From NCBI RefSeq assembly GCF_020164595.1, contig NZ_JAIQZE010000011.1, positions 1 through 64,000 of the forward strand: a stretch of 64,000 nt of DNA, read 5' to 3'. Positions 1 to 64,000 of the stretch are shown here, in pieces. Under the pieces are notes generated by a model. It was given only the letters and a program-made list of their open reading frames with translations. It was not told where the DNA came from and searched no databases. Every line of letters starts with the position of its first letter. Within the stretch, counting starts at the first letter, position 1. This DNA is from Psychroflexus longus (GTDB lineage Bacteria; Bacteroidota; Bacteroidia; Flavobacteriales; Flavobacteriaceae). The position numbers and the translations under genes were made by a program.

Positions 1-36
1 ATGGTACTACATACCGTGGAAGAGTAGGTCGCCGCC
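1..36 (+). rRNA. rrf: 5S ribosomal RNA, 3' end only
   Basis: The first 36 bases match the conserved 3' portion of Bacteroidota 5S rRNA: a GGTACT...TACCGTGGAAGAGTAGGTCG stretch followed by the closing GCCGCC. The 5' two thirds lie outside the window. A strong hairpin terminator follows directly. This implies that a 16S-23S-5S operon, read in the plus direction, ends at the left edge of the window. The identification is from recognition of the conserved 3' arm; the exact mature 3' end may be a base or two further on. Confidence 0.85.
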
Positions 37-47
37 TTCCTTATTTT

Positions 48-83
48 AAAACCCTTCATTACAAACGTAATGAAGGGTTTTTT
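48..83 (+). terminator. Rho-independent terminator of the rRNA operon
   Basis: Inverted repeat AAAACCCTTCATTA / TAATGAAGGGTTTT with a 6-nt loop, followed by a T run. It lies 11 nt after the 5S end. Confidence 0.85.
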
Positions 84-108
84 AGTTTATAATAAGTTAG
101 TTATAACC

Positions 109-143
109 AAAAAAATCTGCATAAATTTAATTATGCAGATTTT
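109..143 (-). terminator. Terminator of the tsaD-to-methyltransferase operon
   Basis: Arms ATCTGCATAA (115-124) and TTATGCAGAT (131-140) form a 10-bp stem, extended by A/T pairs. Read on the minus strand, the stem is followed by a run of seven T. It sits just beyond the stop codon of the methyltransferase gene that ends at 155. Confidence 0.75.
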
Positions 144-154
144 AATTTTGTAAT

Positions 155-1351
155 CTAGAGCTTAGAAGCTTCAATTACTTTATATCCTTCAATAGTTTTT
201 GTGAAGATTAAAAAATCTGTGTCTCCACCTATTTTACAATTCAATTTATTTTGAATTTGTGATGTTGTGAGTTTAAAATTTTTTGATATTAAATTTGTGA
301 ATTCATTTTTATATCTGTGTTTTAGTTTTTTAAAATTAACTGATTCAGAATTTTTAACAAGATATAGTTTACCAGGAAAACTATTAATTCTATTTTCAGA
401 AGTATATAAATTTGTGTTGTTTTCAAGTTTCTTTAATTTATATTTTAAGGCAATATCATCATTCAACCCTGATTTCATTATACTAGAATTAAACTCATAA
501 AGATATTCTTGGCAATCTTCTACGTTAATATTACTGTAAGTTTGATCTTTATCATACTTTGAAACAGAATATTTATTTTCTTCATCGTAATTATACATCT
601 TTATAACCTTGGAGTTTTTTTCTCTCCAGTCTATAGACCAAAGTAATTCCTTAACGTCATTTTTTACAGATACAATATGTAATTCTTTTATCCCAAATAA
701 TTCTTTATATCCCATTTCAATATCATACATGGGAGACGTTTTGATCATAAGATTTCTACACTTGTCTTTAAATAAAGATTTATGATTTAAAATATTGGGG
801 AGAGAATTTTCTAAAAGAAATACTTTCTGACCTTTATTTCTGCGAGACGGGTCTATATAAACCCAATCAAATATACTTTGTGTGTTTTGTAAATATTCAA
901 TTGAATCCTGATTAAAGCATGATATATTACGAACCTTTAAAAGTTTGAAATTGTGTTCAGCTATATTATAAAGGTCTTGATTTAATTCTACGTAAGTTAC
1001 TTCGCCAATTTTCTTTGTAAAATAATAATCATCAATTCCGAAACCGCCAGTCAAATCAATGAGTGAAGATCCATGTACGACCTTTGCTTTATGTAACGCT
1101 GTTATTTCTGATGATGTTTGTTCTAAATTTACCTTAGGAGGATAAATAATCTTTTCATTTTTATACCAGGTGGGTAATTTTTTTCTAGCTTTTTTCTTTC
1201 CAACTATTTGGTTTATGAGAAGATCTATATCAATTGCCTTAAATGGACTTCCTTTTAATACCAAATCTGGAATTGGTGTGTGAAGATTATCATCTATAAA
1301 TTTTAAAACTTCAGGATCATCTAATTTACTATACTCTTCTTCTAAGTTCAT
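155..1351 (-). CDS. Class I SAM-dependent methyltransferase with THUMP-like C-terminal domain
   Basis: The 398-residue protein carries a Rossmann methyltransferase core. SAM-binding motif I is DLTGGFGID at residues 99-107. The acidic strand ends at VELNQ (121-125). The motif IV region is DPSRRNKG at 167-174. The C-terminal third resembles the ferredoxin-like/THUMP-like domain found in the Porphyromonas PG_1098-type family of Bacteroidota, whose members are taken to methylate RNA. The substrate is unknown. It is the last gene of a minus-strand operon, and its start overlaps the end of the TrmH-like gene by 23 nt, which suggests translational coupling. The company of TrmH-like, RsmE and TsaD supports an RNA substrate by inference only. 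Confidence 0.8.
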   Translation of the reverse strand: MNLEEEYSKLDDPEVLKFIDDNLHTPIPDLVLKGSPFKAIDIDLLINQIVGKKKARKKLPTWYKNEKIIYPPKVNLEQTSSEITALHKAKVVHGSSLIDLTGGFGIDDYYFTKKIGEVTYVELNQDLYNIAEHNFKLLKVRNISCFNQDSIEYLQNTQSIFDWVYIDPSRRNKGQKVFLLENSLPNILNHKSLFKDKCRNLMIKTSPMYDIEMGYKELFGIKELHIVSVKNDVKELLWSIDWREKNSKVIKMYNYDEENKYSVSKYDKDQTYSNINVEDCQEYLYEFNSSIMKSGLNDDIALKYKLKKLENNTNLYTSENRINSFPGKLYLVKNSESVNFKKLKHRYKNEFTNLISKNFKLTTSQIQNKLNCKIGGDTDFLIFTKTIEGYKVIEASKL

Positions 1352-1835
1352 GCAGTGTAATTCCTAAGGTTTGAGAAACATTCATGCTTGAATTATTTCC
1401 ATACATTTCGATGTGAAATACTTTATCAAGTCTCTGTAGTATTGGTTTTTTTATCCCAAATCTTTCATTTCCTAGAACAACTAAGACTTTATCGTTTACA
1501 GATTGGTTAATATTTACAATATTTTCACTATTACTGGTAATTTCTAAACCAATAATAATTCCTTCAAAGCCTTTGAATACTGTTTGAAAACTCTCATAAA
1601 ACTCAACACTTAAACTTTTTTCAGTGGACCTTGAAGTTCTTTTAAACCTATTGCTGTCTAAGTCATTTTTATTCTCAAAATTTAACCAAATTGTATCCAC
1701 ATCAAAAGCTTCTGCATTTCTAAAAATACTTCCTAAGTTGGCAGGACTATCGATTTTGTCCATTAAGATGGAGATCTGGAGCTTTGACGAATTTTTAAAA
1801 TTTACTTGTTGATGTGTCAGCTGTTTTTCTTTCAT
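1329..1835 (-). CDS. TrmH/SpoU family RNA 2'-O-methyltransferase
   Basis: A 168-residue protein consisting only of the SPOUT (alpha/beta-knot) domain. Motif 1 is NLGSIFRNAEAF (33-44) with the invariant Asn and Arg. Motif 2 is LGNERFGI (121-128). Motif 3 is EMYGNNSSMNVSQTLGI (143-159), where the usual SLNVS is SMNVS. Family members methylate the 2'-hydroxyl of tRNA or rRNA nucleotides using SAM. The short length without an L30e-like extension is closer to TrmL/TrmH than to RlmB, but the target cannot be read from sequence. The ATG start overlaps the stop of the DUF4159 gene by 4 nt, and the 3' end runs 23 nt into the next gene. Confidence 0.85.
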   Translation of the reverse strand: MKEKQLTHQQVNFKNSSKLQISILMDKIDSPANLGSIFRNAEAFDVDTIWLNFENKNDLDSNRFKRTSRSTEKSLSVEFYESFQTVFKGFEGIIIGLEITSNSENIVNINQSVNDKVLVVLGNERFGIKKPILQRLDKVFHIEMYGNNSSMNVSQTLGITLHELRRRV

Positions 1836-2479
1836 TTTGTAAAAGCATACTTAATGATATTGGCTCCCATTCTCAAAGCTTGAAGTCTAACTTCTTCCGG
1901 ATCTCCATGAACAGAAGAATCTTCCCATCCATTCCCTAAGTCACTTTCATAAGTAAATAAAACCATGAGTCTTCCTTTATCGTCCTCAATGCCAAAGGCC
2001 TGAGCCAGTTTTCCGTCGTGTTCATGAATTTTAGGTAAGCCGTTCTCAAATTTGAATTCGTTGTTGAATATTGGATGATTAGCACTTAATTCAATAAGTT
2101 CACGGTTGGGAAATACATTTTTAATTGCTTGTCTAAAATATGGTTCTAACCCATAATTATCGTCAGCATGTAAAAAACCTCCAGAGAGTAGGTAATTTCT
2201 TAAATTTTTTGATGCTTCATCAGAGAAATAAATATTTCCATGACCTGTCAGATGAATAAATTGATAATTAAATAGTTCAGGGTCTTCAGGTTTTACCTCA
2301 TTTGCATTAGAGGCTATTTTACTTCCAATTGTATTATTTACAAATTTAATAAGGTTAGGAAGAGAAGTGGGGTTACTATACCAATCGCCACCTCCATCAT
2401 ATTTTAGAAGCGCTATCTCTTGTGCACTCAAATTATTGATATTTACAACTAAGATGACAAAAAGAATAACTAACCTCAT
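1832..2479 (-). CDS. DUF4159 domain-containing exported protein
   Basis: The preferred start is the ATG at 2479, which forms an ATGA overlap with the rsmE stop and gives a clean signal peptide (hydrophobic residues 2-15, then NNLSA before Gln). An upstream in-frame start at 2509 would add ten residues and spoil the signal. The mature part resembles DUF4159, a ThuA/glutamine-amidotransferase-like fold. Visible features are LLKYDGGGDWYSNPTSLPNL near the N-terminus, FIHLTGHGNIYFS, then GGFLHADDNYG and FPNRELIELSANHPIF. The function is unknown. The gene is wedged between two RNA methyltransferase genes with overlaps on both sides. The mature protein probably works in the periplasm, so its role differs from its neighbours. 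Confidence 0.8.
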   Translation of the reverse strand: MRLVILFVILVVNINNLSAQEIALLKYDGGGDWYSNPTSLPNLIKFVNNTIGSKIASNANEVKPEDPELFNYQFIHLTGHGNIYFSDEASKNLRNYLLSGGFLHADDNYGLEPYFRQAIKNVFPNRELIELSANHPIFNNEFKFENGLPKIHEHDGKLAQAFGIEDDKGRLMVLFTYESDLGNGWEDSSVHGDPEEVRLQALRMGANIIKYAFTK

Positions 2480-3177
2480 AAGGATTGAATCAAATTTACA
2501 GTATGACAAGCTACAATTCCAGCAGTTTCGGTCCTTAGTCTTGATTCTGAAAGCGATACAGCTTTGAAATCTTTAGTTAAGGCTAATTGAATTTCTTCTT
2601 GAGAAAAATCACCTTCTGGCCCGATCATGATCAAATTATTATCACCTATGACTTTAGAAAGATTATCCTTAGGTCCATCTTCGCAATGCGCTATAAACTT
2701 ATTGTGTTTAGTTTCATAATTAATAAAATCTGAGAACAATGTCAATTTATTTAATTTAGGTAGAAATGTATTTAAAGATTGTTTCATGGCAGCCTGGAGA
2801 ACCTTTTCATATCGTTCCTGCTTAATTACTCTACGTTCACTATGTTCACAAAGAAGGGGTGTAATTTCTTGAATTCCAATTTCAGTTGACTTCTCAAGAA
2901 ACCACTCAAATCTATCATTCGCTTTGGTTGGTGCGATTGCAATGTGAAGATAATTATCTGCTGGGGCTTTTTCTTCAAATTTTACAACTTCAACTTCGCA
3001 CTTTTTTGGATGATTACTTTTGAGAACTCCCTTTGCAAGTAATCCAGAACCGTTGGTAATTGCAATCTCCTCACCAATATTTTTTCTGAGTACTTTTGAA
3101 ATATGTCTACTCTCTTCAGAATTAATACTTATGAGTTTTGAAGAAGAATCAAAGTTTGGCTCGTAGAAAAGTTGCAT
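2476..3177 (-). CDS. rsmE: 16S rRNA (uracil1498-N3)-methyltransferase RsmE
   Basis: The 233 residues match the usual RsmE length of about 240. The protein has an N-terminal PUA-like barrel (residues 1-70) with HISKVLR at 25-31. A SPOUT knot follows with EKSTEIGI (95-102), MIGPEGDFS (184-192) and LSESRLRTETAG (209-220), the classic RsmE signature. It methylates U1498 of 16S rRNA in the decoding region of the assembled 30S subunit. The start codon overlaps the parvulin gene stop by one base (TAATG arrangement), and its stop overlaps the DUF4159 start by four. This is a confident call from motifs. Confidence 0.93.
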   Translation of the reverse strand: MQLFYEPNFDSSSKLISINSEESRHISKVLRKNIGEEIAITNGSGLLAKGVLKSNHPKKCEVEVVKFEEKAPADNYLHIAIAPTKANDRFEWFLEKSTEIGIQEITPLLCEHSERRVIKQERYEKVLQAAMKQSLNTFLPKLNKLTLFSDFINYETKHNKFIAHCEDGPKDNLSKVIGDNNLIMIGPEGDFSQEEIQLALTKDFKAVSLSESRLRTETAGIVACHTVNLIQSL

Positions 3178-3791
3178 TATTCTATTGTTTCTAAAACTAA
3201 TATTTCTTCAATAAGTTGTGGTGAATAACTTTTCAATATAAGATAATACCATCCTTGGTTTTCCAAATCAACCTTGAATGTTTCATTCGCAGCCCTGATA
3301 CTTGATAAGGCTGCATTTTTAAAATCTTCAGGAACACTGCTTTTTTTAAACCAACCAGAATCTCCCCCCTTGTTTTTACTCATGTCCATTGAGTATTGCT
3401 GAGCTAGTCGCTCAAATTTCTGTGTTTCACTCATCATTAAAATGCGATCTCTCAATCTATCCATTTCTTCATAAGTCATCTTATCACCATCAAAATAAAT
3501 ATAATTGATCCTAAAGTGCTCTATATTTTTCTTCTTTATAACTTTAAGTTTCTTTTTCTCTCGACCCTTCAGGGTTATACTTTTGCCTTCACCTAATTCA
3601 AAAAGCTTATTAGCAAGATTAGAATTGTGTTTTTCTGCATTAAAAATAGATAAATTTCCCTCTGATTTTAATTCTAAAATTTCTTCTTTAGAATAACCAA
3701 AATCTGCATATGGATCCTCATTATGTCTGAATAAATTAGTTTGAGAATGAAGTTGAAAACTTATAAGTATTAAAAGTAAAACTGATTTCAT
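3177..3791 (-). CDS. Parvulin-type peptidylprolyl isomerase, exported
   Basis: The 204-residue protein begins with a signal peptide (MKSVLLLILISFQLHS, cleavage near SQT). A single rotamase (parvulin) domain spans about 92-188: FRINYIYFDGDK opens the first strand, FERLAQQYSMD forms the helix, and GGDSGWF (142-148) is the typical SurA/PpiC loop. It is expected to assist folding of periplasmic or outer-membrane proteins by cis-trans isomerisation of prolyl bonds. Unlike SurA it has no obvious chaperone N-domain, only about 75 charged residues. It lies 10 nt after tsaD and overlaps rsmE by 1 nt. Confidence 0.85.
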   Translation of the reverse strand: MKSVLLLILISFQLHSQTNLFRHNEDPYADFGYSKEEILELKSEGNLSIFNAEKHNSNLANKLFELGEGKSITLKGREKKKLKVIKKKNIEHFRINYIYFDGDKMTYEEMDRLRDRILMMSETQKFERLAQQYSMDMSKNKGGDSGWFKKSSVPEDFKNAALSSIRAANETFKVDLENQGWYYLILKSYSPQLIEEILVLETIE

Positions 3792-3801
3792 AAGATATGG
3801 G

Positions 3802-4827
3802 TTAGATAGCGTATCTAGCTTTTGAAGCTGTTGCTAAATCTGTAAATTGATTTTTCTGAAACTTTAGATATCCCACTATTCCAATCATAGCTGCATTATC
3901 TGTGCAATATTCAAATTTAGGGATGAAGACATTCCAGCCAGCTGAATCTTTTTTTTCTAAAAGTGCATTTCTTATTCCAGAATTAGCGGAAACTCCTCCA
4001 CCAATGGCAATTTGATTGATGCCTGTTTCTTTGACAGCTTTTGTAAGTTTTGTCATCAATATATCGATAACTTTTCTTTGAAAAGAAGCACAGAGATCTT
4101 CAATATTTTCAGAAATAAATTCAGGGTTTTCTTTAGTTTGTTTTTGAAGAAAATAAAGAACCGAAGTTTTTAAACCACTAAAGCTAAAGTCTAAACCTTT
4201 TACCTTGGGTTTTGCAAATTCAAACTTTGAGGGATTACCAAGTTTTGATAATTTATCGATTTCCGGACCTGCAGGGTAGGGAAGCTTAATCATTTTCCCG
4301 CATTTATCAAACGCTTCTCCAATAGCATCATCGAGGGTTTCTCCAATTACTTCCATTTCAAAATAATCCTTGACTTTTACAATTTGAGTATGACCACCAC
4401 TTATAGTTACTCCAAGAAAAGGAAACTTTGGAACATCAGTTTTTTCATCATTGATAAAATGAGCAAGTAAATGCGCTTGCATATGATTGACTTCTATTAA
4501 CGGAATTCCTAGTGCAAGACTCAGAGATTTTGCAAACGAGCTGCCAACGAGTAGCGAACCCATGAGACCAGGTCCTCGTGTATAGGCAATAGCAGACAAA
4601 TCATTTTTACTAATATCTGCTTTTTTTAAAGCCTGATCAATCACAGGTACAATATGTTGTTGGTGTGCTCTGGAAGCAAGCTCTGGAACCACCCCGCCAT
4701 ATTCTTTGTGAACCTGCTGAGTTGCCACAATATTACTTAAAACTTTGTCGTTACATAATACAGCAGCTGAAGTGTCATCACAAGAAGATTCAATTCCTAA
4801 AATGTAAATATTTTTCGCAATTTCCAT
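3802..4827 (-). CDS. tsaD: tRNA N6-adenosine threonylcarbamoyltransferase TsaD
   Basis: TsaD transfers the threonylcarbamoyl group to A37 of ANN-decoding tRNAs, working with TsaB, TsaC and TsaE. The ATG at 4827 gives 341 residues; a TTG one codon upstream is less likely. The family signature is clear: GIESSCDDTSAAV near the N-terminus, the metal-binding HMQAH (His115 and His119), ISGGHTQIV, PYPAGPEIDKL, DFSFSGLKTSVL and the C-terminal IGGGVSANSGIR. It is the first gene of the minus-strand operon ending at 155, with a TAGATTTG -7 element 30 nt upstream. No defects are seen. Confidence 0.95.
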   Translation of the reverse strand: MEIAKNIYILGIESSCDDTSAAVLCNDKVLSNIVATQQVHKEYGGVVPELASRAHQQHIVPVIDQALKKADISKNDLSAIAYTRGPGLMGSLLVGSSFAKSLSLALGIPLIEVNHMQAHLLAHFINDEKTDVPKFPFLGVTISGGHTQIVKVKDYFEMEVIGETLDDAIGEAFDKCGKMIKLPYPAGPEIDKLSKLGNPSKFEFAKPKVKGLDFSFSGLKTSVLYFLQKQTKENPEFISENIEDLCASFQRKVIDILMTKLTKAVKETGINQIAIGGGVSANSGIRNALLEKKDSAGWNVFIPKFEYCTDNAAMIGIVGYLKFQKNQFTDLATASKARYAI

Positions 4828-4856
4828 CAATTAAATTTAAATCTTTATACCCCTAG

Positions 4857-4864
4857 CAAATCTA
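4857..4864 (-). promoter_or_regulatory. -7 promoter element for tsaD operon
   Basis: The minus strand reads TAGATTTG, matching the Bacteroidota -7 consensus TANNTTTG, about 30 nt upstream of the tsaD ATG. No good -33 TTTG was seen, so the call rests on one element and its position in the divergent tsaD/tamB spacer. Confidence 0.45.
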
Positions 4865-4911
4865 AATAAATTTGTGGCTTCATTGAAAGCATTTAGGATT
4901 AGTATTTGATA

Positions 4912-4919
4912 TATCTTTG
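4912..4919 (+). promoter_or_regulatory. -7 promoter element for tamB
   Basis: TATCTTTG matches TANNTTTG and lies 19 nt before the GTG start of tamB. A possible weak -33 (TTTA, 4892-4895) lies 16 nt upstream. Confidence 0.45.
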
Positions 4920-4938
4920 AAAAAAATATAATAATAGA

Positions 4939-7900
4939 GTGCTCAAATCCCTTTGGAATTTCTTAAAAAAAACTGTTACAGCTGTAATATTAATACTATT
5001 GCTAATTGTACTTGTTTTTTTGATTCCTCAGGTACAGACTTATTACGGAAACAAACTCACAAAAAGCTTCAATGAAACTTACGATACAGATTTAAATGTA
5101 AGTAGACTAAGTATAAACTATAAAGGGAATATTGTTTTAGATAACTTACTTCTTAGAGATGATTATGAAGATACAATCATCTATGCAAAATCCCTTTCAA
5201 CTTCTTTAATAAACTTGGCAAATCTATCTGGAAAAAATCTTCATTTCTCCAATACAGAAATTGATCAACTCAAATTTAAATTGAAACAGTATCAAAATGA
5301 AAGATATGATGAGTTTACTAAGTTTCTTGATAAACTGAATGATACAACTACAACTTCTGATCAGTCTTTTCAACTTAAGATAAATAGAGTTCTGGCTTAC
5401 AAAAGTGATTTTAGTATCATCAATCAAAAAATAAGTCAAGACCCCACTTTTTTTATCAGGGATTTAGATTTTAATTTATCAAACTTCAAGTTATTAGGAC
5501 CAGACCTCGATTTCAATCTCAGAAGGATGTCAGGAATCTTAAAGCAAGGGATAATAGTCGAGGATTTCAAAACTAGATTTTCTTATAGTCCAAGTCGAAT
5601 GCATCTTGAAGATCTAAGTTTAGAAACTCCTTATTCCAAAATAGAGGGTGAAATCGAATTTGATTACAATCGTGAAGATCTTAAGGATTTCTTTGATAAG
5701 GTAAATGTTAATGCTAAATTCAATAACTCATTGGTATCGAGTACAGACTTACGACGATTTTATGATGGATTTGGGTATTCTCAAGAGCTCAATATTACTG
5801 GTGTGGCTTCTGGTCAATTAAATAATCTTGAATTAAAAGCATTGGACATTACAGGAGTTCAGGATACCAAACTCGATGCCGAATTAAAACTTGTGAACTC
5901 ATTTAGTGATTCTCCTTTTAGCATGAAAGGCTCTTCGATGAATATTTCCACTACCTATGAAGACCTTATATCACTATTTCCAGATGACCTGAAGGAAAAC
6001 TTACCAATCTATTTCAAGCAATTCGGTTTGACAAATCTCAAAGGCAGAATTGAATTATCCAACGACGAATTGTTTACTGTTCTTGATGTCAAATCAAAAC
6101 TCGGTAAAACATCATTAAATTTAAATTTTGAAAACTACCAAAGTCCAGATGTGGTAAAATATGCAGGATTTCTGGATGTAGTCAAATTTGATTTGGCCTC
6201 TTTTTTAGGAATAAAGACTTTAGGAAAAACAACCTTTAACTTTAATGTCAATGGGTCTGGATTCACGAAATCTTCGCTTAACACTTTAGCAGAAGGGACC
6301 ATAAATTCTATTGAAGTAAATGGATATGAATACAAAAACATCAGACTTAATGGTAATTTGAAAGCTCCATATTTTAATGGAAGATTAGAAAGTCTGGATC
6401 CAAACTTTCTTTTTTCTTTTGATGGTCTTTTGGACGCTTCAAAAAAAGAAAATATATACAATTTTAGTGCTGATATTGATTACGCCGACCTGGCAAAACT
6501 AAATATTGTAAAACGTGATACTGTGGCAGATTTTCAAGGTAAGTTGAGAGTCGACCTTAAGGGAAATTCATTGGATGAGTTGAAGGGTAAACTCAGCTTC
6601 AATTCATTTGAATATGAGAACACGAGCGAGAAATACAGGTTTGAAGACCTTATTGTCCAATCCTCCTTTGAAAAAGACAAACAGACCATAAGTATTGACA
6701 GTCCAGATGTGATTAGTGGTAAATTGGAGGGTGAGTTTAAACTAACCTCGTTACCACAACTTTTTTCTGATGCTGTTGAAAATTTATACTTCAGAAGTAA
6801 AAAGGATTCAAAAAGCAAAAATCAGTTTGTTGATTTTGATCTCAATATTTATAATAAAATTGTGGAAGTATTCTTTCCAGAGATTGAAGTTGCTCCAAAA
6901 ACTTATATAAGAGGTAGTATTGATGCAGATGCAAATAATTTATCATTGAATTTCAGATCACCTCATTTGGAGGTTTATGGGAATACGCTAGATAATATTA
7001 ACATACAGATAGATACAGAAAATCCACTTTATAACTCATATGTCGAAATTGAAAGTATTATCACTTCGTTTTATAACATTTCAGATTTTAATATGATTAA
7101 TGTAAATCTGAAAGACACATTATTTGTGAGAACTGAATTTAAGGGTGGCAAGTTGCAGAAAGACAATTTTAATTTAAGCATTTATCAAACCTTGGATAGT
7201 GATGATAAATCTACATTTGGATTCAAGCGTTCAAGTATTGTTTACAATGACAATTTGTGGTTTATCAATAGAGATTCCAATAGAAGTAATAAAGTTGAAA
7301 TCGAGCGAGGTTTTCAGAATTTCAATGTAGACTCCCTGAAAGTTTCAAGTGGAAATCAATCGATATTTTTTGATGGTATTCTGAGGGATTCAACATTTAA
7401 AGATTTAAAACTTACATTCAATAATGTAGAGCTAGCTGATGTAGTTCCTAAACAAGATAGTATCAATTTTGCAGGAGTTCTGGATGGAAGATTAGATATT
7501 TTCCAAAAAAACAATTTATATGCTCCAAATCTTGACATCATAATTGATGATTTTGTGTTCAATGAAATTAAATATGGTCAGTTTTCTTTGGAAGCAGATG
7601 GTAACAAGGATTTGAGTTCATTTGATTTACTTTCCGAATTAAAACTTGATGAAGACTTACTATTTAAAGCTGATGGTTCAATATTTTCCATAGAAAATGA
7701 TCAATATTTTGATGTTGACGTTATTGTTAATGAGTTTGATCTTAGCTCAATGAGTGTATTTGGTGAAGATGTTATTTCCAAAATCCGTGGATTTGCTTCA
7801 GGCAAAGTTGATGTCACTGGTAAACTTAACAATCCATACTTAAATGGAGAATTAGTATTGAATGAAGCGGGATTAAAAGTCCCTTATTTAAATATTGATT

Positions 7901-9384
7901 TTGATTTTGATAAAAATTCAAAAATTAGGTTCGATGATAAAGAATTTGTTTTCGATAATATTGGTGTTACAGACGTCAAATACAATACTCAAGGTCTGTT
8001 AAACGGAAGAATAAGCAACCAAAATTTCAGTGAGTGGTTTTTAGATCTAAATTTAAGTTCAAATAATCTTGTGGCTCTAGATACTGAATTTGAAGAAGGT
8101 GATCTTTATTATGGTACTGCTTTTATTGATGGATCAGCTTCGATTACAGGACCTACAGACGAGATAGAAATCAATGTGAATGCGATAACTCAAAAAAATA
8201 CTGTTTTTAAAATACCCTTGGATGATTCTGAATCTTTAGGCGACAATTCATTTATTTATTTTTTAAGCCTGGAAGACAAGCTTTCCAAAGAAGCAGGCAG
8301 AAAAATAGAGTTGAAAGAGGTAAAAGGTCTGAGTCTAAACTTTGATCTCGATATCACTCGAGATGCCGAAGTGGAAATAGTAGTAGACCCAGCTAGTGGT
8401 AGTAGCTTGAAAGGAAGAGGAGCTGGGACACTTTTAATAGAAATCAATACCAATGGGAAATTCAACATGTACGGAGACTTCGTTGCCTACGAAGGTGAGT
8501 ATAATTTCAAATATTCAGGTTTGGTACAGAAACGATTTGAAGTTGTTCCAGGATCGAATTTGACTTGGAATGGGGACCCTGTGAGAGCAAATATAGATGT
8601 ACAGGCAAAATATATAACTGAAGCAAATCCGGCGATTTTACTCGAAAATCCTTCAGTCAACCGTGAGATTCCAGTGGAAGTTCTCATTAATTTAACTGGA
8701 CAGATCATTCAACCTGATATCGAGTTCAGTTTAAATTACCCTAATTTGTCTTCAGTGGTGAAAAGTGAGTTAGAATATCGTGTTCAAGGCCGGGAAAATA
8801 CTGAACTTCAGGCTTTATCGTTGGTAACTCAAGGAACTTTTTACAGTCAGGCAGGTCTAGGACAAAATGCAATTACAGGCAACTTGATAGAAAGAGCTTC
8901 CGGAATAGTAGATGATATAATTTCTAAAGAGGATAATAAATTTAAACTCGGTTTGAATTATCAACAAAACGACAGAAGTCTTACTCAAAATAATATTGCA
9001 GATAGAGTTGGACTTTCTATCAAAACCAAAATAAGCGATCGGGTCCTAATCAACGGTAGGTTTGGAGTTCCAGTGGGTGGAGTTACAGAGTCAGTTGTGT
9101 TTGGTGATGTGGAGATAAATTTTCTTCTGAATGAAACGGGTAGTTTAAGAGCAAATGTGTTTAACAGAGAAAGTGACATTCAGTTTATAGGAGAAGAACT
9201 TGGGTATACGCAGGGAATTGGCTTGACTTACACTGTAGATTTCAACAACTTCAAAGAGTTGATTAATAAAATAATGGATAAGGAATTCACTAAAGTAAAG
9301 AAACAAGACAAAAAAGATCAAAATGATAAAACAATTGAATTGCCATCTTACATCAACTTCCCCTCAAATAGAGGAGCTAATTAA
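4939..9384 (+). CDS. tamB: TamB-like translocation and assembly module / AsmA-like bridge protein
   Basis: A 1481-residue protein starting at GTG (4939). One N-terminal membrane anchor spans roughly residues 10-32. A very long stretch of beta-rich, low-complexity AsmA/TamB-type repeats (NGxLxxxxF, GxLxxxLxLxx patterns) follows. A conserved C-terminal DUF490/TamB domain covers about 1050-1460, containing GRGAGTLLIEINTNGKF, YEGEYNFKYSGL and the FEVVPGSNLTWNGDP motif. TamB proteins span the periplasm and are linked to outer-membrane protein assembly and phospholipid transport. The last 40 residues are lysine-rich. Its 3' end overlaps the convergent symporter gene by 8 nt. The gene lies next to lptD, in keeping with an envelope-assembly neighbourhood. 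Confidence 0.9.
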   Translation: MLKSLWNFLKKTVTAVILILLLIVLVFLIPQVQTYYGNKLTKSFNETYDTDLNVSRLSINYKGNIVLDNLLLRDDYEDTIIYAKSLSTSLINLANLSGKNLHFSNTEIDQLKFKLKQYQNERYDEFTKFLDKLNDTTTTSDQSFQLKINRVLAYKSDFSIINQKISQDPTFFIRDLDFNLSNFKLLGPDLDFNLRRMSGILKQGIIVEDFKTRFSYSPSRMHLEDLSLETPYSKIEGEIEFDYNREDLKDFFDKVNVNAKFNNSLVSSTDLRRFYDGFGYSQELNITGVASGQLNNLELKALDITGVQDTKLDAELKLVNSFSDSPFSMKGSSMNISTTYEDLISLFPDDLKENLPIYFKQFGLTNLKGRIELSNDELFTVLDVKSKLGKTSLNLNFENYQSPDVVKYAGFLDVVKFDLASFLGIKTLGKTTFNFNVNGSGFTKSSLNTLAEGTINSIEVNGYEYKNIRLNGNLKAPYFNGRLESLDPNFLFSFDGLLDASKKENIYNFSADIDYADLAKLNIVKRDTVADFQGKLRVDLKGNSLDELKGKLSFNSFEYENTSEKYRFEDLIVQSSFEKDKQTISIDSPDVISGKLEGEFKLTSLPQLFSDAVENLYFRSKKDSKSKNQFVDFDLNIYNKIVEVFFPEIEVAPKTYIRGSIDADANNLSLNFRSPHLEVYGNTLDNINIQIDTENPLYNSYVEIESIITSFYNISDFNMINVNLKDTLFVRTEFKGGKLQKDNFNLSIYQTLDSDDKSTFGFKRSSIVYNDNLWFINRDSNRSNKVEIERGFQNFNVDSLKVSSGNQSIFFDGILRDSTFKDLKLTFNNVELADVVPKQDSINFAGVLDGRLDIFQKNNLYAPNLDIIIDDFVFNEIKYGQFSLEADGNKDLSSFDLLSELKLDEDLLFKADGSIFSIENDQYFDVDVIVNEFDLSSMSVFGEDVISKIRGFASGKVDVTGKLNNPYLNGELVLNEAGLKVPYLNIDFDFDKNSKIRFDDKEFVFDNIGVTDVKYNTQGLLNGRISNQNFSEWFLDLNLSSNNLVALDTEFEEGDLYYGTAFIDGSASITGPTDEIEINVNAITQKNTVFKIPLDDSESLGDNSFIYFLSLEDKLSKEAGRKIELKEVKGLSLNFDLDITRDAEVEIVVDPASGSSLKGRGAGTLLIEINTNGKFNMYGDFVAYEGEYNFKYSGLVQKRFEVVPGSNLTWNGDPVRANIDVQAKYITEANPAILLENPSVNREIPVEVLINLTGQIIQPDIEFSLNYPNLSSVVKSELEYRVQGRENTELQALSLVTQGTFYSQAGLGQNAITGNLIERASGIVDDIISKEDNKFKLGLNYQQNDRSLTQNNIADRVGLSIKTKISDRVLINGRFGVPVGGVTESVVFGDVEINFLLNETGSLRANVFNRESDIQFIGEELGYTQGIGLTYTVDFNNFKELINKIMDKEFTKVKKQDKKDQNDKTIELPSYINFPSNRGAN

Positions 9385-11101
9385 TAATTTTTTTCCAAAA
9401 ATAAATTATAACAGCTATAGAAATAAAGCAGATTGAGGCTGATAATATAAAAAGAGTCATCTCATTATAAATAAGATATCCCGTAGCAAACAATGCTGAA
9501 TATACTCCTGCGACTCCTGCTATAAATCCGATTATTTTATACTTAAATCCATCAAATTTTTGACCGTTATCAAATACTTTCTTTTCAAAAGAATCTATGG
9601 TTTCTTTTGGTGATGGTTTGGTTAATAAGGTAACTCCTACCCAAATACAAGTAGTTATTAATACACCAAATACAAGTTCAATATGAGATTCTAATTGCCA
9701 AATCCCGTAGGTTTTTCCTACAAAAAATATAACAGCGATAATAAAGGAAGAGAGCATCGCCGCGATTTCACTATATGGATTTATTTTGTACCAAAACCAT
9801 CTCAATATAAAAAGAAGGCCAGTGCCAGCACCGATTTGGAGTAATAAATCAAAAGCCTCTTTTGCCTCCTCGAGAACTAAAGCAAGTAGAGCAGCAAAAA
9901 TCATCATGAACAAGGTGGAAAGCCTACCAACTAAGACTTTATTGCTTTCGGAAGCCTTTGGTCTTAAAAACCTTACGTAAAAGTCATTTACAACATAACT
10001 ACTTCCCCAATTGAGATGTGTTGAAATCGTACTCATAAATGCTGCAATCAAAGAAGTAACAACAAGGCCAAGAAGTCCAGCTGGAAGATAGGATAACATA
10101 GCAGCATAGGCTAAATCATTTTTAATAAAATCTTCATTCAAATCTGGAAATGCAAGAGCTAGACTTTGCAAATCTGGAAATAATACAATAGAAGCCAAAC
10201 CTATAATTATCCACGGCCATGGTCTTATAGCATAATGAACAACTGTGAAAAGAAGTGTTGCAAGGGTTGCATGTTTTGTGTTTTTGGCAGCTAGCATGCG
10301 CTGGACAATGTATCCGCCACCTCCTGGTTCGGCACCAGGATACCAGACGCTCCACCATTGGACGGCTAAGGGTACAACTAAAATTGGAATAAAAATTTTG
10401 GGATTTGAAAAATCTGGAAAAATCGAACTTTTCTCATTCACCTCAGGAACCGCAAGTAATTCTTGTAAACCACCAATTTCAGGCATTTCTACGATATAGA
10501 TAGTTGCCCAAATGCTACCAGTAATAGCAATTGCAAACTGTATAAAATCAGTAAGAATAACACCCTTCAATCCTCCAAGCATTGAATATAGCACAGTCAC
10601 TGAACATGAAATTACCAAAGATTCAACTGCAGAAAAGTTGAACATCACATGACCAATTTTAATAGCAGCGAGGCAAACGGTCGCCATAATAACTATATTA
10701 AAGAATACTCCTAAATATATAGCTCTAAACCCTCTTAAAAAGGCAGCACTTTTACCGCTGTAGCGGAGTTCATAAAACTCAAGGTCTGTTGATATTTCAC
10801 TTTTTCTCCAGAGTTTAGAATAAAAAAATACGGTAAGCATTCCTGTAAGCAGAAAACTCCACCAGACCCAATTGCCATAAACCCCATCATTTCTTACTAT
10901 TCCTGCTACAAGCCCTGGGGTGTCTGCAGCAAAGGTTGTAGCCACCATAGATATACCAAGCAACCACCAAGACATATTCCGTCCGGATAGAAAGAAATTC
11001 TTTGCATTTTTTCCACTAGACCTGGAAGCATAGACACCAATCCCTAGGCTTATTGCAAAAAAGGCGATGATGATAACCCAGTCAATGAAGCTTAGTAGCA
11101 T
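9377..11101 (-). CDS. Sodium:solute symporter family (SSS) transporter
   Basis: A 574-residue polytopic membrane protein with about 13-14 predicted helices. The SSS family pattern is visible: FFLSGRNMSWWLLGISMVAT near residue 36, then TFAADTPGLVAGIVRNDG, STDLEFYELRYSG, and YSMLGGLKGVILTDFIQF in the middle, the equivalent of the sodium-symporter signature. STISTHLNWGSSYVVNDFY comes later. The substrate is not deducible; these flavobacterial forms are often annotated only as Na+:solute symporters. It is the third gene of an lptD - ridA - symporter group, 5 nt after ridA. That places it with a deaminase involved in amino-acid metabolism, so an amino acid or sugar is a guess. Confidence 0.88.
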   Translation of the reverse strand: MLLSFIDWVIIIAFFAISLGIGVYASRSSGKNAKNFFLSGRNMSWWLLGISMVATTFAADTPGLVAGIVRNDGVYGNWVWWSFLLTGMLTVFFYSKLWRKSEISTDLEFYELRYSGKSAAFLRGFRAIYLGVFFNIVIMATVCLAAIKIGHVMFNFSAVESLVISCSVTVLYSMLGGLKGVILTDFIQFAIAITGSIWATIYIVEMPEIGGLQELLAVPEVNEKSSIFPDFSNPKIFIPILVVPLAVQWWSVWYPGAEPGGGGYIVQRMLAAKNTKHATLATLLFTVVHYAIRPWPWIIIGLASIVLFPDLQSLALAFPDLNEDFIKNDLAYAAMLSYLPAGLLGLVVTSLIAAFMSTISTHLNWGSSYVVNDFYVRFLRPKASESNKVLVGRLSTLFMMIFAALLALVLEEAKEAFDLLLQIGAGTGLLFILRWFWYKINPYSEIAAMLSSFIIAVIFFVGKTYGIWQLESHIELVFGVLITTCIWVGVTLLTKPSPKETIDSFEKKVFDNGQKFDGFKYKIIGFIAGVAGVYSALFATGYLIYNEMTLFILSASICFISIAVIIYFWKKIIN

Positions 11102-11106
11102 ATAAT

Positions 11107-11490
11107 TTATCCTTGGAAGGCAATAAGGCTTATCTCAACATTAGCATCTTTTGGCAATCTTGCTACCTGAACAGTTTCTCTGGCTGGAGCTGTACTTTCA
11201 TCAAAGTATGATCCGTAAACTTCATTGATCTTCGAAAAATCATCCATATCAGAAATAAAGATGCTTGTCTTTATGACATCAGAAAAGTCCAACTTAGCTT
11301 CATTTAAAATGGCCCTTAAACTTGTCATGACACGCTTCGTCTCTTCCTCTATGGAGTCAAATTCGGTTTTTCCTGTTTCTGGATTAATTGCAATTTGCCC
11401 AGAGGTATAGAGAAATCCATTTATGCTAACAGCTTGATTATAAGGTCCAATTGGAGCAGCTGCGTGTTTCGTTTTAATTATTTCTTTCAT
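11107..11490 (-). CDS. ridA: RidA family reactive intermediate/imine deaminase
   Basis: At 127 residues it is full length for the YjgF/YER057c/UK114 family. Conserved features are APIGPYNQAV (12-21), LYTSGQIAINPETG (27-40) and the catalytic Arg104 in PARETVQVARLP, with Glu119 near the C-terminus. RidA hydrolyses 2-aminoacrylate and other enamines/imines released by PLP enzymes, so it protects PLP enzymes in the cytosol. It lies 5 nt after lptD and 5 nt before the SSS symporter in the same direction, so co-transcription is likely although the functional link is not obvious. Confidence 0.93.
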   Translation of the reverse strand: MKEIIKTKHAAAPIGPYNQAVSINGFLYTSGQIAINPETGKTEFDSIEEETKRVMTSLRAILNEAKLDFSDVIKTSIFISDMDDFSKINEVYGSYFDESTAPARETVQVARLPKDANVEISLIAFQG

Positions 11491-11495
11491 AATGA

Positions 11496-14222
11496 TTAAT
11501 TTAAAGTTCTATCCCTTTCTCTGTTCTTATCGTATTTCACATCTTGTAATATATTGGACTTAATTCCTATGAAGAAAAACCATGATTTTCTTATTCCAAA
11601 AGGTGTCCAGTTAAAACTCATCTGCCAACTCTTCAAGTCTTTAGCAAACCGAAGTTGTGTAAATGAAAATCCTTTATTTTTAATATCATAACCAGATGAC
11701 ACCCCCACCTTCCATGTGGGAGATAATTCTACATCTCCCGAAAACATCAGAGAATGGGAACTTATCTCGTTTTCTCTTGCTTGGTTAGAATAGGTCATTG
11801 TGTAAGATAAATTTAAATTCCAGGGTATGGCATAATTATAAAATTCATTTTCATCACTTTTGGACTCTTTATTATTGGGTCGTCGATTCATCATTTCACT
11901 CGTTCCGAAAAGATCATCCGGGCGTCCACCATTTCGATAGCTTTCAGAATCAAATTCTTCATCATCTTCGTCTCCATCATCGTCATCATCACCTTTTTGA
12001 AAGTCCTTATTTGAAAATGAATAGCTAAAACTTAAGTTACCTCTCGTAAGTCTAAATAAACTTCCTCCGTTATCAATATTTAGAGTGTTTATTCTACGAT
12101 TGTTACTGTTTAGAGCATACATATCCAACGACCCTAAGAAGTTGACTGCCAGCTTATCTTTCACTACAGGTAATGTCCCTCTCACAGATACAGGACTTAA
12201 ATTTAATGAATCAACTGCAAAATTATAATTTGTACTAAAGCTTAAATTACTTAAAAGACTTCTCTTTTCGAAGCGGTCATCGCCTGTAAGTGTTGAGTCC
12301 TTTTTCTTCACTTTAGCTTCAAAATCATTTGTGACATTGAAGGACATACTACTGGTAAAATTGTTTCCTGGAGCACCATTTAGTGTTCCTTCAAACCTTG
12401 AATATTCTACAACTTCATCTTCAAGTCCAGCAATTCCTGTTCTAGTATATTCATCGTAATATTGATTAAAGGCTGGCCCTATGTTGTAAGATACAGAAGG
12501 TCTTATCACATGACGGATGGCTTTAATATTACTTTTATCGCCAAAATCGAACATTCCGTAGACAGTAGTTCCCACCGAAGTTGAAAAATCGTATGTTCTG
12601 TAAGAGTCAAACCCATTTATTGTGTCCCTTTCTACTTGACCTATCTGCTCATCAAATCTCTGCTCGAAGGTCTTAAGAGTCCAGACTTCGTTAAAATTTG
12701 CACTTGTGCTCACACTAAAATGATCAAATATTTTAAAATTTGTTGAAATTGGGATTGTATGTCTTGCTCCTGAATTCGCATTTTCAAACATTTCTGGGCG
12801 AAAGAATAATGAGTCTGTTGTAGTAATTCTGTTTTCTGCTCTTACGTTGTACTGAAGGTTAATATTTTGAATAGCACCTTGCTTAGTTCCTGTTTTTGGC
12901 TCAAAGGGGAAAATCCTCCCAATGCTAAATTGTAAGGTGGGTAGAGTAAGGTTGATAACCTCCGTATTGGTATTTTGATTATGTGTCGCAGAAATATTCA
13001 AATTCATACCTAGTTCTCCTTCAAACGTTTTTGAATAGGAAATAGATGAATTTAATGTATTATTTAAAAAATTACCTGTGTTATTCTGATTTACAGACTG
13101 CTGATAGTAATCGCTAGATCCTAAATTTACTGAAGCCGAAAATCTTGATGATGGGTTAGCCTTTTGGTCTTGGTTATGACTCCAACGCAAATTATATATT
13201 GTCGTTTCACTAAAATTTGGAAATCCCCGTTCTTCGATTAATAACTTCTCATACCTAAAAGCTACGTTTCCATTAAAACGATACCTCGTATTGTAGTTAC
13301 TTTCCAGGCGAACACCGTAACTTCCATTGGTATAATAATCTCCCTGTACTGCTAAATCAGCATAATCACTTATTGCAAAATAGTATCCACCATTCTGTAA
13401 AAAGAAGCCTCTATTTATATTTTCACCATAGGAAGGAATAATAAAACCAGACGATTGTTTTTCTGTCAATGGAAAGTATCCAAAAGGCAAACCTAGGGGA
13501 GTTGGAACATCTGCTATATACATATTGACAAAACCCGTAACAATTTTGCTATCAGGAACAAATTTTATTTTTCTAGCAAAAAAATAGTAATTTGCGTCAT
13601 CAACATCTTCCGCGGTGGTGAATTTTGCATTAGCTAAATAATAAATGGAATCGTTTTGTCTCTTTGAAATTTCCCCTTTTACCTTAAAGCCACCCTGTTC
13701 TGTCCTCGAATTAAAAACCAAAGCTTTCTGTGAATCAAAATTAAAAATCAAACTATCGGGCTCAACTAAGTTATTACCTTGTTTGAAAGTAGGTTTTTGA
13801 GTGTAAGTCCCTGTAGAATCAATAATTCCTGCTGCAAAGACTTCTTTGGTTGAATTATCCATAACGATTCTTCCGGCGTTGATGATCATGTCACCATATT
13901 CTACAACGGCTTCGTTATAGAGATACATTTTATTTTCTTTTTTAGATAATCTCTTGTAGTCTTTGGCAAAAGCGTCTACAATATCAGTTAAAGTTTCTCG
14001 CTTTCTAGCTGTTTGATTAGGAGATATGGTGTCGCCAATTATATATTTTATTCTCTGAGTTATGGAATCGGCCTTATTATTGATTAAGTAACCAAGATCA
14101 GTTTTTTTAGATTCTTTTTCTTGTCCATAAAGGCCGAAATTCAAAAGAAATACAATAAAAAAAAGTATGTAAAGTAAGTTTGTACGCAAAGCTTTTAGTA
14201 CTATTTTTGTAAAAGTGGCCAT
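11496..14222 (-). CDS. lptD: LptD-like LPS-assembly outer membrane protein
   Basis: This 908-residue protein has an N-terminal signal segment (hydrophobic about 12-32). An OstA-like region at roughly 95-240 carries YNEAVVEYGDMIINAGRIVM, a SKRQNDSIYYLANAKFTT segment and the LptD-typical PTPLGLPFGYFPL loop. A long antiparallel beta-barrel of FSVSTSANF-type strands follows to the C-terminus. LptD with LptE inserts LPS into the outer leaflet; the Bacteroidota form is longer and lacks the E. coli cysteine pattern. An unusual run of Asp/Glu (KGDDDDDGDEDDEEFDSES) with Arg/Asn-rich flanks lies near residue 740-790, probably an extracellular loop. It is first in the group with ridA and the symporter, with a TAATTTTG -7 element just upstream. 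Confidence 0.88.
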   Translation of the reverse strand: MATFTKIVLKALRTNLLYILFFIVFLLNFGLYGQEKESKKTDLGYLINNKADSITQRIKYIIGDTISPNQTARKRETLTDIVDAFAKDYKRLSKKENKMYLYNEAVVEYGDMIINAGRIVMDNSTKEVFAAGIIDSTGTYTQKPTFKQGNNLVEPDSLIFNFDSQKALVFNSRTEQGGFKVKGEISKRQNDSIYYLANAKFTTAEDVDDANYYFFARKIKFVPDSKIVTGFVNMYIADVPTPLGLPFGYFPLTEKQSSGFIIPSYGENINRGFFLQNGGYYFAISDYADLAVQGDYYTNGSYGVRLESNYNTRYRFNGNVAFRYEKLLIEERGFPNFSETTIYNLRWSHNQDQKANPSSRFSASVNLGSSDYYQQSVNQNNTGNFLNNTLNSSISYSKTFEGELGMNLNISATHNQNTNTEVINLTLPTLQFSIGRIFPFEPKTGTKQGAIQNINLQYNVRAENRITTTDSLFFRPEMFENANSGARHTIPISTNFKIFDHFSVSTSANFNEVWTLKTFEQRFDEQIGQVERDTINGFDSYRTYDFSTSVGTTVYGMFDFGDKSNIKAIRHVIRPSVSYNIGPAFNQYYDEYTRTGIAGLEDEVVEYSRFEGTLNGAPGNNFTSSMSFNVTNDFEAKVKKKDSTLTGDDRFEKRSLLSNLSFSTNYNFAVDSLNLSPVSVRGTLPVVKDKLAVNFLGSLDMYALNSNNRRINTLNIDNGGSLFRLTRGNLSFSYSFSNKDFQKGDDDDDGDEDDEEFDSESYRNGGRPDDLFGTSEMMNRRPNNKESKSDENEFYNYAIPWNLNLSYTMTYSNQARENEISSHSLMFSGDVELSPTWKVGVSSGYDIKNKGFSFTQLRFAKDLKSWQMSFNWTPFGIRKSWFFFIGIKSNILQDVKYDKNRERDRTLN

Positions 14223-14235
14223 TATTAAGAAGTCC

Positions 14236-14243
14236 CAAAATTA
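14236..14243 (-). promoter_or_regulatory. -7 promoter element for lptD
   Basis: The minus strand reads TAATTTTG (TANNTTTG consensus), 14 nt upstream of the lptD start, which implies a very short leader. No convincing -33 TTTG was found. Confidence 0.4.
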
Positions 14244-14301
14244 CATTTTATTTTTATGCTTCCTAAAAAAGTTTCAAATAACATCCACAATTATAAAATC
14301 C

Positions 14302-15417
14302 ATGTTTAGACCTAACTTTAGTCTCCAATTATTATTGTTTTTATTCATTTTTAATTCGAGTGTAAATTTGACTTACGCTCAATCTGCTTCTAAAAAATTT
14401 ATAGTGGTTTTGGACGCTGGACATGGTGGTAAAGATGCAGGCAACACTGGTAATAATTATTTTGAAAAAGATATAGCACTCAAGATTGTTCTTAAGGTTG
14501 GGGAGCAGCTTAAGAAATATGAAGACCTAGAGGTAATTTATACAAGAGATAAAGATGTGTTTATTCCATTGGACAAAAGGGCTGAAATTGCAAATATGGC
14601 TAATGCTGATCTGTTTGTGTCAATACATTGTAATGGTGTAAATAATAGTGCTCCATCAGGCACAGAAACTTTTGTTTTAGGTTTACATAGAAACAAGGAC
14701 AATTTGGAAATTGCAATGAAAGAGAATTCAGTAATAAAGTTTGAAGATGATTATCAAATAAAATACGATGGTTTTGATCCCGAGTCACCTGAATCTTATA
14801 TTGGATTTTCAATCATGCAAGAAGAATTTTTGGATCAAAGTGCTTTGCTTGCCGATTTTGTTCAGAAGCAATTTTCAAGCACAATGAATTTAAAAAATAG
14901 AGGTGTAAAGCAAGCAGGATTTCTAGTATTGAGAGAAACTTATATGCCAAGTGTTTTGATCGAAACTGGATTTTTGACCAATAAAGCTGAGGGCGCCTTT
15001 TTAAATTCTGTTACCGGTCAAACTAAACTTGCAGATGCAATTGTCGACGGTATCAATAATTATAAAAACATTATTAATGTAAAAGCTTTAGAGGCAGAGC
15101 TTAGCGAATACAAAGTAAACTCTAGCGATGTCATGGAAGATTTTTCTACAGTGAAATTTAAAATTCAATTAGCTGCAAGTTCAAGAAAAATTGATCCAAG
15201 TCCAGAAAATTTTAAAAAACTGTCGCCAATATCAAGATATCAAGAAAATGACTTGTTCAAATATCTATTTGGAGAAACAAATAATTACATGAGTGCACAA
15301 ACCTTAAGAGATAGAGCTAAAGCAGAGGGTTATACATCTGCATTTATTGTTGCTTTCAATTCTGTAGGTGAAAAAATTTCAATAAAAGAAGCGCTCAATA
15401 CAAGAGTTAACAACTAG
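14302..15417 (+). CDS. N-acetylmuramoyl-L-alanine amidase (Amidase_3), exported
   Basis: The ATG at 14302 is chosen because it gives a proper signal peptide (hydrophobic 8-20, cleavage after YAQ); an upstream in-frame start at 14215 would overlap the lptD start. The 371-residue protein has the zinc Amidase_3 domain at about 32-275. Visible residues are LDAGHGGKDAG with His41, Glu55 in FEKDIAL, His109 in FVSIHCNG and catalytic Glu221 in VLIETGFLTN. The enzyme cleaves the amide between MurNAc and the stem peptide in peptidoglycan and is used in daughter-cell separation. The last 80 residues (FKIQLAASS... GYTSAFIVAF) look like a SPOR-type septal-binding domain. Confidence 0.92.
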   Translation: MFRPNFSLQLLLFLFIFNSSVNLTYAQSASKKFIVVLDAGHGGKDAGNTGNNYFEKDIALKIVLKVGEQLKKYEDLEVIYTRDKDVFIPLDKRAEIANMANADLFVSIHCNGVNNSAPSGTETFVLGLHRNKDNLEIAMKENSVIKFEDDYQIKYDGFDPESPESYIGFSIMQEEFLDQSALLADFVQKQFSSTMNLKNRGVKQAGFLVLRETYMPSVLIETGFLTNKAEGAFLNSVTGQTKLADAIVDGINNYKNIINVKALEAELSEYKVNSSDVMEDFSTVKFKIQLAASSRKIDPSPENFKKLSPISRYQENDLFKYLFGETNNYMSAQTLRDRAKAEGYTSAFIVAFNSVGEKISIKEALNTRVNN

Positions 15418-15434
15418 TTTTCATTAAAGTTTAC

Positions 15435-15442
15435 TACATTTG
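15435..15442 (+). promoter_or_regulatory. -7 promoter element for the MCE/Fe-S operon
   Basis: TACATTTG fits TANNTTTG and lies 18 nt before the TTG start of the MCE gene. Upstream T-rich sequence is present, but no -33 at ideal spacing. Confidence 0.45.
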
Positions 15443-15459
15443 AAACAAAACATTATCCT

Positions 15460-16392
15460 TTGAAAAAAGAAGTAAAAGTTGGCATTTTAGCCATTGTTGC
15501 AGTAGCCTTATTTATTTTTGGTTACAATTTCCTTAAAGGAAATAACTTATTTAATACATCACGAACTTTTTATGCGGTTTATGATAATGTCGAAGGTCTA
15601 AACCAATCAGCACCAGTTACTATCAATGGATATCAAGTAGGCTCAGTTACCAAAATTGATTTTATCGAATCTGGTGAATTATTGGTTACAATGAATATGA
15701 GCGACAATTTCACTTTTCCTAAAGAAAGTGTTGCCAAAATTTATGGAGGAGGACTGATAGGCGGAAAATCGATGAAAATTGAGCTAGGGGAAGACTTCAG
15801 TAATTTTGCAAAATCTGGTGATACTTTGCCATCTGCTGTTGAAGAAGGTTTAATAGAACTAGTAAACGAGAAACTAACACCATTGAAGGATAAAATTTCT
15901 CATGCTGTTGTAGAAATCGATACCTTACTTGGATCAATTAATTATATTCTGGATGCACAAACAAGAAATAATTTAAAAGAATCTATAAAGAGTCTTAATG
16001 GAACCTTGGCTTCACTAAACTCATCTTCTTCCAAAATGGAAGGCATATTAGATACAAATAGAGATAAAATAAACCTGTCTATAGATAAATTCACTCAGAC
16101 TGCAGATAATCTTTCAAAGATTACAGATTCTTTATCCCAAATTGAGTTTAAAAGTATCGCTCATAATGCAGATAAAACACTGTTAAACCTGAATGAAATT
16201 TCAAGCAAATTGAACAGCGGGGAAGGAAGTTTAGGTAAATTACTGAATGATGATCAACTTTATCAAAATATTGAAAACGCTACAAAAGAGATGGAAGAGC
16301 TTATGAGAGATTTAAAATTAAATCCTAAGCGTTATGTTCATTTTTCAGTATTTGGTAAAAAAAATAAAGAGTATAACAACCCTGAAGATTAA
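15460..16392 (+). CDS. MlaD-like MCE domain protein
   Basis: A 310-residue protein translated from TTG at 15460. A single membrane anchor (about 7-24) is followed by one MCE domain (about 35-115): FYAVYDNVEGLNQSAPVTI, then NGYQVGSVTKIDF and IYGGGLIGGKSMKIELG. An alpha-helical tail (about 140-290) is rich in heptad leucines and serines, typical of MlaD/YebT-like lipid-shuttling proteins. MCE rings carry lipids between membranes. No MlaE permease or MlaF ATPase gene is nearby, so it is an orphan here; in Bacteroidota these components are often encoded elsewhere. The next gene starts 5 nt after its stop. Confidence 0.87.
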   Translation: MKKEVKVGILAIVAVALFIFGYNFLKGNNLFNTSRTFYAVYDNVEGLNQSAPVTINGYQVGSVTKIDFIESGELLVTMNMSDNFTFPKESVAKIYGGGLIGGKSMKIELGEDFSNFAKSGDTLPSAVEEGLIELVNEKLTPLKDKISHAVVEIDTLLGSINYILDAQTRNNLKESIKSLNGTLASLNSSSSKMEGILDTNRDKINLSIDKFTQTADNLSKITDSLSQIEFKSIAHNADKTLLNLNEISSKLNSGEGSLGKLLNDDQLYQNIENATKEMEELMRDLKLNPKRYVHFSVFGKKNKEYNNPED

Positions 16393-16397
16393 AAAAA

Positions 16398-17738
16398 ATG
16401 CTAGAATATTTACCACAGATTTTATTTATAATAGTTTTAGTTGGAGCTGTTTTATTTTTCATTAAAAACGTTTCTTCGCTAAAAAGGAATATCAATTTAG
16501 GTAAGGAAATTGATCAATCTGACAGAAAAGATCAAAGGTTTAAGAAAATGATGAGGGTGGCTTTGGGTCAGTCCAAAATGGTTGCAAGACCTATCGCCGG
16601 AATTTTACATATCATCGTCTACGTGGGATTTATAATCATAAACATCGAAGTGCTTGAAATCATGATTGACGGTATTGCTGGAACTCATAGAATTTTCGGA
16701 TTTCTTGGACCTGTTTACGATTTTTTGATTAGTAGTTTTGAAATCTTAGCATTCCTTGTACTTGTAAGTGTTATCCTGTTTTGGATAAGAAGAAACATGA
16801 TGAACATTAAAAGGTTTATGTCTAAAGAATTAAAAGGGTGGCCTAAAAATGATGCGAATTATATTCTTTATTTTGAGGTCGTGTTAATGGTACTTTTCCT
16901 AACCATGAATGCTACAGACTATCAGTTACAACTACTCGGTGCATCTCATTATGCCAGTGAAGCTGGTATTACAGGTTCATTTCCTATTAGTCAATATTTG
17001 CTACCGCTTTTTGATGGGATGAGTGTAGAATCACTTGTAATCGTTGAGAGAACAGCTTGGTGGCTTCATATTGTTGGAATTCTAATTTTTCTGAATTATT
17101 TATATTATTCAAAACACCTTCATATTTTACTTGCTTTTCCAAACGTATATTTTTCAAGACTTGATGATTTAGGAAAATTCAAAAATCTTGATGCTGTCAC
17201 TAAAGAAGTGAAAATGATGATGGATCCAGATGCAGATCCGTATGCTGAACCAGAAGGAGGTGATGACGATATACCTGAGAAATTCGGAGCTAGTGATGTT
17301 CAAGATCTTAATTGGTTCCAATTATTAAGCGCTTATACATGTACAGAATGTGGACGTTGTACTTCAGAATGTCCAGCTAACCAAACTGGTAAAAAATTAT
17401 CTCCCAGGAAAATAATGATGGACACCAGAGATCGATTAGAGGAGGTTGGTCAAAAATTAAATAATAAAGAAGAAGTTACAGCAGATAATCAGCTTCTAGA
17501 TAATTATATTAGTCGTGAAGAGCTATGGGCATGTACAACTTGTAATGCATGCGTTGATGCCTGTCCTATAGGAATAGATCCATTGTCTATCATAATGGAC
17601 ATGAGACAATATCTCGTAATGGAAGAAAGTGCAGCTCCTGTAGAACTAAATAATGCAATGTCCAATATTGAAAATAATTCTGCACCATGGCCTTACAACC
17701 AGCAGGATAGATTGGATTGGGCAAAAGAAGAAGCTTAA
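16398..17738 (+). CDS. Membrane-bound (4Fe-4S) oxidoreductase subunit, heterodisulfide-reductase-like
   Basis: A 446-residue protein with about five N-terminal membrane helices (about 5-23, 65-88, 108-130, 155-172, 218-238). A soluble part carries two classical 4Fe-4S motifs: Cys315, 318, 321 and 325 (CTECGRCTSECP), and Cys379, 382, 385 and 389 (CTTCNACVDACP). The membrane part resembles the HdrE/NarI-type haem-binding fold. It probably passes electrons between quinones and a soluble partner. The partner is very likely the CCG-domain protein encoded at 18166, two genes on, so the pair would form one split Fe-S reductase. The physiological substrate is unknown. Confidence 0.85.
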   Translation: MLEYLPQILFIIVLVGAVLFFIKNVSSLKRNINLGKEIDQSDRKDQRFKKMMRVALGQSKMVARPIAGILHIIVYVGFIIINIEVLEIMIDGIAGTHRIFGFLGPVYDFLISSFEILAFLVLVSVILFWIRRNMMNIKRFMSKELKGWPKNDANYILYFEVVLMVLFLTMNATDYQLQLLGASHYASEAGITGSFPISQYLLPLFDGMSVESLVIVERTAWWLHIVGILIFLNYLYYSKHLHILLAFPNVYFSRLDDLGKFKNLDAVTKEVKMMMDPDADPYAEPEGGDDDIPEKFGASDVQDLNWFQLLSAYTCTECGRCTSECPANQTGKKLSPRKIMMDTRDRLEEVGQKLNNKEEVTADNQLLDNYISREELWACTTCNACVDACPIGIDPLSIIMDMRQYLVMEESAAPVELNNAMSNIENNSAPWPYNQQDRLDWAKEEA

Positions 17739-17740
17739 TC

Positions 17741-18154
17741 ATGTCACAAAAACAGCAAGATTCAAAAGGCAAAACAATTAGTCCAAGTTTACCTGATGGT
17801 GTAAAAAACTATTTAATTGATATTGATGGAACAATCACAGACGATGTCCCAAATGAAGAACCGGAAAGAATGGCGACCTGTGAGCCTTTTCCAGACGCAT
17901 TGAAAACTGTGAACAAATGGTATGGTGATGGACATCAAATTTGCTTTTTTACATCCAGAGTTGAGGAGCACAGAAAAGTTACCGAAGATTGGCTAAATAA
18001 ACATGGTTTCAAATACCATAGTCTATTAATGGGGAAACCTAGAGGTGGTAATTACCATTGGATAGATAACCATATTGTAAAAGCTACAAGATATAAAGGT
18101 CAGTTTACTGATCTAGTCGACAAAAAGGAGACAATTCAAGTATTTAAAGAATAA
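17741..18154 (+). CDS. HAD-superfamily hydrolase-like protein
   Basis: The ATG at 17741, two bases after the upstream stop, gives 137 residues. HAD motif I is DIDGTITDD (27-35) with both aspartates. Motif II is FFTSR (69-73) with Thr/Ser. A motif III/IV region is GKPRGGNYHWIDNH with Asp109. The fold without a cap domain is like the small phosphatases (5'-nucleotidase/acid phosphatase-like). Database entries in this group are sometimes labelled phosphoheptose isomerase, which the motifs do not support. The gene lies between two Fe-S protein genes, in the same direction and with short gaps, so a role with that complex is possible but unproven. Confidence 0.8.
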   Translation: MSQKQQDSKGKTISPSLPDGVKNYLIDIDGTITDDVPNEEPERMATCEPFPDALKTVNKWYGDGHQICFFTSRVEEHRKVTEDWLNKHGFKYHSLLMGKPRGGNYHWIDNHIVKATRYKGQFTDLVDKKETIQVFKE

Positions 18155-18165
18155 AAGAGATAATA

Positions 18166-18957
18166 ATGAGTGATAGTTTAAACGTGCCTACGATGGCATC
18201 ATATTTAGCAGAAGGAAAGCAACCTGAAGTCCTATTTTGGGTAGGCTGTGCTGGTAGTTTTGATGATAGAGCTAAAAAAATAACCAAGGCCTTTGTAAAG
18301 ATTTTAAATAATACAAATGTCGACTTTGCAGTACTTGGAACAGAAGAAGGCTGCACCGGAGATCCCGCAAAGAGAGCCGGTAATGAATTTTTGTTTCAAA
18401 TGCAAGCCATGACAAACATTGAAGTTTTGAATGGATACGAGGTAAAGAAAATTGTGACAGCTTGTCCTCATTGTTTCAACACAATTAAAAACGAATATCC
18501 ATCTTTGGGTGGAAACTACGAAGTCGTTCATCACACTCAATTTTTAAAGCAATTATTGAATGAAGGACGACTTAAAGTTGAAGGTGGGAAATTTAAGGGT
18601 AAAAGAATCACCTATCACGATCCTTGCTATCTTGGAAGAGCAAATGGAGAATATGAAGCTCCAAGAGATTTACTTCGAAAACTTGAAGTAGAACTTGTTG
18701 AAATGAAATCCTGTAAATCTAAAGGTTTATGTTGTGGTGCAGGCGGTGCCCAGATGTTCAAAGACGCAGAGAAAGGTGATAAAGAAGTCAACATTCATAG
18801 AACTGAACAGGCTGTTGATGTCAAGCCAGATGTTATTGCTGCAGGATGTCCATTTTGTAACACAATGATGACAGATGGAGTTAAAAACAAAGAAAAGCAA
18901 GATGATATTGCAGTTTTGGATGTTGTTGAAATGATTGCAAACGCAGAAGATTTATAA
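18166..18957 (+). CDS. CCG-domain (Fe-S)-binding oxidoreductase subunit, HdrB/GlpC-like
   Basis: A 263-residue soluble protein with two cysteine-rich CCG-type repeats. Repeat 1 has Cys28 (VGCAGSF), Cys63 (EGCTGDP) and Cys100/103 (ACPHCFNT). Repeat 2 has Cys154 (HDPCYLGR), Cys189-Cys190 (LCCGAGGAQMF) and Cys228/231 (GCPFCNT). Such CCG domains bind non-cubane or 4Fe-4S clusters in heterodisulfide reductase HdrB, GlpC and LutA. With the membrane Fe-S protein encoded upstream it likely makes a complete quinone-linked oxidoreductase. The order membrane subunit - HAD - CCG subunit - 160-aa protein is, to my knowledge, common in Flavobacteriia. Confidence 0.87.
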   Translation: MSDSLNVPTMASYLAEGKQPEVLFWVGCAGSFDDRAKKITKAFVKILNNTNVDFAVLGTEEGCTGDPAKRAGNEFLFQMQAMTNIEVLNGYEVKKIVTACPHCFNTIKNEYPSLGGNYEVVHHTQFLKQLLNEGRLKVEGGKFKGKRITYHDPCYLGRANGEYEAPRDLLRKLEVELVEMKSCKSKGLCCGAGGAQMFKDAEKGDKEVNIHRTEQAVDVKPDVIAAGCPFCNTMMTDGVKNKEKQDDIAVLDVVEMIANAEDL

Positions 18958-18964
18958 AATATAT

Positions 18965-19447
18965 ATGGTAGTAGAATTTAATCAATTACCAGATTCTTCA
19001 CGAGTCTGGGTTTTTCAATCCAATAGAGGATTTAGTGAAAGTGAGCTAGAGGAAATCAAGCCTATGATTGAGGCATTCTTGAAGAGTTGGACTGTTCATG
19101 GACAAGCTTTGAAAGCTGGTTTTGAAATAAGATATAATCGGTTTATTATACTGGGACTCGACGAGTCTCAAGCAAATGCGAGTGGATGTTCAATAGACGC
19201 ATCAGTCCATTTTATTCAAAGTTTGGAAAAGGAATATAACGTGGATCTATTGGATAAAATGAATGTAAGTTTCAAAAATGGAGAATACGTCGCCTTTAAA
19301 CCACTTCTGGATTTCAAAAAAATGGTAAAGCAAAAAGCTGTTTCTCCCCAAACAATTGTTTTCAATAATCTTGTGAATACAAAAGCTGAATATAAAGAAT
19401 TTTGGGAAGTGCCAATGACGGAGAGCTGGCACAGCCGTTTACTATAA
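18965..19447 (+). CDS. Conserved 160-residue flavobacterial protein of unknown function
   Basis: The ATG at 18965, 7 nt after the upstream stop, is the sensible start. The protein is 160 residues, without signal peptide or membrane helix. Recognisable pieces are SSRVWVFQSNRGFSE near the N-terminus, SWTVHGQALKAGFEI, NASGCSIDASVHFIQSLE (a Gly-Cys-Ser-Ile-Asp core with one conserved-looking Cys) and a C-terminal EFWEVPMTESWHSRLL. Homologues are often labelled ABC transporter ATPase, but no Walker A, signature or Walker B motif is present. The function is unknown. It follows the CCG protein gene and precedes the GH3 gene by 6 nt. Confidence 0.78.
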   Translation: MVVEFNQLPDSSRVWVFQSNRGFSESELEEIKPMIEAFLKSWTVHGQALKAGFEIRYNRFIILGLDESQANASGCSIDASVHFIQSLEKEYNVDLLDKMNVSFKNGEYVAFKPLLDFKKMVKQKAVSPQTIVFNNLVNTKAEYKEFWEVPMTESWHSRLL

Positions 19448-19453
19448 TTTTAT

Positions 19454-22366
19454 ATGATTTCTAAAAACTATTTGAAAGTCGTCGTTATGATGACTTTTTT
19501 TTCATTCAATTGTGTTTTTTCACAAAGCAGTCTGTTTTCTGAAGATATCAACAAGCAGAGGAAATGGGTAGAATCTGTTTATTCGAGCTTGAGTTTGGAA
19601 GAAAAAATTGGTCAATTGTTTATGATCGATGTTTTTACAAACAAATCTGATAGTGAACTTGAATCCATAAAGCGCTTTATCAAATCAAACCATATTGGAG
19701 GTGTCATTTTTTCTAAAGGAACACCATATAGACAAGCGCAATTCACTAACGATATTCAAACCGAAAATAAAGTTCCATTACTTATAGGTATGGATGCAGA
19801 GTGGGGGCTATCCATGCGTTTGGATTCTACTTACGCTTTCCCCTGGAATATGACTTTGGGTGCAATCCAGGATACAAGTATCGTCCGAAAAGTAGGATAT
19901 CAGATAGGTAGACACAATAAAAGGCTTGGAGTTCATATCAATTTTGCCCCGGTAGCAGATATAAACACCAATCCTGAAAATCCAATTATTGGCAACCGGT
20001 CTTTTGGTGAAAGCAAAGACATCGTTATTTCTCACTCCGTTGCTCTAATGAAAGGCATGCATGAAGCTGGCATCTTGACAAGTGCAAAACATTTCCCAGG
20101 ACATGGCGACACTCAGCAAGACTCACATAAAACGCTACCAACAATTAATTTTTCTGCAGATCGCATTCGAAATGTAGAATTGGAACCTTTTAAAGCTTTA
20201 ATCGATGAAGGCGTAAGTAGTGTCATGGTGGCACATCTCAATATCCCAAACTTGGATAGCCGTCCAAACTATCCATCTTCCTTATCTCCAAAAATTGTTT
20301 CTGAATTACTTGTTGATGAGCTTAACTTTAAAGGCTTAGTAATTACAGATGCTTTAAATATGAAAGGAGCGAGTGATAATAATTCTCCAGGTGAAGTTGA
20401 TCTTAGAGCATTTAAAGCTGGGAGCGATATTCTTTTGATTTCAGAAAACGTTCCTAAAGCAATTCAGATCATAAAGAATGCAATTTCGAGCGGAGAGATT
20501 TCCGAGGATAGACTGGAAAAATCAGTGAAGAAAATATTATACGCTAAGTATAAAGTTGGTTTGAATGATTTTGAAGCAATCCAAACTTCAAATTTAACTG
20601 CAGAATTAAATTCCGAAGAAAACGATGCCTTGTATCAACATGCAATTGAAAATTCAAGTACCCTGATAAAAAATGACCTTGGGATCCTTCCAATAAATGA
20701 CATTGAATATCAAAAAATAGGGTATTTGGAACTCGGTGATGATAGTGGTGATAAGTTCTATAAAACTATGAATATTTATGCCAATGTTGAAAAGATTGAG
20801 AATAAGGATTCAATACTTGATAATCCTGGAAAATTGGATTATGATCATGTCATAATTGGCTTTCATAAGTCAAACGCAAACCCTTGGACTGATTATAAAT
20901 TTACTCCTTTCGAATTAAACTTAATTAACACAATTTCAAAGGAAAATAAAGTTACACTTGTCAATTTTTCGAGACCTTACAGTCTGCTTGATCTTCAGAG
21001 TTTTATAAATATAGATGCGATCTTGCAAATATATCAGAATAGTGATATAGCTCAATCCGTAGCTGCTCAGCAAATTTTTGGAGCTTCATCTATAAATGGT
21101 AAACTGCCAGTAAGCATTTCTTCAGCTTTTCCATTAGGAACTGGTTATAAATTGAAATCTAATGGTCGACTTGGTGTAGGCTACTCACAGAATTTGGGTT
21201 TTAACTCTCATTTTGAAGCTAAAATCGATTCACTCGCTAATTATGCATTAGAAGAAGAGATGACGCCTGGTATGCAAATATTGATTGCTAGAAAGGGAAA
21301 AATTATTTATGACAAAAATTTTGGATTTCACACCTACGATAAAAAAATAAATGTTGAGTCCAGTAATGTTTATGATTTAGCTTCTCTTACCAAAATTCTT
21401 ACAACCTTACCTATTTTAATGACTCTTCAAGAGTCTGGCAAAATTAGTTTAGACTCAAAACTCCACGAACTCTTACCAGAACTTGCGAGCACAAATAAGG
21501 CTAATATTACCATCCTTGATATGCTATCGCATTATGCAAAATTAGAACCTTGGATTCCTTTTTATAAAAAGACTCTTGAAAATAAAAGCGACTATTACAA
21601 AACCGAACAGTCTAAAGAATTTAGTATAAAAGTCGCTAATAATATGTATCTAAGAACAGATTATAGAGATTCTATTTATGCTGAGATTGTTGAGAGCGAA
21701 TTAAGAGATACGTTAGAATATAAATATTCAGATTTGCCTTATTACTTTTTGAAAAAATTTATTGAAAAAGAATCAAATTCTTCATTGAGCAGTTTAGCAG
21801 AAACTTTTTTTTACAAACCAATGGGGCTTCATCGCTTAAAATTCTTCCCACTACAGCATTTCAAAAAGGAAGAAATTGTACCAACCGAATTCGATACAGA
21901 ATGGAGAAATGAACTTGTTCATGGAACTGTCCATGATCAAGGTGCTGCAATGCTCGGTGGAGTTGGTGGTCACGCAGGACTATTTGGAAACGCTCGTAAT
22001 GTAGCTTCTTTCATGCAATTGTATTTAAATGGAGGTGATTTTGGCGGTAAAACTTATTTTAAACCAGCTACTATGACTAGATTTAATACTTGCTACTACT
22101 GCGAGCAAAATGTGAGGAGAGGAGTGGGTTTTGATAAACCGCAGCTTGAAGATATGGGACCAACTTGTGGATGTATTTCTATGTCGAGCTTTGGTCATTC
22201 TGGCTTTACAGGCACTTATGCCTGGGCAGACCCTGAAGAAGAAATTATCTACGTTTTCCTATCCAATAGAATTCATCCAGATGCTTCCAACGCAAAACTC
22301 ATCAAAGAAGACATAAGAACCAAGATTCAAGGTTTTATTTATGAAAGTCTGCAATTGAAAAATTAA
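19454..22366 (+). CDS. Glycoside hydrolase family 3 / serine hydrolase (beta-lactamase-like) fusion
   Basis: A 970-residue exported protein (signal peptide 1-24, FSQ). Residues about 45-400 form a GH3 NagZ-like domain with KHFPGHGDT (212-220), MVAHLNIP and the nucleophile Asp299 in VITDALNMKGA. A GH3 C-terminal domain follows to about 575. Residues about 590-960 are a beta-lactamase/penicillin-binding-protein-like serine hydrolase with SLTK (644-647), YSDLPYY and GHSGFTG motifs. NagZ enzymes remove terminal GlcNAc from muropeptides. The attached serine hydrolase could be an esterase or peptidase on the same wall fragments. Such fusions are known in Bacteroidota; the exact substrate is inferred. 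It is the last gene before the bshA promoter. Confidence 0.9.
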   Translation: MISKNYLKVVVMMTFFSFNCVFSQSSLFSEDINKQRKWVESVYSSLSLEEKIGQLFMIDVFTNKSDSELESIKRFIKSNHIGGVIFSKGTPYRQAQFTNDIQTENKVPLLIGMDAEWGLSMRLDSTYAFPWNMTLGAIQDTSIVRKVGYQIGRHNKRLGVHINFAPVADINTNPENPIIGNRSFGESKDIVISHSVALMKGMHEAGILTSAKHFPGHGDTQQDSHKTLPTINFSADRIRNVELEPFKALIDEGVSSVMVAHLNIPNLDSRPNYPSSLSPKIVSELLVDELNFKGLVITDALNMKGASDNNSPGEVDLRAFKAGSDILLISENVPKAIQIIKNAISSGEISEDRLEKSVKKILYAKYKVGLNDFEAIQTSNLTAELNSEENDALYQHAIENSSTLIKNDLGILPINDIEYQKIGYLELGDDSGDKFYKTMNIYANVEKIENKDSILDNPGKLDYDHVIIGFHKSNANPWTDYKFTPFELNLINTISKENKVTLVNFSRPYSLLDLQSFINIDAILQIYQNSDIAQSVAAQQIFGASSINGKLPVSISSAFPLGTGYKLKSNGRLGVGYSQNLGFNSHFEAKIDSLANYALEEEMTPGMQILIARKGKIIYDKNFGFHTYDKKINVESSNVYDLASLTKILTTLPILMTLQESGKISLDSKLHELLPELASTNKANITILDMLSHYAKLEPWIPFYKKTLENKSDYYKTEQSKEFSIKVANNMYLRTDYRDSIYAEIVESELRDTLEYKYSDLPYYFLKKFIEKESNSSLSSLAETFFYKPMGLHRLKFFPLQHFKKEEIVPTEFDTEWRNELVHGTVHDQGAAMLGGVGGHAGLFGNARNVASFMQLYLNGGDFGGKTYFKPATMTRFNTCYYCEQNVRRGVGFDKPQLEDMGPTCGCISMSSFGHSGFTGTYAWADPEEEIIYVFLSNRIHPDASNAKLIKEDIRTKIQGFIYESLQLKN

Positions 22367-22405
22367 TTTGAGATTAGTTTAAGACTTAGATACTTTTCAA
22401 ACTTC

Positions 22406-22413
22406 TACTTTTG
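22406..22413 (+). promoter_or_regulatory. -7 promoter element for bshA
   Basis: TACTTTTG matches TANNTTTG, 18 nt before the bshA ATG. A TTTA at 22378-22381 lies 24 nt upstream as a poor -33. Confidence 0.45.
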
Positions 22414-22431
22414 AAATATATAATTTAAAGT

Positions 22432-23550
22432 ATGAAAATAGCCATAGTGTGTTATCCTACATTCGGGGGGAGTGGAGTAGTAGCTACAGAACTTGGAATT
22501 GCACTGTCAAAACGTGGGCATGAGATACATTTTGTGACTTACAAACAACCTGTAAGACTGGAATACTTGTCCAGTTCAATTCATTACCATGAAGTTCTGG
22601 TTCCTGAATATCCATTATTTCATTATCAACCTTATGAACTGGCGCTATCCAGTAAGTTGGTGAGAGTAGTACAAAAACATAAAATTGATATCTTACACGT
22701 TCATTATGCTATTCCTCATGCTTATGCTGGATTTATGGCTCAACAAATGCTATTGGAAGAAGGAATTAAGTTGCCAATGATGACAACATTACATGGTACC
22801 GATATCACTCTTGTCGGTAGCCATTCTTTCTACAAACCAGCAGTTAACTTTAGCATTAACAAGAGTGACATCGTCACATCGGTTTCTGAAAGCTTAAAAA
22901 ACGACACACTCGATATTTTTGACATTAAAAAGAAAATTGAAGTTGTACCAAATTTTATAGATATTTCCAATCTCAGAGAATCTTTTGAAGATTGTAAACG
23001 TCATATGGTTGCTTTTGAAGACGAAAAAGTGATTACCCATGTCAGTAACCTCAGGGAGGTAAAACGCCTGAATGATGTTATTGAAATCTTTTATAAAATT
23101 CAATTAAAAATTAAGTCGAGATTGATCATCGTTGGTGATGGACCTGATAGAGAAAAAGCTTCCAATTTGGCCAAAGATTTAAAGATTAAGGATAGAGTTA
23201 TTTTCTTAGGAAAAAGTAATGAAGTAGAGCGTATTCTTTGCTATTCGGATCTTTTTCTTTTGCCATCCGAAAAGGAAAGCTTCGGTCTTGCAGCCCTTGA
23301 GGCCATGGCTCATAGAGTTCCGATTATTTCTACTAATGTTGGAGGTTTACCGGAAGTTAACAAGCACGGCATTTCTGGTTATTTGAGTAATGTAGGTGAT
23401 ATTGATGATATGGCTCAAAATGGAATTAAAATCTTATCTAACGATAATGTTTTAAATAAGTTTAAATCTGGCGCTAGAGCTATTGCTGAACAATTTGATG
23501 TAGAAAGGGTAGTTTGTCAGTACGAAAAGTTATATCAGAAGATGATTTAA
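22432..23550 (+). CDS. bshA: N-acetyl-alpha-D-glucosaminyl L-malate synthase BshA
   Basis: A 372-residue GT4-family glycosyltransferase that joins UDP-GlcNAc and L-malate, the first step of bacillithiol synthesis. Diagnostic features are CYPTFGGSGVVATELG (7-22), the HVHYAIPHAYAGFMA segment and TTLHGTDITLVG. The GT4 donor site appears as VSNLREVKRLNDVI and EKESFGLAALEAMAHRVPII. The length matches characterised BshA. No bshB or bshC lies in the window. It has its own -7 element and is followed by a strong terminator. It implies that this organism uses bacillithiol as its low-molecular-weight thiol. Confidence 0.93.
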   Translation: MKIAIVCYPTFGGSGVVATELGIALSKRGHEIHFVTYKQPVRLEYLSSSIHYHEVLVPEYPLFHYQPYELALSSKLVRVVQKHKIDILHVHYAIPHAYAGFMAQQMLLEEGIKLPMMTTLHGTDITLVGSHSFYKPAVNFSINKSDIVTSVSESLKNDTLDIFDIKKKIEVVPNFIDISNLRESFEDCKRHMVAFEDEKVITHVSNLREVKRLNDVIEIFYKIQLKIKSRLIIVGDGPDREKASNLAKDLKIKDRVIFLGKSNEVERILCYSDLFLLPSEKESFGLAALEAMAHRVPIISTNVGGLPEVNKHGISGYLSNVGDIDDMAQNGIKILSNDNVLNKFKSGARAIAEQFDVERVVCQYEKLYQKMI

Positions 23551-23571
23551 TTCGCTAAGCAAATAATTATT

Positions 23572-23611
23572 AAAAAATACCTCGATAGCTTGGCTTCGAG
23601 GTATTTTTTTT
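23572..23611. terminator. Bidirectional terminator between bshA and mscS-like gene
   Basis: Arms AAAATACCTCGA and TCGAGGTATTTT enclose a short loop, with A and T runs outside, so it can end transcription from both convergent genes. Confidence 0.85.
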
Positions 23612-24521
23612 ACTCTTTAATATTCCTAATATCAATCTTTTCAGACCTAAATTTATTCTTTCCAAAATCCAAAGTTCTTATTGGGAATGGGATATTAATG
23701 TCATTTTCATTATAAGCTGCTTTAATTGCTAGTATTGCATTATGTTGGGCTTTATAAACATCGCCCTGATTGCCAACATCTGCCCAGAAACGCAATTGAT
23801 AGTTTATCGAACTATCACCAAATTCTGTATAATAGAACTGAATGCTTTCCCCTGGTCTTTGGTCAAAAATCTCTTTGATAGCATTTACTGTTATTTCTTG
23901 AACTTTTGGCAAATCACTTTCATAACCAACTCCACAGGTCAAAATTATTCGACCTCGAGGTGTTCTACTAAAGTTTTTAAAGGGCGCATCAACAATTTTA
24001 GAATTAGGGATTATAACTAAATTGTAATCAACTGTCTGAATTACTACGCTTCTCAAATTGATATCCACTACAAAGCCTGCATAATCGTTCGTCTCAATCC
24101 AATCTCCTATCTGAAGCTTAGGAATAAAACTTATAATTACTCCGGCAAAAGTATTGTGCAAAGTACCCTGCAGAGCAAAACCAACAGCAAGACCAACAAC
24201 ACCAGCCGCACCTAAAATAGAGGTAAGTACAGTATTAAGATTTAAGATACCTAAGGATAAAAATAAACCAAGGCCTATAATAAATACTTTAAAAACCTTT
24301 ACAGAAACCGTGCGAATAGAATCTTGGGCATTGCTTTTTCTGAAGATTTTATCGACTAATTTGCTAGAATATTTAGCGAAAATGACGAAAAGCACCAAAA
24401 CAAGAACTGCAAGCAAAAAATTGGGTAGGTTCAAAATTAATGAATCTACCCAATTGATGACATTATTAGACAACTCTGACCAAGACTTTTCAGTCTTTTC
24501 GATTATTTCAGAATCTTGCAT
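23610..24521 (-). CDS. MscS-family small-conductance mechanosensitive channel
   Basis: A 303-residue protein with a hydrophobic N-terminal half (helices about 30-48, 70-90 and 95-120). The glycine/alanine-rich pore helix GAAGVVGLAVGFALQGTL is followed by NTFAGVIISFIPKLQIGDW, the beta domain start typical of MscS (TNDYAGFVVDINLRSVVIQT), and a C-terminal alpha/beta cage. It opens under membrane tension to release solutes during hypo-osmotic shock. It starts 8 nt after the downstream dps gene's stop on the same strand. It is therefore likely the last gene of a stress operon and ends at a strong bidirectional terminator. Confidence 0.9.
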   Translation of the reverse strand: MQDSEIIEKTEKSWSELSNNVINWVDSLILNLPNFLLAVLVLVLFVIFAKYSSKLVDKIFRKSNAQDSIRTVSVKVFKVFIIGLGLFLSLGILNLNTVLTSILGAAGVVGLAVGFALQGTLHNTFAGVIISFIPKLQIGDWIETNDYAGFVVDINLRSVVIQTVDYNLVIIPNSKIVDAPFKNFSRTPRGRIILTCGVGYESDLPKVQEITVNAIKEIFDQRPGESIQFYYTEFGDSSINYQLRFWADVGNQGDVYKAQHNAILAIKAAYNENDINIPFPIRTLDFGKNKFRSEKIDIRNIKE

Positions 24522-24529
24522 CTTTTAGT

Positions 24530-25018
24530 TTAAGAATGTTGTTTTTCCTCTTTTTTCATTATCCAAGCATCAAGCATCCAACTTGTTTTCTCTAGTTCTC
24601 TAATATAGGCTCCGACAAGATCAATAGTACCTTCATCATCATTTTTATCTGCTACATCTATAGTATTTCTCATTTGAGATATAATTTTGCTATGATCACT
24701 AAGCAAGGTGGCTACCATTTCAAAATCTTCTATATCTGAAGAAGCTTCAGATAAATTGGATTTATCAAGGTATTGAGTAAAATTACTTTCGGGTTGAAAT
24801 CGTAAAGTTAAAATTCGTTCAGCAATTTCGTCAATTTTCACTTTAGCATCATTATACATATCCTCAAATTGTTCATGTAAGTCAAAGAAATTATGACCTG
24901 AAACGTTCCAATGAAAATTTCTTAACTTTTGATAATATAAATGATAATCTGCAAGTAAAATATTTAATTGTTTTACTGTTTCTTTAGTTTTTGATTTATC
25001 TAAATTTAGATAATTCAT
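24530..25018 (-). CDS. dps: Dps/ferritin-like DNA-protection protein (copy 1)
   Basis: A 162-residue four-helix Dps-family protein. The inter-subunit ferroxidase ligands are present at the right spacing: His36 (NFHWNVSG), His48 (FDLHEQF), Asp63 and Glu67 (KIDEIAERI). Dps dodecamers oxidise Fe(II) with H2O2 and store iron, protecting DNA. The lysine-bearing N-terminus (MNYLNLDKSKTKETVK) and the KKEEKQHS tail could aid DNA binding. It is one of two tandem paralogues about three quarters identical by eye, separated by 40 nt, so the pair arose by local duplication. Confidence 0.92.
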   Translation of the reverse strand: MNYLNLDKSKTKETVKQLNILLADYHLYYQKLRNFHWNVSGHNFFDLHEQFEDMYNDAKVKIDEIAERILTLRFQPESNFTQYLDKSNLSEASSDIEDFEMVATLLSDHSKIISQMRNTIDVADKNDDEGTIDLVGAYIRELEKTSWMLDAWIMKKEEKQHS

Positions 25019-25058
25019 AAAATTAAATTTTTTAAAATTAAACTTTAGTTATTCTCTA

Positions 25059-25538
25059 TTATTTATCTGATAGCTTGTTATTCCAAGCATCAAGCATCCA
25101 ACTTGTTTTTTCTAACTCTCTAATGTAAGCACCAATTAAATCAATTGTTCCTTCATCTTCATTAGCATCTGCAACTTCTATAACTTTTCTCATTTGAGTA
25201 ATAATCAAACCATGATCATGTAGAAGATCACTAACCATTTCAACATCTTCTTTATCTGAAGTTGATTCTTTCAAATTAGACAGCTTTAAATAAGTTGAAA
25301 GATTACTTTCTGGATAAGATCTTAAAGTTAAAATTCGCTCTGCTATTTCATCAACTTTAAGCTTTGCATCGTCATACATAACCTCAAATTGTTCGTGTAA
25401 ATCGAAGAAGTTATGACCCACAATGTTCCAGTGAAAATTTCTCAACTTTTGGTAATACATATGATAATCTGATAAAAGAATATTTAATTCTTTGACAGTA
25501 TCTTTTGTCTTGGTTTTATCTAGGTTTAAGTAATTCAT
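25059..25538 (-). CDS. dps: Dps/ferritin-like DNA-protection protein (copy 2)
   Basis: A 159-residue paralogue of the neighbouring Dps. The same ferroxidase residues are kept (His36, His48, Asp63, Glu67), as is the C-terminal IRELEKTSWMLDAW block. Differences cluster in the central segment around residues 74-115 (YPESNLSTYLKLSNLKES versus FQPESNFTQYLDKSNLSEA) and at the C-terminal tail, which is shorter here (NNKLSDK). It follows the 99-residue protein gene by 11 nt. Either homododecamers or mixed shells are possible; sequence cannot decide. Confidence 0.92.
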   Translation of the reverse strand: MNYLNLDKTKTKDTVKELNILLSDYHMYYQKLRNFHWNIVGHNFFDLHEQFEVMYDDAKLKVDEIAERILTLRSYPESNLSTYLKLSNLKESTSDKEDVEMVSDLLHDHGLIITQMRKVIEVADANEDEGTIDLIGAYIRELEKTSWMLDAWNNKLSDK

Positions 25539-25549
25539 ATAATTATTAT

Positions 25550-25849
25550 TTATTTAATTTTCAGTTTATTCATCATTTCTTCTGATACTTGGCCTCCGGA
25601 TTTTCCGTAACCATCTACCAGCATTCCTTTATGTCCATCTGATGTTTTTATAGCATACAAAATGGAATTATCAGCTGGATTTGCCATACCCTCAAATCTA
25701 AAATATTCATCAACTTCAAACTCATCAATAGGGTATTTTTTACTTTTAGTCCGATTCTCAATTTTGTCATCAAGAAGATTAAGATCATCTGTATAACCTT
25801 TATCTCTCAATGCATTCATTGTTTCGGATAATGTATCTTTTTTCTTCAT
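25550..25849 (-). CDS. Small conserved flavobacterial protein, function unknown
   Basis: A 99-residue soluble protein with a recognisable pattern: DTLSETMNALRDKGYTDDLNL at the start (a helix), DEFEVDEYFRFEGMANPADN in the middle, and ILYAIKTSDGHKGMLVDGYG near the end. Homologues of about 100 residues are common in Bacteroidota and are sometimes mislabelled phosphoribosylpyrophosphate synthetase. No PRPP-synthase motif is present and the protein is far too short. It is the first gene before the two dps genes (11-nt spacing), so a role in the same stress response is a reasonable guess. Confidence 0.8.
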   Translation of the reverse strand: MKKKDTLSETMNALRDKGYTDDLNLLDDKIENRTKSKKYPIDEFEVDEYFRFEGMANPADNSILYAIKTSDGHKGMLVDGYGKSGGQVSEEMMNKLKIK

Positions 25850-25928
25850 CTTTTACAGTTTATCATAAATGTAGAGGTAATCTCGGTCTAAGTCAAAAAA
25901 TTGAATTGCTTTAATCAATATTTAACTA

Positions 25929-26075
25929 TTAGTCTTTCTTATTGTTTTCTTTAGTATAATAGAATATGCCTAAAGGAAAACTTAGCAATAAGAATATAAA
26001 CTGACGAGTTACAATACCATAGATGGTAATGAGTGCAGCAATAACATATATCCAAGTCGTTTTAGTGACTTTCAT
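25929..26075 (-). CDS. Small membrane protein (48 aa), unrecognised
   Basis: A 48-codon frame starting at ATG 26075: MKVTKTTWIYVIAALITIYG, a middle ITRQ-like polar turn (GIVTRQ), then a second hydrophobic stretch FIFLLLSFPLGIFYY and a charged tail TKENNKKD. It is basic at both ends with two membrane segments, so a small inner-membrane hairpin protein is likely. It lies 79 nt upstream of the 99-residue protein gene on the same strand and after the clpC-side terminator. No family is recognised. Support comes from the sensible topology and the fit into an otherwise empty 299-nt gap. Confidence 0.45.
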   Translation of the reverse strand: MKVTKTTWIYVIAALITIYGIVTRQFIFLLLSFPLGIFYYTKENNKKD

Positions 26076-26106
26076 GTATTTTAATTGTAAGTGATTTTAT
26101 ATTTAT

Positions 26107-26141
26107 AACAAAAAAAACTCCCCAAGAGGAGTTTTTTTGTT
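26107..26141. terminator. Terminator after clpC
   Basis: CTCC/GGAG stem extended by an eight-A/seven-T stretch around a CCAAGA loop, 8 nt beyond the clpC stop on the minus strand. A and T runs on both sides make it functional in either direction. Confidence 0.8.
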
Positions 26142-26148
26142 AAGCTAA

Positions 26149-28698
26149 TTAAGATTCCTTATTAGCTGTTTTTTGAACCTCTATAACTAGCTCATCTTTT
26201 TCTTTATCGAAGTCCATATACAAAGTATCACCTTCTACAATAGATGAATTGATAATCTTTTCTGCTAAAGCGTCCTCAATATATTTTTGAATCGCTCTGT
26301 TAAGAGGTCTCGCACCATATTGTCTGTCAAAGCCCTTTTCAGCGATAAAGTCTTTTGCAGATTCGCTCAAAGAAAAACTATAACCCACATCATTTATTCT
26401 AGAAAAAAGTCTTTCTAGTTCAATATTGATAATTTTCTTGATATCATCTTTTTCTAAAGCATTGAAGATAACAACATCGTCAACCCTGTTTAAAAATTCT
26501 GGGGCAAAAGCTTTTTTTAGTGCACCTTCAATGACTTTTTTAGTATTGTCATCTTCTTGTTGCTTTTGAGATTTTGTTCCAAACCCAACACCAGTACCAA
26601 AGTCCTTAAGCTTTCTTGCACCAACATTAGAGGTCATGATAATAATAGTATTTCTAAAATCAACTTTACGTCCAAGACTATCTGTCAAGTGTCCATCATC
26701 TAAAACCTGAAGTAGCATATTAAACACATCGGGGTGTGCCTTTTCAACTTCGTCAAGTAAGATAACAGCATATGGCTTTCTTCTTACTTTTTCAGTCAAT
26801 TGACCACCTTCTTCATATCCAACGTATCCTGGAGGTGCTCCAATCAATCTTGAGACGGCAAATTTTTCCATATATTCACTCATGTCAAGTCTAATCAAAG
26901 CATCATCATTATCGAATAACTCTCTAGCCAATACTTTAGCAAGTTGGGTTTTTCCAACACCTGTCTGACCTAAAAATATAAATGAACCAATGGGTCTATT
27001 TGGGTCTTTTAAACCAGCTCTATTTCTTTGAATCGCTTTTACGATTTTAGTTACTGCTTCACTTTGACCAATAACTTTATTTTTGATGGTTTTTGGTAAT
27101 TCAGCAAGCTTATTACCTTCAGTTTTTGCTATACGCTTAACTGGAATCCCCGTCATCATTGAAACAACATCTGCGATATGATCTTCGGTTACTGTTTCTT
27201 TATTTTCTTTAGAATCTTTCTCCCATTCTTCTTGGGCTTGCTGCAAATCATTTTCAATTCTTTTCTCGTCATCTCTTAATTTAGCAGCTTCCTCATACTT
27301 CTGTTTTTTTACAACAGAATTCTTTTCATCACGAATATCTTCGAGCTTTTTCTCGAGTTCAAGAATACGTTTTGGAACATTGATATTTGTAATATGTACT
27401 CTACTTCCAGCTTCATCCAAAGCATCTATTGCTTTGTCTGGGAGGAATCTATCTGTCATGTACCTATTAGTTAAAGTGACACATGATTTTATGGCTTCTT
27501 CAGTATAAAGAACATTATGATGATCTTCATATTTGTCTTTTATGTTGTGAAGAATTTCAATGGTTTCATCAATAGAAGTAGGTTCTACAATAATTTTTTG
27601 AAATCTTCTTTCAAGAGCACCATCTTTTTCAATGTGCTGCCTGTATTCATCAAGTGTGGTTGCACCAATACATTGTATTTCACCTCTAGCTAATGCAGGT
27701 TTGAACATGTTGCTGGCGTCTAAGCTTCCTGTAGCGCCTCCAGCACCAACAATCGTATGAATTTCATCGATAAAAAGAATGATATCGTCATTTTTCTCCA
27801 ACTCATTCATGACCGCTTTCATGCGTTCCTCAAACTGACCTCTGTATTTAGTCCCTGCAACAAGGCTCGCAAGGTCAAGCGTAACAAGTCTTTTGTCATA
27901 AAGTATTCTTGATACTTTCCGCTGTATAATTCTTAAGGCCAGACCCTCTGCAATTGCACTTTTACCTACGCCTGGTTCACCGATAAGTAAAGGATTATTT
28001 TTCTTCCTTCTACTTAAAATTTGAGATACTCTTTCAATTTCTTTTTCACGACCAACAACAGGATCAAGTTTTCCTTCCTGAGCCATTTCTGTAAGGTCTC
28101 TACCAAAATTATCTAAAACAGGTGTTTTAGATTTTTTAGTGGATTTTCCTTTGGAATTTCCTGAACCTCCAAGAGATTCTCTACCAGAATCACCTGAACT
28201 TGTGGCATCATCAGAAAAGGCATCTGTCGGTGTATCCATGTAATCTCCGTCCTGTGTAATCATAGCTTTAAATTCTTCTTTGACGTTATCATAATCAACC
28301 TTAAGCTTATTCAACAGCTTAGTGGTTGGATCATTTTCGTTTCTTAAAATACATAACAACAAATGAGCAGTATTTATTGAAGAACTTTGAAATAGTTTAG
28401 CTTCTAAAAAGGTAGTTTTTAGAGCTCTTTCAGCTTGTCGCGTTAAATGTAGATTTTTCTTTTCTTGAGATATATCTGTATTGGTGTGGTCTGAAGGATT
28501 TAAAATTTCAACTTTTCTTCTCAACAGCTCCAAGTCAATATTCATCGCATCAAGTATATTGATTGCTTTTCCGCTGCCATCACGAAGTAAACCAAGCATA
28601 AGATGCTCAGTTCCTATAAAATCGTGACCTAAACGTAAAGCTTCTTCTTTACTATATGCAATTACTTCTTTTACTTTCGGTGAGAAATTATCATCCAT
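26149..28698 (-). CDS. clpC: ATP-dependent Clp protease ATP-binding subunit ClpC
   Basis: An 849-residue Hsp100 unfoldase. An N-domain repeat (1-145) begins [20 protein letters not shown] and is followed by a Ser/Gly-rich linker (about 160-195). AAA+ module 1 has Walker [10 protein letters not shown] (near 245) and [18 protein letters not shown] middle UVR-type coiled motif ([15 protein letters not shown]) marks ClpC rather than ClpA/ClpB. AAA+ module 2 has [12 protein letters not shown] and the ClpP-docking loop region near [10 protein letters not shown]. It feeds unfolded substrates to ClpP. The usual adaptor MecA is not encoded nearby. A TATTTTTG -7 element lies upstream. Confidence 0.95.
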
Positions 28699-28724
28699 AG
28701 TCTTTAAATTTATTAGACATTACT

Positions 28725-28732
28725 CAAAAATA
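28725..28732 (-). promoter_or_regulatory. -7 promoter element for clpC
   Basis: The minus strand reads TATTTTTG, 27 nt upstream of the clpC start in the divergent clpC/gyrA spacer. No good -33 was seen. Confidence 0.4.
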
Positions 28733-28843
28733 ATACCTTATTACTGATATATGCTATTTCAATAGTGAAAATCTTATTAAATATGAATTCAAAAAAAGTT
28801 TGCATTTCAAGTTTAAGGGTCTTTAAGGATTTGATAGGTTTTG

Positions 28844-28851
28844 TATATTTG
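28844..28851 (+). promoter_or_regulatory. -7 promoter element for gyrA
   Basis: TATATTTG fits TANNTTTG. It is about 75 nt before the gyrA ATG, which implies an AT-rich leader of about 65-70 nt. The -33 is unclear. Confidence 0.45.
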
Positions 28852-28925
28852 CTAATTAGCAACTTAATAGTTGTTGAATTACAATATTTATAAATATTTT
28901 AAAATATTAATTTAAATTGAATTAA

Positions 28926-31451
28926 ATGGCGAACGGTGAACAGCTAATACCAATTAATATTGAAGATGAAATGAAAACAGCTTACATCGATTATTCGATG
29001 TCTGTTATTGTTTCTAGAGCGCTTCCGGATGTGAGAGACGGTCTTAAGCCAGTACATAGAAGAGTCCTTTTTGGGTTGCAGGAGCTTGGCATATTCTCCA
29101 ATAAATCACATAAGAAATCAGCAAGAATAGTTGGTGAAGTTTTAGGTAAATACCACCCTCACGGTGATACTTCAGTTTACGATGCCATGGTAAGAATGGC
29201 TCAGGAATGGAGTATGCGGTATCAGCTTGTCGATGGTCAAGGTAACTTTGGGTCTGTTGATGGGGATAGCCCTGCTGCAATGAGGTATACAGAAGCCAGA
29301 ATGCAGAAAATCAGCGAGGAAATGCTTGCTGATATTGATAAAGAAACTGTCGATTTTACATTAAATTTTGATGATACCCTGGAAGAACCAACTGTTCTTC
29401 CTACGAGAGTTCCAAATTTATTAGTCAATGGCGCAAGCGGTATTGCCGTTGGTATGGCTACCAATATGCCACCCCATAACCTTACAGAAGTTGTCGATGG
29501 TGTAAGAGCTTATATCGATAATAGAGATATTTCGATTGAAGAGTTGATGACCTACATCAAAGCCCCAGATTTTCCTACAGGAGGCATAATATATGGCTAT
29601 GAAGGTGTGAAAGATGCCTTTATGACAGGACGTGGTCGAGTTGTCATGCGTGCTAAAGCCGAAATAGAAGAAGTCAAAGGCAAGGAATGTATCATAGTTA
29701 CTGAAATTCCTTACCAAGTCAACAAAGCAGATATGATTAAGAAAACTGCTGATTTGGTTAATGATAAAAAAATTGAAGGTATTTCATTGATCAGAGATGA
29801 ATCTGACAGAAATGGAATGCGTATCGTCTATATTTTAAAGAAAGACGCGTTACCAAACGTTGTTTTAAATACCCTATATAAACATACAGCACTTCAGTCT
29901 ACTTTCAGTGTAAATAATATCGCACTAGTGAAAGGAAGACCTCAAATGCTTAATCTAAAAGACATCATTTACAATTTTGTTGAGCATAGGCATGAAGTTG
30001 TTATACGAAGGACTAAATATTTACTTCGTAAGGCTGAAGAGAGAGCTCATATTCTTGAAGGTTTAATCATTGCATCAGACAATATTGATGAAGTGATTGC
30101 TTTGATAAGAGGTTCTCAAAATGCCGAAGAAGCTCGAGGTAAGTTGATACAACGTTTTGAGCTTTCCGAAACACAGGCTAAGGCAATTGTTGAAATGCGT
30201 TTAAGACAACTTACAGGTCTTGAACAGGATAAGTTGAGATCTGAATATAATGACTTAATGGTCACTATTGAAGATCTTAAAGATATTCTCGACAACGAGC
30301 CTCGTAGGATGGAAATTATTAAAGATGAACTTACAGAAATAAAAGATAAGTACGGTGATGAGCGTCGTTCAGAAATAAACATGATTGGTGGTGACTTCAG
30401 TATGGAAGACATGATACCAAATGAAAGTGTTGTTCTAACTATTTCTCATGCTGGCTATATTAAAAGGACCCCCCTCAAAGAATATAAAACTCAAAATAGA
30501 GGCGGAGTTGGTCAAAAAGCTTCTACAACAAGAGACGAAGATTTCTTAGAATATATCTTTTCAGGAACCAACCATCAATACATTCTATTCTTCACTCAAA
30601 AGGGAAAATGTTTCTGGATGAGAGTTTTTGAAATTCCTGAAGGAAGTAAAACAAGTAAAGGTAGAGCTATTCAAAACCTGATGAATTTGGATCCAGACGA
30701 TAGAATCAATGCCTTTATTCTAGTCGAAAATCTTTCTGATGAGGAATACATCAATAATCACTATGTATTGATGGTAACCAAAAAAGGTCAAGTTAAGAAA
30801 ACTGTTCTTGAACAGTATTCTAGACCTCGCGTTAACGGTATTAATGCTATTTCTATAAAAGAAGGTGATGAATTACTATCGGCTGTCTTAACAGATGGTG
30901 AAAACCAAGTGATGTTAGGATTAAGAAGCGGTAAAGCCTTAAGATTTGAAGAAAAACACATCCGACCAATGGGTCGAGGAGCTGCTGGAGTCAAGGGTGT
31001 AACTTTAGCTTCAGATAAAGACGAGGTTATCGGCATGATTTGTGTAAAACATCCGCAAGATGAAACAGTTTTAGTTGTTTCAGAAAAAGGTTATGGAAAA
31101 AGGACTTTCATTGATGACCAAGATGGTGAGCCAGTTTACAGAATAACCAATAGAGGAGGAAAAGGTGTAAAAACCATTTCTATTTCAGAAAAAACAGGTG
31201 AGTTAGTTGCTATGAAAACCGTAAAAGATGATGATGATTTGATGATTATCAAGAAATCTGGTGTAGCAATTAGAATGTCTGTGTCTGATATTAGAACAAT
31301 GGGTAGATCTACGCAAGGGGTCAGATTGATATCTTTAAAAGGTGATGATGAAATTGCTGCCGTAGCCAAAATTTTGAATGAAGATGAAGATGATGCCATT
31401 GAAGATAACGCTGAAACAAATGAATCTGACGATCAAACAACAACTGAATAA
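28926..31451 (+). CDS. gyrA: DNA gyrase subunit A
   Basis: An 841-residue type IIA topoisomerase subunit. The breakage-reunion domain contains [17 protein letters not shown] (30-46), [17 protein letters not shown] (75-91) and the active-site Tyr121 in [10 protein letters not shown]. The six-bladed C-terminal domain includes a GyrA-box-like QNRGGVGQK (about residues 525-533) and a second NRGGKG repeat later. A very acidic tail ([19 protein letters not shown]) ends the protein. With GyrB it introduces negative supercoils. At the position matching E. coli Ser83 this protein has Thr82; the acidic residue four on is Asp86. It is divergent from clpC and followed at 48 nt by a TPR gene. Confidence 0.95.
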
Positions 31452-31459
31452 TATTAACT

Positions 31460-31490
<31 letters not shown>

Positions 31491-31499
31491 GGATAAAAC

Positions 31500-32768
31500 A
31501 TGAAAAAGTCAATTTTAGCAATAGCTTTAATAGGAATAACAAGTTTAGGGTTTTCTCAAAGAAGCGAGATCAGAAGCGCCGAAAGTGCTGTTGAGGACGG
31601 AAATTATAGTGAAGCTTTGACAGAACTGAATGCTGCAAAGCCGCAATTGGTTGATGAAAAAGACAAATGGGTAATTCGCTATCATTTAGCAAAGGCAAAA
31701 ACACATGGTAATATGGCATCTAGCCAGTCTGGTGATGAGATGATGGAAAATCTTAATACTGCTCTGGAATCTGTAGATAAAGTCTTGGAGCTAGAAAAAG
31801 ATAATGAAGATGCATTAAACTATCAGACCAAATTAAGACAAACTATGGTGCAGACTGCTATAGATGGTCAAAATGAAGGAGATTTTGATACAGCACAAAA
31901 ACTGTTGTATAAAACGTACCAAATGAATAAAAATGATACTGTAATGCTTTATTATGCAGCTTCAGCTGCAGTAAATGGTAAAATTTATGATAAAGCTTTA
32001 AATTATTACAGTGAACTTTTAGATCTTGGTTTTGATGGTGCTACTACTCAATATGTAGCTACAAATAAAGAAACAGGAGAGGTTGAAATTTTTGAATCTA
32101 AAAACATGCGAGATATCGCAGTGAAAACAGATGAGTTCGCTGATCCATCGATTCAAAAAACACCAAGACTTACCGGTGAAATTGCAAAAAATGTTTCTTT
32201 GATTTACATCCAGCAAGATAAGCCAGATGAAGCTCTAGTAGCGATTCAAAAGGCAAAAGAAGAGAATCCTGATGACATCAGTATTATGCAAGCTGAAGCA
32301 GATTTATACTACAGAATTGGAAAAGTTGATAAGTATAACGAAGTGATGAAACAAGTCGTATTAAAGGATCCAGAAAATCCTTCCTTATATTACAACTTAG
32401 GTGTGGCGTCTGAACAATTGGGAGACAAAGATTCTGCAAAGGATTATTACAAAAAAGCGATTGAGCTAGATCCAGAAATGGTCAATGCTTACATTAATTT
32501 AGCAGCACTCACTTTAAGTGAAGAAAGAAGCATTGTTGAAGAAATGAATAAACTTGGAAATTCTAGAGCAGATAATAAGAAATATCAAGAATTGAATGAA
32601 AAGAAAAAGCAATATTATAAAGATGCTTTACCATATCTTGAAAAGGCCAATGAATTAGATCCTGATAATATGGATGCTATGCAAACTCGTTTGAACATTT
32701 ATTACCAATTAGAAAAAAACGAGGAAGCTAAAAAACTTCAAGAGCAAATCAACTCAATGAAGGAATAG
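31500..32768 (+). CDS. Exported tetratricopeptide-repeat protein
   Basis: A 422-residue protein with a signal peptide (MKKSILAIALIGITSLGFSQ). TPR units follow through most of the length, for example AESAVEDGNYSEALTELN, YYAASAAVNGKIYDKALNY, ADLYYRIGKVDKYNEVMKQV, SLYYNLGVASEQLGDKDSA and NAYINLAALTLSEE. The C-terminus is a Glu/Lys-rich helix. TPRs are protein-docking modules; the partner is unknown. The mature protein is expected in the periplasm. It is transcribed in the gyrA direction, 48 nt downstream, with a (TAAA)n repeat in the leader and an AGGA just before the ATG. A strong terminator follows. Confidence 0.85.
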   Translation: MKKSILAIALIGITSLGFSQRSEIRSAESAVEDGNYSEALTELNAAKPQLVDEKDKWVIRYHLAKAKTHGNMASSQSGDEMMENLNTALESVDKVLELEKDNEDALNYQTKLRQTMVQTAIDGQNEGDFDTAQKLLYKTYQMNKNDTVMLYYAASAAVNGKIYDKALNYYSELLDLGFDGATTQYVATNKETGEVEIFESKNMRDIAVKTDEFADPSIQKTPRLTGEIAKNVSLIYIQQDKPDEALVAIQKAKEENPDDISIMQAEADLYYRIGKVDKYNEVMKQVVLKDPENPSLYYNLGVASEQLGDKDSAKDYYKKAIELDPEMVNAYINLAALTLSEERSIVEEMNKLGNSRADNKKYQELNEKKKQYYKDALPYLEKANELDPDNMDAMQTRLNIYYQLEKNEEAKKLQEQINSMKE

Positions 32769-32793
32769 TCAAGTTAGAACATGACAATTACTA

Positions 32794-32825
32794 AAAAAGC
32801 CGAAACATATGTTTCGGCTTTTTTG
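32794..32825. terminator. Terminator after the TPR gene
   Basis: Near-perfect palindrome AAAAAAGCCGAAACAT / ATGTTTCGGCTTTTTT. It lies between the convergent TPR and hpf genes and can serve both. Confidence 0.88.
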
Positions 32826-32845
32826 TTATTAAAAATTCTATCGAT

Positions 32846-33148
32846 TTACCTGGAACTCATCTTCTCTTTCTTCTTTTGAAGCTGTCTAGTGATGTCATCT
32901 ATTGTATTTGTGATGGCTAATTCAAAACTTTTTTCATTAGATGAAGCAAAAACATTTTGACCTGGAGCACTCAACTTAACTTCGCAGATCATTCCAGTAT
33001 CTGGACTAGATGTATTTTCAGTCTTGAAGAAAACTTCACCTCTGACTATCCAATCATATCTATTTTCCAGCTTGTTTAATTTTTTACTTATCAATTCTTC
33101 AAGTCTTTCGCTCGCTGTAACGTGTACGTAATTAAAATTAATGTCCAT
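32846..33148 (-). CDS. hpf: Ribosome hibernation-promoting factor (HPF/RaiA family, short form)
   Basis: A 100-residue protein with the HPF beta-alpha-beta-beta-beta-alpha pattern: INFNYVHVTASERLEELISK, then LENRYDWIVRGEVFFK, GMICEVKLSAPGQNVFASS and the second helix FELAITNTIDDITRQLQK. A basic tail (KKKEKMSSR) follows. It is the short form without the dimerising C-domain. It binds the 30S A/P sites and inactivates ribosomes in stationary phase or starvation. It is monocistronic, convergent with the TPR gene. Confidence 0.9.
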   Translation of the reverse strand: MDINFNYVHVTASERLEELISKKLNKLENRYDWIVRGEVFFKTENTSSPDTGMICEVKLSAPGQNVFASSNEKSFELAITNTIDDITRQLQKKKEKMSSR

Positions 33149-33357
33149 AATTAAAAATTTTTGAGTTGTCTATTTTTAGTGTAACTTTTTAAATGTAATC
33201 AAACTCAACCCATTGTTAAGCTTAAAATATAAATTTAGCAAATTAAAGTTACTGTATTTATTTTTTTCAAAACTTTAATGATAAGCTCTGATTTTTATCA
33301 TTTAATTTTAGATTTAATCTTATCGTTTGTTCAGGATTAAAATAAAATAATCTACAG

Positions 33358-33365
33358 TATTTTTG
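33358..33365 (+). promoter_or_regulatory. -7 promoter element for the YdiJ-like gene
   Basis: TATTTTTG matches TANNTTTG, 15 nt before ATG 33381. It overlaps an in-frame upstream TTG (33363), so that codon cannot be the start, which settles the start at 33381/33384. Confidence 0.45.
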
Positions 33366-33380
33366 ATACCTTATTCCTTT

Positions 33381-36302
33381 ATGATGAAATTAAAATTCAA
33401 GTCTTTAGCTAATTCTATTGAGGGAGATGTACAAACAGATAGTTTATACACTTCTATTTATGCAACAGATGCATCTGTATATAGGGAAATCCCATTAGCG
33501 GTAATTTATCCTAAAAGTAACTCAGACCTTAAAAAGATACTCGAATTTTCAAATGAACACAAATTATCTATTACGCCTCGTGCAGCGGGTACTTCGTTAG
33601 CAGGGCAATGTGTCACAGATGGTATAATTTTAGACTTAAGCAAATACTTCACTAAGCAATTAAATTTTGATGGATCAAATAAAGTCATTCGCTTAGAACC
33701 TGGAATTGTAAGAGATGCTTTGAACAGGGACATAAAATCTAAGCATCTTTTTTTTGGTCCTAATACATCTACTAGTAACCGCTGTAATATAGGAGGTATG
33801 TTTGGAAACAATTCCTCCGGAACTACATCTATAAAATATGGAGTTACCCGTGATAAAGTCATTTCTTCAAAAGGTTTTCTGTCTGATGGTAGTTTCATTG
33901 AAGTGAAGCCAATCACAAAAAGTGAGTTTGAAGAAAAATTAAAATTGAATACACTGGAAGGTGCTATTTATAAATATTTCAATGATCTTTTTCAAAGAAA
34001 CGATATTGAAAAACTTATAGAAAAAGGATTTCCAAAGTCATCAATCCATCGAAGAAATACGGGTTATGCAATCGATGAACTCTACAATACATCTTTTTTC
34101 AAAAGCGATACGAATCCATATTTTAATTTAAATAGACTTCTATGTGGAAGTGAGGGTACTTTATACATAGCCACAGAATTAGAATTAAGACTTGACGATT
34201 CTCCTCCAAATCACTCAGCACTTATTGCAGCTCATTTCTCTAGTATTTCGGACTGTCTCGAATCTGTAGAAATAAGTATGACCCATAATCTATATACTTG
34301 TGAAATGATGGATAAAACCATCTTAGATTGTACGAAGGACAGCATGAAGTACATGGATCACAGGTTTTTTATAGAAAAGGATCCTGAAGCCATATTGATG
34401 CTTGAACTGAAATCGGATTCTCTAGATGAGCTTACCGATCAAATTAAAGACTTACTAAATGATTTGAAATCTTCTACCAAGGCTTATGCTACACCTGTTT
34501 TGAAAAATGGTGAAATTGATTTGGCTGCGGAACTTAGAAAAGCAGGATTGGGACTTCTTGGTAACATAAAAGGAGATGAAAAAGCTGTTGCTTGTATTGA
34601 AGATACATCTGTTACCATTCAAGATTTACCTCATTATATTTCTGATTTTACTAAAATCATGAAATCCTACAATCAGAAAGCGGTTTATTATGCTCATGCA
34701 GGTGCAGGTGAAATTCATTTAAGACCAATTTTAAATTTGAAAACATCTAAGGGTGTCAATGATTTTAAAAATATTTCTAAAGATGTTGCTAATCTTGTAA
34801 AAAGCTATGGAGGAGCCTTAAGTGGAGAACATGGTGATGGAAGAGTGAGGGCTCCTTTTACAAGAAGCGTTGTTGGTGAAGAATGTTATTTAATTCTCTT
34901 GGATATTAAACATTTATTTGATCCCAAAAATCTTCTTAATCCTGGAAAAATTGTAAATCCTAAAGCAATTGATACCGATTTACGATATGAGATCGATAGG
35001 AAAGAACCAGAGATTTCAACAAAAATGGACTTTTCCAAAAATCTTGGAATTTTAAGAGCTGCAGAACAGTGTAATGGTAGTGGTGATTGTAGAAAATCTC
35101 ATGAATTTGAAGGAGGCATGTGCCCTAGTTACCAAGCCACCAAAAATGAAAAGGATACAACTAGGGCCAGAGCCAATATGCTTAGAGAGGTACTTACCCA
35201 AAATCACCTCGAGAAAAATGCATTTGATAATGAAGATTTAAAAGAGATTTTTGATTTATGCATTAGTTGTAAAGCATGTAAAAATGAATGTCCTAGTAAT
35301 GTGGATGTGGGAGCTTTTAAGACCGAATTCTTGTATCAATATCAAAAGGCAAACGGAGTTAAATTTAGAACTCAGGTGTTTGCTAAAAATAATTTGATAA
35401 ATAAATTAATATCTCCAATTGCTCCTTTGTACAATTGGGCAAATTCAAATGCATTTACTTCGACACTAGTCAAAAAAACTGCGGGTGTAGCTAAAGAAAG
35501 AAGTTTACCAAAATTGAGCTCACAGTCATTACGGTCAAAAATAATTAAGGGATCTATTTCTTTGAAGCCTAAAACTGAAATCAAAAAATCTGTGTTTTTA
35601 TTTATAGATGAATTCACTAATTTTTTAGATGTCAATATTGGTGTCGATGCAATTGAGCTTCTTACAAAACTTGGTTATGAAGTTAAAGTAGTCAAGCACG
35701 AAGAAAGTGGAAGAGCTTATTTTTCCAAAGGTTTGCTGGATGAAGCTCAAGGTTTTATAGATAAAAACATCAAGATTTTTGACCCAGTTGTTTCTACAGA
35801 ATCGCCTTTACTAGGAATTGAACCTTCTACAGTTTTAAGCTTTAGAGATGAATACATAAAGCTGGCTTCAGATAAGAAATCTGCGGAAAATCTGTCAAAG
35901 CATGTTTTTCTCATAGAAGAATTTCTGGATTCTGAAATTCAAGCAGGAAATCTGACATCAGATCAATTTTCAGAAGAAACTAAAGAAATTAAAATTCATA
36001 ACCATTGCTATCAAAAAGCTCTTTCCAGCCAGATTCATACATTTAATTTGATGAATCTACCAAGAAACTTCAAGGTCACCTTGATCCCTTCTGGGTGTTG
36101 TGGTATGGCTGGTAGTTTTGGCTATGAGGAGGAACATTACGAGGTAAGTCAAGCCATTGGTGAGCTTGTATTGTTCCCAGCTGTGAGAAAATCAAATGCA
36201 ATGATTTGTGCTAATGGAACAAGTTGCAGGCATCAAATTAAAGATGGAACCGAAAAAGAAGCATTGCATCCTGTTTCGATTCTCAATAAGTATGTTTTAT
36301 AA
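33381..36302 (+). CDS. FAD-linked oxidase with C-terminal Fe-S/CCG domains (YdiJ/D-2-hydroxyacid dehydrogenase type)
   Basis: A 973-residue protein in three parts. An FAD-binding PCMH domain (about 25-280) contains PRAAGTSLAGQCVTDG and the FGNNSSGTTSIKYG loop. An FAD-oxidase C-terminal domain (about 280-530) contains YYAHAGAGEIHLRP and GEHGDGRVRAPF. An Fe-S region (about 560-970) has CNGSGDC...MCPSY, the ferredoxin motif CISCKACKNECPS, and a CCG-like GCCGMAGSFGYEEEHY near the end. This layout matches YdiJ, reported as a D-2-hydroxyglutarate dehydrogenase, and related D-lactate dehydrogenases. The exact D-2-hydroxyacid is not readable. The stop overlaps the broken lipoprotein frame of the opposite strand by 6 nt. 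Confidence 0.88.
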   Translation: MMKLKFKSLANSIEGDVQTDSLYTSIYATDASVYREIPLAVIYPKSNSDLKKILEFSNEHKLSITPRAAGTSLAGQCVTDGIILDLSKYFTKQLNFDGSNKVIRLEPGIVRDALNRDIKSKHLFFGPNTSTSNRCNIGGMFGNNSSGTTSIKYGVTRDKVISSKGFLSDGSFIEVKPITKSEFEEKLKLNTLEGAIYKYFNDLFQRNDIEKLIEKGFPKSSIHRRNTGYAIDELYNTSFFKSDTNPYFNLNRLLCGSEGTLYIATELELRLDDSPPNHSALIAAHFSSISDCLESVEISMTHNLYTCEMMDKTILDCTKDSMKYMDHRFFIEKDPEAILMLELKSDSLDELTDQIKDLLNDLKSSTKAYATPVLKNGEIDLAAELRKAGLGLLGNIKGDEKAVACIEDTSVTIQDLPHYISDFTKIMKSYNQKAVYYAHAGAGEIHLRPILNLKTSKGVNDFKNISKDVANLVKSYGGALSGEHGDGRVRAPFTRSVVGEECYLILLDIKHLFDPKNLLNPGKIVNPKAIDTDLRYEIDRKEPEISTKMDFSKNLGILRAAEQCNGSGDCRKSHEFEGGMCPSYQATKNEKDTTRARANMLREVLTQNHLEKNAFDNEDLKEIFDLCISCKACKNECPSNVDVGAFKTEFLYQYQKANGVKFRTQVFAKNNLINKLISPIAPLYNWANSNAFTSTLVKKTAGVAKERSLPKLSSQSLRSKIIKGSISLKPKTEIKKSVFLFIDEFTNFLDVNIGVDAIELLTKLGYEVKVVKHEESGRAYFSKGLLDEAQGFIDKNIKIFDPVVSTESPLLGIEPSTVLSFRDEYIKLASDKKSAENLSKHVFLIEEFLDSEIQAGNLTSDQFSEETKEIKIHNHCYQKALSSQIHTFNLMNLPRNFKVTLIPSGCCGMAGSFGYEEEHYEVSQAIGELVLFPAVRKSNAMICANGTSCRHQIKDGTEKEALHPVSILNKYVL

Positions 36303-36521
36303 ATTTGTACTTAAACTATAACTCATAAGATTCTGAGTTGATGTCGTATTTACATCAGAGATTTCAGTATTTAATTGTTCAGGAATATCTTCAAAAATGA
36401 TTTCAGTATCGGCTTTGCTGTATATCAATCCAATGTCTTTAGCGTAATAATTGGTTATTTTAATAATGTCTTGTTTTTGAAGTATTGAAAAATTTGAAAT
36501 TACTAAAAAGACACTTGCAGA
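36297..36521 (-). pseudogene. Out-of-frame C-terminal remainder of the lipoprotein gene
   Basis: On the minus strand, one frame off from the lipoprotein gene at 36503-37087, an open stretch of 74 codons runs to a TAA at 36299-36297. It reads SASVFLVISNFSILQKQD, then KITNYYAKDIGLIYSKADTE, a pattern familiar from the C-terminal part of flavobacterial lipoproteins. Adding one T to the TTT at 36523-36521 fuses both parts into one frame of 263 residues that ends tail-to-tail with the YdiJ-like gene. So the intergenic 200 bases are the displaced 3' part of the gene. The shift could be a true mutation or a homopolymer error. Confidence 0.72.
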
Positions 36522-37087
36522 AAGTGAGATATGATTTCAGAAACAAAAATATCTTCGTAAGTCACATCGTTTATAACTTCAGAAATTAAAAATCCTTTAT
36601 GGGTTGAGTTTATTTCATATTCAAAATCCACAGGGAATCCATTAATATTTTGTTGGAGTTCTCCAGCATTCGAAAACATGACGTCTCCCTGAGATAAATT
36701 GGCGTCGTAAAGAATAATGTCATCAAGTGGAAATTCAAAGTTTTGAAGCTTATTATCAAGTGCTAAGCTTAGATTCCCATCGTAGATTATTTTTTGATTA
36801 CCGCTTTGTTTATAAACTTCCCCCGAAGCAAGAACACTAGTAAATAATCCAGCATTAGAATCTATGAGTTGAGTAAAATTAAACCTATTCCCATCTTGAT
36901 TATTAATTGTTAAGGTTTCGGTTCCTTGGGAATTTTCAGTATTTGAATATGACTGGTTACTGTATGTCCACGAGTTTTCAATTTCTAAAGGAAAATAATT
37001 GACATCTAAAACCAAAAAAGAGTCATCTTCTTCAGAACAGGATAGTGCCGCTAAAATAAAAACAGCTAGTAGAAGAATTTTTTTCAT
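36503..37087 (-). CDS. Lipoprotein, truncated by a -1 frameshift
   Basis: The in-frame part codes for 194 residues: lipoprotein signal with lipobox LSC at the end of MKKILLLAVFILAALSC, an acidic stretch (SEEDD), then beta-rich sequence with NYFPLEIENSWTYSNQSYS, typical of small outer-membrane-anchored flavobacterial lipoproteins. The last five residues (LQVSF) come from the shifted frame; the natural continuation is in the neighbouring frame (see the entry at 36297-36521). Function is unknown. It lies 29 nt downstream of the LpxH-like gene on the same strand, so it may be read as the second gene of that unit. Confidence 0.75.
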   Translation of the reverse strand: MKKILLLAVFILAALSCSEEDDSFLVLDVNYFPLEIENSWTYSNQSYSNTENSQGTETLTINNQDGNRFNFTQLIDSNAGLFTSVLASGEVYKQSGNQKIIYDGNLSLALDNKLQNFEFPLDDIILYDANLSQGDVMFSNAGELQQNINGFPVDFEYEINSTHKGFLISEVINDVTYEDIFVSEIISHFLQVSF

Positions 37088-37116
37088 AACAAAAGATATT
37101 ATGCAAATAACGGATT

Positions 37117-37947
37117 TTATCCGCTTTTCATATTCTTGTTTGAAAAAATTGTAAGTGCGCTTATCAAATTGATAGGTTTATTGTGATCATTATTACCTGT
37201 TTTAGATTTAAACTTATTGTAATAAAATAATTTCCAACGTTCATTATGATATTCTAAAGCTGTGAGGTTTTCAACCCAGTCTCCAGAGTTTAAATATAGA
37301 CAAGTGCCATTTTTATTGACCTTTCGTGAGACTTGAGGTTTATGGATATGGCCGCATATGACATAATGATAGCCATTTTCAATTGCTAAATCGGTAGCTG
37401 TTTTCTCAAAATCGTCAATGAATTTTACCGCCTTTTTCACTGAGTTTTTAATCTTTTTTGATAGCGAATATTTTTCACGACCAATTTTCAATAGTAAAAA
37501 ATTAAGAAACCTATTGCTTAAAATTAGTATATCGTAGCCCCATCCACCAAGTTTTGCTATCCATTTGGCATTTTGAACTGAAATATCAAAAACATCACCA
37601 TGGAAAAACCAAGCTTTTTTGCCATCTAAATTTAGAATTAATTTGTCCAGTAATTTAATGTTCCCTATTTCAAAATCGCTGAGTTTTCTCAACATCTCAT
37701 CATGATTTCCTGTTATATACACAATTTCAGTTCCAGACATAGAAAATTCAATCAGTTTTTTAATCACTGTCAAATGTGTTTTAGGAAAATAGTTTTTTCT
37801 GAATTGCCATATATCAATGATATCTCCATTAAGTATTATTTTTTTTGGTTCAATGGAGTCAAGATAGTTTAAAAGCTCTTGTGAATGACAACCAAAAGTT
37901 CCTAAGTGGATATCTGATAGAACAACTAAGTCAATTTTTCTTTTCAA
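37117..37947 (-). CDS. LpxH-like metallophosphoesterase (UDP-2,3-diacylglucosamine diphosphatase family)
   Basis: A 276-residue calcineurin-like phosphoesterase. Metal-binding motifs are present in order: SDIHLG (Asp12, His14), NGDIIDIW (Asp42), GNHDEM (80-85, Asn and His), a His in FFHGDVFD and CGHIHKP near residue 200. The pattern NGDIIDIWQ fits LpxH/LpxH2 proteins, which cleave UDP-2,3-diacyl-GlcN to lipid X in lipid A synthesis. Bacteroidota often have several paralogues, and some act on other substrates, so I give no gene symbol. It is divergent from aroC. Confidence 0.83.
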   Translation of the reverse strand: MKRKIDLVVLSDIHLGTFGCHSQELLNYLDSIEPKKIILNGDIIDIWQFRKNYFPKTHLTVIKKLIEFSMSGTEIVYITGNHDEMLRKLSDFEIGNIKLLDKLILNLDGKKAWFFHGDVFDISVQNAKWIAKLGGWGYDILILSNRFLNFLLLKIGREKYSLSKKIKNSVKKAVKFIDDFEKTATDLAIENGYHYVICGHIHKPQVSRKVNKNGTCLYLNSGDWVENLTALEYHNERWKLFYYNKFKSKTGNNDHNKPINLISALTIFSNKNMKSG

Positions 37948-38111
37948 AATGCATGGTTTTTACCAAAGTAACTCAGTTATTGACTTTTTTCTGTAAATCT
38001 AAGATTATGAAAGTTTAAGCCATAGGTTATGAATTCAACAGGTTACTTAACTATAATTTTACTTTATTTTTTTAATTGCTATTTTTATTGAGTAATCTAA
38101 TTTGATAACTT

Positions 38112-38141
38112 TTTGATTATTGCTTAAAACAATTACATTTG
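38112..38141 (+). promoter_or_regulatory. Promoter of aroC (-33 TTTG, -7 TACATTTG)
   Basis: TTTG (38112-38115), 18 nt, then TACATTTG (38134-38141): the best Bacteroidota-type promoter in the window. The predicted transcript starts about 8 nt before the aroC ATG, a very short leader. Confidence 0.65.
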
Positions 38142-38154
38142 TTCAAAACATCTC

Positions 38155-39213
38155 ATGGCATCAAATAGCTTCGGAAAATTTTTAAAACTCACTACATACG
38201 GTGAATCCCATGGCGTTTCCATTGGAGGTATTCTTGATGGAGTTCCACCCGGTATAAGGTTAGATTTAGAGAAGATTCAGATTGAACTGGATAGAAGAAA
38301 ACCAGGGCAATCCTCAATTGTTACTCAACGGAAAGAATCTGATATTGTTCATTTTAAATCTGGAATTTTTGAAGGTGTCACTACTGGATTACCTATAGGG
38401 TTTGAAATTCAAAATACAGATAATAAGTCCAAAGACTATGGTCATATAAAAGATGTGTATAGACCAAATCATGCAGATTTCACTTACGATCAAAAATACG
38501 GTCAGCGTGACTATAGAGGAGGAGGAAGGTCTAGTGCCAGAGAAACTGCATCTTGGGTTGTAGCTGGAGCAGTCGCAAAACAATTATTGAATAATGTAAA
38601 GTTTACCGCATATACTCATTCCGTTGGATCACTCCAATTATCCGAAGAGGATTCAATAGATTTTGATGTAATAGAAAAAAATCCAGTGAGGTGTCCAAAT
38701 GAAAATAGAGCTTCAGAAATGGAGGCTTTTATCAAAAAAATTAGAAAAGAAGGGGACACCATAGGTGGGATTGTAAAATGTATTATCTCAAATGTTCCCA
38801 AAAACCTTGGAGATCCTATTTTTGAAAAGCTTCATGCTAATCTCGGCAAGGCTATGATGACCATAAATGCCGTAAAAGGATTTGATTACGGGTCCGGATT
38901 TGATGGGATTTCCATGAAAGGAAGTGAACATAATGATTTGTTCAACACTGATGGGACGACCAAAACCAATCATAGCGGAGGTATTCAAGGTGGAATTTCT
39001 AACGGGATGGATATCAATTTCAGAGTTGCTTTCAAACCTGTTGCAACACTTATGCAAAAACAACAAACTATAAATAAAAATGCTGAGGAAGTTGAAATGC
39101 ATGGAAAAGGGAGACATGATCCTTGTGTTGTTCCAAGAGCTATCCCTGTAGTTGAAGCTATGGCCGCTCTTGTACTTGCAGATGCTTTCTTATTAAACAA
39201 ATCAATTAATTAA
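38155..39213 (+). CDS. aroC: Chorismate synthase
   Basis: A 352-residue protein catalysing the last common step of the shikimate pathway, EPSP to chorismate, with reduced FMN as cofactor. Family signatures are LTTYGESHG (12-20), [17 protein letters not shown], the [12 protein letters not shown] loop (about 123-134), [12 protein letters not shown] and the C-terminal [18 protein letters not shown]. Length and motifs are normal. It is followed 1 nt later by the dicarboxylate symporter gene, so they are likely co-transcribed. It feeds aromatic amino acids, folate and, in this organism, menaquinone (menC and menE lie at 58-61 kb). Confidence 0.96.
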
Positions 39214-39214
39214 G

Positions 39215-40531
39215 ATGAAAAAACTAGAACTGCACTGGCAAATTCTCATAGGAATGGGCCTAGGAATTTTATTTGCTTTTATATTATCAAATTTCGAATG
39301 GGGCAGTGGCTTCATAACGGATTGGATAAAACCATTTGGTACAATATTCATCAATGCATTAAAACTTATAGCAGTTCCGTTAATTTTAGCTTCTTTAATC
39401 AAAGGTGTTTCAGATTTGAAAGATATTTCAAGTTTGTCTCAAATGGGATTAAGAACGATTTTAACTTACCTCACGACAACGATAATTGCCGTTTCTATTG
39501 GTTTGTTGATAGTTAATGTTTTTGAACCAGGTAAAAGCATTGAAAGTGATACAAGAGAAGAACTTGTAGAGAGTTATGGGGGTGATGCAGAGATGACACG
39601 CCAAAATGCCCAAAAACAAAAGGATTCTGGCCCGCTTCAAGCTTTAGAAGATTTGGTGCCAGATAATATATTTGGCGCAGCTTCCAGCAATTCCAATATG
39701 CTTCAAGTGATTTTCTTCGCCATTTTCTTCGGTATTGGGATGATTCTAATTCCAGAGAAAAAGTCGAAACCGATAAAAGAATTTTTTGATTCGCTCAATG
39801 AAGTCATTTTAAAAATGATAGACCTCATAATGCTTGCAGCTCCATATGGTGTTTTCGCCCTATTGGCAGCTCTAGTCGTAGAGGCGCCAAGCACAGATTT
39901 ATTCATTGCATTGGGTTATTATGCACTTTGTGTAGTTGGAGGATTACTACTTATGATTGGAGTTTATGCCATGATCGTAGGTATCTTTACAAAAAAATCA
40001 CCTCGCTTTTTTCTCAATGGAATATCGCCTGCTCAATTACTGGCATTTTCAACGAGTTCGAGTGCTGCAACTCTACCGGTGACCATGGAGCGCGTTGAAG
40101 AGCATCTAGGCGTTCATCCTCAAGTCTCAAGTTTTGTACTACCTATTGGTGCAACTATCAATATGGATGGAACTAGTTTGTATCAAGCAGTAGCAGCTGT
40201 ATTTATTGCTCAAGCTTTCGGTATGGAGTTAAGTTTTGCAGCGCAACTAGGAATCATTGCAACAGCAACTCTCGCATCTATAGGCTCCGCTGCTGTTCCA
40301 GGTGCAGGAATGGTGATGCTGGTTATCGTTTTAGGTCAGGCTGGAATTCCTGAAGCTGGTCTAGCATTGATTTTTGCAGTTGACAGACCACTTGATATGT
40401 TGAGAACAAGTGTAAACGTTACCGGCGATGCTGCTGTTTCTATGCTTGTTGCTAAATCTCAAAATAAATTAGGAGATCCTAATGTTAAGAATTGGGATGA
40501 TAAATACACTAAAGAAGAGTTCGAAAAATAG
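39215..40531 (+). CDS. Dicarboxylate/amino acid:cation symporter (DAACS family)
   Basis: A 438-residue polytopic protein of the glutamate transporter family. The signatures are AFSTSSSAATLPVTM (the serine-rich re-entrant loop), GATINMDGTSLYQ with the NMDGT motif, and the C-terminal SVNVTGDAAVSM. Family members take up glutamate, aspartate or C4-dicarboxylates with Na+ or H+. A hydrophilic insert of about 60 residues (EPGKSIESDTREEL to QALEDLVPDNIF) between early helices is typical of the bacterial forms. It starts 1 nt after aroC and ends at a perfect palindromic terminator. Confidence 0.92.
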   Translation: MKKLELHWQILIGMGLGILFAFILSNFEWGSGFITDWIKPFGTIFINALKLIAVPLILASLIKGVSDLKDISSLSQMGLRTILTYLTTTIIAVSIGLLIVNVFEPGKSIESDTREELVESYGGDAEMTRQNAQKQKDSGPLQALEDLVPDNIFGAASSNSNMLQVIFFAIFFGIGMILIPEKKSKPIKEFFDSLNEVILKMIDLIMLAAPYGVFALLAALVVEAPSTDLFIALGYYALCVVGGLLLMIGVYAMIVGIFTKKSPRFFLNGISPAQLLAFSTSSSAATLPVTMERVEEHLGVHPQVSSFVLPIGATINMDGTSLYQAVAAVFIAQAFGMELSFAAQLGIIATATLASIGSAAVPGAGMVMLVIVLGQAGIPEAGLALIFAVDRPLDMLRTSVNVTGDAAVSMLVAKSQNKLGDPNVKNWDDKYTKEEFEK

Positions 40532-40550
40532 TCATACGAAAGAAATCACC

Positions 40551-40590
40551 TCAATAAAAAAAGCAGCCTTAAGGCTGCTTTTTTTATTGA
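40551..40590. terminator. Perfect 40-bp palindromic terminator
   Basis: TCAATAAAAAAAGCAGCCTT is followed directly by its exact reverse complement. It serves the convergent symporter and M42 peptidase genes. The GC core is GCAGCC/GGCTGC with TTAA loop and A/T runs on both sides. Confidence 0.92.
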
Positions 40591-40606
40591 AATTAATTGG
40601 TATTAA

Positions 40607-41677
40607 TTAGTCAAAATAACTAAAAGTATCACCGCTCTTTATCTCAAGTAAAGAGTTATAAATTAATTTAATGACGTTTTCTACATCGTCTCTATGAACC
40701 ATTTCTACTGTAGTATGCATGTATCTTAAAGGTAGAGAAATTAAAGCAGAAGCTACACCACCATTACTATAGGCAAAAGCATCTGTATCAGTTCCAGTCA
40801 TTCTACTTGCAGCTAGGCGCTGAAATGGAATTTTGTGTTTTTCAGCTGTATCGATAAGCATTTCCCGTAATTTGTTTTGAACTGCAGGGGCATAACTAAT
40901 CACAGGTCCTGCTCCAATTTTGGTCAAGCCTTCTTTCTTCTTATCGATCATTGGAGTAGTGGTATCATGACAAACATCTGTTACGATGGCTACATTTGGT
41001 TTGATTGTATTACTTATCATTTCTGCTCCGCGTAAGCCAATTTCTTCTTGTACAGAATTTGTGATATAAAGTCCAAAAGGCAGATCTACATTATTTTCTT
41101 TCAGCATTCTTGCTACCTCTGCTATCATAAAGCCACCCATTCTGTTGTCTAATCCTCTACAGACAAATTTGTCATTATTCAGAATAAAAAATTCATCAGG
41201 GTAGGTAATAACACAACCAACGTGGACACCAAGTTTTTCAACTTTTTCTTTTGTCGAACAACCAACGTCAATACATATGTTTTCAATTTTTGGTGTTTCT
41301 TCTTTAGATTTATCTCTAGTATGAATTGCCGGCCAACCAAAAACACCTTTAACAATTCCTTTTTTGGTATGTATATTAACACGTTTAGAGGTGGCAATCT
41401 GGTGATCACTACCGCCGTTTCTTATCACATAAATAAGTCCCTCATCTGTAATGTAGTTGACATACCAGGAAATTTCATCTGCATGGCCTTCTATTACTAC
41501 CTTGAAGTCTGCATCTGGATTGATAACTCCAACAGCTGTTCCATACGTATCTGTAATAAATTCATCTACATAAGGCTTAAGATAGTCCATCCATAATTTT
41601 TGCCCCTCCCATTCATAGCCAGTTGGAGCTGCATTATTTAAATATTTTTCTAAAAATTTAAGTGAATTATCATTCAT
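40607..41677 (-). CDS. M42 family metallopeptidase (glutamyl/general aminopeptidase-like)
   Basis: A 356-residue dinuclear metal aminopeptidase. Metal ligands and catalytic acids are in place: EGHADEISW (His68), CRGLDNRMGG (Asp bridging), SVQEEIGLRGAE with the Glu-Glu pair, a TDVCHDTTTP segment and RYMHTTVEMVH near the C-terminus. M42 enzymes form tetrahedral dodecamers that trim peptides after proteasome-like or ClpP proteolysis. It lies opposite the DUF4294 gene with about 100 nt between, and ends at the palindromic terminator. Confidence 0.92.
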   Translation of the reverse strand: MNDNSLKFLEKYLNNAAPTGYEWEGQKLWMDYLKPYVDEFITDTYGTAVGVINPDADFKVVIEGHADEISWYVNYITDEGLIYVIRNGGSDHQIATSKRVNIHTKKGIVKGVFGWPAIHTRDKSKEETPKIENICIDVGCSTKEKVEKLGVHVGCVITYPDEFFILNNDKFVCRGLDNRMGGFMIAEVARMLKENNVDLPFGLYITNSVQEEIGLRGAEMISNTIKPNVAIVTDVCHDTTTPMIDKKKEGLTKIGAGPVISYAPAVQNKLREMLIDTAEKHKIPFQRLAASRMTGTDTDAFAYSNGGVASALISLPLRYMHTTVEMVHRDDVENVIKLIYNSLLEIKSGDTFSYFD

Positions 41678-41712
41678 ATCTATCTGTTTTATAGTGCTAA
41701 TTTAGTAAAGTA

Positions 41713-41746
41713 TTGAGATAAAGTTGAAAACGAATCCTTAATTTTG
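41713..41746 (+). promoter_or_regulatory. Promoter of the DUF4294 gene (-7 TAATTTTG)
   Basis: TAATTTTG (41739-41746), with a TTG at 41713-41715 lying 23 nt upstream as a partial -33. It ends 2 nt before an in-frame ATG (41749), so translation more probably starts at the GTG 41785. Confidence 0.5.
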
Positions 41747-41784
41747 GAATGATTATAGTTCGTATAATTACTAAATGTAATGTT

Positions 41785-42510
41785 GTGAAATTTGCTGTAT
41801 GTTTTTGTACGCTTATGTGTTTAACATTAAGTGCGCAAGAATTTAGATATAAAGAAATAACTACTGTTCCAAATAGTGAACAGAAAAGATATATTATCAT
41901 AAGCAAAGACACTACATATGTAAGTGAAGTTGAACTTGATGAAGTTATTATTTACCCTAAACTGAAATTTAAAGACAGAAATGACTTTAGAAGTTATCTT
42001 ATTCTAAAGCGAAAAACAAAAAAAGTATGGCCTTATGCCAAGTTAGCTTCAGAACGGTTTCAAGCTCTGAATGAACGTCTCGAAAGTATTGAGTCTAAAA
42101 GCGACAAGAAAAGGTATACAAAGGTGATTCAAAGATATGTTGAAAATGAATTTACGGATGAGCTTAAAAAACTCACGAAAACTGAAGGTCAGATTTTGGT
42201 CAAGTTAATCCACCGACAAACTGGTATTACTACATTCGAACTTGTAAAAGATTTAAGGTCTGGTTGGAATGCTTTCTGGTATAACACTACCGCTAATTTT
42301 TTCAATATTTCTCTAAAGGAAGAGTACAATCCCTCAATCAATAAAGAAGATTTTTACATAGAAGACATCCTTCAAAGGGAATTCCAATCTGGTGCACTTG
42401 AAAGTCAAGCACCAAAAATTCAAATTAATCACTTGGAATTATTAACGGAATGGCAAAAAGATTCGACAATTACCTATCCTCCTTCAGCCAGTCCTATCCA
42501 AAGATATTAG
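41785..42510 (+). CDS. DUF4294 domain-containing exported protein
   Basis: The start is set at GTG 41785: the -7 element at 41739-41746 would place the transcript start at or after an upstream ATG at 41749, and the GTG yields a compact signal peptide (KFAVCFCTLMCLTLSAQ). The 241-residue protein matches DUF4294 of Bacteroidota: VELDEVIIYPKLKFKDRNDF, then RKTKKVWPYAKLASERFQAL, and TKTEGQILVKLIHRQTGIT with LVKDLRSGWNAFWYN. A basic, mostly helical periplasmic domain is expected; function unknown. The stop overlaps the convergent amt stop by 4 nt. Confidence 0.82.
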   Translation: MKFAVCFCTLMCLTLSAQEFRYKEITTVPNSEQKRYIIISKDTTYVSEVELDEVIIYPKLKFKDRNDFRSYLILKRKTKKVWPYAKLASERFQALNERLESIESKSDKKRYTKVIQRYVENEFTDELKKLTKTEGQILVKLIHRQTGITTFELVKDLRSGWNAFWYNTTANFFNISLKEEYNPSINKEDFYIEDILQREFQSGALESQAPKIQINHLELLTEWQKDSTITYPPSASPIQRY

Positions 42511-43733
42511 TGTTGGTTTAACCCAAAATCAGCATACGCATCCATACCGTGTTCATGAATATCAAGTCCTTCAACTTCGTGTTTCGCAGAAACTCTTAAA
42601 CCATATACTTTTTTCAGAGGTATTAATATGATGCAAGCACTCAAACAGCAAAATCCTCCAATAGTCATCACAGATGCAAACTGGATAAAAAGTTGATTTA
42701 GACTAGCTATACTTCCAAATATTCCAACTGCAAGAGTTCCCCAAATCCCACAACATAAATGGACAGGTATTGCACCTACGGGATCGTCTACCCTTAATAT
42801 ATCCATAAGCTTTACAGCCAAAACAATGATCAAACCTGCTATGAGTCCTATACAAATAGCTTCAAGAGGAGACATGAGGTCTGCTCCGGCTGTAATTCCA
42901 ACCAGCCCTCCTAAAACTCCGTTCATAAACATAGTAACGTCAAAATTTCTAAAAACCATAAAACTACTTATACAGGCTCCGAGTCCACCTGCAGCTGCAG
43001 CCAAGCTTGTGGTAACCAAAACCAACGATGTACTCGAGGTCTCTGCAGAAAGCACAGATCCTCCGTTGAACCCAAACCAACCAAACCATAGTAGAAATAC
43101 TCCAGTTGCAGCGAGAGGTATATTATGTCCGGGGATAGCAAAGATTTTTTTTCCTTTAAATTTCCCTATTCGTGGTCCTAAAAAAATGACTGCCATCAAT
43201 GCTGCCCATCCACCCACAGAGTGTACCAAGGTTGATCCTGCAAAATCGTAAAAGCCAAAATCGCTCAAAAAACCACCGCCCCAAAGCCAGGAACCGCTAA
43301 TGGGATAAATTATGCCTACGTAAATGATGGAAAAAATCATAAAAGCACCAATCTTGATTCGTTCTGCTACAGCTCCAGAGACAATAGTCGCCGCTGTTGC
43401 GGCAAACATTCCTTGAAATAAGAAATCTGTCCAATACGTATAACCGCCTTCTGCATAAGCTTCTGTAAGTCCATTTTCTGGGAGCTCAAGTCCAATTCCA
43501 CTTAAACCCAACCAACCATTAAAATCCCCTGGATACATTAAATTGAAACCAATCAGGTAATAGAGTATTAAACCAGAACAAATAATAAAGAAATTTTTGA
43601 ACAGGATATTGATTGTATTTTTTTGACGAGTTAGCCCGATTTCAAGTAAGGAAAATCCAAGATGCATGATAAAGACCAAAGCGATACATAACATCATCCA
43701 TAAATTATTTGCTGTAAATAATGCCTGGTTCAT
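42507..43733 (-). CDS. amt: Ammonium transporter
   Basis: A 408-residue Amt/Rh channel with about 11 helices. The twin-histidine pore residues are present: the first in STLVHSVGGWAALMA and the second in IPVHLCCGIWGTLAVG. The family loop GFNGGSVLSAE and the aromatic gate region FLFQGMFAATAATIVSGAVAE are also visible. It conducts NH3/NH4+ into the cell. The C-terminal tail is long (KHEVEGLDIHEHGMDAYADF), as in GlnK-regulated members. It starts 5 nt after glnK, so regulation by the adjacent P-II protein is likely. No signal peptide of the E. coli AmtB type is seen. Confidence 0.94.
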   Translation of the reverse strand: MNQALFTANNLWMMLCIALVFIMHLGFSLLEIGLTRQKNTINILFKNFFIICSGLILYYLIGFNLMYPGDFNGWLGLSGIGLELPENGLTEAYAEGGYTYWTDFLFQGMFAATAATIVSGAVAERIKIGAFMIFSIIYVGIIYPISGSWLWGGGFLSDFGFYDFAGSTLVHSVGGWAALMAVIFLGPRIGKFKGKKIFAIPGHNIPLAATGVFLLWFGWFGFNGGSVLSAETSSTSLVLVTTSLAAAAGGLGACISSFMVFRNFDVTMFMNGVLGGLVGITAGADLMSPLEAICIGLIAGLIIVLAVKLMDILRVDDPVGAIPVHLCCGIWGTLAVGIFGSIASLNQLFIQFASVMTIGGFCCLSACIILIPLKKVYGLRVSAKHEVEGLDIHEHGMDAYADFGLNQH

Positions 43734-43738
43734 ATAGT

Positions 43739-44077
43739 TTATTTAATAGATTTCATCCCTCTTTCGTTGGTTCTGATTCTTATACAATCTTCAATGTTTG
43801 AGATGAAAATTTTACCATCTCCAACATCCCCAGTTCTTGAATGTTCGATTATAGTGTCAATTGTTTTCTCGACAAAGTCATCAGAAACGACAATAACTAA
43901 ATATCGCCTTTGGATATCGGTTGTACTGTAGGAGATACCCCTGTATACGTGACCTTGTTGTTCGTTTCCTACGCCGGTAACATCCCAGTAGCTAAAAAAA
44001 TTCACCTGGATATTATGAAGTGCTTCTTTGACTTTATCAAAACGTGACTTTCTTATAATAGCCTCTATTTTTTTCAT
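43739..44077 (-). CDS. glnK: Nitrogen regulatory protein P-II (GlnK/GlnB)
   Basis: A 112-residue P-II protein. MKKIEAIIRKSRFDKVKEAL matches the start, and VGDGKIFIS with RIRTNERG matches the P-II C-terminal region (B and C loops). The T-loop shows TGVGNEQQGHVYRG with a Tyr50 at the place of the uridylylated Tyr51. The strand before it is unusual (VNFFSYWDVTGVG instead of the common TV.EV.GFGRQ). P-II senses 2-oxoglutarate and ATP/ADP and blocks the ammonium channel. Its place directly before amt supports the GlnK assignment. Confidence 0.92.
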   Translation of the reverse strand: MKKIEAIIRKSRFDKVKEALHNIQVNFFSYWDVTGVGNEQQGHVYRGISYSTTDIQRRYLVIVVSDDFVEKTIDTIIEHSRTGDVGDGKIFISNIEDCIRIRTNERGMKSIK

Positions 44078-44120
44078 ACGAACTTTATTTAGGGGTAAAT
44101 CTACAATAAAGTCTTATAAA

Positions 44121-44157
44121 AATAAAAACACCCCTATCTAAATGGGGTGTTTTTATT
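44121..44157. terminator. Terminator between glnK and the thioesterase
   Basis: A 14-bp stem, AATAAAAACACCCC / GGGGTGTTTTTATT, about 135 nt downstream of the thioesterase stop on the minus strand and just upstream of glnK. It isolates the amt-glnK unit. The rest of 44158-44291 is AT-rich without a visible gene. Confidence 0.75.
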
Positions 44158-44291
44158 TTAAGATTCATTTTAAAACTAAAATTCAATAAAATCACATATA
44201 AATTCTAAATTGAATTTTTCATTCCACTAAAAAAATGATCTGTTATTTCAATAAAATTTAAAGGAATCTAATTGTTTAGAATCTCTATAAA

Positions 44292-44834
44292 TTATTTCAT
44301 GATCACATTGTGTTGTTTTAAAACGCTTTGATATTCTTTTTTATCAAATTTAAAATTTGAGAAGATTTCATCATGACGTGATCTGTTTTCCATCCGTTTG
44401 ATGTTTTTGATAAATCGGCGGTAATCATCTTCAGATTCCAATTTCAAACCTGGTACTTCCGCTGATTTGCCATTTTTATCTTTTGCAACCATAGTAAAAT
44501 AGGATGAATTGCAATGCTTTTTAGTTCCATCATGGATATGTTCAGATTCTACTCTTATCCCAACTACCATGGAAGTCCTTCCTACATAATTTATGGTAGA
44601 TTTCAATGTTAGGAGCTCACCAACCTCAACAGGATTTAAAAAATCTACACGGTCAACACTAGCTGTGACACAATAGTTTTCTGAATGTTTGGAGGCACAG
44701 GCAAAGGCCACCTGGTCCAATAAGGATAAAATGAATCCTCCATGAATTTTACCTCCAAAATTGGAATGGGAGGGGAGCATCAATTGGCTAAGTATGACTG
44801 CAGATTCTGAACTATGTTTAAATTTCTTGGTCAT
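44292..44834 (-). CDS. Acyl-CoA thioesterase, hotdog fold
   Basis: The ATG at 44834 (MTKKFKHSSESAVI) is preferred; it overlaps the rmuC stop by 17 nt and gives 180 residues. An upstream in-frame start at 44870 lies deeper inside rmuC. The protein matches single-domain bacterial YciA-like thioesterases: PSHSNFGGKIHGGFILSLLD with the catalytic Asp/Asn region, then CVTASVDRVDFLNPVEVGE and INYVGRTSMVVGIRVES. A C-terminal extension (EDDYRRFIKNIKRMENRS) is common in this group. It hydrolyses acyl-CoA to free acid; chain length unknown. Confidence 0.88.
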   Translation of the reverse strand: MTKKFKHSSESAVILSQLMLPSHSNFGGKIHGGFILSLLDQVAFACASKHSENYCVTASVDRVDFLNPVEVGELLTLKSTINYVGRTSMVVGIRVESEHIHDGTKKHCNSSYFTMVAKDKNGKSAEVPGLKLESEDDYRRFIKNIKRMENRSRHDEIFSNFKFDKKEYQSVLKQHNVIMK

Positions 44835-46167
44835 TGGTTTGATTTTTATGTGCAATCCATTTTGGATCAATTCTTTTTTTTGTGGTGACTCCCAGATTTT
44901 TCAAAACTTCAACGTCTTTTATAAGATTCTGTTGTCCAGTAAGCTTTTTCATGGCTTGATCGTAAGTAGATTTTGTGGATTCTATGCGGTTTCCTAAAGC
45001 ATCCAATCCCTCGATCAAATTCACAAATTTATCATATAAATCTCCAGCATGTTTTGCAATTTCCAGTGCGTTTTGCTGTTGCTTTTCATTACTCCATACC
45101 ATATCCACGGTTCTCAAGGTAGAAAGTAAAGTCGTAGGACTTACCATTAATATATTATCCTGAAAAGCAGTATAAAAAAAGTTTGAATTCTCACTTTGAG
45201 CCAAAAACAGAGCTGGTTCTACAGGAATAAACATGAGTATGAAATCTGGAGAAGCATTTCCTCCCAATAAATCATATCGCTTTTCTTTTAAGCCCTTCAG
45301 GTGAGTTTCCAGAGACTTCACATGAGCTTTCAGATAAGTTTGTTTTTTCTGCTCATCTTCAGTATTGATGTAATGTTCATAGGCTTTTAAACTAACTTTA
45401 GAATCGATGACCATCAACTTTTCATTGGGTAAATGCACCACCACATCCGGTAGTTTACTTACCCCATTTTCATCTTTGTAATGCGACTGGATTTCATATT
45501 CTCTACCTTTCACCAATCCAGACTTTTGCAAGACTTTTTCCAGAATCATTTCGCCCCAATTCCCCTGTGTTTTATTGTCGCCCTTTAAAGCTTTGGTCAA
45601 ATTGTTGGCTTCTTCAGAAATTTTCAGATTTTGCTCATTCAGATGTTTCAGCTGTTCACCCAATTGAGAATGGCCTTTAAGAAAATCAGTATTTGTTTTT
45701 TCAATTTTGGTCTCAAAGGAATTGAGTTTTTCTTTCAATGGATCCAAAATATGAGAGATATTTTTTCTGTTCTCCAGAGTAAACTTTTCAGACTTTTGTT
45801 CCAAAATTCGCTGAGCTAAGTTTTCAAACTCTTCTCCGAATTTTTTCTGCAGGTCTTGCATTTCTATTTTTTGCTCCGACCATTGTCGTTTTAAACCTTC
45901 GAGTTCGGTTGCTTTCTGGGTAAATTTATTCTGAATTTGATAGCGTTCATTTAATTCAGATTTCAATTCAGCTTGAAGTTTTTCGTTAGCTTTTGAGTAT
46001 TCGTCTTTGGCTTTTTCTTCACGCTGAAGGGATTCAGTATAAAGGGATTCAAAATGAGAAGATGTCGTTTGCCATTTTAAAATCGATGAGCGGTCTATCA
46101 ATTTAGCGATGACAAATCCCAAAATTGAGGCAACTGCACCAACTATTATTAAACTTGACATGTCCAT
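44818..46167 (-). CDS. rmuC: DNA recombination protein RmuC
   Basis: A 449-residue protein with an N-terminal hydrophobic anchor (about 4-22). A long coiled coil follows (about 35-185, many Glu/Lys/Gln heptads). The RmuC domain has KGDNKTQGNWGEMILEKVLQ, GLVKGREYEIQ, PDVVVHLPNEKLMVIDSKVS and FILMFIPVEPAL, the usual family order. RmuC limits inversion between repeats; the PD-(D/E)XK-like fold is thought to cut DNA structures. Both the first and third codons are ATG, and the start at 46167 is kept. It overlaps the thioesterase start by 17 nt. Confidence 0.92.
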   Translation of the reverse strand: MDMSSLIIVGAVASILGFVIAKLIDRSSILKWQTTSSHFESLYTESLQREEKAKDEYSKANEKLQAELKSELNERYQIQNKFTQKATELEGLKRQWSEQKIEMQDLQKKFGEEFENLAQRILEQKSEKFTLENRKNISHILDPLKEKLNSFETKIEKTNTDFLKGHSQLGEQLKHLNEQNLKISEEANNLTKALKGDNKTQGNWGEMILEKVLQKSGLVKGREYEIQSHYKDENGVSKLPDVVVHLPNEKLMVIDSKVSLKAYEHYINTEDEQKKQTYLKAHVKSLETHLKGLKEKRYDLLGGNASPDFILMFIPVEPALFLAQSENSNFFYTAFQDNILMVSPTTLLSTLRTVDMVWSNEKQQQNALEIAKHAGDLYDKFVNLIEGLDALGNRIESTKSTYDQAMKKLTGQQNLIKDVEVLKNLGVTTKKRIDPKWIAHKNQTNDQEI

Positions 46168-46227
46168 AAAAGAGATTTTTTCAAATATAGAAAAGGAATC
46201 CTTAGAAAAGCTAACTTAAGATCGGCT

Positions 46228-47829
46228 CTACTTAGATTTTTTAACTTCAGAGAGATCCAAAAGATTAAAAGGATTAATACCCAAACCTTCGACAGCTTTG
46301 GATCTAAAGCGAACCACCTCATCGTAATATAAAGGGATAACTGGAGCTTCTTCAATCAACAGAGAATCCATTCGTGCATACAACTCATACCTCAACGAAT
46401 CATTGGTAATACTCAAGGCTTCTTCATAGAGTTGATCGTAAGTTTCATTCTTAAAATGAGTGTAATTGGGACCATTTGGAGAAAAGTTTTCACTGTAAAA
46501 TAACGACAAATAATTAATGGCATCGGGATAATCTGCAATCCAGCTAGCTCTGAAATTATCCAATTGTCCTGCAGAACGTTTTTGACGAATGGTTGAAGGT
46601 GGCATGACATCAATTTCCACACGAACTCCAATTTTTTGAACTTCCTTTTGAATAAATTCTACCAGATCTATATAAGATGGGTTTGTACTAATAGTAAGTT
46701 GAGGAGTTTTTACTCCTGTTTCTTCTTTAAATTTCTGAATAAGAGCTCTTGCCTTTTCTGGTTGATAAGTATAGCCTTCTGTTTTTGAACGACCAGAAAG
46801 TCCTTCAGGGATAAAACCTCTATATGCTGGAATACCAATGTTATTTCTGAGAAATTTTATCATTTTATCACGATCGAAAGCATAGTTGATAGCTTGCCGA
46901 AACGCTCTCGATTTCATTTCTTCAGACTCAGAATCTAAATAAAACCCTAGATATTCTGTATTGAGGTATGGACTTTTCTCCATACTTATGTTGGTCTCAA
47001 ATTTGGGGTTCAATTCACCAGATATAGTGATTAGTTCGTCTTTGTAAGACGGATCCAAACCACTAAGGAAATCTAATTTTCCTTGCACAAAAGCTAAAAA
47101 TTCACTTTGCTTATCTGGTAAAAAAGTGATCGCTACGGCTTCCAGGTAAGGTAGTGGGTTGCCAATATCATCTGTTTTGAAATAAAGCTCATTTTTCCTT
47201 AAAACCAGTTTTTCTCCTATTTCCCAGCGTTTAAATTTAAATGCACCTGTGCCAATAGGAGAAGTTTGAAAATCTAACTCATTCATTTCCATAGGAATTA
47301 CAGAGCAGAATTTAGAAGTCAATAACCCCAAAAACGCTGGAAACTTTTGTTTAAGTTCAATTTTAATGACGGAATCATTCTTGGCTTCAATTCTCTCTAC
47401 ATCAGACATCACCCAACTTCCTGGTGAAGCTACCTTTGGATCGGTAAGACGTTTTAAGCTGTATTCTACATCCTGAGCTAAAACCTGTCGGGTTGAATCT
47501 TGGCCAAAAATTCTGTGTTTATGAAAATAAACATCGCTTCTCAGTTCAAACGTATAGGTTAATCCATCTTCAGAAATAGACCAGTTTTTAGCAATATCGC
47601 CTTTAGTTACAAGGTTTTCATCAAGTTTTACCAACGTATTATAAAGTTGGTGAGTCGGCCAGATGTTTCGTTGATCTTTGGCAAAAGCTGGATCTAGTGA
47701 GGTGATATTGGCGTGTTCGTTGTATCTAAAGACTAGGTGATCGCGATCCTTAAAATCATCATCTGAGCATGAAGATAGCAGTATCAAAATCAACAGAAAA
47801 AGTAAAGATAGAGTAGAGTAGGACTTCAA
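46228..47829 (-). CDS. ABC transporter substrate-binding lipoprotein, family 5 (peptide/nickel type)
   Basis: A 533-residue protein if translated from TTG 47829, which gives a tidy lipoprotein signal (MKSYSTLSLLFLLILILLSSC, lipobox LSSC). Another in-frame TTG at 47868 would add 13 residues before it. The SBP_bac_5 fold is clear: NWSISEDGLTYTFELRSDVY, VLAQDVEYSLKRL, PIGTGAFKFKRWEIGEKLVL, FRQAINYAFDRDKMI, IPAYRGFIPEGL and VRVEIDVMPPSTIRQKR. Members bind oligopeptides, dipeptides or nickel-type ligands. No permease or ATPase genes are adjacent, so the transporter partners lie elsewhere. Confidence 0.87.
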   Translation of the reverse strand: MKSYSTLSLLFLLILILLSSCSDDDFKDRDHLVFRYNEHANITSLDPAFAKDQRNIWPTHQLYNTLVKLDENLVTKGDIAKNWSISEDGLTYTFELRSDVYFHKHRIFGQDSTRQVLAQDVEYSLKRLTDPKVASPGSWVMSDVERIEAKNDSVIKIELKQKFPAFLGLLTSKFCSVIPMEMNELDFQTSPIGTGAFKFKRWEIGEKLVLRKNELYFKTDDIGNPLPYLEAVAITFLPDKQSEFLAFVQGKLDFLSGLDPSYKDELITISGELNPKFETNISMEKSPYLNTEYLGFYLDSESEEMKSRAFRQAINYAFDRDKMIKFLRNNIGIPAYRGFIPEGLSGRSKTEGYTYQPEKARALIQKFKEETGVKTPQLTISTNPSYIDLVEFIQKEVQKIGVRVEIDVMPPSTIRQKRSAGQLDNFRASWIADYPDAINYLSLFYSENFSPNGPNYTHFKNETYDQLYEEALSITNDSLRYELYARMDSLLIEEAPVIPLYYDEVVRFRSKAVEGLGINPFNLLDLSEVKKSK

Positions 47830-47931
47830 TTTTCGAAAATAAATTATAGTTGGTATCTTTGCAAACAATTGCGAATATAGAGGTTTCTACTGAATTTGTT
47901 TTCGATCACCTGAGTCCTCCAAAACTTAATT

Positions 47932-49266
47932 ATGTCCACACCAAAAGTAGCATTTTATACCTTAGGCTGTAAATTGAATTTTTCAGAAACCTCCACTATA
48001 GCTAGGAATTTTCAGGAGAAAGGGTACGAACGTGTAGAGTTTGAAAACGACCCAGATGTGGTGGTCATCAATACCTGCAGCGTGACCGAAAATGCGGATA
48101 AGCGTTTTAAAACTATTGTCAAACAAGCTCAAAAAACTAATCCTGACGCCTTTATTATAGGAATAGGTTGTTATGCACAACTTAAACCAGAAGAACTTGC
48201 AGATGTAAATGGAGTGGATTTGGTTCTTGGAGCAACCGAAAAGTTTAAGGTAACTGATTATATCACAGATCTCACTAAAAATGATTTTGGCGAGGTACAT
48301 TCGTGTGAAATTGATGAAGCCGATTTTTATGTGGGATCGTACTCCATAGGAGATCGAACGCGGGCTTTTCTCAAAGTCCAGGATGGTTGTGATTATAAAT
48401 GTACCTACTGTACGATCCCACTGGCACGTGGAATTTCCAGGTCAGATAAATTGGAAAATGTTCTCAAAAATGCCAAAGAAATCTCAGAGCAGGGCATCAA
48501 AGAAATTGTGTTAACTGGTGTTAATATTGGAGATTATGGAAAAGGTGAATTTGGAAATAAGAAACATGAACATACATTCTTAGACCTTGTCAAAGCACTT
48601 GATCATGTGGACGGTATCGACAGAGTAAGAATTTCTTCGATAGAACCGAACTTGCTTAAAGACGAAACTATAAATTTTGTAGCAGACAGTAATTGTTTTG
48701 TGCCTCATTTTCATATTCCACTCCAAAGTGGAAGCAATGCACTTTTGAAAAAAATGCGGAGACGCTACATGAGAGAACTTTATATAGATCGTGTAGAAAG
48801 CATTAAAAGAAAGATGCCAGATGCTTGCATTGGTGTAGACGTTATTGTTGGTTTTCCGGGAGAGACGGATGAATTATTCTTAGAGACATTCAATTTTCTA
48901 AATGAGTTGGACATCTCTTATTTGCATGTCTTCACTTTTTCAGAACGAGACAATACTCCAGCTGCTGAAATGGATGATGTGGTGCCTTTAAAAGTAAGAA
49001 AAAAACGCAGCAAAATGCTAAGGGGACTTTCTGCAAAAAAAAGACGCGCTTTTTATGAAAGTCAGTTGAATTCAACTCATGAAGTTTTATTTGAAGGAGA
49101 AAATAAATCTGGTTATATTCATGGTTTCACCGAAAATTATGTGAAAGTAAAAACATTCTGGAATCCAGAGCTTATAAATACAAAACATCATGTTTTTCTA
49201 AATGAAATTGATGATGATGGGCTGGTTAAAATTGATTTTGTAAATGAATGTGAGCTCGCAGAATAA
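47932..49266 (+). CDS. mtaB: tRNA (N6-threonylcarbamoyladenosine37-C2)-methylthiotransferase MtaB
   Basis: A 444-residue radical-SAM methylthiotransferase. The N-terminal UPF0004 domain carries Cys13 (LGCKLNFSE), Cys49 (INTCSVTENADK) and Cys80 (IGCYAQ). The radical SAM cluster is Cys153-x3-Cys157-x2-Cys160 in DGCDYKCTYCTIPLARG. A C-terminal TRAM-like region follows. MtaB converts t6A37 to ms2t6A37, acting after TsaD, which is also encoded in this window (3802-4827). The LNFSET version of the N-terminal motif separates MtaB from MiaB and RimO. It is monocistronic as far as I can see. Confidence 0.93.
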   Translation: MSTPKVAFYTLGCKLNFSETSTIARNFQEKGYERVEFENDPDVVVINTCSVTENADKRFKTIVKQAQKTNPDAFIIGIGCYAQLKPEELADVNGVDLVLGATEKFKVTDYITDLTKNDFGEVHSCEIDEADFYVGSYSIGDRTRAFLKVQDGCDYKCTYCTIPLARGISRSDKLENVLKNAKEISEQGIKEIVLTGVNIGDYGKGEFGNKKHEHTFLDLVKALDHVDGIDRVRISSIEPNLLKDETINFVADSNCFVPHFHIPLQSGSNALLKKMRRRYMRELYIDRVESIKRKMPDACIGVDVIVGFPGETDELFLETFNFLNELDISYLHVFTFSERDNTPAAEMDDVVPLKVRKKRSKMLRGLSAKKRRAFYESQLNSTHEVLFEGENKSGYIHGFTENYVKVKTFWNPELINTKHHVFLNEIDDDGLVKIDFVNECELAE

Positions 49267-49431
49267 ATGAATTCATCAATCCAATCGCATATCTTTAGAT
49301 CAAGTCCAAATAAAAAGCTAAAGTTGAAATAAATAAGGTAGACCTAAGATTCATTATTTACTTTTATTCACTAATATGATTTTAAATTGTATTTCAAAAA
49401 ACTGAATATTAACTAATAATAAATTTCAATT

Positions 49432-50064
49432 ATGGCACATTTAAGATTGGGCGATACAGCACCAGATTTTACACAACAAACTTCTGAAGGAGAAATTTCA
49501 TTTCACGATTGGTTAGGCGATAGTTGGGGTATTATTTATTCTCACCCTGCTGATTTCACACCAGTGTGTACCACTGAATTGGGCAGAACTGCTCAATTAA
49601 AAGATGAGTTTGACAAAAGAGGTGTAAAGGTTATTGCCTTAAGTGTTGATCCAGTAAAAGATCATCACGAATGGATCAAGGACATTAACGAAACACAAAA
49701 TACAAATGTAAACTTTCCAATTATTGCAGACGAGGATAGAAAAGTAGCAGAGTTGTATGACATGATTCATCCTAATGCTTCAGAAAAAGCGACTGTTCGT
49801 TCTGTATTTGTAATTGGACCTGATAAAAAAATCAAGTTGACATTAACTTATCCACCTTCTACAGGTAGAAATTTCAATGAATTACTTAGAGTGATCGATA
49901 GTCTTCAATTAACAGCTAACCATAAATTAGCAACTCCGGCAGATTGGAAACAAGGCGATGATGCCATCATCTCTCCTTCTGTAAGTCATGAAGAAGCGAA
50001 AAAATTATTTCCAGATTATGTAGAAGTTAAGCCTTACTTAAGAACTACTTCCTACAAAAAATAA
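49432..50064 (+). CDS. Peroxiredoxin, 1-Cys (Prx6-like) type
   Basis: A 210-residue peroxiredoxin with the catalytic Cys46 in HPADFTPVCTTELG (38-51), the conserved Arg in KATVRSVFVIGP and a C-terminal dimerisation arm typical of the Prx6 group (TTSYKK end, TPADWKQGDDAIISPSV). No other cysteine exists in the protein, so it needs an external thiol for turnover. It reduces H2O2, organic peroxides and peroxynitrite. A 165-nt spacer lies upstream without a clear TANNTTTG element; it ends in a terminator shared with the next gene. Bacillithiol, suggested by bshA, is a candidate reductant by inference. Confidence 0.92.
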   Translation: MAHLRLGDTAPDFTQQTSEGEISFHDWLGDSWGIIYSHPADFTPVCTTELGRTAQLKDEFDKRGVKVIALSVDPVKDHHEWIKDINETQNTNVNFPIIADEDRKVAELYDMIHPNASEKATVRSVFVIGPDKKIKLTLTYPPSTGRNFNELLRVIDSLQLTANHKLATPADWKQGDDAIISPSVSHEEAKKLFPDYVEVKPYLRTTSYKK

Positions 50065-50079
50065 ACTTGGAACACTTCA

Positions 50080-50114
50080 AAAACTCTCTATCAAAAGATA
50101 GGGAGTTTTTTTAT
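50080..50114. terminator. Terminator after peroxiredoxin
   Basis: Arms AAACTCTCTATC and GATAGGGAGTTTT (one G-U pair) with AAAA loop and a T run. It lies between convergent genes. Confidence 0.82.
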
Positions 50115-50671
50115 TCAATCAAGTTTCCCTCCTTATCTATATGAATGCCCTTGTATAAACGATCGTAGGTGTAGGATTCCCAAAAATAAGTTTCTTCAAC
50201 TGCATTAAAAATTCTGGAAATTTTCTCCTCAAATCGTTCCAAAATGAAATTGTCATCATTTCCCATGACGACGCGTTCAAAATTATTTTCTTTAGTAAAT
50301 GCAGTCAATGGAATACCAATAAAATAGCGGTTGCTCGATAGATAGAACGCTCCGTTCTTTAATTCACCTGAAAAGGTTTTTTTAAAAACGAATCCTTCAC
50401 TTTCGTAGCTGAGTTGTAAAGTCTCATCATCAATAAATTTTAAGTTGACGAAAGTGATGGACAGTGGTATTTTGATATCAAAAAATTCGTCAATTCCTTT
50501 AAGAGATGCAGACATGGAAGGACTGTCGTAGGAGTTGATCAGGTAGTAGCCCTCCATAAGACTCAGTTGACCCTCATAGATTTTCACAGATTCCTCAGGA
50601 AGTTTTCGGGATCCGCAAGATTGAAGTAAAACCAAAGTGGTAAAAAAAAGGAGGTATTTGATGATTTTCAT
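50111..50671 (-). CDS. Small lipoprotein, function unknown
   Basis: The ATG at 50671 gives a lipoprotein signal (MKIIKYLLFFTTLVLLQSC, lipobox LQSC) and 186 residues; a longer frame from 50722 adds an N-terminal stretch that masks the signal. The mature part is mixed beta with KIYEGQLSLMEGYYLINSYD, YESEGFVFKKTFSGELKNGA and an aromatic C-terminal end (WESYTYDRLYKGIHID). No family is recognised. Its coding is well supported by the signal peptide and open length. Convergent with peroxiredoxin and divergent from the ATP-grasp gene. Confidence 0.75.
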   Translation of the reverse strand: MKIIKYLLFFTTLVLLQSCGSRKLPEESVKIYEGQLSLMEGYYLINSYDSPSMSASLKGIDEFFDIKIPLSITFVNLKFIDDETLQLSYESEGFVFKKTFSGELKNGAFYLSSNRYFIGIPLTAFTKENNFERVVMGNDDNFILERFEEKISRIFNAVEETYFWESYTYDRLYKGIHIDKEGNLIE

Positions 50672-50774
50672 TGAATGAATAGTTTTGACCAAATTATGAT
50701 AATATGAAAAGAATTGCGTCAAAATCTTCCTTATTTATTTTTTTGCAAGAATAATTTTGAATTTAATTTTAAGC

Positions 50775-50782
50775 TACATTTG
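50775..50782 (+). promoter_or_regulatory. -7 promoter element of the amidoligase cassette
   Basis: TACATTTG matches TANNTTTG, 20 nt before the ATP-grasp ATG. A TTTG at 50756-50759 lies 15 nt upstream, somewhat short for a -33. Confidence 0.5.
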
Positions 50783-50802
50783 ATAGGTTATTTAATTCAT
50801 TA

Positions 50803-52263
50803 ATGAACAAACTTATTGTGGTTAGCCAACCCGAAAAATGGCCTATAATAATGGATCATACGTCTATTATAACTTCACAAGATTATTTGACAAATCCCAA
50901 ATACGCAGAATTAAAAAATGTAAGGGTTTTCAATTTGAGTGACAAATACAATTACCAATCCAAAGGATACTATGTTTCCCTGCTGGCGGAAGCTCGCGGA
51001 CATACGTCTATTCCTAACATTAGTAACCTGGTAGATCTTGGAGAAAAAAAACTGGTCAAAATCGTTTCTGAAGATTTTGAGGAAGAAATTCAGAAGAGTT
51101 TGAAATTGATTAAGTCTCAGGAATTTACTTTAAGCATTTACTTCGGACAAAATGTCGCTCAGAAATACCGAGAATTAAGCAGCTTAATATTCAGACATTT
51201 TCAGATTCCATTTTTAAGAGTGATTTTTAAACATACCACAAAATGGAATATTAAGTCTATTAAAGCCATTTCCCTAACAGAAATTCCAACTGATCATTTG
51301 GAGAGTATGCATTATTTTGCTTCAGAATTTTTTTCTAAAAAAAGATACGATAGTCCAAAAGCGAATAAAGCTGAGTACGATTTGGCAATTTTGGTTCAAA
51401 ATAATGATCCTGCGCCACCAAGCAATCCAAAAGCCATTAAAAAATTTACAGACTTGGCTGAGAAAATGAATTTTTACGTTGAAATTATTTCACCTAAAGA
51501 TTTACACCGTCTTTCATCTTTTGATGCCTTGTTCATCAGACAAAGTACTGAAGTAAATAATGAAGCCTATGCTTTTGCTAGAAAAGCCCAGCAAGATGGT
51601 TTAGCGATTGTCGATTATCCTGATGCGATATTGAAATGTTGCAATAAAGTTTTTATGGCGGAAGCACTCCACAAGAATGGGGTTCCAACACCAAAAACCA
51701 TGATCATTCATAAAGACAATACACATGAAGTTTTAAAAGTTACAGGACTTCCATGTGTTCTAAAGTCTCCGGATTCTACCTTTTCTTTTGGAGTGAAAAA
51801 AGCAAAAACTAAAGAAGAATTTGAATCTCTCACTACCGAGATGTTTAAAACTTCCGATCTCATCATTGCCCAGGAGTTTACTTATTCTGAATATGACTGG
51901 AGAATAGGAATTTTAGATAACAAGCCCTTTTATGCGTGCCGTTATTTTATGGCCAAAGGACACTGGCAAATCTACAATTGGTCAGCCGACAAAAAAGATG
52001 ACCAAGATGGAAATGCAGATTGCTTTGCTGTAGAAGATGTTCCAGAACAAGTGATGAAGGCAGCCTTAAAATCAGCAAAAATAATGGGGAAAGGTTTGTA
52101 TGGGATTGATGTCAAAGTAGTCAATGGAAAGGCTTTGGTCATTGAAATTAATGACAATCCAAATATTGATTTTGGAGTGGAAGATGGGCTATACGGCGAT
52201 GCTGTTTACACTACTATTCTTCAGGCCTTTAAAAATCGCCTTAATTCTAAACAAGACTCATGA
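50803..52263 (+). CDS. RimK-type ATP-grasp ligase with N-terminal RLAN domain
   Basis: A 486-residue protein. Residues about 1-160 (MNKLIVVSQPEKWPII start, RVFNLSDKYNYQSKGYYVSL in the middle) match the RimK-like ATP-grasp N-terminal (RLAN) domain. A linker is followed by an ATP-grasp fold (about 280-480): NKVFMAEALHKNGVPTPKTM, the nucleotide lysine region PCVLKSPDSTFSFGVKK, IIAQEFTYSEYDWRIGIL and the Mg-binding EINDNPN (448-454). Such enzymes couple an acid to an amine with ATP to ADP, as RimK does with glutamate on S6; here the partners are unknown. It is the first of three genes joined by ATGA/GTGA overlaps. Confidence 0.85.
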   Translation: MNKLIVVSQPEKWPIIMDHTSIITSQDYLTNPKYAELKNVRVFNLSDKYNYQSKGYYVSLLAEARGHTSIPNISNLVDLGEKKLVKIVSEDFEEEIQKSLKLIKSQEFTLSIYFGQNVAQKYRELSSLIFRHFQIPFLRVIFKHTTKWNIKSIKAISLTEIPTDHLESMHYFASEFFSKKRYDSPKANKAEYDLAILVQNNDPAPPSNPKAIKKFTDLAEKMNFYVEIISPKDLHRLSSFDALFIRQSTEVNNEAYAFARKAQQDGLAIVDYPDAILKCCNKVFMAEALHKNGVPTPKTMIIHKDNTHEVLKVTGLPCVLKSPDSTFSFGVKKAKTKEEFESLTTEMFKTSDLIIAQEFTYSEYDWRIGILDNKPFYACRYFMAKGHWQIYNWSADKKDDQDGNADCFAVEDVPEQVMKAALKSAKIMGKGLYGIDVKVVNGKALVIEINDNPNIDFGVEDGLYGDAVYTTILQAFKNRLNSKQDS

Positions 52264-53483
52264 AATACCATCTTTTTGAAGTTTTCGGGATCGAATTAGA
52301 ATATATGCTCGTTAAGGCTATGACTGGCAAAGTTCATCCCTCTGTAGATAAATTGATGAAATTGAAAACTGGTGAAATTGTTTTAGATGTGGATAACGGT
52401 CCAATTGAATGGAGTAATGAACTTGCCGCTCATGTGGTTGAATTGAAAACCAACGGTCCTGCCAAAAGCCTGGATACTTTAGATATGAAATTTCACGAAA
52501 ACATCCTTGAAATAAATAATTTACTCAAAGGCGTTAATCTTCGCTTATGGCCAACAGCTTCACATCCATTGATGAATCCAGAATTGGAGATGAAATTATG
52601 GCAACATTCCTATAGCGAAGTCTATGCCCTTTACAACAGAATTTTTGATTGCAAAGGTCACGGTTGGTCCAATGTACAAAGTATGCACATCAATTTACCC
52701 TTTTGCGATGACTCCGAATTTGAAAAGTTACACGCTGCTATACGGATTTTACTACCTATTTTACCGGCATTGAGTGCAAGTTCACCAATTCTGGATGGTC
52801 AAACAACAGGTGATCTAGATTCCAGGATGAGGTTGTATTTAACCAATCAAAAGCAAATACCTGAAATGACAGGGAAAGTGATTCCTGAACAAGTGTTTAG
52901 CCAAAAAGAATATCAGGAAAAAATCTTCGACCCTATTAATTCTGCAATTGCTCCATTTGATAAGGACCAAATTTTAGAACATCATTTTTTAAATTCAAGA
53001 GGAGCTATTGCCAGGTTTGATAGAAACGCAATAGAGATTCGAGTTCTGGATATACAAGAATGCCCTCTGGCAGATGTTGCTATCGCTAGTTTTATTGTCG
53101 AAATTTTAAAGGATTTTGTAAATGAAACCTATTCAAATTTGAAGGATCAAAAATCATGGTATGAAGATATTCTTTTTGAAATTTTGAATCAAAGTATCGA
53201 ACATGCAGAAGAAGCTGTAATTCATAATAAATCCTATTTGAAACTTTTTGGAATTGAAGCTGAATCGATGGCTGTAAAAGATATTTATAAGCATTTATTT
53301 GAAAAGGTGTCCTCTAGATTGAATAAAAGACATTCTGAAGCTATTGAACAAATTTTAGTTCATGGTAGTTTGTCCACACGAATTCTAAAAGCAATAAATA
53401 ATGATTTTTCTGAAGTTAATATTCTGAAGGTTTATCAAAAGCTTGGAAATAGTCTATCCAAAAATGAATTATTCCTGCCGTGA
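52260..53483 (+). CDS. GCS2-type carboxylate-amine ligase (glutamate-cysteine ligase-like)
   Basis: A 407-residue protein of the glutamine-synthetase-like fold. The N-terminus FEVFGIELEYMLV carries the acidic strand that binds metal. ELAAHVVELKTNGPAKSL (about residues 57-74) and a central SMHINLPFCDD follow, matching the conserved GCS2 substrate and metal strands. The last third carries RFDRNAIEIRVLDIQECPLA. Members join the gamma-carboxylate of Glu (or another acid) to an amine using ATP. The product is unknown here. ATGA overlap with the ATP-grasp gene suggests tight co-expression. Confidence 0.83.
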   Translation: MKYHLFEVFGIELEYMLVKAMTGKVHPSVDKLMKLKTGEIVLDVDNGPIEWSNELAAHVVELKTNGPAKSLDTLDMKFHENILEINNLLKGVNLRLWPTASHPLMNPELEMKLWQHSYSEVYALYNRIFDCKGHGWSNVQSMHINLPFCDDSEFEKLHAAIRILLPILPALSASSPILDGQTTGDLDSRMRLYLTNQKQIPEMTGKVIPEQVFSQKEYQEKIFDPINSAIAPFDKDQILEHHFLNSRGAIARFDRNAIEIRVLDIQECPLADVAIASFIVEILKDFVNETYSNLKDQKSWYEDILFEILNQSIEHAEEAVIHNKSYLKLFGIEAESMAVKDIYKHLFEKVSSRLNKRHSEAIEQILVHGSLSTRILKAINNDFSEVNILKVYQKLGNSLSKNELFLP

Positions 53484-54160
53484 AATTAATACTGACTTGT
53501 GAGCATGCGAGTAATTTGTTGCCGAAACAATACGAATATTTATTTATAGACCATAAAAACCGATTGGAAACGCATGAAGGTTATGATGTAGGTGCTTTTG
53601 AAGTTTATGAATCTCTACAGCATATAGCTGATTATTCTTTACATTACCAATGGAGCAGGCTTTTGATAGAAGTTAACAGGTCTTTGCATCATCCCAAATT
53701 ATTTTCAAGCATCTCACAAAATCTTGATAAAGCAGAAAAAAACCGCTTAATTATCGACTATTATCAAGCTTATCGGTATCAAATTCAGAAGAAAATAGAA
53801 GAAAGCCTCATCAAAGGTGAATGCGTACTTCATCTATCTATTCACACTTTTACACCAATTTTGAACGGAAACGTTCGCGAAGCGGATCTTGGTATTTTAT
53901 ACGATCCAAGACGAAAAGCTGATAAAGACTTTGCAAACAAATTTCGAAAAAAAATGAGCTTACAAATGCCTGAATTCAGAATTAGAATGAATTACCCCTA
54001 CAAGGGAAAATCTGATGGATTTACGACGAGTCTAAGAAAGATATTCCCCAATAATTATACAGGAATTGAGCTGGAAATTAATCAAAGCCACACTAAAGAT
54101 TCTATTAAAATAGCTAAGATTAATGCAGATTTTCAAAAGTGTTTGAGAAAACTACTTTAG
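53480..54160 (+). CDS. N-formylglutamate amidohydrolase-like protein
   Basis: A 226-residue protein starting at GTG in a GTGA overlap with the previous gene. The family motifs are LTCEHASNLLP (residues 4-14, catalytic Glu and His), HEGYDVGAFEVYESL, the basic WSRLLIEVNRSLHHP loop, LHLSIHTFTP with a His, and ELEINQS near the end. Canonical members hydrolyse N-formyl-glutamate in histidine breakdown. No hut gene is nearby, so a hydrolase on a product or a protected intermediate of the two ligases encoded upstream is more plausible. That is inference. Confidence 0.82.
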   Translation: MKLILTCEHASNLLPKQYEYLFIDHKNRLETHEGYDVGAFEVYESLQHIADYSLHYQWSRLLIEVNRSLHHPKLFSSISQNLDKAEKNRLIIDYYQAYRYQIQKKIEESLIKGECVLHLSIHTFTPILNGNVREADLGILYDPRRKADKDFANKFRKKMSLQMPEFRIRMNYPYKGKSDGFTTSLRKIFPNNYTGIELEINQSHTKDSIKIAKINADFQKCLRKLL

Positions 54161-54262
54161 TTATGAACTAATATTTTGGACATGTAAGACATAAAGCTTT
54201 TATGTGACTAGTAACATTAAAAATCGTTTTTGTAATTTAGCAAATCATAAATATGATAGTTA

Positions 54263-54439
54263 ATGAATAAAAATACAGTTTTAGCGTGGGCAACCTTTAT
54301 TATGGTAATTGTAGGTTTAGGACTTATTGCTTTAGGCGCTTTTAGATATAATGAGATAGCCGGTTGGGGTTTTGCTTCTGTTGGTATCGGTTTTTTTGCA
54401 ATAGCTTGGGTGTTTAATGCCCTAAAAGGAAGAGTATAA
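54263..54439 (+). CDS. Small membrane protein of the CAL67264 type (58 aa)
   Basis: A 58-codon frame, MNKNTVLAWATFIMVIVGLG and so on, with two hydrophobic segments (about 6-27 and 36-52) separated by a polar FRYNEIAGW turn, and a basic end NALKGRV. It matches a small family named after a Gramella locus that I recall as widespread in Flavobacteriia. It lies 16 nt before ettA on the same strand, so a shared transcript is likely. Function unknown; an inner-membrane hairpin is the natural topology. Confidence 0.75.
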   Translation: MNKNTVLAWATFIMVIVGLGLIALGAFRYNEIAGWGFASVGIGFFAIAWVFNALKGRV

Positions 54440-54455
54440 ATAAAAATTAAAATTA

Positions 54456-56147
54456 ATGGCAGACGATAAAAAAGTGATTTTCTCCATGTCGGGAGTATCC
54501 AAAACTTACCCTGGAGAAGATAAACCAGTTCTTAAAAATATATACTTAAGCTTTTTTTATGGAGCTAAAATAGGAATTCTTGGGCTCAACGGTTCTGGTA
54601 AATCTACCTTGATGAAAATCATTGCTGGGATAGAAAAGAACTATCGAGGCGATGTTGTTTTTTCTCAAGATTACACTGTAGGTTATTTAGAACAGGAACC
54701 AGAATTGGATCCTGAGAAAACTGTATTAGATGTAGTGAAAGAAGGCGTTGCTGACGTGGTAGCCATTCTGGATGAATACAACAAAATTAATGATGATTTT
54801 GGTTTACCAGAAGTTTACGAAGATGCAGATAAAATGCAAAAACTTATGGATCGTCAGGCCAAACTTCAAGATAAAATTGATGCTACAAATGCCTGGGAGC
54901 TAGACAATAAGCTGGAAGTTGCGATGGACGCACTGAGAACACCGCCGTCCGACCAAAAAATTGAAAATCTTTCTGGTGGTGAAAGACGTAGAGTAGCACT
55001 TTGTCGATTATTACTTCAGGAGCCCGATGTGCTCTTACTCGATGAACCTACCAACCACTTGGATGCAGAATCTGTGCATTGGCTCGAACATCACTTATCA
55101 CAATATAAAGGAACTGTCATTGCCGTCACTCACGATAGATATTTCTTGGATAACGTAGCAGGCTGGATTTTAGAACTGGATAGAGGTGAAGGAATTCCTT
55201 GGAAAGGAAACTATTCGTCTTGGTTAGACCAAAAGTCTAAGCGTATGGCTCAGGAACAAAAACAAGCTAGCAAGCGTCAAAAGACTTTAGAACGCGAACT
55301 GGAATGGGTGAAGATGGCTCCAAAAGGCAGACAATCCAAACAAAAAGCCCGACTTAATAATTATGATAAATTGATGAGTCAGGATCAAGATAAACTTGAT
55401 GAAAAACTCGAAATCTATATCCCCAATGGTCCACGTTTGGGAACCAATGTGATAGATGCTAAAGGAGTAAGCAAAGCATTTGATGACAAGTTGCTTTATG
55501 AAAATTTGGATTTTAAATTGCCACAGGCAGGAATTGTTGGTGTCATAGGTCCAAACGGAGCTGGTAAAACCACCATTTTCAAAATGATTATGGGTGAAAT
55601 TCAACCTGATAAAGGCGAATTTATTGTAGGAGAGACTGCTAAAATCGCTTATGTTGACCAGGCGCATTCCAATATTGATCCAAATAAATCAATTTGGGAG
55701 AACTTCAGTGAAGGCCAGGATTTAGTGATGATGGGAGGCAAAAAAGTAAATTCCAGGGCGTATTTGAGCCGTTTCAATTTTAATGGAAGTGAACAAAACA
55801 AGAAAGTTGATAAGCTTTCCGGAGGAGAGCGAAACAGACTTCATCTTGCTATGACGTTAAAGGAAGAAGGAAACGTTTTGTTACTTGATGAGCCAACCAA
55901 CGATTTGGATGTGAACACATTGAGAGCTTTGGAAGAAGGATTGGAAAATTTTGCGGGATGTGCTGTTGTGATTTCCCACGACAGATGGTTTTTAGACAGA
56001 ATTTGTACTCACATATTGGCTTTTGAAGGAAATTCTGAAGTTTATTTCTTTGAAGGTAGCTTTAGTGATTATGAAGAAAACAAGAAAAAACGATTAGGTG
56101 GTGATACCATGCCAAAACGAATTAAGTATAAAAAACTGGTTCGATAG
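54456..56147 (+). CDS. ettA: Energy-dependent translational throttle protein EttA (ABC-F)
   Basis: A 563-residue tandem ABC-F ATPase without membrane domain. Walker A 1 is GLNGSGKS (43-50), signature 1 LSGGERRRVALCR, and Walker B 1 LLLDEPTNHLDAES. The EttA/ABC-F linker (residues about 240-310, KQASKRQKTLERELEWVKM) follows. Walker A 2 is GPNGAGKTT, with signature 2 LSGGERNRLHLAMTL. The first domain holds the EttA toothed arm region (KINDDFGLPEVYEDA). EttA binds the ribosomal E site and gates entry into the elongation cycle according to the ADP/ATP ratio. Length equals the E. coli protein. Confidence 0.94.
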   Translation: MADDKKVIFSMSGVSKTYPGEDKPVLKNIYLSFFYGAKIGILGLNGSGKSTLMKIIAGIEKNYRGDVVFSQDYTVGYLEQEPELDPEKTVLDVVKEGVADVVAILDEYNKINDDFGLPEVYEDADKMQKLMDRQAKLQDKIDATNAWELDNKLEVAMDALRTPPSDQKIENLSGGERRRVALCRLLLQEPDVLLLDEPTNHLDAESVHWLEHHLSQYKGTVIAVTHDRYFLDNVAGWILELDRGEGIPWKGNYSSWLDQKSKRMAQEQKQASKRQKTLERELEWVKMAPKGRQSKQKARLNNYDKLMSQDQDKLDEKLEIYIPNGPRLGTNVIDAKGVSKAFDDKLLYENLDFKLPQAGIVGVIGPNGAGKTTIFKMIMGEIQPDKGEFIVGETAKIAYVDQAHSNIDPNKSIWENFSEGQDLVMMGGKKVNSRAYLSRFNFNGSEQNKKVDKLSGGERNRLHLAMTLKEEGNVLLLDEPTNDLDVNTLRALEEGLENFAGCAVVISHDRWFLDRICTHILAFEGNSEVYFFEGSFSDYEENKKKRLGGDTMPKRIKYKKLVR

Positions 56148-56170
56148 ATCAAAATTTTTGATTTAAAATT

Positions 56171-56207
56171 AAAACTCTGTTGCTTTTTCAGCTTCAGAGT
56201 TTTTTTA
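56171..56207 (+). terminator. Terminator after ettA
   Basis: AAAACTCTG pairs with CAGAGTTTT, with an inner GCT/AGC pair, followed by a T run, 23 nt past the ettA stop. Confidence 0.8.
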
Positions 56208-56254
56208 TTAATCATAAGTTAACTTGAGAACACTTATTTGATAAATTTATACCT

Positions 56255-56262
56255 TATTTTTG
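56255..56262 (+). promoter_or_regulatory. -7 promoter element of the secreted nuclease gene
   Basis: TATTTTTG matches TANNTTTG, 17 nt before ATG 56279. The nearest TTTG upstream (56237-56240) is at 14 nt, short of the best spacing. Confidence 0.4.
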
Positions 56263-56278
56263 CCAAAATTTGATAAAA

Positions 56279-58249
56279 ATGAATAAAATTATCTTTCTGG
56301 CTTTTGTACTGATCAGCCAGTTTATTTTTTCTCAAGATGTTATTATCAATGAAGTGGATTCAGACACAGATGGTGTTGATACAAAAGAGTTTATTGAGCT
56401 TAAAACGCTCTCTCCAAATACCACTCTTATTGGTTATGTACTTGTTTTATTTAATGGATCATCGTCTGGAGGGGATTCCAGCTATTTCGCATTGAATTTA
56501 GATAGTTTTACTACAGATTTTAATGGTTTGTTTGTTTTAGGCGGACCAGAACTCACACCGAGTCCTAACTATTTTTTACCTTCAAATTTCATTCAAAATG
56601 GCGCTGATGCAGTTGCTGTCTATAGAGGATCAGAACAAGATTTTCCGGAAGGAACTTTAGCTACAACAGACAATATAGTTGATGCTTTGGTTTATGGAAC
56701 TAGCGATCCAACTGATCAGAATCTTTTAAATCTTTTAGCTCAAAATGAACAAATTGATGAGGATTTAAACGGTAATAAGGATTCAGAATCGATGCAGCGA
56801 AATTCTGATGGAACTTGGTCTATAGGGCTTCCTACACCAAGAGAATTAAATGACGGTTCTGGAATACCTCCCGTGTTTATTGATATAACTTCAAGCAAAA
56901 CTTTAGTTGATGAAGGCGATAGTTTTGTCATTAATTTTTCAACATCAAAGCCTTTAGATGAAGATTTGATTATTAATTTTAGTTTAGCAAATGGAACCTT
57001 CACCGAGGATGATTACAATGGACCTAATTCCATCATCTTATCTGAAGGTACGAGCACAGGTTCTTTAACTATTGATATTGTAGACGACGAACTAGATGAA
57101 GGTGATGAATTTATCAATATTGAGATAGATGTAATTGGTGATCCATACATATTGAATTCTAATTTTATCCAGGTCATTGTTGTAGATAATGATTTTACTG
57201 TGGCTGATTGGGGAATTCCCACAAACCCGACCTTCGATAATGTCAATCCTACAGGACCAACAAATTATTTTGAAAGTTTAAATGGTAAATCTGGTAATGC
57301 TCTAAGAAAAGCAATACGAGATATTATTGCCGAAGAAGGTGTTGTTAAAATCCATACTTACTCAGACATTATAGATATTTTAAAATCAGCGGACCAAAGC
57401 CCAAGTAATAGTAATCAGGTTTGGTTGGCGTATCGAGAGGAATCACGGCCAAAATATTTATATCAATTAAGTTCTTCGGGAACTGGATTTTGGAACAGAG
57501 AACATGTGTTTCCAAGATCTCGAGGTAGTTTTTTCAGTATAGAAGAAGATGAAATTGCCACCGGGATCAATGAATGGTGGGAAACCAATGCAGACTCGTT
57601 GAGACACGCCAATTCTGATGCACATGGTTTGAGGGCAACAGATGCAAATGAAAACAGCTCCAGAGGAAATAAACATTTTGGAAGCATAAACAATATTGAT
57701 TCTTATGCTGGACCTTCTGGAACTCAAGGCAGTTTTAGAGGTGATGTGGCTAGAGCAGTTTTTTATCTTGCTATTCGATACAATGACCTTTTTGTGGTTA
57801 ATGGATTTCCAGATGTTACAGGCCAATTAGGAGATTTGGAAACACTTATGCAATGGCATACATATGATCCTGCAGATGATTTTGAGATGAACAGAAATAA
57901 TGTTGTTTACACTTGGCAAAATAATAGGAATCCTTTTATTGACTATCCAGAATTAGTGGATTATATATGGGGAGACCAGCAAGGTGAAACCTGGAACCAA
58001 TCACTTTCGATAAATCAAAATAAGTATCAAGATATATCTATTTATCCTAATCCAACTTCAACTTATATTCAATTTAAAGGTATAACTAACGCTGCGAATG
58101 TAGAATTTTACTCAATGACTGGGAAAAAAGTACTAGAAAAGCAAATATCTAACGGAACTCAATTATCTTTGAATCTAAATTCTGGTATGTATTTAGTTAG
58201 GATTGTATCTAATTCTAAAGTCACTACAAAAAAATTAATCATCAAATAA
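56279..58249 (+). CDS. Secreted endonuclease I (EndA/NucM) with Calx-beta and T9SS sorting domain
   Basis: The ATG 56279 is preferred over TTG 56270 because it begins the signal peptide cleanly (MNKIIFLAFVLISQFIFSQ). The 656-residue protein has four parts. A lamin-tail-like domain spans about 20-200 (INEVDSDTDGVDTKEFIELK). A Calx-beta domain spans about 200-305 (VDEGDSFVINFSTSKPL and acidic DDELDEGDEF). The EndA/NucM nuclease spans about 330-570 with the FWNREHVFPRSRG core and an HGLRATDANENSSRGNKHF segment. A C-terminal type IX sorting domain covers the last 70 residues (DISIYPNPTSTYIQF, GMYLVRIV). It likely degrades extracellular DNA. Confidence 0.9.
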   Translation: MNKIIFLAFVLISQFIFSQDVIINEVDSDTDGVDTKEFIELKTLSPNTTLIGYVLVLFNGSSSGGDSSYFALNLDSFTTDFNGLFVLGGPELTPSPNYFLPSNFIQNGADAVAVYRGSEQDFPEGTLATTDNIVDALVYGTSDPTDQNLLNLLAQNEQIDEDLNGNKDSESMQRNSDGTWSIGLPTPRELNDGSGIPPVFIDITSSKTLVDEGDSFVINFSTSKPLDEDLIINFSLANGTFTEDDYNGPNSIILSEGTSTGSLTIDIVDDELDEGDEFINIEIDVIGDPYILNSNFIQVIVVDNDFTVADWGIPTNPTFDNVNPTGPTNYFESLNGKSGNALRKAIRDIIAEEGVVKIHTYSDIIDILKSADQSPSNSNQVWLAYREESRPKYLYQLSSSGTGFWNREHVFPRSRGSFFSIEEDEIATGINEWWETNADSLRHANSDAHGLRATDANENSSRGNKHFGSINNIDSYAGPSGTQGSFRGDVARAVFYLAIRYNDLFVVNGFPDVTGQLGDLETLMQWHTYDPADDFEMNRNNVVYTWQNNRNPFIDYPELVDYIWGDQQGETWNQSLSINQNKYQDISIYPNPTSTYIQFKGITNAANVEFYSMTGKKVLEKQISNGTQLSLNLNSGMYLVRIVSNSKVTTKKLIIK

Positions 58250-58270
58250 TAGATTATTATTAATTAATAT

Positions 58271-58302
58271 TAAAAAGCCATTTTTAGTAAAATGGCTTTT
58301 TA
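58271..58302 (+). terminator. Terminator after the nuclease
   Basis: Near-perfect 13-bp stem AAAAAGCCATTTT / AAAATGGCTTTTT with a four-base loop, 21 nt past the stop. Confidence 0.85.
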
Positions 58303-58322
58303 AATTTTATGGAAACTATAAA

Positions 58323-59363
58323 ATGAAGGCATCTTATTTTAAACATATTTTGAAATTTAAAAAACCTAGTGGAACTTCAAGAGGAGTTTTAAAAACTAAA
58401 GAATCCTGGTTTATAAAAATAGAAACCGAAAATAAATTCGGAATAGGGGAGTGCGGACTTCTTAAAGGCTTGAGCATTGATAGCATTGAAGATTACGAGG
58501 CTACTTTGAAATGGCTTTGCGATAACATTCACCTAGGTCTTGACACTTTATATCCAGAGTTAAAAGAGTTTCCATCGATTCAGTTTGGGTTGGAAATGGC
58601 TTTTCAATCCTTTGCTTCCAGTAATCCTTATGTATTATTTCCTTCAGAATTTACTGATGGGAATAAAGGAATGGTCATAAATGGTTTGATTTGGATGGGA
58701 GAAAAGTCATTTATGAAAAGCCAAATTCAGGATAAAATTCAGCAAGGATTCAGTTGTATTAAACTTAAAATCGGAGCAATTGATTTTGAATCTGAATTAG
58801 AATTACTCAAATACATTCGAAGTGAATTCTCGGCTTCAGATATCGAATTGCGTGTCGATGCCAATGGTGCTTTTTCTCCAGAACATGCTCTCGAAAAATT
58901 GAAAAGATTGAGTGCGTATGATTTACATAGTATTGAGCAGCCAATCGCTCAGGGAGAGTGGAAAGAAATGGCAAAACTCTGTGAGCAGACGCCTTTGCCA
59001 ATTGCTTTGGATGAGGAATTAATAGGAATAAAGGACGTAACAAAAAAGGAAAAAGCATTACTAACTATTAAACCTCAATACATAATTTTGAAACCTAGCT
59101 TAATTGGTGGATTTCAGGGATCGCGAGAATGGATAGAGCTGGCAAATCAACATAACATCAAGTGGTGGATGACAAGTGCGTTGGAAAGTAATATTGGGTT
59201 GAATGCCATTGCTCAGTTTACGTTTTTACAAAATAATAAAATGCCACAAGGACTTGGAACTGGTGGACTTTATACCAATAATATTGAAAGCCCTTTGACG
59301 ATCGAAGGAGAACACATCATGTACAACCCAAAACTGAATTGGGAAAATAAATTTAATTTATGA
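58323..59363 (+). CDS. menC: o-Succinylbenzoate synthase MenC
   Basis: A 346-residue enolase-superfamily enzyme. The two lysines sit in CIKLKIGAIDF (Lys147 and Lys149). Metal ligands are Asp179 (LRVDANGAF), Glu205 (SIEQPIAQGEW) and Asp230 (IALDEELIG), with a later general acid Lys257 (ILKPSL). MenC dehydrates SHCHC to o-succinylbenzoate in menaquinone synthesis. The gene starts just after the nuclease terminator. Its stop overlaps the CPBP gene by ATGA, and menE lies beyond that gene, which supports the MenC call over a dipeptide epimerase. Confidence 0.92.
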   Translation: MKASYFKHILKFKKPSGTSRGVLKTKESWFIKIETENKFGIGECGLLKGLSIDSIEDYEATLKWLCDNIHLGLDTLYPELKEFPSIQFGLEMAFQSFASSNPYVLFPSEFTDGNKGMVINGLIWMGEKSFMKSQIQDKIQQGFSCIKLKIGAIDFESELELLKYIRSEFSASDIELRVDANGAFSPEHALEKLKRLSAYDLHSIEQPIAQGEWKEMAKLCEQTPLPIALDEELIGIKDVTKKEKALLTIKPQYIILKPSLIGGFQGSREWIELANQHNIKWWMTSALESNIGLNAIAQFTFLQNNKMPQGLGTGGLYTNNIESPLTIEGEHIMYNPKLNWENKFNL

Positions 59364-60304
59364 AAGATTATATCGCTTTAGCGACAAAGGGTTACTATGA
59401 GTGGTGGAGATACCTTGTTGGAGCTTTCCTAATATTTATAATCTGGCAAATTGGAACCATTCCCTTTGTTGCTGCAGTTATGTATAAAATTGCTACAGAT
59501 GGCGGAGACTTTTCCAATGTAGGGAATTACGAGACTCTGATGGGAACTTTGGACTCAAATCTCACTTTTTTTCTCATGTTACTCTCCTTTGTGATCGGTT
59601 TATTCGGTTTGTGGTTAATTGTAAGATTTTTTCATAATCAGAAGTTTAAAGATCTATTGACCACACGAAAAAAATTTGACTGGAAGCGTGTTTTCTTTGG
59701 TTTTAGTATAGTAGGTTTTTTCATTACAGTAATGACCATTATCGATTATAATATTAATCCAGATGATTACTTATGGAATCTTAAATGGGATCAGTTTTTT
59801 ATTTTAGCAATCATAGGTATTGTAATGGTTCCTCTGCAGACTTCATTTGAAGAACTTTATTTCCGAGGCTATTTTATGCAAGGTCTTGGTGTTATTTTTA
59901 AAAACAGATGGTTACCGCTTTTAGTTACTTCTGTTGGGTTTGGTCTTTTACACTTAGGAAATCCGGAAGTAGGAAAAGTTGGTAATGTGATCATGGTCAG
60001 TTACATTGGCACAGGGTTTTTGTTAGGAATCATGGCACTGATGGATGAAGGTTTGGAACTTTCGATAGGGTATCATGCTGGTAATAATCTCATTACAGCT
60101 TTGTTGGTGACCGCAGACTGGACTGCTTTCCAAACGGAATCGATTCTTCTTTATACAGCAGAGCCCTCTATTGGTCTCGATGTTTTAACGCCAGTTTTAG
60201 TTATTTACCCAATTTATTTGTTGATCATGGCTAAAGTTTATAAGTGGAAAAATTGGAAATCAAAGCTTTTTGGTAAGGTGGAACTGCCTGATAATGAGTT
60301 ATAA
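59360..60304 (+). CDS. CPBP family intramembrane metalloprotease
   Basis: A 314-residue membrane protein with about eight helices. The CPBP (Rce1/ABI) motifs are all present: EELYFRGYFMQGL (Glu164, Glu165 and Arg169), FGLLHLGN with His198, and GYHAGNN with His239. The family includes prenyl-protein endopeptidases and bacteriocin self-immunity proteins. The target here is unknown. Position between menC and menE, with an ATGA overlap to menC, suggests shared transcription more than a role in menaquinone synthesis. Confidence 0.9.
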   Translation: MKDYIALATKGYYEWWRYLVGAFLIFIIWQIGTIPFVAAVMYKIATDGGDFSNVGNYETLMGTLDSNLTFFLMLLSFVIGLFGLWLIVRFFHNQKFKDLLTTRKKFDWKRVFFGFSIVGFFITVMTIIDYNINPDDYLWNLKWDQFFILAIIGIVMVPLQTSFEELYFRGYFMQGLGVIFKNRWLPLLVTSVGFGLLHLGNPEVGKVGNVIMVSYIGTGFLLGIMALMDEGLELSIGYHAGNNLITALLVTADWTAFQTESILLYTAEPSIGLDVLTPVLVIYPIYLLIMAKVYKWKNWKSKLFGKVELPDNEL

Positions 60305-60375
60305 TAATCGGTTGAGAGTTTCAAAATGATTATTATATTTATAGAATATTATAAGGATTCATTAAATCTATTATT

Positions 60376-61470
60376 ATGGTAAAGCATGCAGTCGAAATCC
60401 ATCCTTTTTTTAAAATCAATGGTCATCATTTTAATAAATCTGAATTACACTCGGTGGCTTATAGCTTTGTAAAGGAAGGAGAGCCTTTTGAAGAACAAAT
60501 AGGCAACTTTCTTTTAGATTGGCTAAATGAAGATTACGATACCATAAAAGTTCGAACTTCTGGTTCGACTGGTGATCCAAAAATCTATTTTTTGGACAAA
60601 CAAAAAATGATCAATAGTGCTTTAGCTACTGGGAAATATTTCAAAATTCAGGAAGAAACCAAAGCTTTACTTTGTTTGCCAGCCAACTTCATTGGGGGTA
60701 GGATGATGTTAGTGAGAGCAATGGTTTTAGGTTGGGATTTGGATCTTGTTGAACCTAGATCGAATCCACTGGATGAGGTTTTCAAAACCTATGATTTTTG
60801 TGCGATGACTCCATTTCAAATGGATAATTCCTTAGGAAGACTTCATCTGATTAAAAAATTAATTGTGGGTGGAGGAGCTGTGACGGATAATCTTATCGGA
60901 TTGATACAAGGGATTCCCACAACTGTTTATGAAGTTTATGGAATGACAGAGACCATATCTCATATTGCAGCAAGAAAATTGAATCCTAAAACCGACAACA
61001 AAGAAAAAAGGCCTTTTAAAGCCTTACCTAACGTAAGTGTATCACAAAACGAAAATAATTGTTTGGTCATAAAAGCGCCCAAAATTTTAGATGAGGAATT
61101 GGTTACCAACGATATCGTTGAAGTGCTTACGTACAAGAAATTTTTCTGGATAGGAAGGTTAGATAATGTTATAAATACTGGTGGTATAAAAGTTTTTCCA
61201 GAAAGCGTTGAGAAAAAACTTCAGAAGCTAATCACTCACAGATTTTATATAGCAGGGATACCTCATGACTCACTTGGTGAGGAAGTTGTTTTATTTATTG
61301 AAGCTCCCGAAAATAAAAAGTATTTGAACGACCTGAAGCATGCGATCGAGCAGAAAAAGTCTTTAGGGAAATATGAAAAGCCAAAGCATATATACTTTGT
61401 TGATAAATTTGAAGAAACCGATTCAGGAAAGATTCATCGAAAAAAGACCTTATCAAAATTGATTAGCTAA
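60376..61470 (+). CDS. menE: o-Succinylbenzoate-CoA ligase MenE (compact AMP-binding enzyme)
   Basis: A 364-residue ANL-superfamily adenylation enzyme, shorter than E. coli MenE (about 450). The P-loop is TSGSTGDPK (61-69), the A5 region YGMTETISH, the hinge segment GRLDNVINTGG and the catalytic Lys in DSGKIHRKK near the C-terminus. MenE activates o-succinylbenzoate to its CoA thioester. The reduced N-terminal domain is usual for Bacteroidota MenE. It follows the CPBP gene after 71 nt and points the same way as menC, strengthening the assignment. Confidence 0.87.
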   Translation: MVKHAVEIHPFFKINGHHFNKSELHSVAYSFVKEGEPFEEQIGNFLLDWLNEDYDTIKVRTSGSTGDPKIYFLDKQKMINSALATGKYFKIQEETKALLCLPANFIGGRMMLVRAMVLGWDLDLVEPRSNPLDEVFKTYDFCAMTPFQMDNSLGRLHLIKKLIVGGGAVTDNLIGLIQGIPTTVYEVYGMTETISHIAARKLNPKTDNKEKRPFKALPNVSVSQNENNCLVIKAPKILDEELVTNDIVEVLTYKKFFWIGRLDNVINTGGIKVFPESVEKKLQKLITHRFYIAGIPHDSLGEEVVLFIEAPENKKYLNDLKHAIEQKKSLGKYEKPKHIYFVDKFEETDSGKIHRKKTLSKLIS

Positions 61471-61476
61471 TTCGAT

Positions 61477-63129
61477 TTAACCTCTCACTTTCTCAATATT
61501 TATATAGTATCCGTACTTATTGATGGCTAATTCATCCAAATCATTTAAATCTACTTGTATCAATTTCCATTGATTAGTTACGTTCTCTCTATGAACAAAT
61601 TTTTCAGATGAATTTTGAAATTCGATTGGCATTTTGAAGTCCTTGACATCCGTATTCCATCTCATGTATAATCTATTCTGTTGATCAAACTTTATTTGCA
61701 AAGTCGGTATGGAGGTGAAATTTAGGTATTGATTAAATATTGGTTCAAGTCTTTCTTTTGTTCTTTGATCATAAAATGCAATCACATCATTAGTGTTGAT
61801 TGTTTTATATTTAAAGGTTTCATGAAATTCTTTTAAGAGTGACCACCATTTTTCATCATTGTTAACCACACTTCTCAAAGTATTGAGCATATTGGCTCCT
61901 TTATAGTACATATCTCCTGAACCTTCATGATTTAAGCCATACTCACCAATGATTGGACTATCATTAGCTATTATTTTTCTTAAACCGTAGAGGTATGTAA
62001 TAGCTTCTTTTTTTCCAAATTCACATTCTACAAATACAGACTCTGCATAGGCGGTAAAACTTTCATGTATCCACATATCAGCTATATCTGATGCCGATAT
62101 TGAATTTCCAAACCACTCATGAGCAGATTCATGGATAATGATAAAATCCCATTTTAATCCAATACCAGTATTCGATAAATCATTACCTAAATACCCATTT
62201 TGATATCCATTTCCGTAAGCAACAGCACTTTGGTGTTCCATACCTAAATAAGGCGTTTCGACTAGTTTGTAGCCGTCTTTTTTAAAAGGATATTCACCAA
62301 ATTTTTCATAGAAGCAATCCATCATTGGTTTTACCTGCCGAAATTGTTGTTTGGCCTTGTCTAGATTTTCTTTTAAGACGTAATAATTTAAAGTCAAATC
62401 CTTGTAATTGTCTTCAAAATGAGTGTAATCTGCAACATTCAAAGTAATATTGTAATTATTGATAGGATGTTCAACTCTCCAGTGCCATTTTGTATAGCCA
62501 TTTTCCAATGGAATTTTTTCAACTAATCTTCCGTTGGAAACATTCATCAATCCTTTGGGTACGCTTACTTTGATATTAGCAGAATCTGGCTCGTCACTTT
62601 GATGGTCTTTATTAGGATACCATAAACTAGCTCCTGTCCCTTGCACAGCAACTGCTATAAAGGGCTTTCCATTTTTATCTTCAGAAAATACGAATCCTCC
62701 ATCCCATGGAGCATTCTTGGCGATAATTGGATATCCTGAATAGTAAAATTGGAGACTTTCAAGGTTTCCAGCTTTCAGTTGCTTATCGAAGTTGATGAAA
62801 ACAGCATTTTCATCTCTTTCATAATCTAAGTTTCTACCATTAAAAACGATAGAATCTATGTTCATATTCGTAAATAAATCAAGCTGAATTTTGGATGTAT
62901 TTTCAATAACTTTAAAATCAATCTTATTGAAACCGCTTATAAACTTTGCTTCAGGATCCAGTTTAATATCTAAATCATAGGCGAGAACATCAAAGCTTGT
63001 CCGTTCTGGTCGCAAACTTCCACGGAGTGTATCTGCTCTGGTAAATTTCTCTTGATCTCCCGATAATAATTGAGCCTGCGCGTTGATTGTAAAGCTAAAG
63101 ATGAAAAGGAAAATGTATATTCGTTTCAT
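61477..63129 (-). CDS. M1 family metallopeptidase (aminopeptidase N-like), exported
   Basis: A 550-residue protein with a signal peptide (MKRIYIFLFIFSFTINAQAQ). The M1 catalytic block is clear: exopeptidase-type loop GMEHQSAVAYGNG (296-308, in place of GAMEN), HESAHEWFGN (333-342, zinc His333 and His337, catalytic Glu334) and the third ligand Glu356 in IHESFTAYAES. The N-terminal beta domain (about 40-230) precedes it. It is shorter than full aminopeptidase N because the C-terminal helical domain is mostly missing. It is convergent with menE and divergent from the next lipoprotein gene. Probably digests peptides in the periplasm or outside the cell. Confidence 0.92.
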   Translation of the reverse strand: MKRIYIFLFIFSFTINAQAQLLSGDQEKFTRADTLRGSLRPERTSFDVLAYDLDIKLDPEAKFISGFNKIDFKVIENTSKIQLDLFTNMNIDSIVFNGRNLDYERDENAVFINFDKQLKAGNLESLQFYYSGYPIIAKNAPWDGGFVFSEDKNGKPFIAVAVQGTGASLWYPNKDHQSDEPDSANIKVSVPKGLMNVSNGRLVEKIPLENGYTKWHWRVEHPINNYNITLNVADYTHFEDNYKDLTLNYYVLKENLDKAKQQFRQVKPMMDCFYEKFGEYPFKKDGYKLVETPYLGMEHQSAVAYGNGYQNGYLGNDLSNTGIGLKWDFIIIHESAHEWFGNSISASDIADMWIHESFTAYAESVFVECEFGKKEAITYLYGLRKIIANDSPIIGEYGLNHEGSGDMYYKGANMLNTLRSVVNNDEKWWSLLKEFHETFKYKTINTNDVIAFYDQRTKERLEPIFNQYLNFTSIPTLQIKFDQQNRLYMRWNTDVKDFKMPIEFQNSSEKFVHRENVTNQWKLIQVDLNDLDELAINKYGYYINIEKVRG

Positions 63130-63161
63130 GAATGATCAGTATAATTTATTACTATAAAACT

Positions 63162-63467
63162 ATGAAAAAAGTTATTTTTTTATTGCTCTCAATTGCATTT
63201 CTTTCTTGCGGGAAAGATAGTAATCTTATTGATGGTGAAGTCAAAAATTCAAATGGGGAAGGCATTGAAGATGTGCTTGTTCAAGTCATGGGTACAGATT
63301 TAAACTCAAGAACAAATACTAAAGGTGTTTTTAGAATCAATACAAAAGACAGGGGAGATGAACTCATTTTCACTCACCCGGAATATGAGATGTTTAGAAT
63401 ACAATTAGATGATTCAGAGGTATCTGTTATTCTTAAAGAAAAGAATACCCAAGAGCAAGAGAAATAA
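63162..63467 (+). CDS. Small lipoprotein with carboxypeptidase-like regulatory domain
   Basis: The ATG at 63162 gives the lipoprotein signal (MKKVIFLLLSIAFLSC, lipobox LSC). The 101-residue product has a CarboxypepD_reg-like fold: IDGEVKNSNGEGIEDVLVQV, then TNTKGVFRINTKDRGDELIF and a short beta tail. The domain commonly acts as a stalk or adaptor in Bacteroidota surface proteins. Its 3' end overlaps the convergent barrel gene by 35 nt, an unusually long overlap for this window. Confidence 0.75.
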   Translation: MKKVIFLLLSIAFLSCGKDSNLIDGEVKNSNGEGIEDVLVQVMGTDLNSRTNTKGVFRINTKDRGDELIFTHPEYEMFRIQLDDSEVSVILKEKNTQEQEK

Positions 63468-63954
63468 ATCTATTATTCCCTGAGGCTCCTTTAAAAGCAT
63501 CTGTAAAACCGAAATTATACCTGGCATCGATTCTTAAACCAGATCCTAAACTCAACCCTAGTCCCGCAGCACCTGAAATATCAAGTTTTTCGGATTCTCT
63601 AAAGTCTGATTCATTAATTACGTAGCTGAATTGTGGACCAAACTGAAGATTGAACACTCTTAGAAAATGTAATTTCAAAAGCACAGGCACCAAAGCATAA
63701 TCTGTTTCAATATCATCTCCATTGAACTCGCCTCCTTGCTGAGAAAACAAAACTTCTGTTTGTATTGCTAGTGCATTAAATCGGACACTGGTAAAGATGC
63801 CTCCTGTAAAACCCAACCGACCATCTTTGTTAATTTCAGAAATAGAGGCGTAATTGATACCACCTTTTATACCTAAGTCAAAATTTTGTGATTGAGAATT
63901 AAAACTGCAGAGACCAAGACTAATTATTAAAATTAATTTTATCGCGTGTTTCAT
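63433..63954 (-). CDS. Outer membrane beta-barrel (PorT-like) protein
   Basis: A 173-residue protein with signal peptide (MKHAIKLILIISLGLCSFNSQS) and a small eight-strand barrel: FDLGIKGGINYASISEI at the start, FTGGIFTSVRFNALAIQTEVL, PVLLKLHFLRVFNLQFGPQF, and the closing aromatic strand RFISLALGYSFL. It fits the OMP_b-brl_2/PorT-like group of Bacteroidota. Function unknown. It overlaps the small lipoprotein gene by 35 nt. The 46 bases beyond it to the window end show no clear promoter. Confidence 0.85.
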   Translation of the reverse strand: MKHAIKLILIISLGLCSFNSQSQNFDLGIKGGINYASISEINKDGRLGFTGGIFTSVRFNALAIQTEVLFSQQGGEFNGDDIETDYALVPVLLKLHFLRVFNLQFGPQFSYVINESDFRESEKLDISGAAGLGLSLGSGLRIDARYNFGFTDAFKGASGNNRFISLALGYSFL

Positions 63955-64000
63955 GGCAATTGTTTTTTTAAATAACGTTGATATTTTGAATTTAGTTTAG

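Follow-up and report, generated by a model that had tools for sequence, protein, structure and literature searches.

Three overlapping genes of Psychroflexus longus, encoding an RLAN-RimK-type ATP-grasp ligase, a GCS2-fold ligase and an FGase-type hydrolase, form a real conserved unit whose arrangement is not due to chance, and this RLAN-GCS2-FGase cassette is one variant of the RLAN-type amidoligase system, and a widespread one. It lies at 50803..54160 on the forward strand of the window, by which we mean the whole stretch of 64,000 nucleotides that was analysed, as three ORFs with consecutive starts overlapping the preceding stops. We give an even chance to the reading of the cassette as a self-contained operon that makes a small, glutamate-containing amide by a non-ribosomal route, either a gamma-glutamyl-capped di- or tripeptide or an amine conjugate. 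The RLAN family and its reading as a peptide ligase are already known; the present analysis adds the strict linkage of RLAN with GCS2, the optional presence of a papain-like C39 peptidase and of FGase, and a sister type in which a GNAT domain is found. The elements of the locus are the following:

50775..50782, forward strand: TANNTTTG (TACATTTG), a promoter-like element predicted from the sequence, ending 20 bp 5' of the RLAN ATG.
50803..52263, forward strand: RLAN plus RimK-type ATP-grasp ligase of 486 aa (Pfam).
52260..53483, forward strand: GCS2-fold carboxylate-amine ligase of 407 aa, a predicted gamma-glutamyl ligase (Pfam), with an ATGA overlap with the RLAN gene.
53480..54160, forward strand: FGase (N-formylglutamate amidohydrolase-like) hydrolase of 226 aa (Pfam), with a GTG start and a GTGA overlap with the GCS2 gene.

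The ORF map, the Pfam matches and the sequence itself confirm the three domains, coordinates, ATGA/GTGA overlaps and upstream TANNTTTG element given in a preliminary description of this DNA. The 486-aa protein matches RLAN (PF14401, E 5e-48, 162.9 bits against a cut-off of 25) and, C-terminal to it, RimK (PF08443, E 8e-9, 35.8 bits against 21), and so has the composition of an RLAN-RimK ATP-grasp ligase; PF14401 we take to denote the RLAN / GNAT-papain amidoligase system. The 407-aa protein exceeds the curated cut-off of GCS2 (PF04107, E 5e-24), and the 226-aa protein matches FGase (PF05013, E 4.6e-19, 69.9 bits against 28.9). None of the three exceeds the cut-off of any NCBIfam model, as judged for the RLAN protein from the best 25 of its 35 matches. 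The TANNTTTG motif, which we take to be of the Bacteroidota promoter type, was also seen by eye at about the same distance 5' of RLAN in each of the five named Psychroflexus loci.

Active-site-type residues and folds are preserved, as are gene content, order and co-occurrence. In addition to its Pfam match, the 407-aa protein has the fold of the GCS2 superfamily and its GhExE signature, as described in PMC2588565, and by fold comparison it is far nearer to YbdK and plant glutamate-cysteine ligase (GCL) than to PafA/Dop. The FGase profile retrieves the Atu2144 structure 2odf (E 1.1e-33), and residues C7-E8-H9, H118, H122, E197 and E199 are invariant in nine aligned proteins. A structure search with a model of residues 189-486 of the RLAN protein, which barely covers the RLAN domain itself, gave ATP-grasp matches that include glutathione synthetase.

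A scan of species-representative genomes with a GCS2 alignment found at least 582 stretches encoding relatives of the window's GCS2 protein, possibly more than one per genome. The best 80 of these were taken as the closest set and consequently represent related lineages, since they were picked as the nearest GCS2 relatives; their names are mostly those of marine or saline flavobacteria. RLAN lies upstream of GCS2 in 80/80 and FGase downstream in 78/80, the exceptions being one locus without a match (L057) and one that stops at a contig end (L104). Another locus, L049, in which RLAN is cut by the contig end, was left out of the map of neighbour positions, which comprises 79 loci. In this map RLAN (position 0) and GCS2 (position +1) are each present in 79/79, partly by construction because the loci were chosen via GCS2 and anchored on RLAN; the presence of FGase at position +2 (77/78) is independent of that choice, as are the 80/80 and 78/80 counts above. 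With longest-ORF starts, RLAN and GCS2 are spaced by -11 to +4 bp in 73/79 loci, and the overlap between GCS2 and FGase is 4 bp in 49/77. The outer neighbours are diverse, with 34 homology clusters at position -1 (n 76) and 30 at position +3 (n 78). Among the matches listed, the nearest named GCS2 protein is that of Psychroflexus lacisalsi (89% identity), where several flanking genes are also shared. These observations bear out the earlier view of a locked, conserved operon in which two enzymes that form amides are combined with one that hydrolyses them; the lack of conserved neighbours in related genomes that was to speak against it was not found for RLAN, GCS2 or FGase.

Co-occurrence of the three domains across genomes was checked in two even samples. 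In the class sample (295 genomes), RLAN is present in 19 genomes and strong in 17; 13 of the strong loci, the window among them, have an adjoining GCS2 gene, three are GNAT-RLAN fusions without GCS2, and one (L022, genome G251, counted at the locus level as RLAN without adjoining GCS2) has only RLAN with FGase next to it. In the phylum sample (395 genomes), 44 carry RLAN, including one weak match. At E below 1e-80 the GCS2 clade is found in 30 of the 395, all 30 of which carry RLAN (Fisher p 1e-34, uncorrected for kinship), and is separated by a clear gap from the next GCS2 matches, of E 6.5e-7 or weaker. The FGase clade (E below 1e-70) is present in 24 genomes, 21 of them GCS2-positive and three without RLAN, and FGase is absent from 9 of the 30 GCS2-type genomes. 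GCS2 matches weaker than E 1e-80 were dropped, as were the weak RLAN matches of G049 and G118 (whose loci, L036 and L037, are devoid of cassette genes), that of G621, which contains stops, and the FGase matches of G394 (E 8e-6) and G424 (E 2e-4). A GCS2-type locus of the class sample without C39 or FGase (L020, genome G068) falls outside the 30. The three FGase genes without RLAN are in G356, G415 and G615, and at the two loci examined, L193 (G356) and L195 (G615), they lie near a putative vitamin uptake transporter gene, Vut_1.

The other 13 strong RLAN genomes of the phylum sample carry GNAT, fused to RLAN in 12 and as a separate GNAT-C39 protein in one. Thus, the 43 clear RLAN genomes divide into 30 with GCS2 and 13 with GNAT, none having both or neither; the search for GNAT covered the examined RLAN loci and used as queries the GNAT parts of two RLAN fusions. 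We had considered this mutual exclusion as strong evidence and have toned it down: on a tree of 61 RLAN proteins three changes suffice for each label, so that an argument from the exchange of GNAT and GCS2 rests on few events. Four proteins of that tree (L185, L190, L186 and L189) are on long terminal branches.

The preliminary description overlooked both this GNAT-containing sister type and a C39-like peptidase that is encoded upstream in other lineages. A papain-like C39 gene lies directly upstream of RLAN in 26/30 GCS2-type genomes of the phylum sample, and the four genomes lacking it all belong to the window's family. In these four (G000, which is the window's genome, G458, G485 and G644) a genome-wide search with a C39 profile at E 0.001, positive in three other genomes, found no copy encoded elsewhere. 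Residues Q9, C15, H175 and D193 of C39 are invariant in 17 proteins. One Azospirillum, one Tistrella and, within the phylum, G419 each encode a GNAT-fused C39 (DUF3335) beside RLAN, and the GNAT-fused and GCS2-type C39 domains align with each other (hhalign probability 86.6, E 4.5e-6). The window shares with the RLAN / GNAT-papain system the same RLAN-RimK protein, but has GCS2, with FGase, in place of GNAT, which was found neither in the cassette nor among the neighbours run against Pfam, and in the window's family the form is also devoid of C39.

The operon for the osmoprotectant NAGGN, asnO-ngg-peptidase, as described in PMC8070244, likewise combines N-capping and peptide bond formation with a peptidase, but it does so with a GNAT-type Ngg and AsnO, whereas the cassette has neither GNAT nor asparagine synthase, and no Ngg model is among the best 25 of the 35 NCBIfam matches of the RLAN protein. 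The GCS2 protein is only 15% identical to YbdK / plant GCL and remains far below the cut-offs of YbdK (TIGR02050, 54.1 bits against 176.4) and of the glutamate-cysteine ligase model (54.5 against 371). Unlike RimK, LysX and ArgX, the window's ATP-grasp protein has an additional N-terminal RLAN domain, and in the phylum sample every one of the 43 clear cases has RLAN next to GCS2 or together with GNAT; the scores of the window's protein are 67.3 bits against 143.4 for the RimK family (TIGR00768) and 35 against 331 for the S6 ligase model. The hydrolase has the FGase domain of the N-formylglutamate deformylase HutG; it matched no NCBIfam model at E 0.1, and no hut gene is among the window neighbours run against Pfam. 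Ergothioneine synthesis by EgtA/EgtC has in common a GCS2-type ligase and, in one locus, an EgtC-like amidase: at L023 (5306-6181) a protein of the EgtC-like class-II amidotransferase fold heads a C39-RLAN-GCS2-FGase operon, and the few L023 neighbours run against Pfam include neither EgtB nor EgtD. Such a match occurs in 1/62 examined loci and in 0/80 of the closest GCS2 loci. A GAT-II/EgtC search of the window's own genome gave a sole match, of 23.6 bits to GATase_4 in a 617-aa frame that is probably GlmS-like, and this candidate was set aside.

From fold and context we infer the chemistry, the order of steps and the product of the proposed biosynthetic operon. The GCS2 enzyme would couple the glutamate gamma-carboxyl to an amine of a small molecule at the expense of ATP, and the RLAN-RimK ATP-grasp enzyme, also with ATP, would extend a free carboxyl of the intermediate by another amino acid or amine, either order of the two steps being possible. 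The FGase-type hydrolase may then cut an N-acyl or gamma-glutamyl bond, finishing or recycling the product, a step that would not be obligatory given the 9/30 GCS2-type genomes lacking FGase and the three genomes with FGase but without RLAN. In most other sampled lineages the papain-like C39 would act alongside, and the window's family does without it; in the sister type GNAT could cap an amine analogously with acyl-CoA. One-off extras among the few neighbours run against Pfam (an MFS exporter, a Na:alanine symporter and a methyltransferase, each found once) hint at a small molecule. A role in stress or as an osmolyte is a guess by analogy with NAGGN, and the occurrence of the trio in Legionella adelaidensis, which comes from cooling-tower water, is at odds with an osmolyte of purely marine use. 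Also against the biosynthetic reading, L022 has RLAN and FGase without adjoining GCS2, and the nearest ATP-grasp relatives, RimK, LysX and ArgX, act on proteins. A bolder and less probable extension is that an undescribed gamma-glutamyl metabolite is common in marine Bacteroidota, and that GCS2 and GNAT, though unrelated, can replace each other in capping one kind of amine, which the shared RLAN ligase then extends, to yield modular capped peptides, perhaps compatible solutes, in more than one phylum.

The preliminary description had offered a peptide-like small molecule or a protein tag; the conserved operon of ligase, ligase and hydrolase stood, and its redox or thiol hint did not. For tagging, a RimK-type enzyme would attach glutamate to the end or a side chain of a protein, GCS2 would follow with a second, gamma-linked residue, and FGase, or C39 elsewhere, would remove the tag. 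We regard this as unlikely in view of the proximity of the GCS2 protein to YbdK and plant GCL rather than to PafA/Dop, of a same-genus genome (G165) without the cassette, and of the small ORFs around it: the flanks out to 1.5 kb from the cassette in 119 loci hold 3100 ORFs of 22-95 aa, none of which is conserved across families (blastp E 1e-4). The 12 largest of the 280 small-ORF clusters are all flavobacterial, and one cluster, of two members, spans two family labels, which we take as chance. The same search, which could miss very short or fast-changing peptides, bears on a graspetide-like RiPP, whose ligases would modify a ribosomal precursor; the joint presence of an ATP-grasp ligase and a C39-like peptidase in other lineages speaks for it, but no conserved adjoining precursor gene was found, and a RiPP precursor or carrier beside the cassette was rejected, leaving this reading highly improbable.

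A glutathione-like low-molecular-weight thiol would be made if GCS2 formed gamma-Glu-Cys or a similar compound and the ATP-grasp enzyme acted like glutathione synthetase. The domain pair mirrors the logic of GshA and GshB, and plant GCL and glutathione synthetase are among the respective fold matches; however, the GCS2 protein is far under the NCBIfam glutamate-cysteine ligase cut-offs, the peroxiredoxin that had suggested a thiol or redox metabolite is within the examined locus in 4/80 cases, all Psychroflexus, and the genome has BshC, of the cysteine-adding family of bacillithiol synthesis. The peroxiredoxin was thus rejected as a context argument, and we judge a thiol product improbable. 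We see equally little probability in salvage or detoxification, in which GCS2 would gamma-glutamylate an amine and FGase or an EgtC-like enzyme would remove the glutamate, as in the catabolism of gamma-glutamylated amines. The pairing of a ligase with an amidase in a single operon, the EgtC-like gene near the core in L023 and the patchy presence of RLAN (44/395 genomes) would agree with it, as would an aldehyde dehydrogenase of one homology cluster that is the next most recurrent cross-family neighbour (6/122 RLAN loci, five family labels: L035, L107, L155, L156, L165 and L171). Nevertheless, its positions and strands are scattered, as are those of an SDR cluster found in 5/122 loci, and a constant second ligase (RLAN in 30/30) exceeds the needs of a protect-and-release route.

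The absence of an established product, as the preliminary description had it, agrees with the open full-text literature, where we found no description of the RLAN-GCS2-FGase trio or its product, including the accessible parts of PMC12239564, PMC4431377, PMC11036162, PMC8070244, PMC2922099, PMC8939145 and PMC2588565. A widespread and tightly linked pathway whose product is missing from that literature leaves part of what common ocean bacteria make unaccounted for, and for this pathway the GNAT-type sister provides a natural comparison, only three genes being involved.

RLAN and GCS2 distances are correlated (r 0.82, n 39, 0/1000 permutations; L147, with split frames, left out). In Legionella adelaidensis, from another phylum, the same trio is on a 9-kb plasmid record, with identities to the others of 43-51% for RLAN and 38-46% for GCS2. 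RLAN is found in 11 plasmid records, only this one of which has GCS2, and a phage collection gave no RLAN match. The same-genus genome G165 has no RLAN, and no cassette lies between its peroxiredoxin and the EttA-side genes: at L201 (638-1751) the peroxiredoxin is followed by a small membrane-protein-like ORF and then EttA. The window's 58-codon ORF at 54263-54439, between FGase and EttA, encodes a protein almost identical to one that precedes EttA in G165; since G165 lacks the cassette, this ORF goes with EttA and not with the cassette. The window gene at 50111-50722, lipoprotein-like by eye, has 67% DNA identity in G165, where no ORF of matching length is listed, and 56270-58249 encodes a large secreted-looking protein in which an endonuclease-I-like stretch can be seen by eye, as can a sorting tail at the C-terminus. 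In other loci, a DUF155 (RMND1/Sif2-type) gene lies immediately 5' of C39 in L031, L032 and L033, three of the four loci of family label f16, and four flavobacterial loci (L099, L110, L111 and L114) contain a second, shorter ATP-grasp protein of 296-325 aa that resembles the RLAN protein.
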